A stretch of 64,000 nucleotides of DNA from NCBI RefSeq assembly GCF_900102055.1, contig NZ_FNBA01000001.1:248001-312000 (forward strand), read 5' to 3'. The notes below the pieces were generated by a model, which was given only the letters and a program-made list of their open reading frames with translations, did not search any database and was not told the DNA's origin. Below, one piece after another: positions 1 through 64,000 of the stretch (position 1 is its first letter; each line of letters begins with the position of its first letter). Origin of the DNA: Ulvibacter litoralis (GTDB lineage Bacteria > Bacteroidota > Bacteroidia > Flavobacteriales > Flavobacteriaceae). Position numbers and translations under genes: made by a program.

Positions 1-8
1 TCGTATCC

Positions 9-956
9 TTACAATGTAATGTGTGGGTTTTGTTGCTGAAAGTTTTCTATTTTTTGCTGAAGGTTTTTCAAGAAGGCTTGATGCGCTTCACTTTCGGGAT
101 AAAAAGGCCTGTGACGCAATCCTGATTGAATGCTATCAATTTCCTTCTGAAGCGGCGCCGTTTCCGAAGCAATCCAAGCTGTATTAAATCGTTCCCAAAT
201 AATAGCGATTGCCAACGCATTTGGATGCAGCATATCTTCCGCATAAAATCGATAGTCACGTAATTCGTCTAATAGCAACTCGTACGAAGGGAAATAATGC
301 ATTCTGTTTTTCGGTGCAATTAATTCGTGTAAACCTGCTAACAAATGTGCTTTACTCTGTGTATTTTCTACAAAACCATCTTTTAAATGCCGTACTGGTG
401 AAACGGTATGCACAAAGGTCGCTTGTAGATTTACATCCTTAATTAAGGTAATTGTGTTTTCGATACTTGCGGCAACAGCTTCAGCTGAAAACAACTCTTT
501 TAAAAATTTTTTCTGCGGAATTTTATGACAGTTCGCGACAAAGTTATCGGTTTCAATGAAGCGATACACCCAAGCCGTTCCGTAGGTAAACACGAAGTGT
601 GTTGCAGTTTCAAGATACTCCTGAAGTAGTTTTAATTGTGTGTTCAATTTCCGAAGAAACGCTTCTTTATTAGCATCACTCAACAACGAATGAACTTCAA
701 AACAATGCCATTGCTCGTTGTGAAAAAACAAATCTGCTTCCGTAAAAAGTGTTTCATTGAGTGCACGGGTCACTAACTTTTCAATCGCAACAGGATGAAA
801 TACTATTCCGAAGGGATTTTGAAGGGTGTTAAACTTGTAATACGCTAGTTTATCGCCGATATTCTCTACAAAACAAGACCCAAGCAACAAGACCTTTGAG
901 TTGTAATCAATTGGGTTGTGCTCGGGTTGTATGTTTATTTGCGTGTAAAGTTTCAT
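9..956 (-). CDS. GSCFA domain protein (SGNH-like hydrolase fold)
   Basis: The 315-aa product carries the family-defining motif LLLGSCFVENIG near residues 24-35. The Ser of GSC is the expected SGNH-type nucleophile. Near the C-terminus AEDMLHPNA supplies a D-x-x-H pair, the usual Asp/His partners of this fold. There is no signal peptide or membrane segment. GSCFA proteins are widespread in Bacteroidota and are presumed esterase or acyl-hydrolase-like, but their substrate is not established. The gene lies 20 bp downstream of alaS on the same strand, so it is probably cotranscribed. Family assignment is firm; the reaction is inferred from the fold. Confidence 0.85.
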   Translation of the reverse strand: MKLYTQINIQPEHNPIDYNSKVLLLGSCFVENIGDKLAYYKFNTLQNPFGIVFHPVAIEKLVTRALNETLFTEADLFFHNEQWHCFEVHSLLSDANKEAFLRKLNTQLKLLQEYLETATHFVFTYGTAWVYRFIETDNFVANCHKIPQKKFLKELFSAEAVAASIENTITLIKDVNLQATFVHTVSPVRHLKDGFVENTQSKAHLLAGLHELIAPKNRMHYFPSYELLLDELRDYRFYAEDMLHPNALAIAIIWERFNTAWIASETAPLQKEIDSIQSGLRHRPFYPESEAHQAFLKNLQQKIENFQQQNPHITL

Positions 957-976
957 TGAAGAAACAAACGTGATTA

Positions 977-3589
977 TTATTCAATATACGTAACGGCTTT
1001 TGCCAACGCTTCTGGAATACCGCTTGGATTTTTACCTCCAGCAGTAGCGAAAAACGGCTGACCCCCACCGCCACCTTGAATGTACTTTCCAAGTTCGCGA
1101 ACAATTTGTCCTGCATTTAACTTGCGTTCTGTTGCCAAGTCTTTCGAAATGTAACAAGTAAGCAATGCTTTGCCCTCGTTTTGAGAACCAAATAAGATAA
1201 ATAGATTGTCTATTTCGCCTCCTAATTCGAATGCGAGATCTTTCAATCCTGACGCATCTAAATCTAGTTCTTTTGCTAAAAAGTGAACGCCATTAATTTC
1301 GGTAACTTCCGATTTTAAATCTCCTTTTACATTTTTAGCTTTATCTTTCAACAGTTGTTGTACTTGTTTTTGCAACTGACTGTTTTCTTCTTGCAAACTT
1401 TCAACTGCTTTCACAGGATCTTTTACATTGTTCAATGACTTCTGAAGTTTTGAAAAAGCATCACTACGATCTATAAAATACTGTTTTGCAGCATCGCCTG
1501 TAATGGCTTCAATACGTCTTATTCCGCTAGCCACAGCACCTTCCGAAGTAATAATAAAATGCCAAATATCAGCTGTGTTTGCAGCATGCGTTCCGCCACA
1601 AAGTTCCATCGAGGTTCCAAATTTTATCGCGCGAACAGCATCGCCGTATTTTTCGCCAAACAAGGCAATAGCACCTTCGTCAATCGCTTGCTGGTACGGA
1701 ATATTTCTACGCTCTTCCAACGCCAATCCTTCACGAATACGCGCGTTTACAAAGTCTTCTACTTGTTTCAACTCTTCATCGGTTACCTTGCTAAAGTGTG
1801 AAAAATCGAAGCGTAAATTTCGGCTGTGCACCATCGATCCTTTTTGCCCAACATGTTCGCCCAAAATAGTTCGTAACCCTTGGTGTAACAAGTGTGTTGC
1901 GGTATGATTTGATGCCGTTCTAAACCGTTGTTTCTCATCCACAACTGCTTTAAAAGTACCTTCAGGATTTCGAGGAAGGTGTTTTACAAAATGGATAATT
2001 AAATTGTTCTCCTTTTTGGTATCCACAACATAGGTAACTCCGCCATCTTGTGCTTCCAAATACCCTTTATCACCAACTTGACCACCGCCTTCAGGATAAA
2101 AAGGCGTAAGATTAAATACCAACTGGTACATTTCGCCATCCTTTTTGCTTTCCACTTTGCGGTAGCGTGAAATTTTAATTGTAGTTTCTAAAGTATCATA
2201 CCCTACAAATTCTTCTTCCGCATCGTCAAATAAAACTTCCCAATCGCCCGTAGCAACTTTGGTTGCTGCACGAGAACGGTCTTTTTGTTTTTGTAATTCT
2301 TTTTCAAAACCAGCTTGATCTAATTCGTAACCTCTTTCACGAAGAATTAAGGCTGTTAAATCGATTGGAAAACCGAAAGTGTCGTACAATTCGAATGCTT
2401 TTTTACCCGAAATTGTTTTAGAATCTGCACTTTCAATGATATTTTCTAACAATACCAACCCTTGATCTAAAGTTCTTAAGAATGAATTTTCTTCTTCCTT
2501 AATGACATTGGTGATTAGGTTTTTTTCAGAAATTAATTCAGGGAACGCATCTCCCATTTGCTTGCTTAGCGTTGCCACCAATTTGTAAATAAATGGCTCT
2601 TTGGTATCTAAAAATGTAAATCCGTAACGAATTGCACGTCGTAAAATTCTACGAATCACATACCCTGCTCCCGTATTACTTGGTAATTGTCCGTCGGCAA
2701 TAGAAAAAGCTACTGCACGAACGTGATCGCTAATGACACGAATGGCAATGTCTATTTTCTCGTCTTTACCGTATTTGCTATTGGTTACTGCTTCTATTTC
2801 ACGAATAAGCGGTGTAAATACATCGGTATCGTAATTACTCTGTTTGTTTTGTAACACCATGCACAAACGTTCAAATCCCATTCCGGTATCTACGTGTTGT
2901 GAAGGTAATTTTTCAAGGCTTCCGTTTGCTTTTCTGTTGAATTGCATAAAAACCAAGTTCCAAATTTCCACGACTTGCGGATGGTCTTGATTTACTAATG
3001 AAGCGCCCGACACTTTTGCTTTTTCTTCCGCAGAACGAATATCTACGTGAATTTCGCTACAAGGACCACAAGGACCTTGTTCGCCCATTTCCCAAAAGTT
3101 ATCTTTTTTATTTCCGTTAATAATTCGGTCTTCCGGTACAAATTGTTTCCACAACTCGTAAGCTTCTGTATCACGTGCTAAGTCTTCTGAAGCATCGCCT
3201 TCAAAAATAGTAACATATAAAATCGATGTATCAATTTTATAAACTTCGGTCAACAACTCCCACGCCCATTCGATAGCTTCTTTTTTAAAATAATCGCCAA
3301 AACTCCAGTTTCCTAGCATTTCGAACATGGTATGGTGGTAGGTATCCATTCCCACCTCTTCTAAGTCATTATGTTTTCCACTAACGCGTAAACATTTTTG
3401 TGTATCAGAAATTCTAGATTCTTTTACGGCTTTATTTCCTAAAAAATACTCTTTAAACTGGTTCATCCCAGCATTGGTAAACATCAAGGTTGGATCGTCT
3501 TTCACTACCATAGGTGCCGATGGCACAATAGCGTGTGACTTTGATGTAAAAAATTCTAAAAACTGTGAGCGGATTTCGCGAGATGTCAT
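977..3589 (-). CDS. alaS: Alanine--tRNA ligase
   Basis: An 870-aa protein of normal AlaRS length that charges tRNA-Ala in the cytosol. The class II catalytic core starts at the N-terminus with [19 protein letters not shown] and [22 protein letters not shown]. The editing domain has the [12 protein letters not shown] zinc/editing motif around residue 560 and the paired C-GGTH segment ([10 protein letters not shown]) around residue 660. A coiled-coil linker follows, then the Gly-rich DHHA1/C-Ala end ([15 protein letters not shown]). The promoter region is shared with the divergent M23 peptidase gene. Nothing is missing or unusual. Confidence 0.98.
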
Positions 3590-3642
3590 ACTAAATAATT
3601 TATACTATATATATGCAGTTAGTGTACTATGGAAACAATTTC

Positions 3643-3650
3643 TATATTTG
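3643..3650 (+). promoter_or_regulatory. Putative Bacteroidota -7 element for the M23 peptidase gene
   Basis: TATATTTG matches the Bacteroidota housekeeping -7 consensus TAnnTTTG. It sits 60 bp upstream of the ATG at 3710, in the 120-bp divergent gap with alaS. No clear -33 TTG element was seen, so the call rests on the -7 box and its position. Confidence 0.45.
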
Positions 3651-3709
3651 TGTAACGTTTCAAAATTTAACACTACCTATCACCGAGCAAAAATATGATT
3701 TTTTAGCGT

Positions 3710-4687
3710 ATGTCTAAGGTTAAATATTACTACGATAGCGAAACCCTTTCCTATCGAAAGATTGAAAACAAAAAAGGAAGAAAATTAGGTATTATTGTCT
3801 TAAGTATTTTGGGCATGATATTGAGCGGTTTTATGCTCTTACTAATCTACATAAACCTGCCTTATATTGAAACTCCCAAAGAGAAAGAATTAAAGCGTGA
3901 ACTAACAAATATGACGCTGCAATACGATCTATTAAATAAAAAAATGGATCATGCTGCCGCAGTATTACACGAGTTAGAAGACCGCGACAACAATCTATAC
4001 CGTGTCTATTTTGAAGCAAATCCAATTCCGGAAGAACAACGAAAAGCAGGTTTTGGAGGTATAAACAGGTACCGTGATTTGGAAGGATATGATAATTCTA
4101 AACTCATTATATCGTCAAGCAAACGCTTAGATATTTTAACCAAACAAATTGTAGTGCAGTCAAAGTCATTAGACGAAATTGCAGTACTGGCTGAAGAAAA
4201 AGAAAAATTATTGGCGGCGATTCCAGCAATTCAACCTGTAAACAATGAAGATCTAACACGAATGGCATCCGGATATGGTTTTAGAACTGATCCTTTTACC
4301 AAAGCGCGAAAAATGCATTGGGGAATGGATTTTACAGCACCTCGTGGCACCCCTGTATATGCTTCTGGCGACGGGAAAGTAACAAGAGCAGACAATACAG
4401 CTTCTGGCTATGGAAACCACATTCGTATCGATCACGGGTATGGGTATCAAAGTTTGTATGCGCATTTGTATAAATACAACGTGCGTGCAGGACAACATGT
4501 AAAAAGAGGTGATTTAATTGGTTTCGTAGGAAGTACAGGACGCTCTGAAGCACCACACCTTCATTACGAGATATTTAAAGACAACCAACGCATCAACCCT
4601 ATTAATTTTTACTACGGAAACCTAAGTCCTGACGAATTTACGAACATGCTTAGAGCTTCGCAGCAAGAAAACCAATCTCTTGATTAA
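3710..4687 (+). CDS. M23 family metallopeptidase (LytM domain), membrane-anchored
   Basis: A 325-aa predicted peptidoglycan endopeptidase or division-associated LytM factor. A single membrane segment (about residues 27-50) is followed by a coiled-coil-prone stretch (about 55-90). The C-terminal LytM domain has the zinc-binding HWGMD (H-x3-D) and HLHYE (H-x-H) motifs plus the surrounding GYGNHIRIDHGYGYQSLYAHL signature. The metal ligands are present, so it may be active rather than a degenerate EnvC-type activator. Its stop codon overlaps the next gene's start by one base (TAATG), so it is translationally coupled to the MerR regulator. Confidence 0.92.
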   Translation: MSKVKYYYDSETLSYRKIENKKGRKLGIIVLSILGMILSGFMLLLIYINLPYIETPKEKELKRELTNMTLQYDLLNKKMDHAAAVLHELEDRDNNLYRVYFEANPIPEEQRKAGFGGINRYRDLEGYDNSKLIISSSKRLDILTKQIVVQSKSLDEIAVLAEEKEKLLAAIPAIQPVNNEDLTRMASGYGFRTDPFTKARKMHWGMDFTAPRGTPVYASGDGKVTRADNTASGYGNHIRIDHGYGYQSLYAHLYKYNVRAGQHVKRGDLIGFVGSTGRSEAPHLHYEIFKDNQRINPINFYYGNLSPDEFTNMLRASQQENQSLD

Positions 4688-5016
4688 TGCACGTAGAACT
4701 ACCTGAAAGACGCTATTACGGCATTGGCGAAGTTGCCAAAGCCTTCGATGTAAACACATCGTTGATACGCTTTTGGGAAAAAGAATTTGATGTTTTAAAA
4801 CCTAAAAAGAACGCCAAAGGAAATCGGAAGTTTACTCCTGAAGACATCAAAAACCTCGAACTTATCTACCATTTAGTAAAAGAACGAGGCTTTACACTAG
4901 AAGGCGCCAAAACACATTTAAAAGAAAACAAACAAAAAACCTTAAACCACTTTGATATCATTCGGAAGTTAGAATCGATAAAAGCCGAATTACTTAAAAT
5001 TAAAGAACACCTTTAA
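4687..5016 (+). CDS. MerR family transcriptional regulator (short)
   Basis: A 109-aa protein beginning with a MerR winged helix: RRYYGIGEVAKAFDVNTSLIRFWEKEFDVLKP, then the wing KGNRKFTPEDIKNLELIYHLVKERGFTLEGAK. The C-terminus is a short helical dimerisation segment without Cys or other effector-binding residues. It therefore resembles the effector-less MerR regulators common in Bacteroidota rather than a metal sensor. The ATG overlaps the stop of the M23 peptidase, and lemA follows 10 bp downstream, so all three are likely in one transcript. Confidence 0.9.
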   Translation: MHVELPERRYYGIGEVAKAFDVNTSLIRFWEKEFDVLKPKKNAKGNRKFTPEDIKNLELIYHLVKERGFTLEGAKTHLKENKQKTLNHFDIIRKLESIKAELLKIKEHL

Positions 5017-5026
5017 CCTCAACACT

Positions 5027-5635
5027 ATGAAAAAATCACTTATCGTAATTATTGCCATTGTGGCTATCCTTGCTATTGTAGGATTTACAATGGGACCTAA
5101 ATTTTACAACACAGGAATACAACTTCAAGAAACCGCTACCGCGCAATGGGGAAATGTAGAAAGTGCGTACCAACGTCGTGCAGACCTTATTCCAAACATT
5201 GTAAACACAGCAAAAGGATATGCTGAATTTGAGCAAGAAACTCTTTTAAAAGTAACTGAAGCGCGTAGTAAAGCGACTTCAATTACGATTGACCCTTCAA
5301 ATATTACGCCTGCGCAATTGGCACAATTTCAACAGGCACAAGAAGGATTAACTTCAGCTTTATCACGTTTATTAGCTGTTTTTGAAAGATATCCAGACCT
5401 TAAGGCGAATGAGAACTTTAAAGAGCTTATCAACGAGTTGGAACGTACCGAAAACCGAATCAATGTAGAGCGTAATCGTTTCAATGAAAGCGTGAAACCT
5501 TTCAACATTCACTTAAAAACATTCCCGAACAACATCATCAATAACTTTATTGGGAAGTTTACTGAAATGGCTTATTTTGAAGCAGACAAAGGTTCTGAAA
5601 AAGCACCTGAGGTTGAATTTGACTTCGGAAAATAA
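5027..5635 (+). CDS. lemA: LemA family protein
   Basis: A 202-aa protein with one N-terminal membrane anchor (IVIIAIVAILAIVGFTMGPKFY) and the typical LemA helical bundle: QWGNVESAYQRRADLIPNIVNTAKGYAEFEQETL, then ALSRLLAVFERYPDLKANENFKELINELERTENRINVERNRFNE. LemA proteins are usually encoded beside TPM proteins, as here, and the set is thought to act at the cell envelope with unclear biochemistry. Only 5 bp separate it from the following TPM gene. Confidence 0.95.
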   Translation: MKKSLIVIIAIVAILAIVGFTMGPKFYNTGIQLQETATAQWGNVESAYQRRADLIPNIVNTAKGYAEFEQETLLKVTEARSKATSITIDPSNITPAQLAQFQQAQEGLTSALSRLLAVFERYPDLKANENFKELINELERTENRINVERNRFNESVKPFNIHLKTFPNNIINNFIGKFTEMAYFEADKGSEKAPEVEFDFGK

Positions 5636-5640
5636 TCGCT

Positions 5641-6078
5641 ATGTCTAAAGTTGAAGATTTTTTAACACCTTCCGAGGAAGCAGCAGTAGTCGAAGCCATT
5701 CGTATTTCAGAAAAAAATACGTCGGGTGAAATTCGAGTGCATTTAGAAGCACACAGTAAAATTGACGCTTTTGATCGCGCTACGGAAGTTTTCGAATTTC
5801 TACACATGAGCAATACCAAACAAAGCAATGGCGTGCTTATTTATGTAGCTGTAGAAGACCGAACCCTCGTCATTATGGGTGATAGCGGCATTAACGATGT
5901 CGTAGCTCCTAATTTCTGGGAAAGCACTAAAGACAGTATGATTTCGCAATTTAAAGACGGAAACACCAAACAAGGTTTAATTGACGGCGTACTAAAAGCC
6001 GGAGAACAACTAAAGAAACACTTTCCGTATAAAAAAGACGATAAAAATGAATTGCCAGACGAGATTTCGATTGGATAA
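5641..6078 (+). CDS. TPM domain protein (cytosolic-type, short)
   Basis: A 145-aa TPM-fold (TPM_phosphatase) protein. The segment LTPSEEAAVVEAIRISEKNTSGEIRVHLEAHS is followed by GVLIYVAVEDRTLVIMGDSGINDVV and a helical end with GVLKAGEQLKKHFPYKKDD. It has no signal peptide, unlike its larger paralogue at 7334-8146. It directly follows lemA. TPM proteins have been linked to phosphatase-like activity and photosystem or envelope maintenance in other organisms. The role here is unknown. Confidence 0.88.
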   Translation: MSKVEDFLTPSEEAAVVEAIRISEKNTSGEIRVHLEAHSKIDAFDRATEVFEFLHMSNTKQSNGVLIYVAVEDRTLVIMGDSGINDVVAPNFWESTKDSMISQFKDGNTKQGLIDGVLKAGEQLKKHFPYKKDDKNELPDEISIG

Positions 6079-6125
6079 TTCTTTTAAAAATATATTTTTC
6101 AATACAAAATAAAAAAATTACACCC

Positions 6126-7313
6126 ATGATTATTGAACCTAGAACCCGTGGATTTATATGCCTTACCTCTCATCCAAAAGGGTGTGAGCAGAATGTTATA
6201 GACCAAATTGAGTATGTAACCTCAAAAGGTGAAATAGAAGGTCCTAAAAAAGTACTTGTTATTGGTGCTTCCACAGGATTTGGACTGGCTTCTCGCATTA
6301 CTAGTGCATTTGGCTCTAACGCATCAACTATTGGTGTGTTTTTAGAAAAACCACCTACAGAAGGAAGACCTGCTTCTCCCGGTTGGTACAACAGCGCTTA
6401 CTTTGAAGAGCAAGCACATAAAGCTGGTTTGTACGCTAAGAGTATCAATGGCGATGCTTTTTCACACGAAATTAAAAAACAAACTGTCGATTTAATTAAA
6501 GCTGATTTAGGAAAAATAGACTTGGTTATTTATAGCCTTGCTTCACCAGTGAGAGTGCATCCTGATTCTGGCGAAAAATTTAAATCTGTTCTAAAACCAC
6601 TAGAAGGTGTTTTTACTAACAACACGGTCGATTTCCATACGGGCGTAGTTTCAGAAATAAGTATTGAGCCTGGAAACCAAGAAGACATCGATAACACCGT
6701 TACCGTAATGGGCGGTGAAGACTGGGGATTCTGGATAGACGCGTTGCAAGAAGCAGATGTGTTGGCACCAGGATTTAAAACGGTAGCTTACTCGTATATC
6801 GGTTCTGAACTTACAGAAGCTGTGTACAGAAAAGGAACGATTGGTCGTGCTAAAGATCATTTAGAGGCTACGGCTTTCACCATTACAGACAAGTTAAAAG
6901 CATTGGAAGGAAAAGCATACGTTTCGGTAAACAAAGCTTTGGTAACGCAAGCGAGTTCTGCCATTCCTGTAATTCCGTTGTACATTTCATTGCTGTATAA
7001 GGTGATGAAAGAAAAAGGATTGCACGAAGGGTGTATTGAGCAAATTCAGCGTCTTTTTTCTGAAAGATTGTATGCTGAAACTACGGAAACAGACGAAAAA
7101 GGAAGAATTCGAGTTGACGATTGGGAAATGCGTGACGATGTACAAGCGGAAGTTGCTAGACTTTGGAAGGAAGCAACAACTGAAACTTTGCCAACGCTAG
7201 GAGATTTAGAAGGCTATAACACCGACTTTTTCAACCTGTTTGGCTTTAAAGTGGAAGGTATAGATTACGATGAAGATGTAAATGAAATGGTTGAAATTCC
7301 AGGATTACAATAA
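6126..7313 (+). CDS. fabV: FabV-type enoyl-[ACP] / trans-2-enoyl-CoA reductase (NADH)
   Basis: A 395-aa enzyme of usual FabV length that catalyses the last reduction step of fatty-acid elongation. The N-terminus MIIEPRTRGFICLTSHPKGCEQNV is characteristic. A Rossmann motif VLVIGASTGFGLASRI lies near residues 40-55. The FabV active-site spacing Y-x8-K is present at Y234 and K243 (YRKGTIGRAK). It ends with the conserved DWEMRDDVQ and GYNTDFFNLFGF blocks. FabV enzymes are known to tolerate triclosan. The gene sits between two TPM genes, which is an unusual place for it. Confidence 0.96.
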   Translation: MIIEPRTRGFICLTSHPKGCEQNVIDQIEYVTSKGEIEGPKKVLVIGASTGFGLASRITSAFGSNASTIGVFLEKPPTEGRPASPGWYNSAYFEEQAHKAGLYAKSINGDAFSHEIKKQTVDLIKADLGKIDLVIYSLASPVRVHPDSGEKFKSVLKPLEGVFTNNTVDFHTGVVSEISIEPGNQEDIDNTVTVMGGEDWGFWIDALQEADVLAPGFKTVAYSYIGSELTEAVYRKGTIGRAKDHLEATAFTITDKLKALEGKAYVSVNKALVTQASSAIPVIPLYISLLYKVMKEKGLHEGCIEQIQRLFSERLYAETTETDEKGRIRVDDWEMRDDVQAEVARLWKEATTETLPTLGDLEGYNTDFFNLFGFKVEGIDYDEDVNEMVEIPGLQ

Positions 7314-7333
7314 CAAATTAAGACCTATAAAAA

Positions 7334-8146
7334 ATGTTCCAACTGTTTCAGAAGTATAAAATTGTTTCAATAGTAGCACTACTATTCTTTTTTTCTGAAA
7401 CAGTTGTAGCACAATTTCAAATTCCGGAGAAGCCTAAAGAACAGACTTCGGTATATGACTACATTGATTTACTTTCCGCAGGACAAAAAAGCAGCCTTGA
7501 AAACAAGCTACTTCGCTATGCAGACTCTACCTCTACTCAGATTGTTGTTGCCATTATTGGAAGCTCTAACGGAGAAGAATTAGACCTTCTAGGCGCAAAA
7601 TGGGGTCATAAATGGGGCATTGGACAAGCCGATGAAGACAATGGTATTTTAATCCTTCTTGCCAAAGACGACAGACGGGTTGATATAAACACTGGCTACG
7701 GAATTGAATACCGCATTACCGATCTAATGGCTGAGCGTATTATTAATCGCGTTATGATTCCGGAGTTTAAAACAGGGAGTTACTACAACGGATTAGACAA
7801 AGGTGCCGATGCTATTTTTGCAGCGCTTAAAGGAGAGTTTAAAGAAGACAGAACGTTCAAAAAAAATTCGGATAACTACAATTTCATTATTGTTATTGTA
7901 ATCTTCTTTATCATTATTTTCATTTTAGGGTCGAAGAAAAACGGCGGCGGCGGTAAAAACGGTGGTTCTAGAACTGGATCCAGTTTGCTCGACGTTATTA
8001 TTTTAAGCAATATGGGACGTACGGGCGGATTTGGCTCTGGCGGCGGAAGCTTTGGAGGCGGTGGCGGATTTGGCGGCGGAGGCGGCTTTGGTGGCGGCTT
8101 TGGCGGTGGCGGATTTGGTGGTGGTGGTGCCAGCGGTGGCTGGTAA
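7334..8146 (+). CDS. TPM domain protein with signal peptide and Gly-rich tail (YgcG-like)
   Basis: A 270-aa envelope protein. A signal peptide (about residues 1-27, ending VVAQ) precedes a TPM domain with the motifs VYDYIDLLSAGQKSSLENKLL, WGIGQADEDNGILILLAKDDRRVDINTGYGIE and GSYYNGLDKGADAIFAAL. A membrane segment follows at about residues 180-200 (FIIVIVIFFIIIFILG). The last 60 residues are almost entirely Gly, Phe and Ser in GGGGGFGGG repeats, a common ending of YgcG-type TPM proteins. It is the second TPM gene of the lemA cluster. Confidence 0.93.
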   Translation: MFQLFQKYKIVSIVALLFFFSETVVAQFQIPEKPKEQTSVYDYIDLLSAGQKSSLENKLLRYADSTSTQIVVAIIGSSNGEELDLLGAKWGHKWGIGQADEDNGILILLAKDDRRVDINTGYGIEYRITDLMAERIINRVMIPEFKTGSYYNGLDKGADAIFAALKGEFKEDRTFKKNSDNYNFIIVIVIFFIIIFILGSKKNGGGGKNGGSRTGSSLLDVIILSNMGRTGGFGSGGGSFGGGGGFGGGGGFGGGFGGGGFGGGGASGGW

Positions 8147-8276
8147 GCTTTTTAAAAATCACTTCGGAAAGCACTACGGTATATTGCAACTACGCAATCC
8201 TTCAGAAAAAACGCTGACTCAAAACCACAGTAGGTTTTAAGCAATACACACTCCTGAAATAGCGCACACAAAGTCA

Positions 8277-8296
8277 CTTCTGAAAACTTTCAGAAG
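8277..8296. terminator. Inverted repeat between convergent TPM and der genes
   Basis: CTTCTGAAA and TTTCAGAAG form a 9-bp inverted repeat with a two-base centre in the gap between the convergent TPM and der genes. There is no strong T-run, so it may be a weak bidirectional terminator. Confidence 0.3.
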
Positions 8297-8334
8297 AAAA
8301 ACAAATACTACATACCCTTAAAAAGCCATGTGTT

Positions 8335-9636
8335 TTATTTCTTACGGAAATAGATGGTTACCGGAACCCCTTTAAAATCGAATTCCTTACGTAATTTATT
8401 TTCGATAAAACGCTTGTACGGTTCTTTTACGTACTGTGGCAAATTACAGAAAAACGCAAAACAAGGATGCGGTGTTGGTAATTGCGTAACGAACTTAACT
8501 TTTACGTACTTCCCTTTGTTTGCAGGAGGTGGAAACGCTTCGATTATAGGCAACATGGTGTCGTTAAGCACACTGGTCTTAATCTTTTTACTACGATTTT
8601 GGAATACTTCTACCGCCGTTTCAATGGCTTTGTAGATACGTTGCTTGTGTAAAACAGAAATGAACACAATTGGCACATCTGTAAAAGGTTCGCATTGTTG
8701 ACGAATGTATTTCTCAAATTCTTTTACGCTGGCGTTGTCTTTCTCTACTAAATCCCACTTGTTTGCCAAAATAATAACTCCTTTGTTATTACGGTGCGCC
8801 AACCAGAAAATAGCTTGTACTTGTCCGTCGAAACCACGAGTGGCATCGAATACCAAGATCATCACGTCACAATGCTCGATAGCACGAACACTTCGCATTA
8901 CAGAGTAAAACTCTAGATCTTCTTTTACTTTACTTTTTTTACGAATCCCAGCAGTATCTACCAAGTTAAATTCGAAACCAAAACGGTTGTATTTTGTATC
9001 AATACTATCGCGGGTGGTTCCTGCGATGTCTGTAACGATGTAACGATTTTCACCAATAAGTGCGTTGATAAAAGAAGACTTTCCTGCGTTTGGTCGTCCT
9101 ACGACAGCAAAACGTGGTAAGGTTGCTTCTTCTCTTTTTTCTTCTTCAGGAAGTGCTTTTACAAGATCGTCTAATAAGTCTCCTGTTCCGCTTCCGTTGA
9201 TGCTTGAAAGGTTGTAGTATTTTTCGAAACCAAGGTTGTAAAACTCAACAGCATCGTTGGTACGAGCTGCACTATCTACTTTATTAACAGCAAGAAAAAT
9301 AGGCTTTTTAGATCTACGAAGTAATTTTGCAACTTCTACGTCCATTCCTGTGATTCCACTTTCAACTTCCACCATAAAGATGATTGCGTCTGCTTCTTCA
9401 ATGGCAAGTTTAACTTGATTGTCAATTTCAGTTTCAAAAACATCGTCACTTCCAACAACATATCCTCCAGTATCGATTACTGAAAACTCTTTTCCGTTCC
9501 AATCACTCTTTCCGTAGTGACGGTCTCTTGTCACCCCACTCACTGAATCAACAATAGCTTCTCTTCGCTCTATTAATCTATTAAAAAGCGTCGATTTCCC
9601 TACATTGGGTCTTCCTACAATGGCAACTATACTCAT
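8335..9636 (-). CDS. der: Ribosome biogenesis GTPase Der (EngA)
   Basis: A tandem-GTPase protein needed for 50S subunit assembly. The first G domain opens with [21 protein letters not shown] and the second with [18 protein letters not shown]. Both have DTAG/DTGG switch motifs and NKxD (AVNKVD, LANKWD). A KH-like C-terminal domain follows ([34 protein letters not shown]). The longest reading frame starts at 9657 (MHLKTKI...), but the conserved Der start is the internal ATG at 9636, which I use. That gives 433 aa, normal for the family. Confidence 0.97.
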
Positions 9637-9808
9637 AATCTTGGTTTTGAGGTGCAAAAGTAATCTTTTCTAGCTATACTATGTATCTAAAAAAGCTACT
9701 GTTTCTAATTTAATTGGGTTATTGGGGTCAGCTAGTTAAAAAAAGTGGTTTCAAATGGGTTTTAGTATCAATAAAATCTAGTAATTTAATCGACTCAGAA
9801 TCTATTCT

Positions 9809-10303
9809 ATGGAAATTTCAAATCAAATTGTACTCAGACCTCGGTTTAAACTAACGGTAAAACAATCGAAAGAAGCCATTGTGTCATTATTTGAAGCCGC
9901 GAATAAAAATCAAAAAGACTTCCTAACCAATATAGTCGATGAACATATTTTTATTCGAATTCCTAAAGAACAGCACCATTTCTGGACACCACACTTACAT
10001 TTAGAGATAAGAGATGAAGGAGAAAATTATAGCGACCTTCATGGCTTTTTTGGACCCAACCCTAAGGTTTGGACCTTGTTCATTTTTTTACATTTTGTAC
10101 TAGCAATTTTGTTTATTGGGTTAGGTATTTGGATTTATACAAATTCTAGACTTGATAAGAGCTACCTCCCACAAATGGCAGGAATGCTCTTTTTAATTAT
10201 TTGTTGGATTGGGTTATATATTGGAGGTCGATTAGGAAAGGCTACTGGAAAACAACAGATGGAAGAATTGTATCAGTTTATGAATCAAACACTCCAATTG
10301 TAA
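9809..10303 (+). CDS. Hypothetical membrane protein, two TM segments
   Basis: A 164-aa protein of unrecognised family. An acidic/basic soluble N-terminal part (residues 1-85, including IVLRPRFKLTVKQSKEAIVSLFEAA and HFWTPHLHLEI) resembles a small alpha/beta domain. Two membrane helices follow (about 90-110, FIFLHFVLAILFIGLGIWIY; about 122-140, MAGMLFLIICWIGLYIGGRL). The layout resembles flavobacterial GTP-binding or chaperone accessory hypotheticals, but no function is assigned. It stands alone between the convergent der and era regions and has no obvious partner. Confidence 0.75.
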   Translation: MEISNQIVLRPRFKLTVKQSKEAIVSLFEAANKNQKDFLTNIVDEHIFIRIPKEQHHFWTPHLHLEIRDEGENYSDLHGFFGPNPKVWTLFIFLHFVLAILFIGLGIWIYTNSRLDKSYLPQMAGMLFLIICWIGLYIGGRLGKATGKQQMEELYQFMNQTLQL

Positions 10304-10343
10304 GGCATGCTGTTACGAAGCGTTTAAATGTACTGCCTTCTTC

Positions 10344-11228
10344 TTACTTCTTATTATAACCAAAACGTTTTAGCTGTCTGATATCGTTTCGCCAGTTCTT
10401 ATTAACCTTTACATACAGTTCGATGTGAATTTGTTTTCCGAAGAACTTTTCCAAATCCTTACGTGCTTCAATTCCAACCCATTTAATGGCCTGTCCTTTA
10501 TGGCCAATAATAATTCCTTTTTGCGTTTCGCGTTCTACCATGATGACACTTCGAATGCGGATGATATCATCGTCTTCAAAAAACTCTTCGGTATCGATCT
10601 CTACGGAATATGGAATTTCCTTTTTGTATTGCATCAAGATTTTTTCACGAATCGCTTCGTTTACAAAAAATCGTTCTGGCTTATCGGTTAATTGATCTTT
10701 AGGGTAAAACGGTGGTGATTCTGGAAGCAACTCTATAATCCGTTTAAAAACTTCAGTAACTCCAAAATTTTCAAGGGCAGAAATTGCAAAAACCTCAGCG
10801 TTTGGCACTTTAGATTGCCATAATTCTAGAGCTTCAGAAAGGGAAGCTTCATCACCTGTATCTATTTTATTAATTAATAGAAGTACGGGTATTTTGGCAT
10901 TGGTTATTTTATTGAAAAAGGCTTCGTCTTTTAATTCTTTCTCGCCTAATTCGACTAAATACAAAAGCACATCGGCGTCTTCAAAAGCAGATTTTACAAA
11001 ATCCATCATACTCTCTTGCAATTGATACGCAGGTTTGATAATTCCAGGTGTATCACTTAATACTACTTGAAAGTCTTCACCATTCACTATTCCTAGTATT
11101 CGGTGTCTTGTAGTTTGTGCCTTTGATGTAATTATAGACAACCGCTCCCCAATAAAAGCATTCATTAGTGTGCTTTTACCAACATTTGGGTTTCCTATAA
11201 TATTAACAAATCCAGCCTTATGACTCAT
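10344..11228 (-). CDS. era: GTPase Era
   Basis: A 294-aa GTPase that binds 16S rRNA and aids 30S maturation. The G1 motif is [21 protein letters not shown], the switch region is DTPGI, and G4 is LLINKIDTG. The C-terminal KH domain carries the Era signature RSVIMVERETQKGIIIGHKGQAIKWVGIEARKDLEKFFGKQIHIELYVKVNKNWR. Length and motif order are normal. The gene is not in an obvious operon. Confidence 0.98.
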   Translation of the reverse strand: MSHKAGFVNIIGNPNVGKSTLMNAFIGERLSIITSKAQTTRHRILGIVNGEDFQVVLSDTPGIIKPAYQLQESMMDFVKSAFEDADVLLYLVELGEKELKDEAFFNKITNAKIPVLLLINKIDTGDEASLSEALELWQSKVPNAEVFAISALENFGVTEVFKRIIELLPESPPFYPKDQLTDKPERFFVNEAIREKILMQYKKEIPYSVEIDTEEFFEDDDIIRIRSVIMVERETQKGIIIGHKGQAIKWVGIEARKDLEKFFGKQIHIELYVKVNKNWRNDIRQLKRFGYNKK

Positions 11229-11442
11229 ATATAAGTTTTGTGCAAAGATAATAGAAAAATAAAGGTATTAGATGGGAAAAGAGATATAACAAAAAACGCC
11301 CCGCTTAGCACCCACTTTTTATTTAAAGCAATTTGTAGTTAAAACCAATGAGACGCGTAGGAAATTTCAACGAATAAGTATCAAAAACCACCCTAAACAG
11401 CTTTTTATATACGATACCGTGCTTAAACGTTAAAACTTTAAC

Positions 11443-11450
11443 TATATTTG
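11443..11450 (+). promoter_or_regulatory. Putative -7 promoter element for the PAS histidine kinase
   Basis: TATATTTG matches the Bacteroidota -7 consensus TAnnTTTG and lies 63 bp upstream of the kinase ATG at 11514. The rest of the roughly 285-bp gap after era shows no other clear feature. Confidence 0.4.
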
Positions 11451-11513
11451 TTTTAACTATCTCCATTATTTAAGTGAACATTTCTATATTTAAAGAAGGA
11501 TTTTTGTTTACGT

Positions 11514-14183
11514 ATGAATCTAAACCCCAAATCGAAGCCTATTATTACTTCTCCTTTAACACTTTTAAAGGAACAACTTTTTGCGTTTGCAAAAGAAGAC
11601 TCTAACGTATTTAATTTTATCTTCAACCAAGGAAATAAAGGCCTGCTCTTTTTTGATATAAAAAACCCTACATTAAAGCATATTAATGAAGTTTGTATCA
11701 AAAGACTCGGATACTCACCTGCTTCATTTTCAGAAAAAGAAGCTTCTGGACTACTTTCAAAAACTGAAGAAAAAGTCTTTCTTGAATCTCTGAAAAAAAA
11801 ACCAAATACGCCTGAGAATTATACTGGAGAGCTTTTATTTCTGAACAGAGAAAAGAAAAAAATCATCATGACGTATGAAGGTTTTTTCTGCAAAGACAAA
11901 GGCAACAACAGCACTTATTTTCTATGTAAAATAACGAAAAAAAATATCTCAAAAACCAATTATAAAAACATCATCGAAGGTGCAGAAATAGCAACCTGGG
12001 AAGCCAATCTTGATACCAGGGAGGTTATTTTTAATGAAAACTGGGCTGCAATATTAGGATATTCTTATTCAGAGCTATTTCCTTTAACAATAGATCGAGT
12101 ACGTTCTTTTATGCATCCTAAAGACTTAGAAAACTCACAAAAAATACTCATGACTCATTTAGAAGGGAACACTCCCTTTTATGAATTTGAGTCGCGAATG
12201 AAGCATAAGTCTGGGAAATGGATTTGGGTATTTTTAAAGTCTAAAGTTGTAATCTACACCCCTGAGGGCAATCCACAATGGATGGCTGGATACATTGAAG
12301 ACATTACCTCAAAGAAAAATGCCTACGACATTCAAAATACCTTTATAGCACAAGCTCCTAGAGCCATGGCAATGTTTGACAATAACATGGTGCATATTGC
12401 AGCTTCTGAAAAATGGGTTTCTGATTTTGCATTAAACAAAGAAGTTATTGGAAAAACAATTTATGAAGTATTTCCAGAAATTGCTGATTCGTGGGTCGAA
12501 TTACATCAAAAATGTCTTGGTGGTGTTTCTGAAAGTGGTGATGATGAAATTTTTAAAAGAGAAGATGGTAATATATTTTGGATAACATGGGATGTACGCC
12601 CTTGGTATACAAACGACAATATCGTTGGAGGGTTAATTATTTACCTAACCGATGTTACGAAACGAAAAAATGCTGAAGACAAACTCGTTATTAGCGAAGC
12701 TACCTTTAGAGAGAGTTTCTATAGCTCTGCCACTGGAATGCTTTTTGTATCGCAAGAAGGAAGATGTTTAAAATCTAATAATGCAGTCTCTGATATTTTA
12801 GGGTATAGTGCTAAAGAATTAACAAGTATCAATTTTCGAGATATCACCCACCCTGACGATCTTGAAATTGATGTAAGTTTTTTTAATGAGCTTGTAGCTA
12901 ACAAAAGAAGTTTTTATCGCATCTCTAAAAGATACATTCATAAAGAAGGGCATATCGTATGGGTTCTTATGTCTGTTGCTAAAATTGATGACCATAAAGG
13001 AAAAACAATTTACTACATTACTCAATTAACAGATATTACAGAACAAAAGAAGGCACAGCTAGAAGTTTACAAAACATCTTCTTATTTACAATCTTTAATG
13101 GATGCCAGTACGCATGTTATTATTTTTGCCAGAAACATGGAAGGGTACCTTACTGTTTTTAATAAAGGAGCTGAAAATTTATTAGGATATAACAAAGAAG
13201 ACGTTATACTAAAAGAAACCACAGATCTCTTTCATCATCCTTTTAAAGACAGCACATGTTCCAATGTTACAGAAGAAGAGGATATAAGAATACAGAAAGA
13301 GTTTTTATATTTTATGGAAAAAGAGGGGCATTACACCAATGAATCTACTTTTACACGAAAAGACGGGAAACAGTTTCCAGTGTTACTAACAGTAACTTTT
13401 ATAAAAGACTCTGAAGGAGAAAAGATGGGGTTTTTAGGAATTGCCACAGATATTACTGATCTAAAGGCAATAGACAAAAAGATGAAATCACTTCTTTCTA
13501 TTACGCAAGAACAAAACGAAAAACTTAAAAACTTCGCCCAAATTGTTTCTCACAACTTGCGGTCTCATTATGGAAATTCTGAAATGTTACTTGAGCTTTT
13601 TCAGGATGAACATCCATCACTTATAAACGACTCTACATTTAATTTTATAAAGGAAACTTCAGAAAAATTAAACCAAACCATTTCGCTATTAAACGATGTA
13701 GTGGTTATAAACTCAACCCCTATAAAAAAACTAGATACTGTAGACGTGCAAAAGCTATTAAATATCGTGTTGTTTAATACAAAATCAATGGCTAAAAATG
13801 CAAATGTTACGATAGAAAGTTATATCGATAAACCACTTTTTGTTTTAGGGATAAATGCCTATATTGAAAGTATCATACAAAACATCATAAGCAATGCGAT
13901 AAAGTATTTTTCTGCGGAAAGAGATAGTTTTCTAAAAATTAGGCATCGTAAAGATGATAAATTTATTATCTTATCTTTTGAAGATAACGGACTAGGTTTA
14001 GACTTAAAAAAGCACGGCAATAAAATATTTGGTATGTACAAAACCTTTCATAAACATGAAGATGCTAAAGGTATTGGTCTTTTCCTATCGAGACAACAAG
14101 TAGAAGTCATGGGAGGTCGTATTGAAGTAGAAAGTACTGTTGATAAAGGGTCCATATTTAAAGTGTATTTACCCTATGAATAA
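11514..14183 (+). CDS. Multi-PAS sensor histidine kinase
   Basis: An 889-aa cytosolic sensor kinase with no membrane segment. It has about five successive PAS domains (roughly residues 30-125, 150-270, 275-390, 395-515 and 525-645), several with PAC-type ends such as WMAGYIEDITSKKNA and YYITQLTDITEQKKA. The phospho-acceptor region is FAQIVSHNLRSHYGNSEMLLELF, with the His near residue 680. The HATPase domain has NIISNAIKYF (N box), EDNGLGLDL (G1) and KGIGLFLSRQQVEVMGG (G2). The signal is unknown. Its last bases overlap a receiver-only gene, its probable partner. Confidence 0.95.
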   Translation: MNLNPKSKPIITSPLTLLKEQLFAFAKEDSNVFNFIFNQGNKGLLFFDIKNPTLKHINEVCIKRLGYSPASFSEKEASGLLSKTEEKVFLESLKKKPNTPENYTGELLFLNREKKKIIMTYEGFFCKDKGNNSTYFLCKITKKNISKTNYKNIIEGAEIATWEANLDTREVIFNENWAAILGYSYSELFPLTIDRVRSFMHPKDLENSQKILMTHLEGNTPFYEFESRMKHKSGKWIWVFLKSKVVIYTPEGNPQWMAGYIEDITSKKNAYDIQNTFIAQAPRAMAMFDNNMVHIAASEKWVSDFALNKEVIGKTIYEVFPEIADSWVELHQKCLGGVSESGDDEIFKREDGNIFWITWDVRPWYTNDNIVGGLIIYLTDVTKRKNAEDKLVISEATFRESFYSSATGMLFVSQEGRCLKSNNAVSDILGYSAKELTSINFRDITHPDDLEIDVSFFNELVANKRSFYRISKRYIHKEGHIVWVLMSVAKIDDHKGKTIYYITQLTDITEQKKAQLEVYKTSSYLQSLMDASTHVIIFARNMEGYLTVFNKGAENLLGYNKEDVILKETTDLFHHPFKDSTCSNVTEEEDIRIQKEFLYFMEKEGHYTNESTFTRKDGKQFPVLLTVTFIKDSEGEKMGFLGIATDITDLKAIDKKMKSLLSITQEQNEKLKNFAQIVSHNLRSHYGNSEMLLELFQDEHPSLINDSTFNFIKETSEKLNQTISLLNDVVVINSTPIKKLDTVDVQKLLNIVLFNTKSMAKNANVTIESYIDKPLFVLGINAYIESIIQNIISNAIKYFSAERDSFLKIRHRKDDKFIILSFEDNGLGLDLKKHGNKIFGMYKTFHKHEDAKGIGLFLSRQQVEVMGGRIEVESTVDKGSIFKVYLPYE

Positions 14184-14568
14184 GATTTCAACAGCCTGCA
14201 TAATAGATGATGATAAAATATTTATCTATACCCTAAAAAAAATGATGGAACATGTAAATTTTTGTTCCAATTTTATGGTATTTAACAATGGCCTAGAAGC
14301 AGTAAAAGGACTCCAAGAAATTTCAGAAAAAAAAGAAACACTTCCCGATCTTATCTTTTTAGACTTAAATATGCCAATTATGGACGGTTGGGACTATCTA
14401 GAAGAAATTAAAGATCACTCTACTATTAAAAACATTAGAACCTACATCGTTACCTCTTCCATAGATCCTGTCGATTTAGACAAAACAAAAACCTTTGAAA
14501 CCGTAACAAGTTACATCACAAAGCCTCTTAACATCAAAAAACTAAAAGAACTTTTAAACAGTCTTTAG
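14176..14568 (+). CDS. Single-domain response regulator
   Basis: A receiver domain with no output domain, about 130 aa from the ATG at 14176. The acidic pocket is CIIDDDK, the phospho-acceptor Asp lies in DLIFLDLNMPIMDGWDYLEEI, the Thr/Ser switch is TYIVTSS and the conserved Lys is in ITKPLN. A longer frame begins at 14140, but the MNKISTACIIDDD start fits the family better. It also creates an 8-bp overlap with the kinase stop, which suggests translational coupling. It probably passes phosphate to another protein rather than binding DNA. Confidence 0.92.
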   Translation: MNKISTACIIDDDKIFIYTLKKMMEHVNFCSNFMVFNNGLEAVKGLQEISEKKETLPDLIFLDLNMPIMDGWDYLEEIKDHSTIKNIRTYIVTSSIDPVDLDKTKTFETVTSYITKPLNIKKLKELLNSL

Positions 14569-15806
14569 TCTTTTTTTAAGCGGTTTACTAATTTTCCAAC
14601 GGTTAAGCCTTGTATTAGTATAGAAAACACGACTACAACATAGGTAATTACCAAAAACAAATCTCTGTGCATTACCTCTGTAAGTCCTAATGCAAGTGCG
14701 ATAGAAATACCGCCACGCAAGCCTCCCCACGTCATGATTAGATTGGTATTTGGCACAAAATCTAACTTCTTCTCAAAAAACTTTATAGGCAACAATAGCG
14801 AAGTATAACGACACGCCAATATAATTGGAATGGCCAATAATCCCGCAACAATATAATTTCCTTCGAAGCTTAAGACCAACATTTCCATCCCTATCAATAC
14901 AAAAAGAATGGTATTTAGTAGAATATCTATAAGCTCCCAAAACTTATCCACATAACTTTCTGTAACTTCAGACATCGCGCTGTGACGTACAGTATCCATT
15001 CCTACCATTAATCCTGCCGTTACCATAGCCAAAGGTGCAGAAACATGAAATTTATGTGCAATAGCCGTTCCTGCCATTACAGTTGCTAAGGTCATGATTA
15101 CTTCAATATCATAATCGTCAATAGATTTTAAAAACCTATATGTCACCCAACCTAATAACAACCCTAACGCAATACCCCCTATCACTTCTTGTCCAAATAA
15201 TACTACAATATCCATCGGACTCACCGTATCTCCTCCTAAGGTTGCAATTTGGAAAATGGTTAAAAACACTACAACTCCTACGCCATCGTTAAAAAGTGAT
15301 TCGCCTACAATTTTAGTCTCTAGTTTTTTTGGTACTCCTGCTTGTTTTAATATTCCTAAAACAGCAATGGGATCGGTAGGAGAAATTAACGCTCCAAATA
15401 GTAAGCAATAGATATATGCAACTTCTAGTCCTAACATTTGAAGCACATAAAACATGACCGTTCCTACCAGAAATGTAGAAACCAAAACCCCTAATGTAGC
15501 AAACACAAATACAGGCCATCGCTGTACTTTTAATTGCTCAAAATTGGTATGTAATGCTCCTGCAAATAATAAAAAGCTAAGCATAACATCTAAAAGAACC
15601 GATTTAAAATCTATGGTTGTAATAATATAACGTTCTGCATCTAATAAGGTCGTATCAAAATAGCTAAGTCCGAGAACCGCTAACGTAAACACGATCGTAA
15701 TAAGCATTAAACCAATTGTATTTGGCAAGTGCAAAAAACGAACATTGATATATCCAAACAAAGCCGCAAGAACAACGAGCGTTGTAATAATTGAAAAATA
15801 GTCCAT
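14565..15806 (-). CDS. Na+/H+ antiporter, CPA1 family
   Basis: A 413-aa inner-membrane cation:proton antiporter with about 12 hydrophobic segments. The CPA1 hallmarks are present: GALISPTDPIAVLGIL and the ion-binding Asn-Asp pair in GESLFNDGVGVVVFLTIF. It ends shortly after the last helix, without a long cytosolic regulatory tail. The stop codon overlaps the convergent response-regulator stop by 4 bp, so the two genes share an end with no room for a separate terminator. Confidence 0.93.
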   Translation of the reverse strand: MDYFSIITTLVVLAALFGYINVRFLHLPNTIGLMLITIVFTLAVLGLSYFDTTLLDAERYIITTIDFKSVLLDVMLSFLLFAGALHTNFEQLKVQRWPVFVFATLGVLVSTFLVGTVMFYVLQMLGLEVAYIYCLLFGALISPTDPIAVLGILKQAGVPKKLETKIVGESLFNDGVGVVVFLTIFQIATLGGDTVSPMDIVVLFGQEVIGGIALGLLLGWVTYRFLKSIDDYDIEVIMTLATVMAGTAIAHKFHVSAPLAMVTAGLMVGMDTVRHSAMSEVTESYVDKFWELIDILLNTILFVLIGMEMLVLSFEGNYIVAGLLAIPIILACRYTSLLLPIKFFEKKLDFVPNTNLIMTWGGLRGGISIALALGLTEVMHRDLFLVITYVVVVFSILIQGLTVGKLVNRLKKD

Positions 15807-15921
15807 AATAAAGCTTGTATCTGGCTAAGGTAATAATTAAATCCATTTAACATCAACCCTACATTAGAAGAAATAACTATCTTTAACTTATGCAACTCCC
15901 CGTAACAAAACTGTATTTGTT

Positions 15922-16884
15922 ATGGCATACATCTTAGACACCCCTCCGCTTCACATTCAGAAAAACTTAGAAGCACTTTCAACAGATTTAGACCTACAAC
16001 TCCCTGCTAAAAAAGTAGACAAAAACCTTCTTATAGCCAGTTGGAACATTCGCGCTTTTGGAAATTTAACCCGAAAATGGGAATCGGAACCTACAGATTC
16101 TCCTAAACGAGATTTACATGCGCTACGTTGTATTGCTGAAATCATAAAACGTTTTGACGTAATTGCAGTACAAGAAGTAAAAGCCAACATTCGAGCCCTT
16201 CGAGATACTTTAAAATACTTAGGAAGCAACTGGTCTTTAATTCTCACAGATGTGACCAAAGGAAGCGCTGGAAACGGAGAACGAATGGCGTATATCTTCG
16301 ACACTAGAAGAGTGCAATTATCTGGTCTCGCTTGCGAATTGGTCGTCCCTAAAGAATGGTCTAAAAACATTGGAAAAGACGCATTAGACGAACAATTTGT
16401 TAGAACTCCCTATGCCGTAAGCTTTAAATGTGGCTACCAAACCTTCATTTTAGTTACCCTTCATATTAAATACGGAAAGAAAACTGAAGAACGAATTAAA
16501 GAACTCAAAGGAATTGCAAAATGGCTGGCAGATTGGGCAAGCGATATTAATGCATACCATCAAAACTTAATCACTTTAGGCGATTTTAATATTAACGAAC
16601 GGGGTGATTTACTAGACAAAACCTTTCTTTCCGAAGGGCTTTACGTACCACCAGAATTACAAAACGAAGCGGTGACTAGGTCTATATTTAATACCACAAA
16701 ATACTACGATCAAATTGCATGGTTTAACAACAGCAAAAATGTTCCTAATTTGTCACTCAACTTTATAAATGGAGGACACTTCGACTTTTTACCATCAGCA
16801 CTCTCCAATAGAAACATATCGAAAAGAAGTCTCTCTTACCTTCTATCAGACCATTATCCTTTGTGGGCTGAGTTCGAATTATAA
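15922..16884 (+). CDS. Endonuclease/exonuclease/phosphatase family protein
   Basis: A 320-aa DNase I-fold metal-dependent hydrolase. Visible active-site blocks are LIASWNIRAFG (Asn), DVIAVQEVKA (Glu metal ligand), TLGDFNINERGD (Asp and Asn) and LLSDHYPLWAEF (Asp-His pair). There is no signal peptide, so it is probably cytosolic. The substrate could be DNA, a phospholipid or another phosphodiester, and the sequence does not decide. It is a single gene between the antiporter and a surface protein. Confidence 0.88.
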   Translation: MAYILDTPPLHIQKNLEALSTDLDLQLPAKKVDKNLLIASWNIRAFGNLTRKWESEPTDSPKRDLHALRCIAEIIKRFDVIAVQEVKANIRALRDTLKYLGSNWSLILTDVTKGSAGNGERMAYIFDTRRVQLSGLACELVVPKEWSKNIGKDALDEQFVRTPYAVSFKCGYQTFILVTLHIKYGKKTEERIKELKGIAKWLADWASDINAYHQNLITLGDFNINERGDLLDKTFLSEGLYVPPELQNEAVTRSIFNTTKYYDQIAWFNNSKNVPNLSLNFINGGHFDFLPSALSNRNISKRSLSYLLSDHYPLWAEFEL

Positions 16885-17008
16885 ATTCTTTAACTTCTGA
16901 AAGTGGGTATGTTAGCCGTAACAAAACTATCTTTGAATAGTTATACTAAGTAGTAGGCAACTATTTTAAAGAAAAATGCGTCTATATAAATACAAAGTAA
17001 AAACCATT

Positions 17009-18502
17009 ATGACGTTTATCAAAAAGAGTATATTTATTTTTAGCCTTTTGGGAGCTATCACAGCTTCAGCACAATCCTTTTCTGCAAAAGTAGTGGATAA
17101 AAAAACAGGAGAGGCCATTCCATTTGCTACTATTGAAACGGGCGAAAATCAGGGGGTAATTACCAACGAGGATGGTTTTTTTACTCTTTCTGAAAACAAC
17201 GAGAGACAACCACAAGATTCTATTTACATTTCATCTTTAGGATATGCCAGAAAAGGAGTTTTGCTTCAGCATGTAACGGAAAACACCATTCTTCTAGAAC
17301 CAAAAGAGTTTGAAATTAAAGAAGTCTTTTTAACCAACAATCCGTTAGATTCCGAAGAAATTATAGACCGCGTAAAAGAAAATCTAGACCGTAATTATTC
17401 CACAGGTCTCAGTAATAAAAAAGTATTTTTTAGACAATCCGATTTTAAGAAAATGAATAAAATAGACTTCGGATTTCAGAAGTCTAGCATTGAAGAATTG
17501 AACAAAGAATTAATGGATAGTATTGCACTTATACTTCCAAAAACGGCTTCGCATTACACTGAAATTGCAGGAAATATTTACGGCGATTATACAACACCAA
17601 AGCTTCATATAGATAAGGCAGCCGAATTGTACGATAAGTCGAAAGACCTTTCTTCGGAAGCACTTACCGATCGTTTGGAAAAAATATTTAAGGAGAACAT
17701 CAAGCCAAATTCCTATTTAAAAATTAAATCTGGTTTCTTCGGAACCAAAGTCGATTTAGAAGAAACCGATAATGAGTCACAAGATGGCAAAATGATTCAA
17801 ATACGCACTGAAAACCCTGATGATGCCCCAACGCTACTTACCAACCAAAAAGAGCGTATTGCCGATATTTACAAGCAACTTTTCTTTAATGAAGATTCAG
17901 AATTAGACTTTTTAGACAAATCGAATCGGTACACATTCGAACTTAAAGACTACTCCTATATTGAAGATGCATCGGTGTATATTATCGAGTTTTCGCCCAA
18001 AGGAAAAAAAGATTTCAAAGGCGTTTTATACGTAACTACCGACGACTTTGCAATTGTCCGTTTGGAATTTGACAATGTCCGTCCGCTGAAAAAATTCGGG
18101 ATGTTTGGTATCAACTACAGAAGATCCATCTTTAAAGGTAAAATGCTCTTCGGAAAAGACCAAAACGGAAAATACGCCCCGCGTTATATCGAGATTGAAG
18201 ACGGGAGCACGTTCGGAATTGAGCGTCCGTTAAAAATAATTGAAAAGAACAAACACGTAAAAGGAAGACGCAAGCAAAACGAACTTTCATTAGAACTGAA
18301 TATTCAAGGCGCGTCTCGCGTTAAGTATGAATTGGTGGTATTTGCTTCGGAAACTATTTCGCAAAGCACATTTAATGCTGCTACCGAAAACACGAACGTT
18401 AAAGCCACTCATTTATCGAGCTACGACCCTACGTTTTGGCAAGATTATACCATTATGGAACCCAACAAGGCCATACAAGCATTTAAGGTGATTGAAGAAT
18501 AA
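17009..18502 (+). CDS. Secreted carboxypeptidase-regulatory-like (CarboxypepD_reg) protein
   Basis: An outer-envelope protein of about 497 aa. A signal peptide (MTFIKKSIFIFSLLGAITASAQ) precedes an Ig-like CarboxypepD_reg domain: FSAKVVDKKTGEAIPFATIETGENQGVITNEDGFFTL, about residues 22-105. The remaining 390 residues form a large, mostly beta region of unassigned function (YTFELKDYSYIEDASVYIIEFSPKGKKDFKGVLYVTTDDFAIVRLEFD). An upstream in-frame ATG at 16976 exists, but the signal peptide starts best at 17009. Similar flavobacterial proteins are linked to surface or TonB-related functions. No partner gene is adjacent. Confidence 0.82.
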   Translation: MTFIKKSIFIFSLLGAITASAQSFSAKVVDKKTGEAIPFATIETGENQGVITNEDGFFTLSENNERQPQDSIYISSLGYARKGVLLQHVTENTILLEPKEFEIKEVFLTNNPLDSEEIIDRVKENLDRNYSTGLSNKKVFFRQSDFKKMNKIDFGFQKSSIEELNKELMDSIALILPKTASHYTEIAGNIYGDYTTPKLHIDKAAELYDKSKDLSSEALTDRLEKIFKENIKPNSYLKIKSGFFGTKVDLEETDNESQDGKMIQIRTENPDDAPTLLTNQKERIADIYKQLFFNEDSELDFLDKSNRYTFELKDYSYIEDASVYIIEFSPKGKKDFKGVLYVTTDDFAIVRLEFDNVRPLKKFGMFGINYRRSIFKGKMLFGKDQNGKYAPRYIEIEDGSTFGIERPLKIIEKNKHVKGRRKQNELSLELNIQGASRVKYELVVFASETISQSTFNAATENTNVKATHLSSYDPTFWQDYTIMEPNKAIQAFKVIEE

Positions 18503-18638
18503 CCAATCACTTCGTATTTCATTTTTTAGTATCTTTAATCTCACACAAACAACTCACGTACAAATACGTACATTAAATACGTCCGTATTTGTATTTTGAG
18601 AATCCTTCCCCATTGGCCTAATTTTTCAACTAGTTCAC

Positions 18639-21600
18639 ATGGTACAACGAGATTATACAGACATTGTAAAAGAAACTTTAAACGCTGCCTATGGATTCAA
18701 CCTTCAAAAAGAAGTGGAATTGCCTAAAGGACGCCCTTTCAAATTTTCTTTAGGAGATCCTGAAAATAAGGTTGTTGTTGATATAAGACCTCTTTCTGAA
18801 AGCATAGAAATCGAATTTATTTCTAGCGACATAGTACCATATGTTGGAGAAGCAATGTATATTTTTGGGCCTAGTGTACACTACTTTTTAGTGTATGAAG
18901 CCGGTTTGTATTCTAGCGATATCAGCCAATTAGAATCTATAATTTCTGATGATTCTGGAGTGAATATTTCAATTTTAGACCAAGATAGCATTCAAGATCT
19001 TAGACTACGGCATCTCCCATCCGAAACTGTTGCGGAAAGCGAGGCTACTAAAACCACTAAAAAATCACAACAATCTTCCACATTTGATGAAGCTGCTGAA
19101 ATAGACGCTAATGCTCCGAATACTTCCATCACAGAGTACAACTCCTCTGAATTTTTAGCACTTCCCGAAGTTCAAAGCAGGCAGTTTTTTGTGGTGGGTA
19201 CACAATGGGGTGCTTACGAACAATCTCAGCGATTTATAGACCAAGGTATTTGGGATAATGGTACGAATGAAGATGTAAAACAACTGGTAAACACCATTCA
19301 AGTAGGTGATATCTTAATTCAAAGAGCCGATGCAGAAAACCAGAAAATTTCTACATTACACATTAAAGCTATGGGCGTTGTAACACAGCTTCAACAAGAC
19401 AACAGCCCCATGAAGGTAAATTGGGCACTTCATGGTTTTGGATACAGTATCCCTTCTATTGAATCGTATCACGACAGTATTGTACAACCTTCAAAAGAAG
19501 AAATTACGCTCCTCATAGAGACATTTAACGATTTTCAATTAGGAGATTTTGTAAAACATCTCACGCCACTTCCGCTCCCTCACAACACGCAAACTATTGC
19601 CGGAATTTTAAGTGACGCCGATATTGGCGTAGATTATTTAAATATTACAAAAGACATTGCAGCTTTTTCACGTGTGATTGCCGCCAAAAGCTTTTTGCCG
19701 CCTTTGGCGATTGCACTCTTCGGAAAGTGGGGTTCTGGGAAAAGTTTTTTTATGCGAAAACTGAAAGAACAAATTGAAGAGTTAACGGTTCAAACGGAAG
19801 GAGATCATTTTTGCCGCGGAATTGCACAAGTTCATTTTAATGCGTGGTCGTATATGGACTCTAATCTTTGGGCAAGTATAGTTACTCGTATTTTTGAAGG
19901 ATTGCAACAATACATTAGTAACGACACCACTGCTAAAAATGTAAAAAAAGAAGTTGAAAAAGCCTTAACCTCAAAACTGAATAGTACGAATCAAGAACTG
20001 GAAACTCTTAAAATTGAGAAAAACTTGATAGACAACAAACTTTCTGTCTTGAAAACCAAAAGAAAGAAATTAGAAGATGACCTATCAAAAAAAATAAAAG
20101 AGATAAAAGAAAATACATTGGTTTCGGTGTTAAAAAATGTGGATGCAGAATTTGATGTACAAAACAAAATAGAAAAAGCGATTCGCACCAATAAATCAAT
20201 GAATCAAAACGTTGAAGATTTTAAGGAAATTATTCCTGAAAAATATTGGAAAACGCCGGATGAGTTTTACGAACAAGCCACTGCGATAACAACCTTTTTA
20301 AAAGTCTTTTTCGACAAAAATAAATGGTGGAAAAACATCTTATGGCTTCTCGGCATCATCATTATTATTCTAGGGGTACCCTTGGCAGTATCGTACATTG
20401 GTGCCGTTGTCGGACTTACAAACCTTCGTCTTTCACCCGAAACATGGTCGCTACTTACAGTTGCCGGTGGTCTTGCAATTCGCGGGATAAACACCTACAC
20501 CAAAATGCAACCTTTAGTGGCTTCCTTTTGGGAAATTCGAGAAGACTACGCCCTTAAAAAAGAAGAAGCGACACAGTCTTTTGCACAACAACAAAAAGCC
20601 CTTACCGAAGAAATAGAAAATTATCGTCGAGAAATAGAAGGGCTTAATCAACAAATTATTTTATCTACCCACGAACAAGCAACCCTTAAGTTTAGATTAA
20701 AAAACACGCTTTCTACTGAAGCGCTGCACTCCTTTATAGAACGGAAAAGTGAAAGTAAAGACTACGCCAAACATTTGGGCATTATTTCGACCATTCGGAA
20801 GGATTTTGAAATTTTAAGTGAGCTTTTCACCGATCATAACGACGAAGTAAAAAAGGTTAAAAAAGAGGCCGCAGAGCAGTTTAAAAACTATTTTGAACAC
20901 CCTCTAGAGCGCATCATTTTATACATAGACGATTTAGACCGATGCCCTGAGGAGCGTGTGGTAGAAGTATTGGAAGCAGTGAATCTCTTGATGGCCTATC
21001 CGCTATTTGTGGTGGTGGTAGGTGTGGACCCGCGCTGGGTTAAAAATGCGTTGTACAAACGGCATCAATTGCAATTTACCTCACAAACGGAGAACAGTCA
21101 TGTCGAGTTAATTAAACCATCGGCGTATTTAGAAAAGATTTTTCAAGTGCCTTTTAACCTCAAAAAACCCTCAGATACTAGTGTGAAATTTATGCTGAAA
21201 TCACTTGCAGAAACACAACCAGTTGCTATTCTTTCTTCGGAAAATGCTTCGGAAAGTTTTACAGGTTCGTTGGACGATACGGCTACTATCGAAACTACTA
21301 CGGAAGCTTCAGAAGGAACCGAAAACAAAAATGAAACGCTTCTGAAACCAAACGATGCAAATGAAGAATCCGTCTCCTTAAACACAGATCCGTCCCTTTC
21401 CGAAGTAAAAAAACCACAGCCTATCGAAATAGAATCGCTCACCTTTTCAAAAACAGAAATAACACTCATTCAAACCATGTCGCCCATTGTGGGTGGGAGT
21501 CCGAGAGCGATTAAGCGATTTATCAATATTTTTAGAATTGTAAAAGCACACGAAGATTACCCTAACAATTTGTCGGCAGATGAGACCAAAGTTGTATTGT

Positions 21601-21866
21601 TTTTACTGGCACTTCCCTTGGGAAATTACAAAAAATTATACGCTCCTTTTATAGACAAAATGAAAAATCATAGCGAAATTGAAACTTTTGAAAGTTTTTT
21701 TATGAGTTTTAAAGACGCAACATACAATGGCAAAGAAGTACAAGTATTAGCTTCCGAATTGCAGGAAATTATCACCCTTGATAAAAACAATTTGGGAGCA
21801 ACTCCGTTGGCAAGTTTTTCGAAACAGTTTCCGTTACTGAAACGATTCTCGTATGTAATTGATTAA
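18639..21866 (+). CDS. KAP family P-loop NTPase with N-terminal PUA/EVE-like region
   Basis: A 1075-aa STAND-like KAP NTPase. Walker A ([17 protein letters not shown]) is near residue 361, and Walker B ([43 protein letters not shown]) is near 755-795. Between them are a coiled coil and two membrane helices (about 566-590 and 600-618), an insertion typical of KAP proteins. Residues about 180-290 ([26 protein letters not shown], then [27 protein letters not shown] and [12 protein letters not shown]) resemble the PUA/EVE-like module of McrB-type proteins. KAP proteins include phage-defence and signalling NTPases. The exact role here is unknown. It is a single gene. Confidence 0.85.
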   Translation: [1075 protein letters not shown]

Positions 21867-22526
21867 TTATAAAAACAATTTAGAAACAGCGTTGTATTCT
21901 ATTTCTTTAAAGTGTGAAATCACCTTATCGGCTTTTGAGTAATCCTGATTTTTAGAATGATAACTGTTGTAACCCACACAGTAAATATTGGCTCCTTTCG
22001 CGGCTTGAATTCCGTTGGTAGAGTCTTCAATCACCATGCATTCGCTGGTGTGATGTCCAGAAGCTTCTGCAGCTTTGCTAAAAATTTCGGGATGCGGCTT
22101 GGATTCTTTTAAATCGGCACCACTTAATTTCGCCACAAAATATTGATCGAGATCAAAGCGGGTAAAAATTCGATTGATGTTAGGCATAGAAGCCGAAGAT
22201 GCCAAAACAAGAGTCAATCCGTTGCTGTGATAGTCTTTAATACGTTCTTCCACACCTTCAATAAGCCCTAGAGATTCGTCGGTATCAAAAAGATGTTTAA
22301 AGTATTTCCTCTTGATGGACACTAGATTTTCTGGCGTTGTATCCAATTCAAAATGAGTGACTAATTTTTTACAAATATTGATGGTAGATTGCCCCGTAAA
22401 ACTTTCGTAAAGAGCGTCAGAAACGGCAACAGAAGCCTCATCAAACATACTGTAATAGGCTTTTTTATGAAGCGGTTCTGTATCTACAATTACTCCATCC
22501 ATATCAAATAAAACAGCTTTAAGCAT
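21867..22526 (-). CDS. HAD family phosphatase / beta-phosphoglucomutase-like
   Basis: About 219 aa from the ATG at 22526. Motif I is VLFDMDGVIVDTEPL (Asp nucleophile and Asp acid/base), motif II is VLASSAS, motif III is the Lys of ESKPHPEIF and motif IV is MVIEDSTNGIQAA. The helical cap between motifs I and II is typical of the beta-PGM/phosphatase subclass (HAD-IA). The longest frame adds 28 residues up to 22610, but MLKAVLFDMDG is the conserved start and has a purine-rich upstream stretch. It converges directly on the KAP gene with no gap. Substrate unknown. Confidence 0.9.
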   Translation of the reverse strand: MLKAVLFDMDGVIVDTEPLHKKAYYSMFDEASVAVSDALYESFTGQSTINICKKLVTHFELDTTPENLVSIKRKYFKHLFDTDESLGLIEGVEERIKDYHSNGLTLVLASSASMPNINRIFTRFDLDQYFVAKLSGADLKESKPHPEIFSKAAEASGHHTSECMVIEDSTNGIQAAKGANIYCVGYNSYHSKNQDYSKADKVISHFKEIEYNAVSKLFL

Positions 22527-22672
22527 CTCTTTCTTTTTTTTTGCTAAGATATGGAAACCTATATAAATAACATCCTTTACTACTCGTACAAAACCCGTAA
22601 ATGATCTCATAATTTAGTATCTTGGAGCATCGAACTGGGCGTTCAATACACATTCATTTAATATTTACAATC

Positions 22673-23044
22673 ATGAAATTAGGAGCATTTTCAATAAGTC
22701 TTAGCGTTAAAGACATTCATAAATCAAAAGAATTTTACGAAAACTTAGGGTTTGAGGTTTTTGGTGGCGCAATCGAAAAAAATTATTTAATTCTGAAAAA
22801 TGGGGATTCTCTTATCGGAATATTTCAAGGAATGTTCGAAAATAACATTCTAACGTTCAATCCAGGTTGGGATACAAACGCAAACACATTAGAGCAATTT
22901 GATGATGTTCGCGACATTCAGAAACATTTAAAAGAAAAAGGAGCACAATTACTTAGTGAAGCAGACGAATCCACTTCAGGACCTGCTAGTTTTATGGTTC
23001 TAGATCCCGACGGAAACACCATTTTGGTCGATCAACATGTCTAG
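22673..23044 (+). CDS. VOC (glyoxalase/bleomycin-resistance) family protein
   Basis: About 123 aa from the ATG at 22673 (the longest frame from 22622 adds 17 unlikely residues). The glyoxalase fold shows as two beta-alpha-beta-beta-beta units: AFSISLSVKDIHKSKEFYENLGFEVFGG, then SFMVLDPDGNTILVDQHV, whose DPDGN motif is typical. VOC proteins bind a divalent metal and act as lyases, dioxygenases or resistance proteins. No substrate can be inferred here. Confidence 0.88.
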   Translation: MKLGAFSISLSVKDIHKSKEFYENLGFEVFGGAIEKNYLILKNGDSLIGIFQGMFENNILTFNPGWDTNANTLEQFDDVRDIQKHLKEKGAQLLSEADESTSGPASFMVLDPDGNTILVDQHV

Positions 23045-23155
23045 TTTTTATATGCCAAAAGAGAGGTAAGAGACTTGATACCTGACATATATCATATTTT
23101 GCGATTCCAATGCTACAAAAGGCATATTTAACTAGAATAAAAATTGATTATTCGT

Positions 23156-23163
23156 TATTTTTG
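23156..23163 (+). promoter_or_regulatory. Putative -7 element for the copper-locus operon
   Basis: TATTTTTG fits the Bacteroidota -7 consensus TAnnTTTG. It lies 18 bp upstream of the TTG start at 23181, implying a leader of only about 10 nt. Confidence 0.4.
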
Positions 23164-23180
23164 CAAAAACTAATAGTGTC

Positions 23181-23567
23181 TTGAAAAAGGTTTTTTTATT
23201 CATCTTACTACTTTCCTTTTCGGTAAGGCCTATTTTCTATGTGTCTAATATTCTCTATTACGAACTGAATATTGATTACATCATTGAAACCTATTGTGTA
23301 AATACCGACAAACCAGAATTACAATGTAATGGTAAATGTCACCTATCAAAACAACTACAATTAGTTTCACAAGAAACGAATGACTCGGAGGGAAACCTCA
23401 TCACCAACATTATTTCTGAATCTTTTTTCCCCGTTTATTTTCAATCTGAAGACACGATCAATTTTGACACTTCTTTACTCACCATTGTTCGGCTTCAAAA
23501 CTTCTACTATAGCGAAAACTACGCGTACAAGCTAGACTATCAGTTACTCAAACCTCCCATTTCATAA
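23181..23567 (+). CDS. Small secreted protein with CNGKC motif
   Basis: A 128-aa protein with an N-terminal signal/anchor (KKVFLFILLLSFSVRPIFYVSNILYY) and the motif YCVNTDKPELQCNGKCHLSKQL near residues 40-62. The paired Cys residues could bind a metal or form a disulfide. The start is a TTG at 23181, since no ATG gives the signal sequence. Short proteins of this kind occur in flavobacterial MbnP/cytochrome loci like the one that follows 83 bp downstream. I infer a metal-related periplasmic role from the motif and the neighbours; it is not shown. Confidence 0.7.
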   Translation: MKKVFLFILLLSFSVRPIFYVSNILYYELNIDYIIETYCVNTDKPELQCNGKCHLSKQLQLVSQETNDSEGNLITNIISESFFPVYFQSEDTINFDTSLLTIVRLQNFYYSENYAYKLDYQLLKPPIS

Positions 23568-23649
23568 AGTTTACATATAAAATTATTTTTTTCACAAGGC
23601 TTTAGGTGCTTGCCTAAAACAGTACCTTATATTTTAAACTTTATACAAA

Positions 23650-24450
23650 ATGAAAATATCAAAAATAGCATTAGTATTAATGCTAAGCATCTCTATTATA
23701 TCATGTTCAAGTGACGATGACAATAACACTGAAGACTTAACAGGACAAAAAGGACAATTGGTTCTAAAATTTGACAATGGCGTAGGCGACCAAGATTTCA
23801 TCTTTGGAACTTCGTACAATAAATCGAATGGAGAATCGTACAAACTAGACCAATTAAAATACATTATTAGCAATGTAAGCTTATTGGATAGCGAAGGAAA
23901 CACATTTGAGTATCCTACCGAAGACAATGTATTTTTAGTAGATGAAGCCAATGGAAACAATGCAGGTGAAATCTGGATTACCCTTGACAATGTAGATGCT
24001 GCAGATTACACGTCTATCTCATTTGGTGTCGGAATTGACCAAGAACGTTACTTACGTGGAGCAGACGGACAAGGTGATTTTTTACAAATAGCACAAGATG
24101 CAGGAATGCTATGGTCATGGGCAACTGGTTTCCGATTTGTTAGATTGGACGGAGTTTTCTCTTCAGATACAGTGACAGACCAAGCGTTAAACATTCATAT
24201 GGGAAGTGTTGGAACTTCATTAGACAACTATAGAGAAGTAACATTACCGTTTCCAAACTCGGTATTAGTAAGACCTTCAATGACACCAGAAGTACATGTA
24301 AAAACAGACATCGCTACCATTTTTGATGGTCCAACGCCTGTTAATTTCATGGATGGATACGACCAAGTACATACAGATCCTATTGAAACGCCTATTATCG
24401 CAAACAATATGATGGAAATGTTTGAAGTACACCACGTACACAATAACTAA
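23650..24450 (+). CDS. MbnP-like copper-binding lipoprotein
   Basis: A 266-aa lipoprotein: the lipobox in SISIISCSSDDDNN gives Cys about residue 19, followed by an acidic linker. The MbnP-like domain starts at GQLVLKFDNGVGDQDFIFG, continues YKLDQLKYIISNVSLLDSEG, and contains GMLWSWATGFRFVRLDG at about residues 152-168. Methanobactin-locus MbnP proteins bind copper after a Trp is oxidised to kynurenine by the di-haem enzyme MbnH. The W-S-W here is a candidate site. The next gene is an MbnH/CCP-like di-haem protein, as expected for this pairing. Confidence 0.85.
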   Translation: MKISKIALVLMLSISIISCSSDDDNNTEDLTGQKGQLVLKFDNGVGDQDFIFGTSYNKSNGESYKLDQLKYIISNVSLLDSEGNTFEYPTEDNVFLVDEANGNNAGEIWITLDNVDAADYTSISFGVGIDQERYLRGADGQGDFLQIAQDAGMLWSWATGFRFVRLDGVFSSDTVTDQALNIHMGSVGTSLDNYREVTLPFPNSVLVRPSMTPEVHVKTDIATIFDGPTPVNFMDGYDQVHTDPIETPIIANNMMEMFEVHHVHNN

Positions 24451-24524
24451 GCCTATAAAAAAATGAGGAAGGCACGTCTATTAGATTTGCCTTCCCTATT
24501 TCATAATAGTTAATACATTTTTTT

Positions 24525-25568
24525 ATGAAAAAGCTACTATTAATATGCGTGCTTATCAGTTTTATGTCTTGCGACAAAAGTGATACGATTGTTGAGTATG
24601 AGGCTATTCCTATCGATTTTACAATCCCTTCAAATTTCCCTGCTTTGCAATACAACTTGGACAACAATCCACTTACAGAAGCAGGTTTTGAGTTAGGGAA
24701 GCAATTATTTTACGAAGGAAAGTTATCGGCAAACAACTCTATTCCGTGTGCCTTTTGCCACGAGCAAGCTTTTGCCTTTACGCATCACGGACATACCTTA
24801 AGTCATGGTGTAAATGGCGGAATTGGATTGCGAAATGCACAACCCATTCAGAATTTGGCCTATCAGTCAGAATTTATGTGGGATGGCGCCGCTACGCATT
24901 TAGATTTACAACCCATCATTCCGCTTACAAGTGAACTTGAAATGGATGAAACATTGAGCAATGTAATTGAAAAATTAAAAGCCGATGAAATCTACCAAGA
25001 TGCGTTTGCGCGTGCTTTTGAAGATGGAAAAATAAATTCTGAAAACATGCTGAAAGCATTGTCTCAGTTTATGATTGTAATGGTTTCCTCCAACTCGAAA
25101 TACGACAAGTATGTGCGACAAGAAGAAAACGTACAGTTATCACAAATTGAAACAGACGGCCTAAATTTTTTCGAAAATAAATGTGCTAGTTGTCACGCTA
25201 CCGATTTGTTTACAGACCAATCGTATCGAAACAATGGACTGCCCGTTAACCCAATGCTCGATGACAAAGGAAGGTTCAATATTTTTGAAAACCAGGACGA
25301 CTTGTACAAATTTAAAGTCCCTAGTTTGAGAAATATTGAAAAAACGTATCCTTACATGCACGACGGACGACTTTCAACTTTGGAAGCTGTGCTTGATTTT
25401 TACGATGCTGGTGCCGTAGACAACGGTAATGTAGATCCTATTTTACTCAGAGCCGATGGTTCCTACGGAATCTCACTTACTGCCTATGAAAAAGAAAGCA
25501 TTATCGCTTTTCTAAAAACCTTAACAGACAATGAATTTTTACAAGATGAACGATTTTCAGAATATTAA
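24525..25568 (+). CDS. Di-haem cytochrome c peroxidase / MbnH-like protein (lipoprotein)
   Basis: A 347-aa exported protein with a lipobox (ISFMSCDKSD). Two haem-c sites are present: CAFCH near residue 75 and CASCH near residue 220. Other family motifs are LPLTSELEMDE-like spacing, KFKVPSLRNIEKTYPYMHDGRLSTLEAVLDFYD and GSYGISLTAYEKESIIAFLKTL. It belongs to the CCP/MauG superfamily. The adjacent MbnP-like gene makes an MbnH-type role (oxidising a Trp of the partner) more likely than H2O2 detoxification, but both are possible. Confidence 0.9.
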   Translation: MKKLLLICVLISFMSCDKSDTIVEYEAIPIDFTIPSNFPALQYNLDNNPLTEAGFELGKQLFYEGKLSANNSIPCAFCHEQAFAFTHHGHTLSHGVNGGIGLRNAQPIQNLAYQSEFMWDGAATHLDLQPIIPLTSELEMDETLSNVIEKLKADEIYQDAFARAFEDGKINSENMLKALSQFMIVMVSSNSKYDKYVRQEENVQLSQIETDGLNFFENKCASCHATDLFTDQSYRNNGLPVNPMLDDKGRFNIFENQDDLYKFKVPSLRNIEKTYPYMHDGRLSTLEAVLDFYDAGAVDNGNVDPILLRADGSYGISLTAYEKESIIAFLKTLTDNEFLQDERFSEY

Positions 25569-26577
25569 TATCAAACCATTTGCCATAGCAACCCTTTTGT
25601 GCTTTATAAGTTTTGGTAGTGCCTATGCTACAATTATAAAACCTAAGGACTCAATTAGTTCACAACGCTTTCAGTATATGTCTATAAACACATTAGAGGA
25701 TGATTGCGATTTATGTGGCTGTACCACGAGTGGTGGAAGTTCTGCTTTTGGTGATTTAAGCATGTCTAATTTTGTCGGAGTTCGATACATCTACCAAAAC
25801 TTTGAATCTAAAGACGGGATTTTCAGTAATTCACCCATCAGTAAAGAGCAATTTAACACCTATCAACTTTGGGGGCGTGTACCGATTAATGAATCATTCT
25901 TTTTAAGTGCGATTATTCCGTATCAAGATTTAAATCGAAACTTTGAAGACAGAGAAGAGCATCTTAGTGGGCTAGGTGACATCAATGTAATTGGATGGTA
26001 TCAGTTTAAGTTTTACAAAAAGGAACAAAAAACTGACGGTACGATGGATTTTGTGGTGGAAAGAGAACGTTCTAATCACACCTTAAACGTTGGATTGGGA
26101 GTGAAACTACCAACAGGTGAATTTGAAGAGCAACTCACCGATAAAGTTAATCCAGGATTTCAAGTGGGAACCGGTAGTTTAGATGCTTTTACCACTGCTA
26201 TTTACGGGTACAAAAAAACCAATCTAGGTTTTGCCACTACCCTCGCCTATTACTTCAAAACAAAGAATAAGAACGAATATCGCTTCGGAAATCAATTTAG
26301 TTATGCGACTACTGTTTTTTATGACATTGCTTCTGAAGAAAGTATCATTAAACCTTTTATCGGATTTTCGGGAGATGTGTACAATTCCATAGAGCAATAC
26401 GACGAAAAATTACCCGATACTGACGGTTCTATTTTTAATGGTTCTGTTGGCTCTGAATTTGTCTACGGAAAGTTTTTATTGGGCGCAAAATACACCTTAC
26501 CAATTAGTCAAAACTTATTTGGAGGAAACGTAGAAGCAAAAAATAACCTTGCCGTTTACTTCAATTATGCGCTTTAA
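25546..26577 (+). CDS. Outer-membrane beta-barrel transporter-like protein with DCDLCGC motif
   Basis: About 343 aa from the ATG at 25546, overlapping the upstream cytochrome gene by 23 bp. The signal region IKPFAIATLLCFISFGSAYA is followed by DCDLCGCTTSGGSSAFGDLSMSNFVGVRYIYQNF. The C-x2-C-x-C cluster could hold a metal. The remainder alternates polar and aromatic residues typical of a beta barrel (FNTYQLWGRVPINESFFLSAIIPYQDLNR) and ends with an aromatic-rich strand. Related proteins are annotated only as transporters. The locus suggests copper handling. Confidence 0.78.
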   Translation: MNDFQNINIKPFAIATLLCFISFGSAYATIIKPKDSISSQRFQYMSINTLEDDCDLCGCTTSGGSSAFGDLSMSNFVGVRYIYQNFESKDGIFSNSPISKEQFNTYQLWGRVPINESFFLSAIIPYQDLNRNFEDREEHLSGLGDINVIGWYQFKFYKKEQKTDGTMDFVVERERSNHTLNVGLGVKLPTGEFEEQLTDKVNPGFQVGTGSLDAFTTAIYGYKKTNLGFATTLAYYFKTKNKNEYRFGNQFSYATTVFYDIASEESIIKPFIGFSGDVYNSIEQYDEKLPDTDGSIFNGSVGSEFVYGKFLLGAKYTLPISQNLFGGNVEAKNNLAVYFNYAL

Positions 26578-26678
26578 AATTATCGCATTCAGAATAAAGA
26601 CTTTTTAAATGAAATTTTTCAGAACTTTAAACGTCAAATGAAAGAGATTAATAATTTCAATTATTACATGAAACAGTA

Positions 26679-27305
26679 ATGAATAAGAAACAAAAAAGAA
26701 GTTGGATTCAGAATGGTATTTTTGCTGTAATAGCGATTACACTTTACGCCACGGGATTACACACGGAAGTTATCGGATTTGTACAACGAGGGCTACTTGC
26801 AACAGGGCTCATGAATCCGAATGTTGAAGTAATTGCACAAGTAAATTACAACACAACGGAAGGTGAAAATAACACAACTGATCCATCGGATCCTTTTACC
26901 AAAGCTGATTTTAATTTAACATTGATCGACGCCAAAGGAAATGAGGTTTCATTAGGTGATTTTAAAGGCAAGGTAATTTTTATGAACTTATGGGCAACAT
27001 GGTGCCCACCCTGTATTGCCGAAATGCCTAGTATAAAGGAATTGCAAGATTATGTGGGTGATGATGCTGCTTTTGTAATGCTATCGCTCGACAAGGATTT
27101 TGAAAAAGCCAAAGCTTTTAATACACGGAAAGGCTATAACTTTCCAATTTATACACTCGCAACTAATCTCCCAAAAATGTACCAGTCATCTTCCATTCCA
27201 ACAACATTTATTATTGATGCTAAAGGAAATTTACGAATGATACACAAAGGCATGGCCGATTATAGCACGATGGATTTCAAAAACTTTCTAAATAGCTTAA
27301 AATAG
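26679..27305 (+). CDS. TlpA family thiol-disulfide oxidoreductase
   Basis: A 208-aa membrane-anchored periplasmic thioredoxin. There is one N-terminal membrane segment (about residues 10-28), a Thr/Asp-rich linker and a thioredoxin fold from about residue 78. The active site is WATWCPPCIAEMP (Cys near 108 and 111) and the cis-Pro segment is SSIPTTFIIDAKGNLRMIHKGMADY. It probably reduces Cys of metal sites or cytochromes. It follows the copper-type cluster by 101 bp and ends at a clear terminator, so I read it as the last gene of that group. Confidence 0.92.
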   Translation: MNKKQKRSWIQNGIFAVIAITLYATGLHTEVIGFVQRGLLATGLMNPNVEVIAQVNYNTTEGENNTTDPSDPFTKADFNLTLIDAKGNEVSLGDFKGKVIFMNLWATWCPPCIAEMPSIKELQDYVGDDAAFVMLSLDKDFEKAKAFNTRKGYNFPIYTLATNLPKMYQSSSIPTTFIIDAKGNLRMIHKGMADYSTMDFKNFLNSLK

Positions 27306-27332
27306 TTTTACTTTAAAAATAGATTAGATACT

Positions 27333-27362
27333 AAAAAAGCTGACTTAAAAGTCAGCTTTTTT
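27333..27362. terminator. Bidirectional rho-independent terminator
   Basis: AAAAAAGCTGACTT and AAGTCAGCTTTTTT form a perfect stem with an AA centre. T-runs on both strands suit the convergent TlpA and VOC genes. Confidence 0.9.
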
Positions 27363-27366
27363 GTTG

Positions 27367-27765
27367 TTATTTCTCACAATTTAGCATCCAATGGATTCCA
27401 AATTTATCTGTGCACCTTCCAAAGTAACCCCATTCACGCTCCTTAAAATCGTGATGTACTTTACCTTCAGCTGAAAGATCATTAAATAGTGTTTCTGCTT
27501 CACTCTTATCAGTTAAATCAATACTCAAATGTACTTGGTTTCCACTTGTAATGGGAGTATCTGGAGCAGCATCATAAGCCATAAAATGAACTCCTTTTCC
27601 ACTTAACTCTGCGTGCTGCAATTTGTCTCTATAGTGTTCAGGAATGTCCATCTTAGCATCCTTGTACGTTTGCTTATTTTGAATGGTAGCATTAAATAGT
27701 GTTGAATAAAATTTTAAAGCTTCTTGACAATTTCCGTCAAAAGCTAAATAAGATTGGATTTTCAT
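27367..27765 (-). CDS. VOC family protein (PhnB/3-demethylubiquinone-type)
   Basis: A 132-aa VOC-fold protein of the PhnB-like subgroup. The N-terminus MKIQSYLAFDGNCQEALKFYSTLFNA, the middle LQHAELSGKGVHFMAYDAAPDTP and the end FGRCTDKFGIHWMLNCEK match this family. It is unrelated in detail to the VOC protein at 22673. No catalytic role is established. It is a single gene ending at the shared terminator. Confidence 0.9.
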   Translation of the reverse strand: MKIQSYLAFDGNCQEALKFYSTLFNATIQNKQTYKDAKMDIPEHYRDKLQHAELSGKGVHFMAYDAAPDTPITSGNQVHLSIDLTDKSEAETLFNDLSAEGKVHHDFKEREWGYFGRCTDKFGIHWMLNCEK

Positions 27766-28046
27766 AGCTGTTTTTTTTAGTTTGTAACTTTCTATTCAAT
27801 GTAATAAGAAATTGTAAAATTTTTCAGCAGTTTAAAGTTGTTTTAACAAGGTTTATTATATGTTTAACACACTAATAAACAACATACTAAAGCACAACTA
27901 TCGTTTTAAACTAAAGAGCATTAATGAGAAAAATTGATGTCCAAAAAAGAAGCATAAACAAGAGAGAAAAACCTCCCTTTCAAATGCATAATTAGGTAAT
28001 AAATAAGACAGCTATCATGGCATTTTAAAACACCATGGCTTCAATA

Positions 28047-28559
28047 TTAATTATTTTTATCGGCGATATCCTTCATTAAAATAGCATCAATTTCTTGGTT
28101 GTCTGCACTGTGTAATACTGAAATATCACCCGTGTTTTCAAAAATAACGGCTTGAACTTCTGACAACTTATGAACGTTTGCTTCTCGTAATTTTGCCATC
28201 AAATCGCTCATACCAACATTGCATTTTTTAAGATTGTCTTGCAAAATTTCTCCATCCAGCATGATTAACTGTGGCTTATTGGTAAATAGACTTTTAAACC
28301 AAGAGTTCTTTCTAACTAAAAAAGAAAATAGAGTTTGGAAAGCAATTATCATTAGCAAAGCCAATCCTCCTTTTACTAGACTTTGATTCTCGTTTAAAAT
28401 GATGGATGCTAAAATAGATCCTATCGCAATCGTGGAAGCAAAATCGAAACTCGACATTTTAGCAAAAGTGCGCAACCCAAAGATTCGAGTTATAACAATG
28501 ATGATTGAAAATATTCCGAAAACAGATCCAACAAGTAATAGTAGTGATTGTAAATCCAT
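28047..28559 (-). CDS. DUF421 / YetF-family membrane protein
   Basis: A 170-aa protein with about three membrane helices at the N-terminus (LLLLVGSVFGIFSIIIVITRIFG, FDFASTIAIGSILASIIL, KGGLALLMIIAFQTLFSFLV). The DUF421 core is RTFAKMSSFDFASTIAIGSILA, and the cytosolic tail is PQLIMLDGEILQDNLKKCNVGMSDLMAKLREANVHKLSEVQAVIFENTGDISVL. The function of this family is unknown. It lies 4 bp downstream of the SDR gene on the same strand, so the two are probably cotranscribed. Confidence 0.88.
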   Translation of the reverse strand: MDLQSLLLLVGSVFGIFSIIIVITRIFGLRTFAKMSSFDFASTIAIGSILASIILNENQSLVKGGLALLMIIAFQTLFSFLVRKNSWFKSLFTNKPQLIMLDGEILQDNLKKCNVGMSDLMAKLREANVHKLSEVQAVIFENTGDISVLHSADNQEIDAILMKDIADKNN

Positions 28560-28563
28560 AAAA

Positions 28564-29379
28564 TTAGCTTTTACTTTTATCTATTTCATTGCATTTCAAA
28601 TCGTATTGTCGTTCTTGATATGCCTTACACATTTTTTCAAACTCTTTAGGAACAATCGTTCTAAAAGCTTGGTCATCTTGCGGGATCACGTTCACCATTT
28701 CATCAATCATTATTTGTGGGTCAAATTGATTCTCAAGTAACTTCTTAGAGGCCTCTATAATGGTTTTCTTATTGGTGAAATAGTAGTCATCATCATGCCA
28801 CTGTTCAAAACTCTCATACATTCTATCATTAAATCCCGTTTCAAAAGGCCCTGGGTTAATGCTAGCTACACTAACACCAAACGAATGCAATTCGTCTCTC
28901 AAACTCTGCGCAATAGATTCGAGGGCGTGTTTGGAAGCATTATACGCTCCTAAGTAAGGGGAAGTGGTGAGTCCTGCAATGGAAGAAACAAATACAATTT
29001 TACCCGAACCTCTTTCTTGCATGGCTCTTATAAAAGGTTGTGAGAATTCAAGCGTAGAAAACACATTTGTTTCCATTACTTGTCTAATAAGTCCAACAGG
29101 CATTTCGCCTACGGGACCCGATTGTCCCATACCAGCATTATTTACAAGGATATCAATATCGTACCTAGCGGCATTTTGACAATCTAAATCACTCAAAATA
29201 TCTAGTTTAATCACCTCAACTTTGTCTTCGATTTTGTGTTCTTTTAGTTCTTCTAATAGCTTGGATTTTTGCTCCCAAACTTGAACACCTGCTATCACTT
29301 GATGTCCTTTCTTCGCTAATCCAATTGCTGTTCCTTTTCCTAATCCGGTACCTGCACCGGTAATCATTATTTTTTTCAA
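28564..29379 (-). CDS. SDR family NAD(P)-dependent oxidoreductase
   Basis: A 271-aa classical short-chain dehydrogenase. The nucleotide-binding motif is MITGAGTGLGKGTAIGL, the NNAG motif is ILVNNAGMGQ and the catalytic set is VSSIAG (Ser) with YLGAYNASKHALES (Y-x3-K). The residues after the second beta strand do not clearly decide between NAD and NADP. The substrate is unknown. It leads a two-gene unit with the DUF421 gene. Confidence 0.92.
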   Translation of the reverse strand: MKKIMITGAGTGLGKGTAIGLAKKGHQVIAGVQVWEQKSKLLEELKEHKIEDKVEVIKLDILSDLDCQNAARYDIDILVNNAGMGQSGPVGEMPVGLIRQVMETNVFSTLEFSQPFIRAMQERGSGKIVFVSSIAGLTTSPYLGAYNASKHALESIAQSLRDELHSFGVSVASINPGPFETGFNDRMYESFEQWHDDDYYFTNKKTIIEASKKLLENQFDPQIMIDEMVNVIPQDDQAFRTIVPKEFEKMCKAYQERQYDLKCNEIDKSKS

Positions 29380-29470
29380 AATTTCTCGTTTTTAATTGGT
29401 TCTATCTTAAAATACGGATACGAATCCTAGATGTATGTTTATACTTTGTTAATTAGCATTAGTTTAGCAA

Positions 29471-30913
29471 TTAGATTTCAACGTCTTTGGTGAAATTTTC
29501 CAGAGATGGATTTCCTTCCGTTTGTGTGAAATTTAAATTACTCGAAAGTTCAAACAGATGCGCTTCCGTTTCAAAAAAGTGCATCATATATCCTGCTGTA
29601 TTGACAAAAACAACGATATCATCAATCTGTGGAAGTTGTGGCAAAGTGATTTTTCGTTTGAGTAATACATCTCTTTCCAAACAATAGGCGCCTGTAAAAT
29701 AAACTGCGACCTCTTCTTCTGAAGGGTTCTCGTTATAAAGTACAAAGGGATCTAATAAGAAGTCTGCACTGGAACTCATCATCTGACTCATATTCATATC
29801 GAGTCCGACCAACCATTGTCCTTTGGCATCTTTCTTTCTATGAACCACTTTCGCTACGGTAATTCCCACCTGATTTAAAAGGGATCTTCCAGGTTCTAGT
29901 CTAAACTGAATGTTTTGTTTTTTTAATTTGTAAGCATTAGAATGACCCGCAGCATCCTTAAAATCGAGCACATTCCGAAGAAAATCAATTCCATTACATT
30001 CATTGTAAAAAGGATAGGTATTTAATTTTCCTTCTAAAGCACCATTGATATTCTTATACCCTAAACCGTTATTACTAAATGTTCCTGTCGGCAAATGATG
30101 CAATACCGCATGCTGTAAGTTTTTAGTAAATGCCTCCCACTCTTCTTTACTTTCCAAATAGTTCATGGTAATACCGCCACCAATATCGATGAATTTGATT
30201 TGTATATTTCGGAGTACTAACTTTTCAGCCAACGAAAGACAGTCACTCAATGCTTTACCGCGCTGGGTTGTACTGTAACCGTCTAAATGAAAGTGCAAGC
30301 CTTCAATAGCGATAAAATCCTTGTATTTTTCTTCTTCCAAAATGGAGATTGTATCTTCTACTAACATATCAATATCAAACCCAAACCGACTGTACAGTTT
30401 TTCATTTTCAACCGTAAAACCACTCATTCGCAATCCTACTTTTGCTTTTTTCTGAAGCTCACTCGCTATTTTGTACGTTAAGTTCCATTCATCTAGGTTG
30501 TCTAAAATGATTGGAATCTCATGTTGTATGGCTAGTTTTATTTGATTGGGAGTTTTTATAGCCGATGTAAGTACCACATTCTTAGCGGTACCTCCCAATT
30601 GAACACATTGCTCTAGCTCTCTAAAACTTGCAGTATCTACACCAATTCCTAGTTCAAAAGCGCGTTTTACAAGACTCACACATTTATTCGCCTTACGAGC
30701 GTAGTAAATTTGATAGGCAATTTCATAGTGCTCGATGGCTTCTTTAAAAACAGTTACATTTTCTGAAAATGAGTCTAAGTGATGAATGTTTGCAGGCGAA
30801 CCATATTCGTGTAAAACATCTTTCAACAACGGTCCATTTTGGAACAAGTGGGTCATCCAAGAAGACGTAATAGGCGTTAATCCGTTTTCAATATTTCCTT
30901 TTATGTATTTCAT
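29471..30913 (-). CDS. Y4yA-type PLP-dependent decarboxylase (Orn/DAP/Arg decarboxylase 2 fold)
   Basis: A 480-aa fold-type III PLP enzyme. The Schiff-base lysine is K74 in IYYARKANKC, and the barrel carries GLRMSGF and GLHFHLDGYST. IDIGGGITMNYLESKEEW is the Gly-rich phosphate-binding region, and FTGAYCLERDVLLKRKITLP provides the C-terminal Cys used by this fold. It matches the Y4yA subgroup named from a rhizobial symbiotic plasmid locus that also has a cysteine-synthase-like gene, as here. It is the last gene of a three-gene operon and overlaps the upstream FAD-protein gene by 4 bp. The probable reaction is decarboxylation or epimerisation of a diamino-acid intermediate; this is inferred. 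Confidence 0.86.
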   Translation of the reverse strand: MKYIKGNIENGLTPITSSWMTHLFQNGPLLKDVLHEYGSPANIHHLDSFSENVTVFKEAIEHYEIAYQIYYARKANKCVSLVKRAFELGIGVDTASFRELEQCVQLGGTAKNVVLTSAIKTPNQIKLAIQHEIPIILDNLDEWNLTYKIASELQKKAKVGLRMSGFTVENEKLYSRFGFDIDMLVEDTISILEEEKYKDFIAIEGLHFHLDGYSTTQRGKALSDCLSLAEKLVLRNIQIKFIDIGGGITMNYLESKEEWEAFTKNLQHAVLHHLPTGTFSNNGLGYKNINGALEGKLNTYPFYNECNGIDFLRNVLDFKDAAGHSNAYKLKKQNIQFRLEPGRSLLNQVGITVAKVVHRKKDAKGQWLVGLDMNMSQMMSSSADFLLDPFVLYNENPSEEEVAVYFTGAYCLERDVLLKRKITLPQLPQIDDIVVFVNTAGYMMHFFETEAHLFELSSNLNFTQTEGNPSLENFTKDVEI

Positions 30914-32700
30914 AGTTTTAATGTGAGTTTTTGAAAGGTCAACACTGCATTCATAACATTTTCGGCCCAGGTTGAGGCGTTGTTATTTCTAGTTCGCGAC
31001 AACGTATCATTATCAAAGGTGTTTCCTTCCGTAGGGGTTCCGTAGAACGTTATAGTAGGAGCAATGTCACCTTCCGCAGTAATGGCATTTCCTGTTTGTG
31101 TGAGATGTATTATGGGTGTAGAATCTTCAGAAGTTTCCGCAGTATTTTCAGAAAGAAGTCCTCGTGACAGTAAATTTTCAAAAAGGAGCGATCTGTTTTT
31201 TTTGTCGTTCCCTCTAGGTATCGTCGCGTTGATTAAAAAGTCAAATTCTGAACGATTCAATTCCGTAGTGAGACTGTATTTTTCAGAAGACTCATCAAAT
31301 TCGAGTTGTGCGTTTTTTACATAATTGAAGTTTAAAAGTCCTGCTTCGGAAAGTGCTAGCACCTTTTTCATGTTGCGCAAAGGAGGACCATACGAAATAC
31401 GATTGAACAATCCGAAGTAATACGTGTCGAACTTATTTTTTGATTCCGCAGTTAAAATTCCTGCCGAATATATTTTGTTAAACTCCCCACTTATTTTAGG
31501 CCAACAACTATACACAGCAGTGATGGCGTGATTCTTTTCCACAGCATCTATGTCTTCCCGAATTTTGGCTACCACCATTTCTGTGGTCAGCAATGGATTT
31601 GAATGAAAATAATTTTCGATAGCTTTCCAATGAAACCTTTTACTTTCATACAAACGATGAAAGCTCTCTACTTGATTACGAATAGACAGAAAGTCAGTGC
31701 TACATTGCAAGAGTACCTTTTTGGAAAGAAATAGCTTGGTGTAATAAGCAACGTAAAATTCTTTTAAAATGAACGGCAAAATGTGTTCTTCAAAATCGAC
31801 GTGTTTAGCATTGAGCAGGTCATCGACAAATGAAGGTGTAATATATCGCAACGGAAGATTTTCGTCGGAAGCCCCATCTCTTGGAATCATTGGCAAACCC
31901 GAACGAGAAAACACCGCAATTTGGTTAGGTTCCTTACCCGAAGCGATGTATGTTAACTTTCCGTCTTTCTGAGTTTTAAATATTCCTCCTTTTCCTTCTG
32001 AAAGTGCTAAGACAGCATCAATAAAGGTCAATCCAAACCCTTTTACAATTACAGAAGAGGATGAAGTGATTTTTTTCAATGTGTCTGAAACGGGATAGAT
32101 GAAATTGATATAAGCATCCTTCTGATTGGATGTTAAAGTTGCCGGTCGGAACCAATAATGTCCGGTTGTAAAGAGTATCGTTTGAAAGGAAAGATGGGGA
32201 TTCCACCCTTCCTTTTCTGTTTTAAGATGATAGGTTTCTTCTGTTTTTGTTACATCAACCACCGTATCTACATGTGGTATCACAGTACAATTCTCATCTA
32301 AAGCGTTACAAAGTGTAGCAAAGCAATGCGTAAGATATTCCCCTACTGTTGCGCGAGAAGAATAGTTGTTTTTAGTTGGTTTTGGTTGAGAGGTAGATCC
32401 GTTTCTTTTCCAATCCTCAAAAGATTCGATAGGGCAAATCATCTTTGGATCTTCAGAAATATTAAAATCAATTTTATGGTCGGGATAATTCATCAGTAAA
32501 TAATCTGGCTGATCATTTCTATACACATCTCCAGCACCCAAAAAAGGTGTTCTGTTAAATAGATGAATTTCAATTTCGCTCAAACACTTTGAATGATGGA
32601 TTTGTGAAACCAACCGTTCAAAACCATACAACCCCTTAGGTCCGAAACCTACGATGGCGATTTTAAATTTCTCAGAAGTAGTTGGGCTCGTTTTAATCAT
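30910..32700 (-). CDS. FAD/NAD(P)-binding protein (FAD-NAD_binding_9 type)
   Basis: A 596-aa flavoprotein. Residues about 11-30 (FKIAIVGFGPKGLYGFERLV) form the dinucleotide-binding beta-alpha-beta. Further blocks are GAGDVYRNDQPDYLLMNYPDHKIDFN, SSSVIVKGFGLTFIDAVLALSEGKGG and IAVFSRSGLPMIPRDGASDEN. Such proteins resemble lysine/ornithine N-monooxygenase relatives but lack an assigned substrate. It overlaps the cysteine-synthase-like gene by 8 bp and the PLP decarboxylase gene by 4 bp, so the three gene products probably act in one pathway. Confidence 0.85.
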   Translation of the reverse strand: MIKTSPTTSEKFKIAIVGFGPKGLYGFERLVSQIHHSKCLSEIEIHLFNRTPFLGAGDVYRNDQPDYLLMNYPDHKIDFNISEDPKMICPIESFEDWKRNGSTSQPKPTKNNYSSRATVGEYLTHCFATLCNALDENCTVIPHVDTVVDVTKTEETYHLKTEKEGWNPHLSFQTILFTTGHYWFRPATLTSNQKDAYINFIYPVSDTLKKITSSSSVIVKGFGLTFIDAVLALSEGKGGIFKTQKDGKLTYIASGKEPNQIAVFSRSGLPMIPRDGASDENLPLRYITPSFVDDLLNAKHVDFEEHILPFILKEFYVAYYTKLFLSKKVLLQCSTDFLSIRNQVESFHRLYESKRFHWKAIENYFHSNPLLTTEMVVAKIREDIDAVEKNHAITAVYSCWPKISGEFNKIYSAGILTAESKNKFDTYYFGLFNRISYGPPLRNMKKVLALSEAGLLNFNYVKNAQLEFDESSEKYSLTTELNRSEFDFLINATIPRGNDKKNRSLLFENLLSRGLLSENTAETSEDSTPIIHLTQTGNAITAEGDIAPTITFYGTPTEGNTFDNDTLSRTRNNNASTWAENVMNAVLTFQKLTLKL

Positions 32701-33697
32701 TTTTCAGAAACGATGGGTTAGACACCTCAAAATTATCTAGGATCCAATTTTTATTATAAATGGTATCAATGTAGCGTTCTCCTCGATCACTTATCATCAT
32801 TCCGCAAGTGCTATTCTTCGGAATGTTGCGTGCATATTTTTTAATGGCTGAAATGGCACCTCCAGAAGAACCTCCTGCTAAAATCCCTTCCGAATGTAAC
32901 AAGTTCCAACAGCCTTCCACACAGTCTAGATCGGTCACTTTCACCGAGTCATACACAAATTCTTTTCGCAAGAAATGAGATTTCACACTCGAACCGTGAC
33001 CTGGAATCAACCGATTGGATTTTTCATTTCCAAACAAAACACTTCCCACGGCATCTACGGCAATTAGTTTGGTCGGCAATCCATTTCGCTGAATATACTC
33101 TGCGCACCCCATGAGTGTACCGCAAGTACTTACAGCTACAAAAAGATAGTCTAAAGGAGCATCGAGTGCGTTATAAATTTCATCCATTGTAACTAAATAG
33201 GTCTCTGGATTTTTTGGATTTTCGTATTGGTTGGTCCAAAAACTATTGGGAATTTTATCCAATAACTCTTTTACTCGACACAAACGTGCCCCCAAATATC
33301 CATCTTCAGGATGCGGTTTTGTTACATAATCGATGGTTACCCCGTAGGCCAAAAGCAATTTCTCTGTTTGCGCATTGAGTTTTGGATCTACAACAACGAT
33401 TAGCCTTAATTTGTAATACAAGCAGGCTTGTGCCAAGCCTAACGCCATATTTCCAGAACTGGATTCGATAATAGTATCGCCTCTTTTTACTAGCCCTAAT
33501 AACATCGCCTCTCTTAAAATAGAAAGAGAGGTTCTATCTTTCAAACTCCCACTAGGATTGGCAGCTTCTAATTTTCCTAGCACATTAAAATTGTACGCTT
33601 TAAAAGTTTGCGAAAGTGATACAAGGGGCGTGTTTCCAATAGCATCTAAAATAGAAGCACAAGGTGTTGAGGTTTTGGTTTTGACAGTTGGTAGCAT
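32693..33697 (-). CDS. Cysteine-synthase-like PLP enzyme (SbnA-like)
   Basis: A 334-aa fold-type II PLP enzyme. The Schiff-base lysine is K53 in ANPSGSLKDRTSLSILREA. The substrate loop is ESSSGNMALGLAQA, and the phosphate-binding loop is AGGSSGGAIS. The family includes O-acetylserine sulfhydrylases and also SbnA, which makes a 2,3-diaminopropionate precursor from O-phosphoserine and glutamate. The conserved ESSSGNMA loop and the operon context (Y4yA decarboxylase, flavoprotein) favour the SbnA-like reading, but cysteine or another beta-substituted alanine is possible. Confidence 0.88.
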   Translation of the reverse strand: MLPTVKTKTSTPCASILDAIGNTPLVSLSQTFKAYNFNVLGKLEAANPSGSLKDRTSLSILREAMLLGLVKRGDTIIESSSGNMALGLAQACLYYKLRLIVVVDPKLNAQTEKLLLAYGVTIDYVTKPHPEDGYLGARLCRVKELLDKIPNSFWTNQYENPKNPETYLVTMDEIYNALDAPLDYLFVAVSTCGTLMGCAEYIQRNGLPTKLIAVDAVGSVLFGNEKSNRLIPGHGSSVKSHFLRKEFVYDSVKVTDLDCVEGCWNLLHSEGILAGGSSGGAISAIKKYARNIPKNSTCGMMISDRGERYIDTIYNKNWILDNFEVSNPSFLKND

Positions 33698-33734
33698 GAG
33701 TATTGTGTTAGGTTGGTATTGATTCTAGTTAGGG

Positions 33735-33845
33735 TTAGACATTCAATTTTTTCACAGGTTGCTTTTTACTTTTTCTGTCTTTAAGCATTTGATATCCATG
33801 ATAAAGGACTTGAGCTATGGTGAAAATTCTAAAAAACTTTTTCAT
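33735..33845 (-). CDS. Possible 36-aa basic small protein
   Basis: A short frame reading MKKFFRIFTIAQVLYHGYQM then a Lys/Arg-rich tail ending VKKLNV. The N-terminal half is amphipathic or hydrophobic and the C-terminal half strongly basic. It sits between the SbnA-like operon and the YqaE gene on the same strand. There is no clear ribosome-binding site and I recognise no family, so this may be chance. Confidence 0.3.
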   Translation of the reverse strand: MKKFFRIFTIAQVLYHGYQMLKDRKSKKQPVKKLNV

Positions 33846-33974
33846 AATTAAGAGTTTATTTAAAGGTTAAGATTGAATTCTTGAAGATTCCTATTTCGTA
33901 GAAATTGAAAATCATGTTTAAAAAAACCATCATTCAAATCATTAAATGATGGCTTATACATGACAGTTCAATTT

Positions 33975-34127
33975 CTAATCATTCACTATAAAAGCGTGAA
34001 TAACGCCAGGAATCCACCCAATCATTGTAAGAATTACACTGATTAAAAAGGTAGTACCCAAACCGTGTTTTAAGAACACTGGTAATGGTGGTAAAATGAT
34101 ATTTAAAATGATGGTTACTAATGACAT
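33975..34127 (-). CDS. YqaE/Pmp3 family small membrane protein
   Basis: A 50-aa protein found by reading the strand directly. The sequence is two hydrophobic segments around a short loop: SLVTIILNIILPPLPVFLKHG, then GTTFLISVILTMIGWIPGVIHAFIVND. LPPLPVFLKHGLG and GWIPGVIHA are the signature of the Pmp3/YqaE family. These proteins affect membrane potential and stress response in yeast and are common in bacteria. The gene stands alone with an AT-rich upstream region. Confidence 0.93.
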   Translation of the reverse strand: MSLVTIILNIILPPLPVFLKHGLGTTFLISVILTMIGWIPGVIHAFIVND

Positions 34128-34532
34128 AATGTTTATAGTTTAGCGGTTAATGTTATACAAAAAAGTGATTTAAAAAGTAGTTGAAACGCTAATTAAAAAT
34201 CCATTTTTTGTGTACGTTGTACTCAAAGCTAGTTTAAAGAATCCCTGTTAACAAGCTATTTAGGAAAGGTTTAGCTATTTGTTGTAACGAAATGTTAAAG
34301 GGAAAAAAGGGCTGTTTTTCATTTAAAAATGGCTAAAAATAGCACCTTTTTCGGAAGTCTAAATTCTAAGGTAACGCTATCTACTACATGCTTTTTACAC
34401 TAGAAATTGGAGGCGTTTTTGATCCCCTCACTAGAAGGAAGTTTTAGGTATTCGAATTTAAAAATGTGCTTTTATTTTAACTTTCTTTACTGAAAAGCAT
34501 TTGGCTACATTTTCAATCGTGTTTTGGCATTG
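34128..34532. other. Intergenic region with no gene seen
   Basis: 405 bp between the YqaE gene and a hypothetical gene, both on the minus strand. It is AT-rich with short A/T runs. I see no RNA gene, tandem repeat, operator or convincing ORF. Confidence 0.6.
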
Positions 34533-35333
34533 TTATTTTTTACAAATATGCTTGGCAATCATATATTGCGTAATGGGCTTTAGAGTTTTCCCTGTTTGTG
34601 GATGAAGTCCTAGATCGGTAAAGTACTCCAATTTGCCTTTGGTGTTTTTTCCATACCATATTTTCACTCCTTTATCGTCCTTGAAAAAAGAAGTCTCACA
34701 ATTGACTTCTACTTGTCTAAAGTTTTTAAAACGGTCTTCATTGCATAATTTCAAGGCTCCATTCTGCAGTAATTTAGCGTCAAATTCAGTTTCCACATAG
34801 CGATCTACTTCCCAGACCATCCAGCATTCTCGATTCATGTACATCACGATACTTATGACACTTAGGGAAAGCAATAACACTGCAATTCCAATTTTCACGA
34901 TCATTGTTTTTTTCAGATTTGAACCACTTTTTTTTAAGAGAGACTCTTCCGAAGTACGCTGATGCTTATTTGAAGGATTTTCTTCTTGAGCACTTGCTTT
35001 TTCAGGAGCCAATAACAACACTCCTCCATCATCAATTTTCGTTTTTTGCTTGCTATTTTTCAACACAAAATCTTCATAATCTTCATAGCCCAAATACGCG
35101 CAAAGTGCTTGCACCACCTTCAACTGCTTTATTTTAATTTCAGTATCCGGCGCTTTAACCGCTTTGTTATAATAATCTCTCAAACTTCTAGAGGTAAAAG
35201 GAAACTTAGACGCTTCTTCAATAAAATCAGAAAGCAGCTTTGCCGAAGAATTCGTTGAAGGGGTTAGAACGCCTTGTTTCTTCTGGTTTTCGGATGCCTT
35301 TTCAAAAGCAGCTAGTAGTAATTTTCTATGCAT
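34533..35333 (-). CDS. Hypothetical one-TM protein
   Basis: A 266-aa protein of unrecognised family. The N-terminal 110 residues are helical (RKLLLAAFEKASENQKKQGVL, VVQALCAYLGYEDYEDFVLKNS). A low-complexity linker follows (about 112-140), then a single membrane helix (about 146-166, IGIAVLLLSLSVISIVMYMN). The C-terminal domain is small and Cys-containing (NRECWMVWEVDRYVETEFDA, LKLCNEDRFKNFRQVEVNCETSFF). Several Cys residues lie outside the membrane and could pair. It is next to, but divergent from, the TPR-kinase cluster. No function assigned. Confidence 0.75.
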   Translation of the reverse strand: MHRKLLLAAFEKASENQKKQGVLTPSTNSSAKLLSDFIEEASKFPFTSRSLRDYYNKAVKAPDTEIKIKQLKVVQALCAYLGYEDYEDFVLKNSKQKTKIDDGGVLLLAPEKASAQEENPSNKHQRTSEESLLKKSGSNLKKTMIVKIGIAVLLLSLSVISIVMYMNRECWMVWEVDRYVETEFDAKLLQNGALKLCNEDRFKNFRQVEVNCETSFFKDDKGVKIWYGKNTKGKLEYFTDLGLHPQTGKTLKPITQYMIAKHICKK

Positions 35334-35697
35334 TCTAGTTGTATGTTTCGGAAGTTTTTAAAGCTACAAAATTGTGCTCTAATAGGGATGGAAATTCTTT
35401 TCCAATAGGTTTCCATCCAATTTCCATTGGTTCTTTTCCATTCCCTCTTTCTTTGTTGAAGAATGATTGACAGCCTTAGCGTAATAGGGCTTTACGACAT
35501 TTTCATTCTAACAAGGAGCTGCAAAGTGAAGGGATATTCCCAATGAGAAGTAGGTATAAAACTTCGCTTCTGCACTCCATACTTCTCATCTAGGGAAAGA
35601 CGTCTTTTCCTCTTTTTTTCAAGCGATACAATTCGCACCCATCACTGAATACTCATTCGGACAGCCACAGGTATGTCCTATTTAAAACAAATACAAA
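35334..35697. promoter_or_regulatory. Divergent intergenic region upstream of lipoprotein and TPR kinase
   Basis: A 364-bp gap between divergent genes that must hold both promoters. TTCCAT/CCAAT-like words recur around 35393-35450 (in TTTCCATCCAATTTCCATTGG and TTTTCCATTCCC). No exact TAnnTTTG box or strong palindrome was found. Confidence 0.35.
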
Positions 35698-35850
35698 ATG
35701 AAAAAATTAGCACTAATACTTTTTACGGTTTCCCTCAATTTGGGACTTTTTTCTTGTTCACCGCAAGCAATTTCAGAAGATACTAACGCCCCTCAAGCTT
35801 GTTGTGGTGAAGATGGTCATATTCCGCCACCACCACCCATTGGAGGATAG
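35698..35850 (+). CDS. Small Cys/Pro-rich lipoprotein (50 aa)
   Basis: A 50-aa precursor found by direct reading. The signal peptide and lipobox are MKKLALILFTVSLNLGLFSC, and the mature part is SPQAISEDTNAPQACCGEDG followed by HIPPPPPIGG. The mature lipopeptide would be about 31 residues, with a Cys-Cys pair and a proline run. It lies 34 bp upstream of the TPR histidine kinase, so the two may be cotranscribed. Function unknown; it could be a ligand, sensor accessory or surface lipopeptide. Confidence 0.8.
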   Translation: MKKLALILFTVSLNLGLFSCSPQAISEDTNAPQACCGEDGHIPPPPPIGG

Positions 35851-35884
35851 TACAACTTATTAATTTTGTACTTACATTTGAGGG

Positions 35885-37549
35885 ATGAAAACAAAAACGG
35901 TTTCATCCCTCTTTTTTTCGTTTCTCTGGATGGCGCTCTTCGTGTCCACACCCGTTTGTGCTCAGAGTCAGCCAGCAATTGACAGCAGCACGTATCATTA
36001 CAACAGCATTATCCAACTCACCAATAGCGACGCCATACATGCTGCCTTTTTATACTTTCAGAAAAGCAGCGAACAAAACCTTCAGAAAGGCGATACTTTA
36101 AAAGCGGTATCTAATCTGAGATTAATGGCGATAGGACAAAACGAACTAGGGTTTGTTTTTGAAAGTGAAAAAACAGCCGTTAAAGCCCTAAAGTTACTTG
36201 GGGATGGTATCGCTTCCGAAGCGGTTATAGATGCTAAAATTGGGCTTTACAATGAACTCGGCATGCTTTACAGCAACAATTCCAATTACACCAAAGCCTT
36301 AGAACTATACAACAAAGCGTTACAGATTGCTCAGAAGTCAAGAGATAGTTCCATTTTGCTAAACAATAAGGCCAATGTGTACAAACATATGGACCAATTT
36401 GAATTGGCACGAGAACAGCTTGATATTGTCTATAAAAAAAGTAAAACTGGAAAAGACAGCATTCAAATAGCGAGGGCGCTCAACAATTTGGGCTATGTGC
36501 AATCACTTCTAGGTGTCCCCGAAGGACTCACCAACATGCAGACAGCACTTCGTATTTGGAGCGATCACGAATTTAACACAGGAATCTATTCTGGCTATAA
36601 AAATTTGACGCGCTATTACAAAAACCAAGAGAATACCGAACAAGCGCAGCTGCATGCAGACAAGGCGTATGCAACCGCTAAAAAGATAAATAGTGTTCCG
36701 TATATTAAAGACGCCTTGTCGTTATTCATGGAAATTAGCGACGATCCTACTGTGGTTGCATATAAAAGAATGAACGACAGTATCGCCAAGGCAAAACAAC
36801 TTCAGGAAAACAAATTTGCCCTTCTGAAATATGATCTTTCCGAAGAAAAAGAGAAAACAGAAGCCAATAAACTACTCACCGAAACGCAAAAACGACGAAC
36901 GCTTTTATTTCAAAGTATTGGAGTTTTCATACTTCTTTCGGGTGTGTTCTTGTACCTTCTTCTGAAAGCCAAACACAAAAAAGAAAAATTGCAACAAGTC
37001 TATGCTACGGAAACTCGGATTTCTAAAAAAGTACATGACGAAGTCGCCAATGATGTGTACCAAGTAATGACGAAAATCCAGGGAGCTACGGTAACTTCTG
37101 AAAGTTTATTGGACGATTTGGAGTCTATTTATACCAAAACGAGAGATATTTCCAAAGAAAATAGCGCTGTAGATGTCACAGAAAATTTTGAAGCCACTCT
37201 GAACGATCTCTTGCTCTCGTACCAAAACGATGCTGTATCGATTGTGACTAGAAACAGCAGTGCCATTCCGTGGAAGACTATTTCCGAAGCCAAAAAAACG
37301 GCCTTATACCGCGTGTTACAAGAATTAATGACCAATATGCGAAAACACAGTGAAGCAACAGCGGTCGCTATTATCTTTCAGCAAGAAGGGACTAAAACGC
37401 TTGTTACATATAGCGATAATGGGATGGGTTGCGACTTAAAAAAGCACAATGGATTGCAGAATGCGGAAAACCGTATTCATACCGTAAAAGGAACGCTTAC
37501 TTTTGAATCGGAAATAGGAAAAGGGTTTAAAGTAAAAATGACGCTGTAA
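35885..37549 (+). CDS. TPR-containing sensor histidine kinase
   Basis: A 554-aa kinase with a signal peptide (FSFLWMALFVSTPVCAQ), periplasmic TPR-like helical repeats (about residues 60-290, e.g. IGLYNELGMLYSNNSNYTKALELYNKALQIA) and one membrane helix (about 340-360). The cytosolic core follows. The H box is RISKKVHDEVANDVYQVMTKI, resembling the HisKA_3 (NarL-type) H-D/E pattern. The ATPase region has VLQELMTNMRKHSEATAVAI (N box) and YSDNGMGCDLKKHNGLQNAENRI. Its partner regulator starts 5 bp downstream. The ligand is unknown. Confidence 0.93.
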   Translation: MKTKTVSSLFFSFLWMALFVSTPVCAQSQPAIDSSTYHYNSIIQLTNSDAIHAAFLYFQKSSEQNLQKGDTLKAVSNLRLMAIGQNELGFVFESEKTAVKALKLLGDGIASEAVIDAKIGLYNELGMLYSNNSNYTKALELYNKALQIAQKSRDSSILLNNKANVYKHMDQFELAREQLDIVYKKSKTGKDSIQIARALNNLGYVQSLLGVPEGLTNMQTALRIWSDHEFNTGIYSGYKNLTRYYKNQENTEQAQLHADKAYATAKKINSVPYIKDALSLFMEISDDPTVVAYKRMNDSIAKAKQLQENKFALLKYDLSEEKEKTEANKLLTETQKRRTLLFQSIGVFILLSGVFLYLLLKAKHKKEKLQQVYATETRISKKVHDEVANDVYQVMTKIQGATVTSESLLDDLESIYTKTRDISKENSAVDVTENFEATLNDLLLSYQNDAVSIVTRNSSAIPWKTISEAKKTALYRVLQELMTNMRKHSEATAVAIIFQQEGTKTLVTYSDNGMGCDLKKHNGLQNAENRIHTVKGTLTFESEIGKGFKVKMTL

Positions 37550-37553
37550 AAAA

Positions 37554-38219
37554 ATGTTTCAAAAGGTATTAATTTCAGACGATTTAGGAAGTATCAATCA
37601 AGGGGTGCATAATTGCTTGCAGTCGCTAGGCATAAAAAATATTGTGCAAACACAGTATTGCGATGATGCCTACCTTCAGCTTAAAAAGGCAGAAAAAGAA
37701 CAAGAGCCGTTCGATTTATTAATTACAGATCTTTCGTTTAAAACCGACCATCGGGAACAAAAATTTCCGTCGGGAGCACATCTTGTAGAACAGCTTAAAA
37801 AGGAACATCCTTCCTTTAAAATCATCGTGTATTCGGTAGAAGATCGGCTTCAGAAAGTACGTTCCTTACTGCAAGACCACCATTTGGACGCCTATGTGTG
37901 TAAAGGAAGAAATGGTCTCGCCGAATTAACCCAAGCCATCACCGCTGTACATACCGACCAACAATTTACTTCACCGCAAGTGGCGAATGCGACACAGGCC
38001 AATGTAAAACTCGAAATAGACGAATACGATATTGAATTGCTAAAACGCCTTGCCAATGGACATTCGCAAGAGGAAATTAGCCAACAGCTAAAAGACGCAC
38101 ACATTACGCCTAGCAGTTTGAGTTCGATAGAAAAAAGATTGAACAGACTCCGAATTCATTTCAAGGCAAACAATGCGATTCATTTAATTGCCATTGTAAA
38201 AGACATCGGATTGATTTAA
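37554..38219 (+). CDS. Response regulator with C-terminal helix-turn-helix
   Basis: A 221-aa regulator. The receiver has KVLISDDLGSIN (acidic pair), DLLITDLSFKTDHREQKFPSG (phospho-acceptor Asp), IIVYSVED and VCKGRNG (Lys). The output region IDEYDIELLKRLANGHSQEEISQQLKDAHITPSSLSSIEKRLNRLRIHFKANNAIHLIAIVKD is LuxR-like but has an extended turn between the two HTH helices. It is paired with the upstream TPR kinase. No target genes can be read from the sequence. Confidence 0.92.
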   Translation: MFQKVLISDDLGSINQGVHNCLQSLGIKNIVQTQYCDDAYLQLKKAEKEQEPFDLLITDLSFKTDHREQKFPSGAHLVEQLKKEHPSFKIIVYSVEDRLQKVRSLLQDHHLDAYVCKGRNGLAELTQAITAVHTDQQFTSPQVANATQANVKLEIDEYDIELLKRLANGHSQEEISQQLKDAHITPSSLSSIEKRLNRLRIHFKANNAIHLIAIVKDIGLI

Positions 38220-38332
38220 AATCTCCAAAAAAAGGTTTCCCGTAAACAACCCACATTTCAAACCTATAATTTTGCACTCCTTTTAGTACACTTTAGTAAT
38301 ATTGGGGAGTATAAAAAAGTGGCTTTAAGTCT

Positions 38333-38360
38333 CCCTTACGGTTTTCCGTAAGGGTTTTTT
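38333..38360 (+). terminator. Rho-independent terminator after the TPR kinase/regulator pair
   Basis: CCCTTACGG and CCGTAAGGG form a 9-bp GC-containing stem with a TTTT loop, followed by TTTTTT. It lies 113 bp after the regulator stop. Confidence 0.85.
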
Positions 38361-38494
38361 GTTTTATTGGGGTAGGTTTGGGGGAGAAACAAAACCCAAA
38401 ATTACGTAGTTACCCCTATCCCACAGCAAGGGAGAAAGAGGTACTTTTAAAATTGTAAAGAACAGGTAGTATTCATAAAACAACGTCAATACCA

Positions 38495-38746
38495 TTGAAA
38501 CCAGCATCAACTCCCACCCAACACCCTAAACTGCTATTTGCTAGCGGTCTGCTCGTACTTAGTATGGCACTCCCCTCCTTTGCGCCTTCGGTATCGAATG
38601 TGTACATCTGCAAAGGACCTTCCAGTAAAAAATACCATTACAAAAAAGACTGCCGCGGACTCTCAAACTGCTCTACCGATGTGTATCCGGTATCCCTTTC
38701 GGATGCCAAACAGTTTGGAAGAACACTGTGTGGCTGGGAGGATTAA
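38495..38746 (+). CDS. Small secreted Cys-containing protein
   Basis: An 83-aa protein with a signal peptide-like N-terminus (LLFASGLLVLSMALPSFA) and a compact mature part: VYICKGPSSKKYHYKKDCRGLSNCSTDVYPVSLSDAKQFGRTLCGWED. The pattern C-x-G-P-x4-Y-H-x4-C-x-G-L-S-x-C and the closing TLCGWED recur in Bacteroidota hypothetical proteins, where the Cys/His set may bind a metal. Function unknown. It has its own position after the terminator at 38360. Confidence 0.72.
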   Translation: MKPASTPTQHPKLLFASGLLVLSMALPSFAPSVSNVYICKGPSSKKYHYKKDCRGLSNCSTDVYPVSLSDAKQFGRTLCGWED

Positions 38747-38805
38747 TTTGGGGTGACGAATATCTAAAACACATAACACTTTAACAAATATCAAACACTA
38801 TACCT

Positions 38806-39597
38806 ATGAAAATAAAATTAATCTTAGTAGCACTCTCTCTATCTTTTTTAAGCTGTAAAAGCTACGTTCAAGTATACGAAACAAAAGCAGATAACATTAA
38901 AACAATAGAAAACGCGTATGTTTTCGAAAATGACTCTTTAACTATTACCTATAACTTTTGGCAAGAAAAAGGATTGATGGAATTTGTTATTTACAATAAA
39001 CTTGAGGTTCCATTATATATTGACTGGAGAAAATCTTCGTACGTAGATAATTCAGTTAAGTTAAACTATTGGGAAGATGTTGAAACAACCAATGCATTAT
39101 TCAGAAGCTATTATTCTACTTCATTCTATGGCATGCGTAACTCAAGTGGTAGATCAACAGCAACCAAATCAAAACAAGAACGAATAACCTTTATTCCACC
39201 TAAAGCTATTTATTCACGTGCTCAATACTACTTATTACCTAGAACTGATCTTATTTTAGATAAAACCGATTCTTTCAAAGAAGTGCCGTTATACGATACA
39301 TCAAAAAAGAATACCAAAGTGTATACAAAGGCATTTACAAAAGAAGAGTCTCCCCTAATATTTAGAAATTTTCTGACGTTCTCACTTACAGAAGCATTTA
39401 ATTCCGAATTTTATGTCGATAATCAATTTCATATTAGTAAAATACTTAAAATGGAAGACAAACATTTTTATGGAAAGGATGGAAAACTTGTCCGTACAAG
39501 AAATAAAAATCTCCCTTTTCAAGACGATCGTTATTTCTTTATTAATCTAGCACACCAGAAAAAGACTTTTAAAGTAAGAAGGGTTCATATCAAGTAA
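38806..39597 (+). CDS. Hypothetical lipoprotein
   Basis: A 263-aa protein with a lipobox (LSFLSCKSYVQVYETKADN; Cys about residue 17). The rest is mixed beta with aromatic residues (NDSLTITYNFWQEKGLMEFVIYNKLEVPLYIDWRKSSYV) and a Ser/Thr-rich segment. It matches Bacteroidota lipoproteins of unknown function. It sits next to the restriction operon, but its composition is ordinary. Confidence 0.75.
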   Translation: MKIKLILVALSLSFLSCKSYVQVYETKADNIKTIENAYVFENDSLTITYNFWQEKGLMEFVIYNKLEVPLYIDWRKSSYVDNSVKLNYWEDVETTNALFRSYYSTSFYGMRNSSGRSTATKSKQERITFIPPKAIYSRAQYYLLPRTDLILDKTDSFKEVPLYDTSKKNTKVYTKAFTKEESPLIFRNFLTFSLTEAFNSEFYVDNQFHISKILKMEDKHFYGKDGKLVRTRNKNLPFQDDRYFFINLAHQKKTFKVRRVHIK

Positions 39598-39665
39598 ACA
39601 AGCCGTTACTCGCATTGCCTAAACCCTAACTTTCTTCTATATTTACAACAAACAAACAGATTTTA

Positions 39666-41120
39666 ATGTTCGAACAAACTTTTAAAAATATAGACGACCT
39701 GCTTTACAAAGATTCTGGAGCAGATAGTGAATTAGATTACATAGGGCAAACCTCTTGGGTGATGTTCCTGCGCTACTTAGACGAATTAGAACAAGACAAG
39801 GCTGATGAAGCCGAATTAAAAGGCGAAGAGTATACTTTTATTTTAGATGAAGAGTACCGTTGGCCAAAATGGGCCATGCCAAAAGATGCAGATGGCAACG
39901 TAGATCATCACATTGCCTTAACAGGACCAGATTTAGTCGCTTTTGTAGATGGAAAGCTTTTTCCGTACCTCGCGAGGTTTAAGCAAGAGGCAGACAATGC
40001 CAATACGATTGAATATAAAATTGGAGAAATCTTCTCTGAACTGAAAAATAAAATTCAAAGTGGGTACAACCTACGGGAGATTTTGGAATATGCCGACGCA
40101 CTTCCTTTTCGTGCCTCTACAGATAAGCATGAGTTAAGCCACTTGTACGAAACCAAGATTAAAAACATGGGAAATGCAGGGCGTAATGGTGGGCAATACT
40201 ACACCCCAAGACCGCTTATTCGTGCCATGATTAATGTAATTGACCCGCAAATTGGCGAGAAAATTTACGATGGCGCCGCAGGCTCTTGTGGCTTTTTGGT
40301 GGAAGCGTATGAGTACATGTACGAGCGCATGGAAAAAACAACCGACAACCTTAAAACATTACAAGAAAATACCCTCTACGGAAAAGAGAAAAAGAATTTG
40401 GCGTATGTGATTGGGATTATGAATATGATTCTTCACGGCATTGAAGCACCCAATATTATCCACACCAATACGTTAGGCGAAAACATACGTGACATCCAAG
40501 AAAAAAACCGTTATCATGTTATTTTGGCAAACCCACCTTTTGGAGGAAAAGAGAGACCCGAAGTACAGCAAAATTTTGACATTAAAACAGGAGAAACCGC
40601 TTTCTTGTTTATGCAGCATTTTATTAAAAGTTTAAAAACAGGTGGTCGTGCTGCAATCGTGATAAAAAACACCGTATTGAGCAATACCGACAATGCCTCG
40701 GTAGCGTTGCGTAAACTCTTATTAGAAGGCTCAAACCTGCATACTATTTTAGATTTACCAGGAGGTACGTTTACGGGGGCAGGGGTAAAAACCGTGGTTT
40801 TGTTTTTTGAAAAAGGAGAACCCACCAAAAAGATTTGGTACTACCAATTAGACCCAGGGCGAAATATGGGGAAAACCAATCCTTTAAACGATGCCGATAT
40901 GGCTTCATTTATTGAATTGCAAAAAACGAAGCCGGAAACTGAACAATCTTGGAATATAAAAGTGGCAGATATTGATGAAACCACCTTTGATTTATCTGTT
41001 AAAAACCCAAACACCCCTGAAGAAGCACCATTACGAAGTCCAGAGGAAATATTAGATGAAATGTTTTTTTTAGATAAGGAAACCAAAGCGATTTTGAAAT
41101 CTATTAAAGAATTGGTATGA
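39666..41120 (+). CDS. hsdM: Type I restriction-modification DNA methyltransferase subunit M
   Basis: A 484-aa N6-adenine methyltransferase subunit. The N-terminal HsdM_N domain (MFEQTFKNIDDLLYKDSGADSELDYIGQTSWVMFLRYLDEL) is followed by the N6_Mtase domain. The AdoMet motif is KIYDGAAGSCGFLVEAYEYM, the catalytic NPPF is VILANPPFGGKERPE, and GRNGGQYYTPRPLIRAMINV is the usual entry block. HsdM methylates one strand of each half-site with HsdS. Its stop overlaps the hsdS start by 4 bp (ATGA). Confidence 0.97.
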   Translation: MFEQTFKNIDDLLYKDSGADSELDYIGQTSWVMFLRYLDELEQDKADEAELKGEEYTFILDEEYRWPKWAMPKDADGNVDHHIALTGPDLVAFVDGKLFPYLARFKQEADNANTIEYKIGEIFSELKNKIQSGYNLREILEYADALPFRASTDKHELSHLYETKIKNMGNAGRNGGQYYTPRPLIRAMINVIDPQIGEKIYDGAAGSCGFLVEAYEYMYERMEKTTDNLKTLQENTLYGKEKKNLAYVIGIMNMILHGIEAPNIIHTNTLGENIRDIQEKNRYHVILANPPFGGKERPEVQQNFDIKTGETAFLFMQHFIKSLKTGGRAAIVIKNTVLSNTDNASVALRKLLLEGSNLHTILDLPGGTFTGAGVKTVVLFFEKGEPTKKIWYYQLDPGRNMGKTNPLNDADMASFIELQKTKPETEQSWNIKVADIDETTFDLSVKNPNTPEEAPLRSPEEILDEMFFLDKETKAILKSIKELV

Positions 41121-42328
41121 GAGAAGGATGGAAATATTGTTCTCTTGAGCAACACATAAAATTAATTGATTACAGAGGGCGTACTCCTAAGAAAACGGAA
41201 AGTGGTGTGAAGCTTATTACTGCTAAAAATGTCAAATTGGGGTATTTACAAAATTATCCTGAGGAGTTTATTGCAGAAGATAATTATGAAGAGTGGATGA
41301 GAAGAGGGATACCCAATTATGGTGATGTGATTTTTACTACTGAAGCTCCATTGGCTAATGTCGCTCAACTCTTAATTCATGAAAAAGTGGCATTTGCTCA
41401 AAGGACAATTGTCATGCAACCAGAGAGTGGAATATTGGATCAAACATTTTTAAAGTATTTACTTTTATCACCTGAAGTAAGAGATGACATATTTTCGAAT
41501 GGCACAGGAGCTACAGTTACAGGTATTAAATCCAGTTTGCTTAAAAAAATTCAAATCCCAATCCCACCATTTCAAGAACAAAAACAAATCGTAGCCATAC
41601 TCGACAAAGCTTTTACAGCCATAGATCAAGCCAAAGCCAATATTGAAAAAAACATAGAAAACGCTAAAGAGCTGTTTCAATCTAAATTGAATGACATTTT
41701 TAGCCAAAAAGGTGAGGGTTGGGAGGAAAAGACTTTGGGGGAGGTTTGTGAAAAAACCAAGAATATTAAGTGGCAAGATTTTGCAAGTGAAGAATTTGAA
41801 TATGTTGATTTGAGTTCTGTTTCAAGAGAAACTTTAAGTGTTACTGAAACAACAACAGTAAATAAAGAAAATGCACCAAGTAGAGCAAAGAAAATAATTC
41901 ACGAAGGTGATGTGATTTTTGCGACTACTAGACCTACATTGAGACGAGCAACCATTATTGATGAAGAAATATCAGGGAATCTTTGTAGCACTGGTTATGT
42001 GGTTTTAAGGCCAACAGAAAATATTAGTTCTGATTGGATTTTCTTTTACCTACTAACAACAAAATTTATGGATAGAATGAAATCATTGCAAAGAGGTGCT
42101 AGTTATCCAGCAGTATCAGACAATGATGTGAAAGGATCAAAACTTTCAATTCCAAGATCAAAAGTGGAAGAAAAACAGAATATTCTAATAATGAAGAATC
42201 TGCAAGAAAAGACTAACTCATTAATTAAAAATTACGAACAGAAACTTGAAGATTTAGAAGACCTCAAAAAATCCATGCTGAAAAAAGCCTTTGCGGGCGA
42301 GTTAACTGAAAAGGAAGTTGCGGTATGA
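41117..42328 (+). CDS. hsdS: Type I restriction-modification specificity subunit S
   Basis: A 403-aa specificity subunit with two target-recognition domains, each followed by a conserved spacer helix. TRD1 runs about residues 5-150 and ends in PIPPFQEQKQIVAILDKAFTAIDQAKANIEKNIENAKELFQSKL. TRD2 runs about 190-340 and ends with KNLQEKTNSLIKNYEQKLEDLEDLKKSMLKKAFAGEL. The spacers are the coiled coils that set target spacing. The recognition sequence cannot be read from the gene. It overlaps its neighbours at both ends by 4 bp. Confidence 0.95.
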   Translation: MREGWKYCSLEQHIKLIDYRGRTPKKTESGVKLITAKNVKLGYLQNYPEEFIAEDNYEEWMRRGIPNYGDVIFTTEAPLANVAQLLIHEKVAFAQRTIVMQPESGILDQTFLKYLLLSPEVRDDIFSNGTGATVTGIKSSLLKKIQIPIPPFQEQKQIVAILDKAFTAIDQAKANIEKNIENAKELFQSKLNDIFSQKGEGWEEKTLGEVCEKTKNIKWQDFASEEFEYVDLSSVSRETLSVTETTTVNKENAPSRAKKIIHEGDVIFATTRPTLRRATIIDEEISGNLCSTGYVVLRPTENISSDWIFFYLLTTKFMDRMKSLQRGASYPAVSDNDVKGSKLSIPRSKVEEKQNILIMKNLQEKTNSLIKNYEQKLEDLEDLKKSMLKKAFAGELTEKEVAV

Positions 42329-42555
42329 TTACAGGCAACCAAATAGTAATATTTAAACCAGATGATGCTAATGCTTCTATAGAAGTTCAAGTACATCATG
42401 AAACTGTTTGGTTAAACCGTAATCAATTAGCAGAACTATTTGGTAGTGATATAAAGACTATTGGTATACACATTACTAATGTTTTTAAAGAAGGTGAACT
42501 TAGTAAAGACGCAACTGTCGCAAAATACGCGACAGTTGAAAATATATGGAGATAA
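42325..42555 (+). pseudogene. Truncated RhuM N-terminal fragment
   Basis: A 76-aa frame corresponding only to the RhuM N-terminal region. VQVHHETVWLNRNQLAELFGSDIKTIGIHITNVFKEGELSKDATVAKYATVEN parallels the next gene's NVQFEEETVWLTQAQMAELFNKGRTTITEHINNIFKEGEL. After VEN the frame runs into IWR and stops at the beginning of the next gene. The copies are clearly different at the DNA level, so this is an old, divergent RhuM remnant rather than a recent duplication. Its ATG still overlaps the hsdS stop, so it may be translated as a small protein. Confidence 0.8.
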
Positions 42556-43538
42556 AAAACCAAATAGAAATTTATCAAGCTCAAGATGGCTCTACTCAAA
42601 TTAATGTACAATTTGAGGAAGAAACGGTTTGGCTTACACAAGCGCAAATGGCCGAACTCTTTAATAAAGGAAGAACAACCATAACAGAGCATATTAATAA
42701 TATTTTTAAAGAAGGAGAGTTAACGGAAGATAGGGTATGTCGGGATTTCCGACACACCACACAACATGGCGCTATTAAAGGAAAAACACAATCTAAAAAC
42801 GTTAAATACTATAATTTAGATGTTATCATATCTGTAGGTTATAGAGTAAAATCAAAACAAGGCACACAATTCCGTATTTGGGCAACTCAAACCTTAAAAG
42901 AACATTTAGTTCAAGGATATACTATTAACCAAAAACGTTTAGAGCAAAAAGAACAAGAAGTAAAGTTGTTAAAAGACGGGATTCATATTTTAACCAGAAC
43001 AGTAAGCAAAGCCATAGAAGAAAAAGCTTCAGATAACATAATCTTAGAAACCTTTGCCAAAGGTTTAAGCCTATTAGATGACTACGACCACGAACAATTA
43101 GATGCTAAAGGTTTAACAACGAAAGAAGCAAATTACCCAAGTTTAAAAGAGTATCAAACACTTATAAACCAAATGCTTACTGAATTTGATTCTGATGTGT
43201 TTGGAAAAGAAAAAGACAAAAGCTTTGAAAGTTCGGTTGCCCAAATTGCAAAAGGATTTGGAGACGACGATTTTTACCCAAGCCTTGAAGAAAAAGCAAC
43301 AACACTTTTATATTTAGTAGTAAAAAATCACGCATTTGTAGATGGTAATAAACGAATAGCAGCAGCTTGTTTTTTAAAGTTTTTAGAACAAAACAAGATG
43401 CTTTTTAATGCTGAAAAACAACCTATAATCAGTAATGATACCTTAGCAAGTTTAACACTGTTTATTGCTTCAAGCAAACCAGAAGAAATGGAAACCGTAA
43501 AACGATTGGTGATTAGTGTATTAAACCGAAATAAATGA
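42546..43538 (+). CDS. RhuM family protein with C-terminal Fic/DOC domain
   Basis: A 330-aa protein. The RhuM domain (about residues 1-165) has ETVWLTQAQMAELFNKGRTTITEHINNIFKEGEL, RVCRDFRHTTQHGAIKGKTQSKNVKYYNLDVIISVGYRVKSKQGTQFRIWATQTL. The Fic/DOC part (about 200-325) carries VKNHAFVDGNKRIAAACFLKFL, an H-x-F-x-D-G-N-K-R active-site variant closer to Doc than to the HPFxxGNGR of AMPylating Fic proteins. The gene is embedded between hsdS and hsdR, with 4 bp overlapping hsdR. Such genes are common inside type I operons; the role is undetermined. Confidence 0.88.
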   Translation: MEIKNQIEIYQAQDGSTQINVQFEEETVWLTQAQMAELFNKGRTTITEHINNIFKEGELTEDRVCRDFRHTTQHGAIKGKTQSKNVKYYNLDVIISVGYRVKSKQGTQFRIWATQTLKEHLVQGYTINQKRLEQKEQEVKLLKDGIHILTRTVSKAIEEKASDNIILETFAKGLSLLDDYDHEQLDAKGLTTKEANYPSLKEYQTLINQMLTEFDSDVFGKEKDKSFESSVAQIAKGFGDDDFYPSLEEKATTLLYLVVKNHAFVDGNKRIAAACFLKFLEQNKMLFNAEKQPIISNDTLASLTLFIASSKPEEMETVKRLVISVLNRNK

Positions 43539-45997
43539 ACGAAGCACAAACCAAACACGATTTAATAGAACCAGCTTTGCGAGAAGCAGGTTGGGGCATT
43601 GTTGAAGGCAGTCGTCTGCGTTTGGAGTTTCCTATTACTAAAGGGCGTTTATTAGGCCAAAACAGACGTGCAACACCCCTTTTTGCAGACTACGTTTTAG
43701 AATACAAAAACAGACGTATTGGGGTTGTTGAAGCCAAAAAAAGAGATTTATACTACACCGATGGTGTAGGCCAAGCCAAAGACTATGCGGAACGCTTAAA
43801 TATTCGTTTTACCTATGCTACCAATGGATTGCAAATCTATGGCATGGATCTAGAAGAAGGTACTGAAGGTGATGTAACCAACTACCCTACTCCAGACGAG
43901 CTTTGGGAAATGACCTACCCTACTCCTAAAGAAGAGTACAAAGTTGAAATTGCCAATTGGAAAGAACGCTTATTCGCTATCCCTTTTGAAGACAGAGGCG
44001 GTACTTGGCAACCTAGATATTACCAACAAAATGCTATTGCTAAAGTGTTGGAAGCGGTTTCAGAAAAAAAAGACAGAATACTATTAACATTAGCAACAGG
44101 AACAGGAAAAACAGCCATCGCTTTTCAAATTGCTTGGAAACTATTTCATGCCAAGTGGAATTTAAAACGGGATGCTTCCAGAAGTCCAAGAATTTTATTT
44201 TTGGCAGATAGAAACATATTAGCAGACCAGGCTTTTAATGCGTTCAATGCATTTGATGTTATAGATGAAAATATTAAAGTACGTATTCGCCCTTCAGAAA
44301 TAAAAAAGAAAGGACGTATTCCAAAAAACGGAAGCATCTTTTTTACCATTTTCCAGTCTTTTATGGCAGGAAATAGCGCAATTTCAAACATTGAAGAAGA
44401 AAACAACCTTTATAAAGCAGCAGAAGAAGAAGCAAACTACGGGGAGGCAAAACCCTATTTTGGAGAATACCCGAGAGACTTTTTCGATTTTATCATCATT
44501 GATGAGTGTCATCGTGGTGGCGCTAACGATGAAAGTACGTGGCGGGATATTTTAGAATATTTTTCACCTGCTGTACAATTAGGTTTAACTGCGACTCCCA
44601 AACGCGATGTAAATGGAGATACCTACGATTATTTTGGAGACCCGGTTTATATTTATTCCTTGAAAGAAGGGATTAACGATGGTTTCTTAACCCCATTTAA
44701 AGTAAAGGAAATTGATACTACAATTGATGAATACACCTATACGGGCGATGATGATATTGAAAGTGATATTGAAATTCCGATTGGCACTAAATTTACAGAG
44801 GAACAGATAAACAAGATTATTGAAATAAAGGCTCGCGAAGAATATCGCGTAAAAATCTTTATGGATATGATTAATCAGAAACAAAAAACACTGGTTTTTT
44901 GTGCCACGCAAATTCATGCTGCGGCAATTCGAGATTTAATCAATCAATACGCTACAAGCAAAAACCCTAATTATTGTCATAGAGTGACTGCAGATGATGG
45001 AAATATGGGAGAAAACCACCTTCGCGATTTTCAGGATAATGAGAAAAATATTCCTACCATACTTACTACTTCACAAAAACTAAGTACGGGTGTTGATGCA
45101 CCCGAAATAAGAAATATTGTATTGCTACGTCCTGTAAAATCGATGGTAGAATTTAAGCAAATTGTAGGTCGTGGAACTCGTTTGTTTGATGGGAAGGATT
45201 ATTTTACTGTCTATGACTTTGTAGATGCGCATGAGCACTTCAATGACCCAGCATGGGACGGTGAGCCGTTGGATCCACCCGAACCAACTACAGGAGGAGA
45301 GAAAAAACCTTGTAATGTATGTGGCGAGAAAAAATGTATTTGTCTGAAACCAGAACCTGAAATATGCGAAGTGTGTGAGAACGATCCTTGCGTTTGTGAT
45401 ACTCCTCCACGCAAAATGATAAAGGTAACTTTGGCGAAAGGCAAAGAGTTAGAATTAGATTCTATGGTAAAGACTTCGTTTTGGAGTCCGTCGGGAACAC
45501 CAATTTCTGCTACCGAATTTGTAAAACAATTGTTTGGCGATATTCCTGGTTTCTTTACTTCGGAAAAAGAATTACGAACAATTTGGAGTGTGCCGAGTAC
45601 CCGAAAAAAATTACTCACTGAATTAGAAGAAAAAGGGTATACCAATGCGCAATTAGAAGATTTACGAAATTTGGTGCATGGAGAACATAGTGATCTTTTT
45701 GATGTATTAAATTATGTTGCATATCACAAAGGGTTAGTTCCAAGATTAGACCGTGCAGACAACGCCAGAATTCATTTGGGCGATTACAATCCAAAACAAC
45801 AAGAATTCTTAAACTTTGTATTAGAACAATATGTGAAAGAAGGGGTAAATGAACTGGATGATGCAAAACTCCCCGACTTATTAGAATTAAAATACAAAGC
45901 AATCGCCGATGCAAAACGAGAGCTAGGAGATATTAAATCGATCCGAAACTCATTTATCGGGTTTCAGAAAACAATCTATGGAGAATGGGTTGGGTGA
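43535..45997 (+). CDS. hsdR: Type I restriction endonuclease subunit R
   Basis: An 820-aa restriction motor/nuclease. The N-terminal nuclease (about residues 30-80) has DYVLEYKNRRIGVVEAKKRDLYYTDGVGQAKDYAE, a D-x(n)-E-x-K set. The SF2 helicase has Walker A LLTLATGTGKTAIAFQIAWKL, DEAD-type IIDECHRGGAND, LTATPKRD and motif VI QIVGRGTRLFDGKDYF. An unusual Cys-rich insert at about residues 588-627 (KPCNVCGEKKCICL, EICEVCENDPCVCD) looks zinc-binding. The gene is separated from hsdS by the RhuM genes but overlaps the last of these. Confidence 0.96.
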   Translation: MNEAQTKHDLIEPALREAGWGIVEGSRLRLEFPITKGRLLGQNRRATPLFADYVLEYKNRRIGVVEAKKRDLYYTDGVGQAKDYAERLNIRFTYATNGLQIYGMDLEEGTEGDVTNYPTPDELWEMTYPTPKEEYKVEIANWKERLFAIPFEDRGGTWQPRYYQQNAIAKVLEAVSEKKDRILLTLATGTGKTAIAFQIAWKLFHAKWNLKRDASRSPRILFLADRNILADQAFNAFNAFDVIDENIKVRIRPSEIKKKGRIPKNGSIFFTIFQSFMAGNSAISNIEEENNLYKAAEEEANYGEAKPYFGEYPRDFFDFIIIDECHRGGANDESTWRDILEYFSPAVQLGLTATPKRDVNGDTYDYFGDPVYIYSLKEGINDGFLTPFKVKEIDTTIDEYTYTGDDDIESDIEIPIGTKFTEEQINKIIEIKAREEYRVKIFMDMINQKQKTLVFCATQIHAAAIRDLINQYATSKNPNYCHRVTADDGNMGENHLRDFQDNEKNIPTILTTSQKLSTGVDAPEIRNIVLLRPVKSMVEFKQIVGRGTRLFDGKDYFTVYDFVDAHEHFNDPAWDGEPLDPPEPTTGGEKKPCNVCGEKKCICLKPEPEICEVCENDPCVCDTPPRKMIKVTLAKGKELELDSMVKTSFWSPSGTPISATEFVKQLFGDIPGFFTSEKELRTIWSVPSTRKKLLTELEEKGYTNAQLEDLRNLVHGEHSDLFDVLNYVAYHKGLVPRLDRADNARIHLGDYNPKQQEFLNFVLEQYVKEGVNELDDAKLPDLLELKYKAIADAKRELGDIKSIRNSFIGFQKTIYGEWVG

Positions 45998-46046
45998 TGG
46001 TTAGAGTGTTTTAAAAAAAGATTATATAATCTATAAATTAAGAAAT

Positions 46047-48029
46047 ATGAATTTAGATAAGTTTTATTCTTTAAGAACAAGTTTTACTGTAATAGCAATT
46101 ACTGGTAGAGTAGGGTCTGGATGTTCTCAAATTGCCGATAAATTAGCTAAAGAAGATTTTAATCAAAATTTAAATTCTTTAATAATTAAAAACTCTTTAA
46201 ACCCTGAGAATATAAAATCTAATATTTGTACTAACTATTTATCTCACCCCAAAAATTGGACAGCATTCAAGAAAATTCTATATAAGGACATACTATTATT
46301 TCATGTTTTATTTTATGCAGCCCAAAAATCTGAATCGATTCTTGATACAATTGAAAAAATTATAGAGATTATTTGTCAAAATGATCCGGAACTCAATCCA
46401 GAGATTTTAGGTAATAGATTTACAAATAAAGATGATAAACTGATATTATTTGAGAAATTGAAAGGTTTACTATTGGCTAGTGATATGTGGTATTTAAAGA
46501 TTAAAGAATTTAAAAAAGAAGATCTTAATTCCTGTCTATCTAATAAAAAGAACTATAGAAAATTATATGAATATTATTTTAATGAGCATGAAGAATTATC
46601 TTTAAAATTTTATGAAATTCTTAATAATCATAATTTTATAAAAAGAACTCGTTTTATACATGATATTGCAAATAATCTTAGAAATTTTGGATCTGTTGTT
46701 ACTAATTATTCTGCAGTAAAAGGTAAAGAGTACAGTTATAATCATATCTATACCGTTGCAGAAACAATTAATCGAGTAATTAAATGCTGGAGATACGTTA
46801 AGAAAGGTAAAACAAAGACCAGAATAGTTATTGATTCTTTAAAAAATTCTCGTGAAGCTATGTACTTTAAAGAGAAGTTTGCTGCTTTTTATATGATTGC
46901 CACAAATAAGTCTGAAGAAGAACGAATTGAATATCTTAAAAGTAAACTAATATCAAAGAAAGTTCTCGATAGTACTATTCAAGACATCTATAATCTAGAT
47001 GAAAGTGAATACAAAGGAGAGGAAGTAAATAATGGCGAATTTGCATCTCCTGATATAATAAACTGTATCCAAATTAGTGATTATCACATATTTTTTTCTA
47101 ATAAGCAATACGGAAGCCTTGAACCTATAACTGATGGGTTATTTAAAAATAATAATTATCAATTTATTTCTTTAGATAGACAACTGGTAAAACTAGTTTC
47201 TCTAGTTCAGCAGCCAGGACTTATTACTCCTTCTGCAATTGAAAGATCTATGCAAATAGCTTTTAATGCTAAATTAAGCTCAGGATGTATTTCAAGACAA
47301 GTAGGTGCACTAGTAACTGACCAGAACTTTTCTATAAAAGCAATAGGCTGGAATGATGTTCCACAAAATCAATTACCCTGTAATTTAAGAAATGCTCAAG
47401 ACTTAATCAATAAAAATAATACCAATCAATTCAGTGATTTCGAATTAGGACAAGATAATTCTAACACATATAGTGATGATCAAACTTTTCACGATAAATT
47501 TAAATCAGAAGTTAATGAAAAACACTTGAGTCTAGACCTAGAGGGACGCAATTGCTCTTTCTGTTTTAAATCTTTTCATAATGCTTTTGAAGGGGAAAAA
47601 AATCAAGTACATACACGTTCACTTCACGCTGAAGAAAATGCTATGCTTCAAATCAGTAAGTCCGGAGGTCAAGGAATTAAAGGAGGTAAGCTATTTACTA
47701 CGGCAAGTCCATGTGAACTATGTGCTAAAAAAGCATTTCAATTAGGAATTATGGATATTTATTTTATCGATCCTTATCCTGGTATTTCAAAACGTCATGT
47801 TCTTAAAGGTGGTGTAAATATTAATCCAAGTCTAATGATGTTCCAGGGAGCGGTAGGTAGAGCTTATCATAAACTATATGAGCCTTTTATGGCTTATAAA
47901 GATGAATTAGCTATTTTAACAGATATTAGACCTAAAGCCAAACCAGAAAAACTTCTCAGTAAGTTAACAAACGATAAAACACTGCAAAAAAAGTTATTAG
48001 ATACAATTATAAATCATAAAGAATATTAA
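46047..48029 (+). CDS. Anti-phage dCTP deaminase (P-loop + dCMP-deaminase fold, AvcD-like)
   Basis: A 660-aa protein. Residues 15-30 (VIAITGRVGSGCSQIA) form a P-loop, and the N-terminal 350 residues are kinase-like. The C-terminal deaminase has the zinc set LHAEENAMLQ (His-Ala-Glu near 527) and TTASPCELCAKK (P-C-x2-C near 554), plus a Cys cluster GRNCSFCFKSFHN. This architecture matches the reported anti-phage dCTP/dCMP deaminases that drain deoxycytidine nucleotides during phage replication. The gene is much more AT-rich than hsdMSR, which suggests acquisition by transfer. Two bases separate it from the Mrr gene. Confidence 0.9.
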   Translation: MNLDKFYSLRTSFTVIAITGRVGSGCSQIADKLAKEDFNQNLNSLIIKNSLNPENIKSNICTNYLSHPKNWTAFKKILYKDILLFHVLFYAAQKSESILDTIEKIIEIICQNDPELNPEILGNRFTNKDDKLILFEKLKGLLLASDMWYLKIKEFKKEDLNSCLSNKKNYRKLYEYYFNEHEELSLKFYEILNNHNFIKRTRFIHDIANNLRNFGSVVTNYSAVKGKEYSYNHIYTVAETINRVIKCWRYVKKGKTKTRIVIDSLKNSREAMYFKEKFAAFYMIATNKSEEERIEYLKSKLISKKVLDSTIQDIYNLDESEYKGEEVNNGEFASPDIINCIQISDYHIFFSNKQYGSLEPITDGLFKNNNYQFISLDRQLVKLVSLVQQPGLITPSAIERSMQIAFNAKLSSGCISRQVGALVTDQNFSIKAIGWNDVPQNQLPCNLRNAQDLINKNNTNQFSDFELGQDNSNTYSDDQTFHDKFKSEVNEKHLSLDLEGRNCSFCFKSFHNAFEGEKNQVHTRSLHAEENAMLQISKSGGQGIKGGKLFTTASPCELCAKKAFQLGIMDIYFIDPYPGISKRHVLKGGVNINPSLMMFQGAVGRAYHKLYEPFMAYKDELAILTDIRPKAKPEKLLSKLTNDKTLQKKLLDTIINHKEY

Positions 48030-48031
48030 AT

Positions 48032-48955
48032 ATGCCCATACCAAAACACTTTGAAATCCGTGTTCCTGCCTTGCAGTTGCTTCAAGACAAAGGAACATTA
48101 AAACTAAATGAAGTTGTAGCTTTTCTGGGTGAATATTTTCAACTTACCGAAGAAGATATGTCGGAAATGTATCCTTCTGGTAACGGTCATATATTCTACG
48201 ATCGAGTTAGCTGGGCATTGAGTTATTTGAATATGGCAGATTTACTAGATAAGCCAAAAAGAGGGTTCTATAAGATCAATGATTCCGGAAATCTTCTTTT
48301 ACAAACTCCCCAAAAGATAAATGATTATGTGGATACTAAAGTAAATGAGCGAGAAGTACCGAGAAAGTCCAAGAAAAACACAAAATTAGAAGAAGAAATA
48401 AATGAATCCACCAATAGTGGCACTCCATCTGAGAAATTATACAGTTCTTTTGAGAAAATAAAGTCAGCTCGGAAAACAGAGATTTTAAATATGATTCTAA
48501 GTAAAACTCCTTATGAGTTTGAAAATCTAGTAGTACAACTTTTACAGCAAATGGGGTATGGAGGCGAAATTAAGGATTCTGGTTTGGTCACTAAGGCTTC
48601 CAATGACGGCGGTATTGATGGAATAATAAAAGAAGACGAATTAGGTTTAGGTAGAATTCATATACAAGCGAAAAGATACGATCATAAAAATGGTGTTGGT
48701 AGAGACGATATTCAAAGGTTTGCCGGAGCCATGTTAGGAGCTCCAATGAGTAAAGGAGTTTTTATCACCACCTCCTACTTTTCGAAGGGAGCTATTGAGT
48801 ATGTACTTAAATTAAACAATGCAACAATTATCCTAATCGATGGGGACCAATTAGCCGAATATATTTACAAATTTGGTTTAGGAATGCAAGTGGTACAGAC
48901 TATAGAAATAAAGAAACTAGATACTGATTTCTGGGATACGATGAAGGATAATTAA
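48032..48955 (+). CDS. Mrr-type restriction endonuclease
   Basis: A 307-aa modification-dependent or type IV-like endonuclease. The N-terminal Mrr_N winged-helix region (about residues 1-90) contains LKLNEVVAFLGEYFQLTEEDMSEMYPSGNGHIFYDRVSWALSYL. The Mrr_cat nuclease (about 158-290) has EFENLVVQLLQQMGYGGEIKDSG, GGIDGIIKEDELGLGRIHIQAKRYDH and GVFITTSYFSKGAIEYV, in which D, Q and K are the expected catalytic set. It starts 2 bp after the deaminase stop, so the pair is probably an operon. Confidence 0.94.
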   Translation: MPIPKHFEIRVPALQLLQDKGTLKLNEVVAFLGEYFQLTEEDMSEMYPSGNGHIFYDRVSWALSYLNMADLLDKPKRGFYKINDSGNLLLQTPQKINDYVDTKVNEREVPRKSKKNTKLEEEINESTNSGTPSEKLYSSFEKIKSARKTEILNMILSKTPYEFENLVVQLLQQMGYGGEIKDSGLVTKASNDGGIDGIIKEDELGLGRIHIQAKRYDHKNGVGRDDIQRFAGAMLGAPMSKGVFITTSYFSKGAIEYVLKLNNATIILIDGDQLAEYIYKFGLGMQVVQTIEIKKLDTDFWDTMKDN

Positions 48956-48977
48956 TTTTTATGTCAGAGTATACTTT

Positions 48978-49028
48978 CCCCTGGCGCGCTTTTGCAAAGC
49001 GTGACGTTTCTACCGCACTTTATAAAAC
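48978..49028 (+). repeat. Left copy of direct repeat flanking the sigma/dCas12f module
   Basis: This imperfect direct repeat pairs with 51542-51593: about 44 of 52 aligned positions agree, with one single-base gap. It contains the hairpin CGCTTT-TGC-AAAGCG. The two copies are 2.5 kb apart and bracket the HTH, sigma and Cas12f-like genes and the candidate guide RNA. Confidence 0.8.
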
Positions 49029-49124
49029 CTGCCTTACTCTTGTAAAGCGCATCCCCTTTACCGTATAGAACAAACAGTTAGATGATGCAACAGCGGGAAA
49101 TAAGTCTCAATATAGAGATATCGT

Positions 49125-49358
49125 TTAACAGTCTATTTTTTGAAAAAAATCATATAACGTAATATCTCTAGCTTCGCAAATTCGATATAAAGTTTCCACA
49201 GGAATTCTATAATTATGTATATTTTTTATCTTCCTTACTGTACTTTCATCAATAGTGTGCAAGATAGCAAAGGCATTTTGTGATTTACCTTCCTTTAGCC
49301 ATGGTTGCAGCCACTCCTTTGTTATATAGTTACATATTTCAACATTAATATCAGTCAT
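49125..49358 (-). CDS. Short HTH (XRE/Cro-like) regulator
   Basis: A 77-aa protein made almost entirely of an HTH: ITKEWLQPWLKEGKSQNAFAILHTIDESTVRKIKNIHNYRIPVETLYRICEARDITLYDFFQKIDC. ESTVRKIKNIHNYRIPVETLYRICEARDIT fits the XRE/Cro-like pattern of recognition helix plus final helices. It is transcribed divergently from the sigma gene, with a palindrome between them, which suggests it controls the sigma/Cas12f module or itself. Direct sequence evidence for its target is only that palindrome. Confidence 0.82.
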   Translation of the reverse strand: MTDINVEICNYITKEWLQPWLKEGKSQNAFAILHTIDESTVRKIKNIHNYRIPVETLYRICEARDITLYDFFQKIDC

Positions 49359-49393
49359 AGTAACAAAGGAAATGGATGACTAACAAAATACTT

Positions 49394-49407
49394 CGGTCGT
49401 TCGACCG
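49394..49407. promoter_or_regulatory. Palindromic operator-like site
   Basis: CGGTCG and CGACCG form a perfect 6-bp inverted repeat with a TT centre in the gap between the HTH gene and the sigma gene. It lies about 19-32 bp upstream of the putative -7 box at 49426, where a -33 element would be, so a bound regulator could block or replace promoter recognition. Confidence 0.6.
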
Positions 49408-49425
49408 TAATTTAAAATTATTTAT

Positions 49426-49433
49426 TATATTTG
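49426..49433 (+). promoter_or_regulatory. Putative -7 promoter element of the sigma/dCas12f operon
   Basis: TATATTTG matches the TAnnTTTG consensus and is 121 bp upstream of the sigma ATG. The palindrome at 49394-49407 overlaps its -33 position. Confidence 0.5.
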
Positions 49434-49540
49434 ACTCATAATTACATATTTGAGAGACTTCTTAAAGTAAAATATTAGAAGCATTCACTTTGGGTATTAC
49501 ATAAAATCCATTAGAATGCAAGTACAACAACCACCAATGT

Positions 49541-49548
49541 AAAGGAGG
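49541..49548 (+). promoter_or_regulatory. Strong Shine-Dalgarno for the sigma gene
   Basis: AAAGGAGG lies 6 bases before the ATG at 49555. It is a near-ideal anti-16S match, unusual in Bacteroidota, whose mRNAs mostly lack one. Confidence 0.8.
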
Positions 49549-49554
49549 GCTTTC

Positions 49555-50331
49555 ATGGCGAACACTAAGTTAGAACTATTAAAAAAAGGATGTCCTTCCG
49601 CCTTTGCAGATATTTATGCCAAACACAGCAGAAATATCTTCTGGGTGGGCAAGCGATTAATCGATGATGAGTTTGTAATAGAATCATTGGTACAGGATGC
49701 TTTTTTAAAATTATGGCTCTATAGAGAAACAATAGAATCTCCCAAGCATATTTTCTTCTTTTTACGATTTGTGATGAAAAGAGAGTGTATCTCCTACTAT
49801 ACCCGTCCCAAAAATAATTTTTCTAGAAACATACAATCGTTAGAGAATTTTCAAAACTATCAAGACTATATGGTAGGATACGACCCCCTCAATGGAACAG
49901 AAAATCAAAAACTCCAAGAGATGAACCAAAAAGACTTCGATAGAATCAAAATAGTATTGCCCCTATTAAATGCAAAAAGCAGCCACCTCATCGAGCTCTG
50001 CCTAAAATATGGCTTTCAATACAAGGCCATTTCCGAGGCAATGGGAACGAGCCTTAAAGAAACCTGTAACGATATAAAAAAGGCCATTAGCGATATCAAA
50101 AACATCATAAACCAAGGAGACAAGCTTAATTCCAAACAAAGTACAGTCAAACTAAAAATTCAAGAAGGGATAACACCGCAACAGGCAGAAGTACTAAAAC
50201 TACGATGTGAAGGGAACTGTACTTTTGCTTTCATTGCCACAACGCTCAACCTTACTCAAAAAGAAGTGCACAGCGAGTTTGTGGCCGCATATAAAATAGT
50301 ACAAGACAAATACCAACCACAATTAGCTTAA
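49555..50331 (+). CDS. Atypical ECF-like sigma factor with an extra C-terminal HTH
   Basis: A 258-aa sigma-70-type factor. Region 2 is at about residues 8-82: AFADIYAKHSRNIFWVGKRL, ESLVQDAFLKLWLYRETIESPKHIFFFLRFVMKRECISYY. A first region-4-like HTH is at about 128-186 (LIELCLKYGFQYKAISEAMGTSLKETCNDIKKAISDI). A second HTH follows at about 204-252 (ITPQQAEVLKLRCEGNCTFAFIATTLNLTQKEVHSEFVAAYKIV). Ordinary ECF factors are about 160-200 aa with one region 4, so the extra module is notable. Its stop is one base before the Cas12f-like start. I infer that it supplies promoter-opening activity to an RNA-guided complex. Confidence 0.88.
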   Translation: MANTKLELLKKGCPSAFADIYAKHSRNIFWVGKRLIDDEFVIESLVQDAFLKLWLYRETIESPKHIFFFLRFVMKRECISYYTRPKNNFSRNIQSLENFQNYQDYMVGYDPLNGTENQKLQEMNQKDFDRIKIVLPLLNAKSSHLIELCLKYGFQYKAISEAMGTSLKETCNDIKKAISDIKNIINQGDKLNSKQSTVKLKIQEGITPQQAEVLKLRCEGNCTFAFIATTLNLTQKEVHSEFVAAYKIVQDKYQPQLA

Positions 50332-50332
50332 T

Positions 50333-51430
50333 ATGGAAACAGCTACAATGAAACGAACACGAAAAATCCAGCTATGGATCGACCTTCCCACCAAGGAGGA
50401 GCGGAAAATAGCACTAGATACACTATACCAATGGCAAAACAGGTGCTTTAGAGCGGCCAACCTTATCGTTACACATCTGTACGTACAGGAAATGATCAAG
50501 GAATTCTTTTACCTATCCGAAGGAATACAATATAAACTGGCAGACGAAAAAAAAGTTGAGGACGGAATCTTGCAACGCTCTCGTATCAATACAACCTATC
50601 GGGTGGTATCAAATCGATTTAAAGGCGAAATCCCAACCAACATATTGTCCACACTCAACAAAACCTTGGTAACCTCCTTTACCAAAGATAGACCTGCATA
50701 CTGGAAAGGCGAATGCTCCTTAAAAAACTTCAGAAGAGATATGGCATTGCCGTTCAGCTTAGAGCTGGTAAGTGGCCTGCATTATGATGACCAAAAAAAT
50801 GCATTCTGCTTTAAGCTGTTCCAGATCCCTTTTCGCACCTATTTAGGGAAAGATTTAACAGATAAACGAAAGCTATTAGAACAGGTAATAACAGGGAATA
50901 CCAAACTCTGTACATCACATATCAAACTAAAAAATGGCAAGATATACTGGCTCCCAGTATTTGAAATTGAAAAGGACGAACACCGTCTGAGACCTGAAGT
51001 AATAGCGGAAGCATCCCTATCCCTCGAATATCCACTTATAGTAAAAACAGCCAACAAGAAACTAACTATTGGCAGCAAGGAAGAGTTTATGTACAGAAGG
51101 CTAGCCATACAGGCAGCTAGAAAAAGGGCACAAGAAGGAGCTACTTTTTCCAAATCGGGAAAAGGAACCAAAAGAAAATTAAAAGCAATGCACAGCTTCC
51201 ACCAAAAGGAAAATAAATATGTGCAACAACGTATCCACTTCTATAGTAAAAGCCTGATCGACTTTTGCATCAAACATCAAGTAGGAACACTCATTTTAAG
51301 AAACCAGGAAGATAAAATTGGAATAGCCAAAGCAGAAAAATTTGTCCTAAGAAACTGGAGCTATTACGACCTCATGGTCAAAATAAAGTACAAAGCAGAA
51401 AAAGCAGGCATTGAACTTATTGTCGAATGA
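50333..51430 (+). CDS. Nuclease-dead Cas12f/TnpB-like protein (dCas12f)
   Basis: A 365-aa RNA-guided nuclease relative. The C-terminal half has the RuvC layout of TnpB/Cas12f: LSLEYPLIVK (RuvC-I), KYVQQRIHFYSKSLIDFCIKHQVGTLILRNQEDK (bridge and RuvC-II) and NWSYYDLMVKIKYKAEKAGIELIVE. Aligned to VDLG and VVxEDL of active enzymes, the catalytic Asp is S228 and the catalytic Glu is R323. The chain stops at E365, before the CxxC zinc finger and third RuvC Asp. The protein should bind guide RNA and DNA but not cut. It starts one base after the sigma stop, and the guide-like RNA begins directly after its stop. A sigma-linked dCas12f acting in RNA-guided transcription has been reported in flavobacteria (recalled, not checked). 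Confidence 0.88.
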   Translation: METATMKRTRKIQLWIDLPTKEERKIALDTLYQWQNRCFRAANLIVTHLYVQEMIKEFFYLSEGIQYKLADEKKVEDGILQRSRINTTYRVVSNRFKGEIPTNILSTLNKTLVTSFTKDRPAYWKGECSLKNFRRDMALPFSLELVSGLHYDDQKNAFCFKLFQIPFRTYLGKDLTDKRKLLEQVITGNTKLCTSHIKLKNGKIYWLPVFEIEKDEHRLRPEVIAEASLSLEYPLIVKTANKKLTIGSKEEFMYRRLAIQAARKRAQEGATFSKSGKGTKRKLKAMHSFHQKENKYVQQRIHFYSKSLIDFCIKHQVGTLILRNQEDKIGIAKAEKFVLRNWSYYDLMVKIKYKAEKAGIELIVE

Positions 51431-51540
51431 TACGCTGATGCGTAACGAGGGTGCTTGTACACCCGTAAGGTGAGGCCAGTTAGAGCACTCACTAAATGTA
51501 AAAAGCATATACAACGCGTGGACTCTCTTATTTTGATAAG
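51431..51540 (+). ncRNA. Candidate guide RNA for dCas12f (scaffold, crRNA-like tail, guide)
   Basis: The segment starts one base after the dCas12f stop and can fold into consecutive hairpins. They are TACGC/GCGTA with a TGAT loop (51431-51444), GGGTG/CACCC with a CTTGTA loop (51449-51464) and GTGAG/CTCAC (51470-51492, long loop). The stem, CTTGnA loop and following TAA resemble the pseudoknot stem of Cas12f tracrRNA. The tail AAATGTAAAAAGCATATACAAC, cut at 20 bases or fewer as AAAGCATATACAAC, ends like the Cas12f crRNA repeat (…GCAAC). The candidate guide is 51516 onward, starting GCGTGGACTCTC. The 3' end is uncertain, because 51515-51552 is itself self-complementary. Confidence 0.65.
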
Positions 51541-51541
51541 A

Positions 51542-51593
51542 CCCCTGACGCGCTTTTGTAAAGCGTGACAATTCTAGTGCGCTTTTATAAAAC
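51542..51593 (+). repeat. Right copy of direct repeat flanking the sigma/dCas12f module
   Basis: Partner of the repeat at 48978-49028. It contains the hairpin CGCTTT-TGT-AAAGCG and directly follows the candidate guide. Whether it is a mobility footprint, an RNA 3' structure or a target-like site cannot be decided from the sequence. Confidence 0.8.
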
Positions 51594-51623
51594 AGCATTC
51601 CATCAAAACCACAAAGAAGTAGT

Positions 51624-51689
51624 ACCCCCTAGATACCCCCTAGATACCCCCTAGATAAGCCATGGATAAGCCATGGATAAGCCCATAAA
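51624..51689. repeat. 11-bp-period tandem array
   Basis: Three exact units of ACCCCCTAGAT (51624-51656) are followed by two exact units of AAGCCATGGAT and a degraded third, AAGCCCATAAA (51657-51689). The 11-bp period is kept across the change of unit, close to one helical turn, so factors bound to each unit would face one side of the DNA. Confidence 0.9.
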
Positions 51690-51977
51690 ACCTCATAAAC
51701 CTAAAAGGATCTTAAATACAGGCATTCAAGGGATAATTCTTAACACCTCTAAACGTGCCATAAGCCCTGTAAATACGGTACTTTTAGCCAATCTAACCCA
51801 AATAAATAAAACCCAATAGAGACCCAACTTGTGAAATATATCCAAAAAAGGCACGAACAAATTATTATCCCTACTCGTGTATACGTATCGTATATTCTAA
51901 AAGGCAGGCTCGAACCGTCATGTTATGAATAAGAAACAAAACCCAAACTATTCAATACTCACCTTCCCAAAACCTAA
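51690..51977. other. AT-rich intergenic region
   Basis: Between the 11-bp array and the first interspersed repeat. A short palindrome-like run, GTGTATACGTATCGTATA, lies near 51880. No ORF or RNA gene is supported. Confidence 0.5.
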
Positions 51978-52093
51978 GTGTCTTTTTCTTTGGTTCGTTT
52001 CTTTTGGACAAGCAAAAGAAATGAACAGAACACCCTTAAAACCCAATGAACATCATCATTTCATAATCACAAATCACCAGTCACAAGTCACTC
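51978..52093. repeat. Interspersed repeat copy 1 (partial)
   Basis: Only the 3' part of the family is present, from GTGTCTTTTTCTTTGG through the hairpin TTTCTTTTG/CAAAAGAAA and then the AATCACCAGTCACAAGTCAC tail that also lies between later copies. Confidence 0.8.
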
Positions 52094-52128
52094 AAAAAAC
52101 AACTCTAAAAACACGATACCAATCCGTT

Positions 52129-52296
52129 CCCTAAGCGTAGAATACCTATCGAAAAAATCGAAACAGGACGACGAAGGAGGACGCGGTTTTTTGGATAGGG
52201 GTTTGAAAGACGGCACGGATTTCAAAATTCCCCAGCGTGGGTGTCTTTTTCTTTGGTTCGTTTCTTTTGGACAAGCAAAAGAAATGAACAGAACAC
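52129..52296. repeat. Interspersed repeat copy 2
   Basis: A full unit: the CCCTAAGCGTAGAATACC head, a GACGACGAAGGAGGACGCGG core, a GACGGCACGGATTTC block and the TTTCTTTTG/CAAAAGAAA hairpin. Spurious ORFs run through it on both strands. Confidence 0.9.
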
Positions 52297-52459
52297 AAAT
52301 AGAACCGCAGCATAAACTCATTATATAGGCTGTTTAACCTTCCATTTTAAAGTCAAGAACTAAATACGTTTACATAAAGTATTTGTGACATCGGCAGCTT
52401 CATCAATTATGCATTGATTGAAATACAACCAAAAAAACTCTACCGAAATCACCTTTTTT

Positions 52460-52603
52460 TTATATGTCTTTTTTATAAAACAAAATTGAAATAATAATAA
52501 ACCCAATTCCTGTAAGCGCTGGAGGGAGCATTTTTCCAATAATTCCAAGTATCACCATGACTATGGCAATTAGCACCAGTGTAATTAATAGCATGTTCTT
52601 CAT
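52460..52603 (-). CDS. 47-aa two-TM membrane protein
   Basis: Found by direct reading. KNMLLITLVLIAIVMVILGIIGKMLPPALTGIGFIIISILFYKKDI has two hydrophobic helices joined at KMLPPALTG and a basic end. The MLPPALTGIGFI segment suggests the hydrophobic hairpin of small flavobacterial membrane proteins. It lies 22 bp downstream of the DUF547 gene on the same strand, so the two may share a transcript. Function unknown. Confidence 0.75.
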   Translation of the reverse strand: MKNMLLITLVLIAIVMVILGIIGKMLPPALTGIGFIIISILFYKKDI

Positions 52604-52624
52604 GTTTATTTTATTTAATGTAAA

Positions 52625-53383
52625 TCAATTATTTAAATTCCATTTGTAATCTTTATAGTTAATTTTAGTATTTGCATTGATTTTTACAGTTGAGTATTTG
52701 TTTAAAAAATCAATCAAGCTTCCTTCATTTTTAAAATCACCAGAAAACCAATCAAATATTTTTGAAATTTCAATTTTATCGGCAGTAATACTATTTTTGG
52801 TTGTATCGTTAATAAAAGAAATTGTCGAACTTTCTAACTGCTTTTCAATCTTGGCTTCAGTATAGGCTTCATTCAACAAATTAGGACACGAATAAGATGC
52901 GCAATTAATGGCAAAATGAATTCGAGGTTCATTCATTTTCCTTAAAATTTTATGTTCAATTTCACCTAGACTATAGGCGCTATTTTCTAACATAATAAAA
53001 TCTTGATCCCAAGGTTTTTTAATGTCCTTTATGCTTTCAACTGGATAATTATCTAAAATTAATTTCACCGTAAATGCATTATATGCATTAATCCAATACG
53101 CCAAAGTTGCATTTTTTGACCATGATTTTTTAGGAAGGTTTTCGGCTAAAACATCTAAATAAGATTGAAGTGCTGCTGTATCGTTCTTAAACCCCAGGTA
53201 ATCTACTTTTCCCGAGCTTGAAACATGTTTTTGCAATAAATCATCCCACTTTTGGTGACTTATGGTTGCTACATTATCACTAATTTCTAAATTGGAACTA
53301 TACGCTAAATCTGGAATTGAATTTCCGCTTTCTGCACAAGAGATAAATGGCATAAAAAGTAGAATTAAAATATATTTTCTCAT
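52625..53383 (-). CDS. DUF547 domain lipoprotein
   Basis: About 252 aa from the ATG at 53383, which gives a lipobox: MRKYILILLFMPFISCAESG. The DUF547 core is WDDLLQKHVSSSGKVDYLGF, LAYWINAYNAFTVKLILDNYPVESIKDI and HFAINCASYSCPNLLNEAYT, whose Cys-x3-Cys is conserved. The longer frame from 53473 would add 30 residues without a signal and is unlikely. DUF547 proteins are related to ancient glutaredoxin/thioredoxin-like folds and have unknown function. Confidence 0.93.
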   Translation of the reverse strand: MRKYILILLFMPFISCAESGNSIPDLAYSSNLEISDNVATISHQKWDDLLQKHVSSSGKVDYLGFKNDTAALQSYLDVLAENLPKKSWSKNATLAYWINAYNAFTVKLILDNYPVESIKDIKKPWDQDFIMLENSAYSLGEIEHKILRKMNEPRIHFAINCASYSCPNLLNEAYTEAKIEKQLESSTISFINDTTKNSITADKIEISKIFDWFSGDFKNEGSLIDFLNKYSTVKINANTKINYKDYKWNLNN

Positions 53384-53541
53384 TTTATAAGGATTTAATT
53401 GTTCTATGTATTGGACTCCATTATAATACAAACCTAACAACTGTTTAGAAAAAAAGGGTTCAGCTACATTCAATATATGTATAAGTGTTTTGAAATATTC
53501 CCTCCGATTTGTCAGTTTTAAGAAAAGTCAAAAAAATCATC

Positions 53542-53709
53542 CCTAAGCGTAGAATACCCATCGAAAAAATCGAAGCAGGACGACGTAGGAGGACGCGGTT
53601 TTTTGGATGGGGGTTTGAAAGACGGCACGGATTTCAAAATTCCTCAGCGTGGGTGTCTTTTTCTTTGGTTCGTTTCTTTTGGACAAGCAAAAGAAATGAA
53701 CAGAACACC
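53542..53709. repeat. Interspersed repeat copy 3
   Basis: Full unit, core subtype 1 (left arm CGAAAAAATCG, right arm GCGGTTTTTTGGAT). It ends in the TTTCTTTTG/CAAAAGAAA hairpin. It starts the tandem block of five copies spaced 216-285 bp apart. Confidence 0.9.
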
Positions 53710-53784
53710 GTTAATCCCTCAGAATCCTCTTCATTTCCTAACCACAAATCACCAGTCACAAGTCACAAATCACCAGTCACAAAT

Positions 53785-53951
53785 CCCTAAGCGTAGAATA
53801 CCCATCGAAAAAACCGAAACAGGACGACGCAGGAGGACGCGGGTTTTTCGATAGGGGTTTGAAAGACGGCACGGATTTCAAAATTCCCCAGCGTGGGTGT
53901 CTTTTCTTTGGTTCGTTTCTTTTGGACAAGCAAAAGAAATGAACAGAACAC
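53785..53951. repeat. Interspersed repeat copy 4
   Basis: Core subtype 2 (left arm CGAAAAAACCG, right arm GCGGGTTTTTCGAT), whose arms pair better than in subtype 1. Confidence 0.9.
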
Positions 53952-54069
53952 TGTTAATCCCTCAGAACTCTATAAACACTACGTCAGTAATCTAGCTTAA
54001 GAAAAGATTCCGTAAAATTCAAAAAAGAAAAGACATAATTGAAACCTAAAACACCCATACAAACCTTTT

Positions 54070-54238
54070 CCCAAAGCGTAGAATACCCATCGAAAAAATC
54101 GAAGCAGGACGACGAAGGAGGACGCGGTTTTTTGGATAGGGGTTTGAAAGACGGCACGGATTTCAAAATTCCCCAGCGTGGGTGTCTTTTTCTTTGGTTC
54201 GTTTCTTTTGGACAAGCAAAAGAAATGAACAAACACCC
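54070..54238. repeat. Interspersed repeat copy 5
   Basis: Subtype 1, with CCAAAGCG at its head in place of CCTAAGCG. Confidence 0.9.
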
Positions 54239-54319
54239 TTAAAACCCAATGAACATCATCATTTCATAACCACAAATCACCAGTCACAAGTCACAAGTCA
54301 CTAATCACAAGTCCCCAAT

Positions 54320-54488
54320 CCCTAAGCCTAGAATACCCATCGAAAAAACCGAAACAGGACGACGAAGGAGGACGCGGGTTTTTCGATAGGGGTTTGAAAG
54401 ACGGCACGGATTTCAAAATTCCTCAGCGTGGGTGTCTTTTTCTTTGGTTCGTTTCTTTTGGACAAGCAAAAGAAATGAACAGAACACC
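54320..54488. repeat. Interspersed repeat copy 6
   Basis: Subtype 2. Followed by AACCCAATGAACATCATCAT, a spacer also seen after copies 1 and 5. Confidence 0.9.
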
Positions 54489-54534
54489 CTTAAAACCCAA
54501 TGAACATCATCATTCATAATCACAAGTCCCCAAT

Positions 54535-54702
54535 CCCTAAGCGTAGAATACCCATCGAAAAAATCGAAGCAGGACGACGTAGGAGGACGCGGTTTTTTGG
54601 ATGGGGGTTTGAAAGCCGGCACGGATTTCAAAATTCCCCAGCGTGGGTGTCTTTTTCTTTGGTTCGTTTCTTTTGGACAAGCAAAAGAAATGAACAGAAC
54701 AC
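54535..54702. repeat. Interspersed repeat copy 7
   Basis: Subtype 1, 31 bp before the terminator of the tRNA gene. Confidence 0.9.
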
Positions 54703-54733
54703 TCTTAAAATCGCAGCATAAACTTATTGCATA

Positions 54734-54765
54734 AAAAAAGCTTCAAGAGAACTTGAAGCTTTTTT
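54734..54765. terminator. Bidirectional rho-independent terminator
   Basis: AAAAAAGCTTCAAG and CTTGAAGCTTTTTT form a 14-bp stem with an AGAA loop. It terminates the minus-strand tRNA transcript. Confidence 0.92.
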
Positions 54766-54770
54766 CCTAG

Positions 54771-54843
<73 letters not shown>

Positions 54844-55044
54844 ATATATAGTATCTGAGAGATGCCCAAGATACAATCCCAAATAATGTTCTTAGCTTTT
54901 AACTTTCGGTTCATAATGCCGACACGATTATTTCGGACTGCAAAGATACAACGTTTTTTAGTTCCCGCAAGTAAAGTCACTAGAAAGTTTAACATAAAAT
55001 CATAAATATTTCGCTGACAGCTTCTTGTTTGCTATTTTTAATAT

Positions 55045-56598
55045 ATGACCAAGAAAACACGCTACAGCTTACTCACTGTTTTAACCGTAAGTATCCTCAT
55101 ACTTGCTGCTGTGTATTGGGTAAACAACAGCATTAAAAACAAAGTAGAACACTTCATTAACAACCGATTGACCGAAACCATTGTGCAATCGTACGACGAT
55201 CTTTCTCTAAATGTATTGGAAGGCACCCTTACCTTCTCTAATGTTTCCGTAGCCATAAAAAATAAAGACTCCGAGGTGATTCACACCCAGGTCAATTTAA
55301 ACAAATTAGTGATTACCGATATTAGTTATTGGCAGTACCTTGTTCACAATACCATACATATTGATCACATCTCTTTAAAAAACCCTACCATTCGCTACAA
55401 AGAAAACCTTTTGAAGGCTTCGAAAGACACTACCAAAAAACCCATGCTTACGTTGTTTAAACCTATTGAAATTGACGAAATTTCTATTGAAAATGCAACG
55501 CTTCAAATTACGGAAGATGAACAAAACACCATAAAACTGTACACCGAAAATGCTTCCGTAGCGGTTAAGGGCATTTCTATTACTTCGGAAACGTTATTGA
55601 AACGCCTTCCTGTTACGTTTGAAAGTTATGAAGCGGAAGCAGATTCCATTTTTGTAAAGATGAATGCCTTCGAAAACCTTTCCGCAAACAATTTTGTCTT
55701 GAAGAATAAAAAAGCAACTCTTACCGATATTATCCTCAAAACAAAGTACAGCAAGACCAAACTTTCCGAAGTCATTCAAAACGAAAGAGACTATTACGAC
55801 GTACAACTAAAAACACTCACGGTAGACGGAATCGATTTTGGCTTTAAGAACCGTAAATTCTTTGCGAAGAGTACCGCTATAACCCTTGACACTCCTTCGG
55901 CGCTAATCTTTAGGGATAAATTGGTCGCAGACGATCCAACGCACAAAAAACTATACAGTCGCGCATTGCGAGAAGTACCTTTTGATCTTTCTATCGATGC
56001 GGTGAAAATTAAGAATGGTACCATTACCTATCAAGAACGCACCAAGAAAAACAATTTGGGCGGAACCTTACTTTTTAAATCGCTAGACGCCGATATTAAA
56101 AACATTAATAATACTTCGGAAGGAAACTCTACAACCACTATTGCCATTAAAGCCCTGTTTATGAAAGACACGCCTTTTACAGTCGATTGGAGTTTTGATA
56201 TCCAAGATGTTTCAGATCATTTTACGTTTAAAACCTCCATTGGCGCATTGGAAGCGAGCGATTTAAATCCTTTTACGGAAGCAAATTTAAGGGTACGATT
56301 AACGGGAAAGGTGCTAAAAACTTATGTAACGATTGACGGAAATAGAAATGCATCGCATTCGGATATGAAAATTAATTACAACGACTTTAAAATAGCGATA
56401 CTGAATAAGTCTGGAAGAGAAAAAAATAAGCTACTCTCAACAATTGCTAATTTATTTGTATCGAAAAACAGTAAAAATGAAGGCTATAGCGAAAGTGCGA
56501 TTACCGCAACGCCCGATAAAACGAAATCGTTTTTTAATTATATCTGGGTAAATATTATGGCCGGCCTTACAGAAAGCCTAACGGGAGGAGGGTTGTAA
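55045..56598 (+). CDS. AsmA/DUF748-like envelope protein
   Basis: A 517-aa protein with one N-terminal membrane helix (LLTVLTVSILILAAVYWV, about residues 9-26) and a long beta-rich periplasmic part. Blocks such as YDDLSLNVLEGTLTFSNVSVAIKNKDSEV and IHIDHISLKNPTIRY match the AsmA/DUF748 repeat style. The second half has DVSDHFTFKTSIGALEASDLNPFTEANLRVRLTGKVLKTYVTIDGNR, again AsmA-like. Such proteins bridge or transport lipids at the envelope. It is a single gene. Confidence 0.82.
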   Translation: MTKKTRYSLLTVLTVSILILAAVYWVNNSIKNKVEHFINNRLTETIVQSYDDLSLNVLEGTLTFSNVSVAIKNKDSEVIHTQVNLNKLVITDISYWQYLVHNTIHIDHISLKNPTIRYKENLLKASKDTTKKPMLTLFKPIEIDEISIENATLQITEDEQNTIKLYTENASVAVKGISITSETLLKRLPVTFESYEAEADSIFVKMNAFENLSANNFVLKNKKATLTDIILKTKYSKTKLSEVIQNERDYYDVQLKTLTVDGIDFGFKNRKFFAKSTAITLDTPSALIFRDKLVADDPTHKKLYSRALREVPFDLSIDAVKIKNGTITYQERTKKNNLGGTLLFKSLDADIKNINNTSEGNSTTTIAIKALFMKDTPFTVDWSFDIQDVSDHFTFKTSIGALEASDLNPFTEANLRVRLTGKVLKTYVTIDGNRNASHSDMKINYNDFKIAILNKSGREKNKLLSTIANLFVSKNSKNEGYSESAITATPDKTKSFFNYIWVNIMAGLTESLTGGGL

Positions 56599-56606
56599 GA
56601 TTTCTT

Positions 56607-56960
56607 CTATTCGGCAATCCACGCCATCGCATCCAATCTATTCTCTGTTGGAAACTTTTTGAACTCTCCTTGAATAAAAAAATCATCGATCGTAGCAAGC
56701 GCATGAATCCACTTACGGTTTGATACAATGGCAATTTTATTTAATTTACTAGAATACTCAATAGGAAAGATGGTTGCAATAAAAACAGCGGTGAGCGTAA
56801 ATTTTCGGATTTCGTTATCTTCTAAATACAAATTTACTTTGTCGTAGGTTTTCAGTTTATGCAACACAGAGTCACGAAGTTCTAGTACGGCCTTTTTATC
56901 CATAACCCCCTCAACAATATATCCTATTGTATTTTCAGAAAAACTAAAATCCACTGACAT
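56607..56960 (-). CDS. SpoIIAA-like (STAS-fold) protein
   Basis: A 117-aa SpoIIAA-like protein. ENTIGYIVEGVMDKKAVLELRDSVLHKLKTYDKVNLYLEDNE and the IAIVSNRKWIHALATIDDFFIQGEFKKFPTENRLDAMAWIAE end are typical. No phosphorylatable Ser of the sporulation SpoIIAA type is evident. Function unknown, probably lipid- or protein-binding. It converges on the AsmA-like gene. Confidence 0.9.
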   Translation of the reverse strand: MSVDFSFSENTIGYIVEGVMDKKAVLELRDSVLHKLKTYDKVNLYLEDNEIRKFTLTAVFIATIFPIEYSSKLNKIAIVSNRKWIHALATIDDFFIQGEFKKFPTENRLDAMAWIAE

Positions 56961-57373
56961 TTATACCTACAATTATTAAATAATGACTTACCCCTTTCTT
57001 TATCTTATTCAACAAGAACAAACGTGATGAAAACCAAAAATAAAGAATTTTCAAAAACAAAAGAAGGAAATATCCTACTTTTAAGTGGTTCCTATTTCCT
57101 TAATTTTTTAAAAGCTGATAAATATACTATTTTGTATAATCGCCTAATGTTAAACTTTAATAGGAACGTAATCAGCCTCAATACGATACATTCCTAATAC
57201 ACCAATATCACATTCATAAATAATTCTATTTATGAATTTTTAAAAGTTACAACATAATACACGTTTTAAAAGAGAGGGTTTTTCCCCTTTTTTACATCAA
57301 CTTTAAAAGGGTCTCTTTTTTAGAGGGGTAGTTGTCTAAACGTTGGCATCAACAAAAGGTGTTATTACAGGTT
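56961..57373. other. Intergenic region, no supported gene
   Basis: 413 bp of AT-rich sequence. A 56-aa frame from 57027 has no recognisable family or ribosome-binding site. Runs of A and T near 57265-57325 form imperfect hairpins only. Confidence 0.55.
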
Positions 57374-57556
57374 TTATTGTTCTATATTTTCTGAAGTGAA
57401 ACCAGTTAAAATCCCCTCTTCAAATTGAGGGGTCACTTGGATGGGATTACAACATACTTCGCAATCTTCAATATACGTTTGTCGTGCCACTGAAGCATCT
57501 AACAACATCGAAATTTCCTCCCAGCAATAGGGACATTGAAAAAAATGTTCGAACAT
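57374..57556 (-). CDS. CPXCG motif-containing Cys-rich protein
   Basis: A 60-aa zinc-ribbon protein: FQCPYCWEEISMLLDASVARQTYIEDCEVCCNPIQVTPQFEEG. Two C-x2-C pairs (CPYC; CEVC followed by a further Cys) define the family. Function unknown. It is independent of its neighbours. Confidence 0.9.
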   Translation of the reverse strand: MFEHFFQCPYCWEEISMLLDASVARQTYIEDCEVCCNPIQVTPQFEEGILTGFTSENIEQ

Positions 57557-57644
57557 TTAGGTTTCGTTTACTATTAAAAATTGTTTCTTCGGAAAAAAGA
57601 TGCGATTTACAAAACTAGCGGCAATCACACAGTACAAAAGGCTA

Positions 57645-58964
57645 CTAAAACTTCACATTGAGTAGTTGTCCCGTTAACTGAAGCAACTCCAATTCTGCCA
57701 ACTTGGTTTCATATTTTGCAAAGTTTTTATTGGTTTGTGCATTCAACAAATTAATTTGTGCCTGTCGCAATTCTACAGAACTTATCTGCCCTACTTTATA
57801 TTGCTCATTGCTGCGCTCAAAATTATTTTGTGCGGTAGCAACATTTTGTTCTTGTAACCGATAAATAGCTAATAAATTACTGTAATTACCTTCTGCATTG
57901 GCAATATCTCTCTGTACTTCCGAAATTAACTGACGCTTTACCAAATCTGTATTCTGTACCTGAATTTTTGCATTTTTCACATTCGTAATTCCACGACCTC
58001 CATCAAATAAACTCCAGGTTAAATTTAGACCCGCCGAAAAACCCGTGGTGGTATTGGAGCTTGCAAAGCTTGTGGAAGGGAAATTACCTTCATTCCATCC
58101 ATAAGAACCCGTTAGTCCAAGACTGGGTAAAAATACTGCCTTGCTCGCTTTATAGCTAAACTCATTGATTCTTTTGTTCGAATTTGCCTGCAATAAACGA
58201 ACATTGTTCGTGTCTGAGCCTTGTACAAATTCTTCTAACACCATCGGACTGGAAAATGCAACAATCGTATCTACTTCAAAATTTCGCTCTAAATCTTTAT
58301 GGTTCACCACCACATTTAAATCGCGTTTCGTATTCCGTAATTGCTGCCGCGCATTCATTAAGTTGATGCTATCAGTTACAATATCTACTTCTGCATTTAG
58401 TACTTCCAGTTTATTTATCTGTCCGTATTCAAAAGCATATCCAGCACGTAGCAATCTCTTTTTTGTATTTTGAAAGGTTTCCTCCAATACTGTTACATTT
58501 TCGGTAAGACGCGCCACTTCATAATAAACCGAAAACAACTGAAGCAGTGTCGTTTCAATCGTTTCACGAGCTTCCAACTGACTTAAATTATAGTTTTCTT
58601 TTAACCGTTTGTAATCGTAATAACGTCCTAAACCGTCAAACAATGTGTAATTTAAATTTAATGAAGCATTGTATCGCGTCGTTTCTGCATCGGTGATATC
58701 TGAAATTCTTCCGTCTTGAAATCCGACCGTTTGATCTTCTATATTATAACTAGCACCCGCATTTCCTGTTAAGGACGGTAGGTATCCAGAATTTAAAAGG
58801 CCCGCATTATTTTCAGAAATAACAACGTTATTTTTTGCAATTACAATTCCGAAGTTTTGTTCCAGTACTTCAGAGACAGCATCTTCCTTACTTAAAAGAT
58901 CTACCTGTCCGAAAATGCTTCCGAAGCAACCCAGAAAAAACCATATATAATTAATGTTCTTCAT
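57645..58964 (-). CDS. TolC family outer-membrane efflux protein
   Basis: About 439 aa from the ATG at 58964 (a longer frame from 58982 is less likely). A signal peptide (NYIWFFLGCFGSIFG) precedes two repeats of TolC-type helices. EQYKVGQISSVELRQAQINLLNAQTNKNFAKYETKLAELELLQLTGQLL is characteristic of the second repeat, and SAGLNLTWSLFDGGRGITNVKNA of the first. It forms the outer-membrane channel of the RND system and overlaps the RND permease stop by 14 bp. Confidence 0.95.
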   Translation of the reverse strand: MKNINYIWFFLGCFGSIFGQVDLLSKEDAVSEVLEQNFGIVIAKNNVVISENNAGLLNSGYLPSLTGNAGASYNIEDQTVGFQDGRISDITDAETTRYNASLNLNYTLFDGLGRYYDYKRLKENYNLSQLEARETIETTLLQLFSVYYEVARLTENVTVLEETFQNTKKRLLRAGYAFEYGQINKLEVLNAEVDIVTDSINLMNARQQLRNTKRDLNVVVNHKDLERNFEVDTIVAFSSPMVLEEFVQGSDTNNVRLLQANSNKRINEFSYKASKAVFLPSLGLTGSYGWNEGNFPSTSFASSNTTTGFSAGLNLTWSLFDGGRGITNVKNAKIQVQNTDLVKRQLISEVQRDIANAEGNYSNLLAIYRLQEQNVATAQNNFERSNEQYKVGQISSVELRQAQINLLNAQTNKNFAKYETKLAELELLQLTGQLLNVKF

Positions 58965-61900
58965 TTTGTTCTTTAATAGCACGTTCTACTTCTTCTTTTG
59001 TCACTTTATCGCCTGTTGCCAACCACTTTGAACCCGTTTTTACTGAATTCGTTACAGATAAAAGTAATGGTAAAATAATGAGCGTAAGTACTGTTGCAAT
59101 ACCAATTCCATAAGCGATAGAAATTGCCATCGGTTTTAAAAACTGGGCTTGTCTACTCTTTTCCAATAGCAAGGGTGCGATCCCAGCAATGGTTGTAAGA
59201 GAGGTTAAAAATATTGCACGAAATCGTGTTCTTCCCGCTTCATACAAAGCTTCATCAAACTTCATCCCTTCCTGAAGAAAGGAATTAAATTTCCCTATGA
59301 GTACGAGTCCGTCGTTGACCATAATCCCAATCAAGGCAATAATCCCCAACGCCGATAAGATATTGATAGGAAAATCATGAATCCAGTGTCCCCAACCTAC
59401 AGCAATAAAACTAAACGGAATCATAATAATAAGCAATAACGGCTGACTATAACTTCGGAAAGTGAACGCAATCACAATATAGATTAGAAACACTACAATT
59501 GGCACCACAACTCCTGCTGAATCTGTTAATTTTTTTGCTTCCCGATTCTGTCCTTCATACAACACACGCACCGTAGGATATTTTGATAAGATGTCGGGTA
59601 TTACGTTTTCTTGAATATCAGAAAGAATTTCGGTAGGACTGCCTTTAGGATCGGTGAGATCTGCATTCACCTGAATTTCACGTTGCCCGTTTAAGTGACT
59701 TATCGATTCGTCTCCGCGTTTAATTTCGTAGGTAGCAATCTCTCTGAAGGGAACGCGCGCTCCGCTCGGAGTTACAATGCGCATGTCATCAAGGTTATTA
59801 ATCGATTCCCGATTTTCTCTGCTGTAACGCACCCAAACCCGAATTTCATCTTGTCCTCGTTGAAAACGCTGTGCTTGCAAACCAAAAAAACCTGCCCGCA
59901 CCTGACTCATTACATCTCGTAAATTAAGTCCTAACGCATAGGCAGTTTCGTTAAGTGATACATAAATTTCTTTTATTCCTTCTGGGTCGGTATCGGTTAC
60001 GTCGGTAAGAAGTGGATTATTCTCAAAGGCCACGCGAAGCTCCTCTTTTGCCGCTTTTAATTCATCTGTGGTGTTTCCAAGGAGTGAAACAGACACCGGA
60101 CTTCCACCAAAATTTCCACCCGAACCAAAGGTAAGTCGTTCAACACCAAACACGGGACCCACTTCCTCACGAATCGAGGTTGTAATATCGGGAGAAGAAA
60201 AGTCGCGTTCTTCACCTGGCAGTAAATTAACCTGTAACGAAGCTTTGTTATTTCCAGGTCCTACTCTTTTAATAATATTTTCTACCACTTGTTTGTTTCC
60301 GCTTTGACGCGCGGTATAATCTTCATTAACACGCCAAGCAGCAGCTTCCACCAACGAAATAATAGAATCGGTAAGTTTCGGATTAGTCCCTTCAGGCATG
60401 AGCAAATTAATACTTACCCTGTCGCTCGCAATACTAGGAAAAAATGCCGTACGAATGATTCCTCCGTTAATACTCCCAATCGTTAAAATCATTAATGCCC
60501 CAAGGATTGCGAAGGTGATAAATCGCTGCTGAAGTGCAAAGCGAAGTACCGGACTGTAAATTTTGTCTCTGCAATAAGCCATAAACCGATCGCCATATTC
60601 ATTAAAAACACGAAGTTTAGAAAATAGCTTGGCGATGCCTTTTTTGTTTTTCCGTTCTTCTTCTGTTTCTGAAATAAGGGCTTTTGAATGCGCAATATGT
60701 GCTGGTAATATGATGAGTGCTTCTACAAGAGAGACCACCAATGTAAGGATTACTATAACGGAAACTTCTCCAAAGAAATTCCCCATTCTTCCATCTAAAA
60801 ACAAGAAGGTAGAAAACGCAAGTACTGTGGTTGTAATTGCCGCGATTATCGGCGGAAGCACCTCGATAGTTCCATCGATTGCTGCCTGAACTCTTGATTT
60901 GCCTTTTTCGTAATGTTGGTAAATATTTTCAGAAATCACAATACCATCATCCACAAGAATCCCAATAACGATAATCATTCCAAACAATGAAAGCACATTA
61001 ATCGTTACTCCAAAGAGGTCGGCAAAAATAAACATTCCAAGAAATGAAATCGGCAATCCGAATGCCACCCAAAAGGCGAGTCGGGTATTTAGAAAAAAGG
61101 AAAGAAACAACAATACTAATAAAATACCTACGGCTCCATTTTCTAGAAGAAGGGCGGTTCGTTGTTCCAACCGAATAGAAGAATCGCTTACCACATCAAT
61201 TTGTACTCCCGTATATTTCTGATTGAATTGTTCGATATACAGATTTACCTGTTCTGCGGTAGAAATAAGGTCTTCGTTATTGGTATTGGTTATTTCAATA
61301 TTTACTGCCACATTACCATTAAAATAAGAAGCATTGGGTGTTTCAGAAAAACGATCCCGAACTGTAGCCACATCTTGAAGTAGCACCAGTGTCCCATTTT
61401 GTTCCGAACGAACCACGAGATTATTTAACTCGTTGCCGTAATACGATCGGTTACTCGCGCGAATAAGATAATCTTCGGCATCGGTTTTTATATTTCCTCC
61501 AGTAGTTAAAATATTTGCTTTTGCCACTGCTTCGGCAACTTCAGAAAAAGAAAGGTCATAGGCCAACAAATCATTCTCTCTAACGGCGATCTCAATCTCT
61601 TCTTCGGGATAGCCCGAAACGGTAATCTGCGAAATACCATCCATAGCACGGAGGTCATTTTCAACCTGCCTTCCAATTTGTTTTAAAGCACCTAGATCAA
61701 TATTTTCTCCGCTAATTGAAAAATCGATCGTTTGACGAGTCTGCTCTTGTTTAGCCACGACGAGAGGTTCCATTCCTGTAGGGAAATTGGGAACGCGATC
61801 TACCGCATTTTTCACCTCCGCAAGCATGGCGTTAATATCTTCATTACTTTCAACCTCTACCGTAATACTTCCGCCACTTTCTCTAGACACCGAAGTAACA

Positions 61901-62139
61901 CGTTCTACACCAATAAGACCTTTTAAATTATCTTCTATTTTAAGCACTACTCCTTCTTCGATTTCTTGAGGAGCTGCTCCGGGATAGGCAATATTTATTG
62001 TGATAATTTCAGCTTCCTGTAACGGAAAGAAAGAAGATTTTAATTGAAAAATTCCGAAGATCCCAAAAATGATAAAAGCAAGAATAAGCACATTTGTGGC
62101 AACTTCGTACTTTATGAAATAGCTGATAATTTTTTTCAT
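58951..62139 (-). CDS. Efflux RND transporter permease subunit (AcrB-type)
   Basis: A 1062-aa inner-membrane pump with two sets of six helices and large periplasmic loops. The first helix is TNVLILAFIIFGIFGIFQL, followed by EAEIITINIAYPGAAPQEIEEGVVLKIEDNL. GIVISENIYQHYEKGKSRVQAAIDGTIEVLPPIIAAITTTVLAF and GIMVNDGLVLIGKFNSFLQEGMKFDEALYEAGRTRFRAIFLTSLTTIAGIAPL match the proton-relay and RND signature helices. The substrate is not evident; the family covers drugs, metals and bile salts. It is the middle gene of a complete RND operon. Confidence 0.96.
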   Translation of the reverse strand: MKKIISYFIKYEVATNVLILAFIIFGIFGIFQLKSSFFPLQEAEIITINIAYPGAAPQEIEEGVVLKIEDNLKGLIGVERVTSVSRESGGSITVEVESNEDINAMLAEVKNAVDRVPNFPTGMEPLVVAKQEQTRQTIDFSISGENIDLGALKQIGRQVENDLRAMDGISQITVSGYPEEEIEIAVRENDLLAYDLSFSEVAEAVAKANILTTGGNIKTDAEDYLIRASNRSYYGNELNNLVVRSEQNGTLVLLQDVATVRDRFSETPNASYFNGNVAVNIEITNTNNEDLISTAEQVNLYIEQFNQKYTGVQIDVVSDSSIRLEQRTALLLENGAVGILLVLLFLSFFLNTRLAFWVAFGLPISFLGMFIFADLFGVTINVLSLFGMIIVIGILVDDGIVISENIYQHYEKGKSRVQAAIDGTIEVLPPIIAAITTTVLAFSTFLFLDGRMGNFFGEVSVIVILTLVVSLVEALIILPAHIAHSKALISETEEERKNKKGIAKLFSKLRVFNEYGDRFMAYCRDKIYSPVLRFALQQRFITFAILGALMILTIGSINGGIIRTAFFPSIASDRVSINLLMPEGTNPKLTDSIISLVEAAAWRVNEDYTARQSGNKQVVENIIKRVGPGNNKASLQVNLLPGEERDFSSPDITTSIREEVGPVFGVERLTFGSGGNFGGSPVSVSLLGNTTDELKAAKEELRVAFENNPLLTDVTDTDPEGIKEIYVSLNETAYALGLNLRDVMSQVRAGFFGLQAQRFQRGQDEIRVWVRYSRENRESINNLDDMRIVTPSGARVPFREIATYEIKRGDESISHLNGQREIQVNADLTDPKGSPTEILSDIQENVIPDILSKYPTVRVLYEGQNREAKKLTDSAGVVVPIVVFLIYIVIAFTFRSYSQPLLLIIMIPFSFIAVGWGHWIHDFPINILSALGIIALIGIMVNDGLVLIGKFNSFLQEGMKFDEALYEAGRTRFRAIFLTSLTTIAGIAPLLLEKSRQAQFLKPMAISIAYGIGIATVLTLIILPLLLSVTNSVKTGSKWLATGDKVTKEEVERAIKEQNEEH

Positions 62140-62141
62140 TT

Positions 62142-63296
62142 CTAAAGTGTTTTCGTTGTTGAAGTAGGTTCTTCATCTTCTTTAGAAATTCCTTTCCCAA
62201 TTTTTACAAGCATCCCAGAGTAAGCGCCGGGAACTGGTTTGGAAAGAATTTTTGTACCGTCGGGTACGCCTTTCACTACAACTTCATTTGGAGAGAAATA
62301 AACAGGATCTATTTCGAGAATTGATAATATACTATCCTTCACTACAAATAACTTATTCTCATCTACCAGTAACTTTCGGGGCAACTGTATGGCGTTTTCC
62401 ACTTCATTGGCCTCCAATTGTGCTTCGAGATACATGCCTTCTTTTAAATCAGTTCCTTTTACTTCTACAAAGACATTAATGGTTTGAGTGGCCTGATTAA
62501 TTCTTCCGTTGATTCGAACGACTGTACCTGTATAATTTTTACCCGTATCGACCGTATTAAGCTGTACCTTTTCTCCAATCTTTAATAAGTCACTGAATTC
62601 TTTTGCGATTGAAAGTTCCAGTTCAAACACTGAGGTATCGATGAACTCTCCCAGTTTTTGTCCCGATCGAATTAGCGTTCCTCGGGTCACCAAAGCTTCC
62701 GTAACAATTCCATTAAAAGGGGCTCTTACGCTGTATTTTCCTAGCCGTTGCTCCAAGTTTTTAACATTAAAATAAGAAGTTGACACGCCTCTTCCCGTTA
62801 TAAAATAACGTACTTTTTCGGAGGTCATCTCTGGAAGATTGGGTACCGATTTCGTCATATCAAAATTAGCAAGATACTGGTTCCAAACAGGAAAAGCATC
62901 GGGATAATCCAAACGTAAATCGGGCATTAAGGAAGTGATAAGATTGTAGAATTCACTTTTTGCTGCTTGTACGGAAGCGTAATATTCCGAAGAATTCATA
63001 CGGATTAGTGTCTGCCCTTTCTGGTAGTGCTGCCCCGCTTTAAAATCGTTTGAACTTGATTCGAAAATACCTTGAACTTCACTGTATATCTCCAATCGGT
63101 TTTTTGCTACCAAATTTCCATTGGCAGGAAGTATGATAGGAACCGTACTGTTTTTTACTTCTTCAACAAAAACCGTTTTAATTACTTTTTTCGCTTCAGG
63201 TTTTTGCTTTTCGTTGTTTTTTACAATGTAATTCGCACCAAGAACAGCTCCAACGAGAATTACAACCCCAATAGCAAAAAGTATAATTTTACGCAT
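62142..63296 (-). CDS. Efflux RND periplasmic adaptor subunit (MFP)
   Basis: A 384-aa membrane-fusion protein. An N-terminal anchor (IILFAIGVVILVGAVLGANYIV) precedes the lipoyl/barrel-sandwich halves (LVAKNRLEIYSEVQGIFESSSNDFKAGQHYQKGQTLIRMNSSEYY; NVKNLEQRLGKYSVRAPFNGIVTEALVTRGTLIRSGQKLGEF) and a beta-barrel domain (VQLNTVDTGKNYTGTVVRINGRINQATQTINVFVEV). It is the first gene of the efflux operon and ends 2 bp before the RND permease gene. Confidence 0.95.
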   Translation of the reverse strand: MRKIILFAIGVVILVGAVLGANYIVKNNEKQKPEAKKVIKTVFVEEVKNSTVPIILPANGNLVAKNRLEIYSEVQGIFESSSNDFKAGQHYQKGQTLIRMNSSEYYASVQAAKSEFYNLITSLMPDLRLDYPDAFPVWNQYLANFDMTKSVPNLPEMTSEKVRYFITGRGVSTSYFNVKNLEQRLGKYSVRAPFNGIVTEALVTRGTLIRSGQKLGEFIDTSVFELELSIAKEFSDLLKIGEKVQLNTVDTGKNYTGTVVRINGRINQATQTINVFVEVKGTDLKEGMYLEAQLEANEVENAIQLPRKLLVDENKLFVVKDSILSILEIDPVYFSPNEVVVKGVPDGTKILSKPVPGAYSGMLVKIGKGISKEDEEPTSTTKTL

Positions 63297-63375
63297 TTTT
63301 TATGTATTTTCCTTTTTTTCAAAAATAGGAAGCACATATTCTTCGGATGTTAAAAATATCCTAAATAAAAAAACT

Positions 63376-64000
63376 CTAAATTAACTCTTCTAGTTTATTT
63401 GTGATCTTTTCCCACTCTTCCATCAATTCACTTAATGTATCCTTTTTAGATTGATACATATCAAAAAAGTTTGGTTTTGCAATTGTTTCGTCATAGCGTA
63501 TTGCTAATTCGGCATCAATTGCTTTAATCTCCTTTTCTAATTTTCCAATTGCAGCTTCAGTTTTGCTTAGCTTATTGGTAAGTGACTTTTGTTTCTTCTG
63601 ATTTTCGTACGATTGCTTTCCTCCTGAATTTTTTTGTTTCCCTTCGGAAGCTATGACAGTTCTTTTTTCTGCTTCTCGTAAATTCTGAAGGTTTCGTTGT
63701 TCTAGGAAATACTCTATATCTCCTAAATATTCTTTTATCTTACGATCTTTAAATTCGTACACCTTATCGGTAAGTCCTTGCAAGAAATCTCTATCGTGAG
63801 ACACTAAAAGCAGCGTTCCTTCAAATTTCTCTAACGAATCCTTTAAAACGTTCTTAGACTTAATATCTAAGTGATTGGTTGGCTCATCCATCACCAACAC
63901 ATTAAACGGCTGTAAAAGCAGTTTAGCGAGCGCCAAACGGTTTCGCTCTCCCCCACTTAATACACGTACATATTTATCTACTTCTTCTCCTCGGAATAAA
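63376..64000 (-). CDS. ABC-F family ATPase, C-terminal part (runs off the window)
   Basis: The C-terminal 208 codons of an ABC-F protein. Reading past the shorter ORF start, the frame stays open to the window edge and shows the full signature VLSGGERNRLALAKLLLQPFNVLVMDEPTNHLD (C loop, Walker B). The switch His is in LVSHDRDFL, followed by the coiled C-terminal domain (QKKQKSLTNKLSKTEAAIGKLEKEIKAIDAEL). ABC-F proteins act on ribosomes, in translation or antibiotic protection. The N-terminal half is outside the window. Confidence 0.93.
   Translation of the reverse strand, partial: LFRGEEVDKYVRVLSGGERNRLALAKLLLQPFNVLVMDEPTNHLDIKSKNVLKDSLEKFEGTLLLVSHDRDFLQGLTDKVYEFKDRKIKEYLGDIEYFLEQRNLQNLREAEKRTVIASEGKQKNSGGKQSYENQKKQKSLTNKLSKTEAAIGKLEKEIKAIDAELAIRYDETIAKPNFFDMYQSKKDTLSELMEEWEKITNKLEELI

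What the first reader, a model, noticed from the sequence alone, without database searches (positions are those of the whole stretch)
49555..51430. Sigma factor translationally coupled to a nuclease-dead Cas12f/TnpB-like protein
Two genes, one base apart, encode an ECF-like sigma factor and a 365-aa Cas12f/TnpB relative. In the second protein the RuvC-I Asp aligns with S228 and the RuvC-II Glu with R323, and the chain ends before the zinc finger and third RuvC Asp, so cutting should be impossible. Linking a nuclease-dead RNA-guided DNA binder to a sigma factor suggests a machine that brings RNA polymerase to guide-matched DNA. I recall a report of such dCas12f-sigma systems in flavobacteria, but this locus may be a divergent or undescribed member. 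The family, active-site loss and coupling are read from sequence; the mechanism is inferred.
Basis: partly seen in the sequence, partly recalled or inferred. Interest (0 to 1): 0.96.

Follow-up and report, generated by a model that had tools for sequence, protein, structure and literature searches.

The report
RNA-guided sigma factor that starts transcription
These two genes and a guide RNA just after them form a new member of a recently solved bacterial machine in which a disabled CRISPR-type protein uses an RNA guide to bring RNA polymerase to chosen genes; its guide matches a control sequence in front of a nutrient-uptake (SusC) gene in the same genome.

Summary
Window 50333-51430 is a full-length (about 70% identical) relative of the solved 'Nuclease-deactivated Cas12f' (PDB 9n9c, 9n9m, 9n9o, 9n9q). 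The gene before it, 49555-50331, matches the 'RpoE' chain of 9n9q. The RuvC Asp is S228, the RuvC Glu is R323, and the chain ends before the zinc finger and third Asp. The same gene pair, 1-2 nt apart, occurs in many flavobacteria, including Allomuricauda (Flagellimonas) taeanensis. So this is a new member of the known dCas12f-sigmaE RNA-guided transcription system, not a new kind.

Its best genome match (15 of the first 16 nt, with 5'-G) lies on contig C44, upstream of a SusC start. That site is one arm of a covarying ~133-nt hairpin leader that can also pair into an intrinsic terminator. I found no Rfam entry for it. The leader precedes SusC or ECF-sigma genes in 34 of 201 sampled family genomes, including all 8 that carry dCas12f. 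The window's own sigma gene has lost it.

I infer that guided initiation at the leader bypasses the terminator. This is untested, and guide and leader do not co-vary locus by locus.

The parts
49125..49358 (-). small HTH (Cro/C1-like) protein, 77 aa, divergent from the sigma gene; the same position is occupied by an HTH gene in many relatives
   Evidence: HTH_26 4e-4, just below the Pfam cut-off; 83% identical HTH in L031, whose own HTH_26 hit is 3.4e-6
49426..49433 (+). putative sigma-A -7 box TATATTTG, shared promoter region
   Evidence: matches the flavobacterial consensus TAnnTTTG (PMC9723704); region collinear with relatives; not tested
49465..49497 (+). remnant left flank of the structured leader; the leader itself and its terminator are absent here
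   Evidence: alignment with L031, L002 and L003: homology stops at about 49497 and roughly 200 bp are missing before the sigma start
49555..50331 (+). sigmaE (RpoE-like ECF sigma factor), 258 aa
   Evidence: PDB 9n9q_C RpoE 1.8e-91; TIGR02937 4e-17
50333..51430 (+). dCas12f, nuclease-dead Cas12f homologue, 365 aa (D to S228, E to R323, C-terminal truncation)
   Evidence: PDB 9n9c/9n9m 4.7e-179; Foldseek 3.3e-45 to 9n9m
51446..51515 (+). guide-RNA scaffold (GAGGGTGCTTGTACACCC...CACTCACTAAATG...GCATATACAAC), three conserved short helices
   Evidence: conserved downstream of dcas12f in nearly all relatives; helices kept with pair changes, e.g. AT/GC/GT and CG/TA/TG
51516..51534 (+). guide GCGTGGACTCTCTTATTTT; conservation between loci ends here
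   Evidence: best genome match G000:C44:1769-1786, 15 of the first 16 nt

Best explanation
The locus encodes a dCas12f-gRNA-sigmaE RNA-guided transcription activator. dCas12f binds the RNA made from 51446-51534, forms an R-loop at DNA matching the guide next to a 5'-G without cutting it, and the co-translated sigmaE recruits RNA polymerase, which starts downstream of the R-loop. Shown here: gene identities, active-site loss, conserved coupling, conserved guide RNA, and a single good match in the genome, in the leader of a SusC-type gene. Inferred from the solved relatives: R-loop, sigma recruitment, initiation. Further inferred: because the target is the 5' arm of the leader's terminator, guided initiation just downstream makes an mRNA that cannot form that terminator, so the SusC gene is switched on. 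In relatives the same leader also precedes sigmaE, giving self-activation; in this genome the sigmaE copy is lost, so the operon is probably expressed without attenuation.
For: Full-length matches of both proteins to chains of one deposited complex, 9n9q; Foldseek top hits are dCas12f-gRNA-DNA and dCas12f-gRNA structures. The solved species' locus (L021) has the same order of HTH, leader, sigmaE, dcas12f, gRNA. Its guide TTGTGGGATA matches a 10-nt seed with 5'-G upstream of a susC. gRNA scaffold conserved and helical. Window guide hits C44 upstream of a SusC start; about 0.006 chance 18-mers at one mismatch or fewer would be expected in this genome (own arithmetic), and the site is a leader at E=5.5e-30. 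Leader precedes sigmaE or susC in dcas12f genomes.
Against: No expression, binding or TSS data. The guide differs from the C44 site at position 7 (A for G). The SusC frame on C44 stops after about 52 codons on a 3.5-kb contig ending in repeats, so the target gene may be broken or misassembled. Guides match their own locus's leader no better than other genomes' leaders (mean 11.22 vs 11.16 of 16), so the match is family-wide conservation, not shown co-evolution. The paper behind 9n9c/9n9q is not in the library; TSS and TAM details are from memory.
Confidence: 0.87

Rival explanations
1. The dCas12f is an RNA-guided repressor (TldR-like): it blocks transcription at the leader, and sigmaE is only a neighbour.
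For: TldR proteins are RuvC-dead TnpB relatives that repress target genes (PMC13418256). The target lies in a leader that a sigma-A promoter would transcribe.
Against: sigmaE is coupled 1-2 nt away in 49 of 51 loci and sits in a solved complex with dCas12f (9n9q). The leader already carries its own terminator.
Confidence: 0.06
2. The gRNA guide acts on leader RNA, not DNA: it pairs with the terminator 3' arm or the left hairpin arm and works as a trans anti-terminator.
For: The guide sequence is nearly the terminator 5' arm, so it is complementary to the terminator 3' arm TAAGTTGAGTTCCACGCC and to the left arm GCTCACG. The guide's A7 fits the terminator 3' arm better than the DNA target.
Against: Solved relatives form R-loops on DNA. 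The taeanensis guide targets a DNA site outside the leader.
Confidence: 0.07
3. Decayed transposon/TnpB relic with no function.
For: The catalytic residues and C-terminus are lost; the system is sporadic, absent from 3 same-genus and 14 same-family genomes; the target SusC frame is cut short.
Against: Intact 365-aa frame, 81% mean column identity over 35 relatives across many genera, conserved gRNA and gene spacing. No IS200/605 ends seen.
Confidence: 0.04

Closest known systems
dCas12f-sigmaE RNA-guided transcription system of Allomuricauda/Flagellimonas taeanensis (PDB 9n9c, 9n9m, 9n9o, 9n9q)
   Same: both proteins homologous over full length (about 70% and 55% identity), same gene order and 1-nt spacing, same gRNA scaffold position, target upstream of a SusC gene with 5'-G
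   Different: the guide is the common flavobacterial GCGTGG-type matching the leader's terminator arm, whereas the taeanensis guide matches a site downstream of the leader; the leader upstream of sigmaE is lost here
TldR (RuvC-dead TnpB-like RNA-guided repressors)
   Same: nuclease-dead, RNA-guided, domesticated
   Different: independent inactivation from TnpB, repress rather than activate, no sigma factor (PMC13418256)
Cas12f nucleases (Al3Cas12f, CnCas12f1, AsCas12f)
   Same: fold and RNA/DNA-binding parts (Foldseek 1e-20 to 1e-16)
   Different: keep D/E/D and the zinc finger, and cut DNA
Attenuator/riboswitch-type leaders
   Same: mutually exclusive hairpin and intrinsic terminator in a 5' leader
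   Different: no Rfam match; the terminator arm is also the guide's DNA target

Membership tests
dCas12f-sigmaE RNA-guided transcription system | Cas12f homologue lacking RuvC D and E and the C-terminal zinc finger | tested here: met
   S228, R323, ends at 365; same in 35 relatives
dCas12f-sigmaE RNA-guided transcription system | genetically coupled ECF sigma factor homologous to the solved RpoE chain | tested here: met
   1.8e-91 to 9n9q_C; spacing 1-2 nt in 49/51 loci
dCas12f-sigmaE RNA-guided transcription system | dedicated gRNA encoded just downstream of dcas12f | tested here: met
   scaffold 51446-51515 and guide 51516-51534; expression not tested
dCas12f-sigmaE RNA-guided transcription system | guide-matched target with 5'-G upstream of a SusC-type gene | tested here: met
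   G000:C44:1769-1786, 15 of the first 16 nt, preceded by G, SusC start about 280 bp downstream; downstream frame truncated
dCas12f-sigmaE RNA-guided transcription system | guide-dependent recruitment of RNAP and TSS set by distance from the R-loop | not testable with these tools
   needs ChIP-seq/RNA-seq
Active Cas12f/TnpB nuclease | RuvC D-E-D catalytic triad | tested here: not met
CRISPR-Cas type V-F | CRISPR array next to the effector | tested here: not met
   no CRISPR-like array in 48900-52400; a single gRNA unit only, and no second scaffold in the genome
TldR | derived from TnpB, acts as repressor, paired with a non-sigma target/effector gene | tested here: inconclusive
   closest by sequence to dCas12f/Cas12f rather than TnpB; activity not tested

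The most novel reading that the evidence does not exclude
Across flavobacteria the dCas12f guide is the terminator arm of a widespread, so far unnamed attenuator leader in front of SusC and ECF-sigma genes. RNA-guided initiation at that arm bypasses the terminator, so one guide switches on a whole set of leader-controlled genes and its own operon. The system grew out of this older leader/HTH module.
Probability: 0.35. Interest if true: 0.75.

Novelty: new member of a known kind. Interest (0 to 1): 0.52.

Why it matters
RNA-guided transcription initiation is a very recent discovery, with structures released in December 2025. This locus adds a member with a readable guide and a named target. It also ties most guides of the family to a conserved attenuator-like leader, which gives a simple, testable rule for what these systems turn on and how (terminator bypass, self-activation). 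The guide-to-target rule would also help anyone using the system as a programmable activator.

Tried and rejected
Rfam search of leader-bearing loci: no hit to any RNA family at the leader. RNAalifold on the MAFFT alignment gave a wrong short-range structure because the variable arms are misaligned; arms were instead compared directly. Locus-by-locus co-evolution of guide and leader was tested and not found. Searches for leaders matching aberrant guides: the Psychroflexus guide found only a second gRNA copy, and the Leeuwenhoekiella guide found no convincing site. Minimum-free-energy fold of the gRNA alone is not significant (z -0.4). No intact relative on plasmids or phages. Paper searches did not find the dCas12f-sigmaE publication.

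Full report
Observation. The upstream protein is an ECF sigma factor and aligns over 254 residues with the RpoE chain of PDB 9n9q (1.8e-91). The downstream 365-aa protein aligns over its whole length with 'Nuclease-deactivated Cas12f' of 9n9c, 9n9m, 9n9o and 9n9q (4.7e-179) and more weakly with active Cas12f nucleases. In those alignments the RuvC-I Asp faces S228 and the RuvC-II Glu faces R323, and the chain stops before the zinc finger. Among 35 relatives position 228 is always S or T and position 323 is never Glu. An AlphaFold2 model (mean pLDDT 76) gives the deposited dCas12f-gRNA-DNA complex as top Foldseek hit, 71% identity.

Relatives. A scan of one genome per species gave 59 related stretches, nearly all in Bacteroidota, 56-87% identical over full length, including Allomuricauda taeanensis, whose protein matches the solved chain. 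The sigma stop lies 1-2 nt before the dcas12f start in 49 of 51 measurable loci. The gene is absent from 3 genomes of the host's genus and 14 of its family and present in 8 of 201 sampled family genomes, so it is sporadic and probably moves horizontally.

Guide RNA. Immediately after dcas12f every complete locus but a few carries a conserved stretch of about 70 nt, GAGGGTGCTTGTACACCC...GGTGAGG...CACTCACTAAATG...GCATATACAAC, with three short helices kept through pair changes. What follows ACAAC is the guide. In the window it is GCGTGGACTCTCTTATTTT (51516-51534). More than half of the relatives, in many genera, have nearly the same guide, GCGTGGGCTCTCTTATTTT, and sequence conservation ends after it. 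A few genomes carry several gRNAs with different guides. The host genome has one scaffold.

Target. In the host genome the guide's only close match is G000:C44:1769-1786 (GCGTGGGCTCTCTTATTG; 15 of the first 16 guide nt, preceded by G), about 280 bp upstream of an ORF that starts like a SusC receptor. That ORF ends after about 52 codons on a 3,480-bp contig ending in repeats, so the gene is either broken or cut by assembly.

A structured leader. The target is part of a conserved element of about 133 nt (model R1). It is a long hairpin whose outer stem differs from copy to copy yet stays paired: 56 distinct arm pairs, 95% paired against 59% (maximum 66%) when arms are exchanged between copies. 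Its right arm GGCGTGRG also pairs 8 of 8 (G-U allowed) with a segment 58-62 nt downstream that is mostly followed by a T-run, in all but a couple of some 50 copies, with compensating changes such as GGTGTGG/CCACACC. The right arm can therefore pair either inside the hairpin or into an intrinsic terminator, as in attenuators. No Rfam family matches. Copies lie about 180-260 bp upstream of sigmaE or 300-1000 bp upstream of SusC-type receptors (TonB Plug and CarboxypepD_reg domains), sometimes upstream of other ECF sigma genes, usually with a divergent small HTH gene. In 201 family genomes the leader occurs in 34 and dcas12f in 8, and all 8 are among the 34 (Fisher p = 3e-7). The leader thus exists without dCas12f, and dCas12f occurs with the leader.

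The window's own promoter. Aligned to Cellulophaga baltica (L031, whose HTH gene is 83% identical to the window's) and two Aequorivita loci, the window is collinear through a TAnnTTTG-type -7 box (consensus in PMC9723704) and the left flank of the leader. It then lacks roughly 200 bp containing hairpin and terminator. The operon has probably escaped the control that its relatives keep.

Guide and leader. Guides of the common type match the sigmaE leader at 13-16 of 16 positions in 18 of 32 loci, against about 6.7 for letter-shuffled leaders. But own-locus pairs are no better than pairs between loci (11.22 vs 11.16), so I claim a family-wide match, not co-evolution. In taeanensis the guide (TTGTGGGATA...) does not match the leader; its best other match (10-nt seed, 5'-G) is on the same contig, about 240 bp downstream of a leader and about 260 bp before a susC start. 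In both arrangements transcription started at the guided site would lack the terminator's 5' arm.

Mechanism. Shown: components, active-site loss, coupling, guide, target, leader. Inferred from solved relatives: R-loop without cutting, sigmaE recruitment, RNAP loading. Inferred here: terminator bypass and, in relatives, self-activation. From memory only: 5'-G target-adjacent motif and TSS set by distance from the R-loop, reported for this family by the group that deposited the structures; the paper is not in the library.

Verdict. The added value is the guide, its target, and the link to a conserved attenuator-like leader, which may or may not be already described.

Noticed in passing
43535-48955: Defence-type genes directly upstream of the locus: HsdR-like restriction subunit, anti-phage dCTP deaminase (NF041025, 9.6e-101), Mrr-type restriction endonuclease.
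   Followed up: partly
51978-54721 and G000:C44 (L066): A repeated intergenic family (..CTTTGGTTCGTTTCTTTTGGACAAGCAAAAGAAATGAAC.. and neighbours) occurs several times in the window and downstream of the C44 SusC start; it may have broken the assembly there.
   Followed up: no
48978-49035 and 51542-51599: Two 78% identical copies of a GC-rich segment (CCCCTGRCGCGCTTTTGYAAAGCGTGAC) flank the HTH-sigmaE-dcas12f-gRNA unit, possibly marking the ends of an inserted piece.
   Followed up: no
L201-L229 and others: The leader element occurs in 26 of 193 sampled family genomes without dCas12f, upstream of SusC or FecI-like sigma genes with a divergent HTH gene: a candidate new structured RNA/attenuator class.
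   Followed up: partly
L158, L160, L169: The leader precedes ECF sigma factors only distantly related to sigmaE (24-39% identity), hinting at other sigma factors in the same circuit.
   Followed up: no
L181 (G028:C1:482521): A second, orphan gRNA in Psychroflexus tropicus with nearly the same guide and a remnant of the dcas12f 3' end.
   Followed up: no
L040, L044, L049, L050, L053, L028: Tandem gRNAs with different guides downstream of dcas12f (Leeuwenhoekiella, Paenimyroides, Echinicola), i.e. several targets per system.
   Followed up: partly
L021 2304-3916, 7714-9357: In A. taeanensis the unit lies between mobilization-like genes and a tyrosine recombinase next to two tRNA genes, as on an integrated mobile island.
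   Followed up: no
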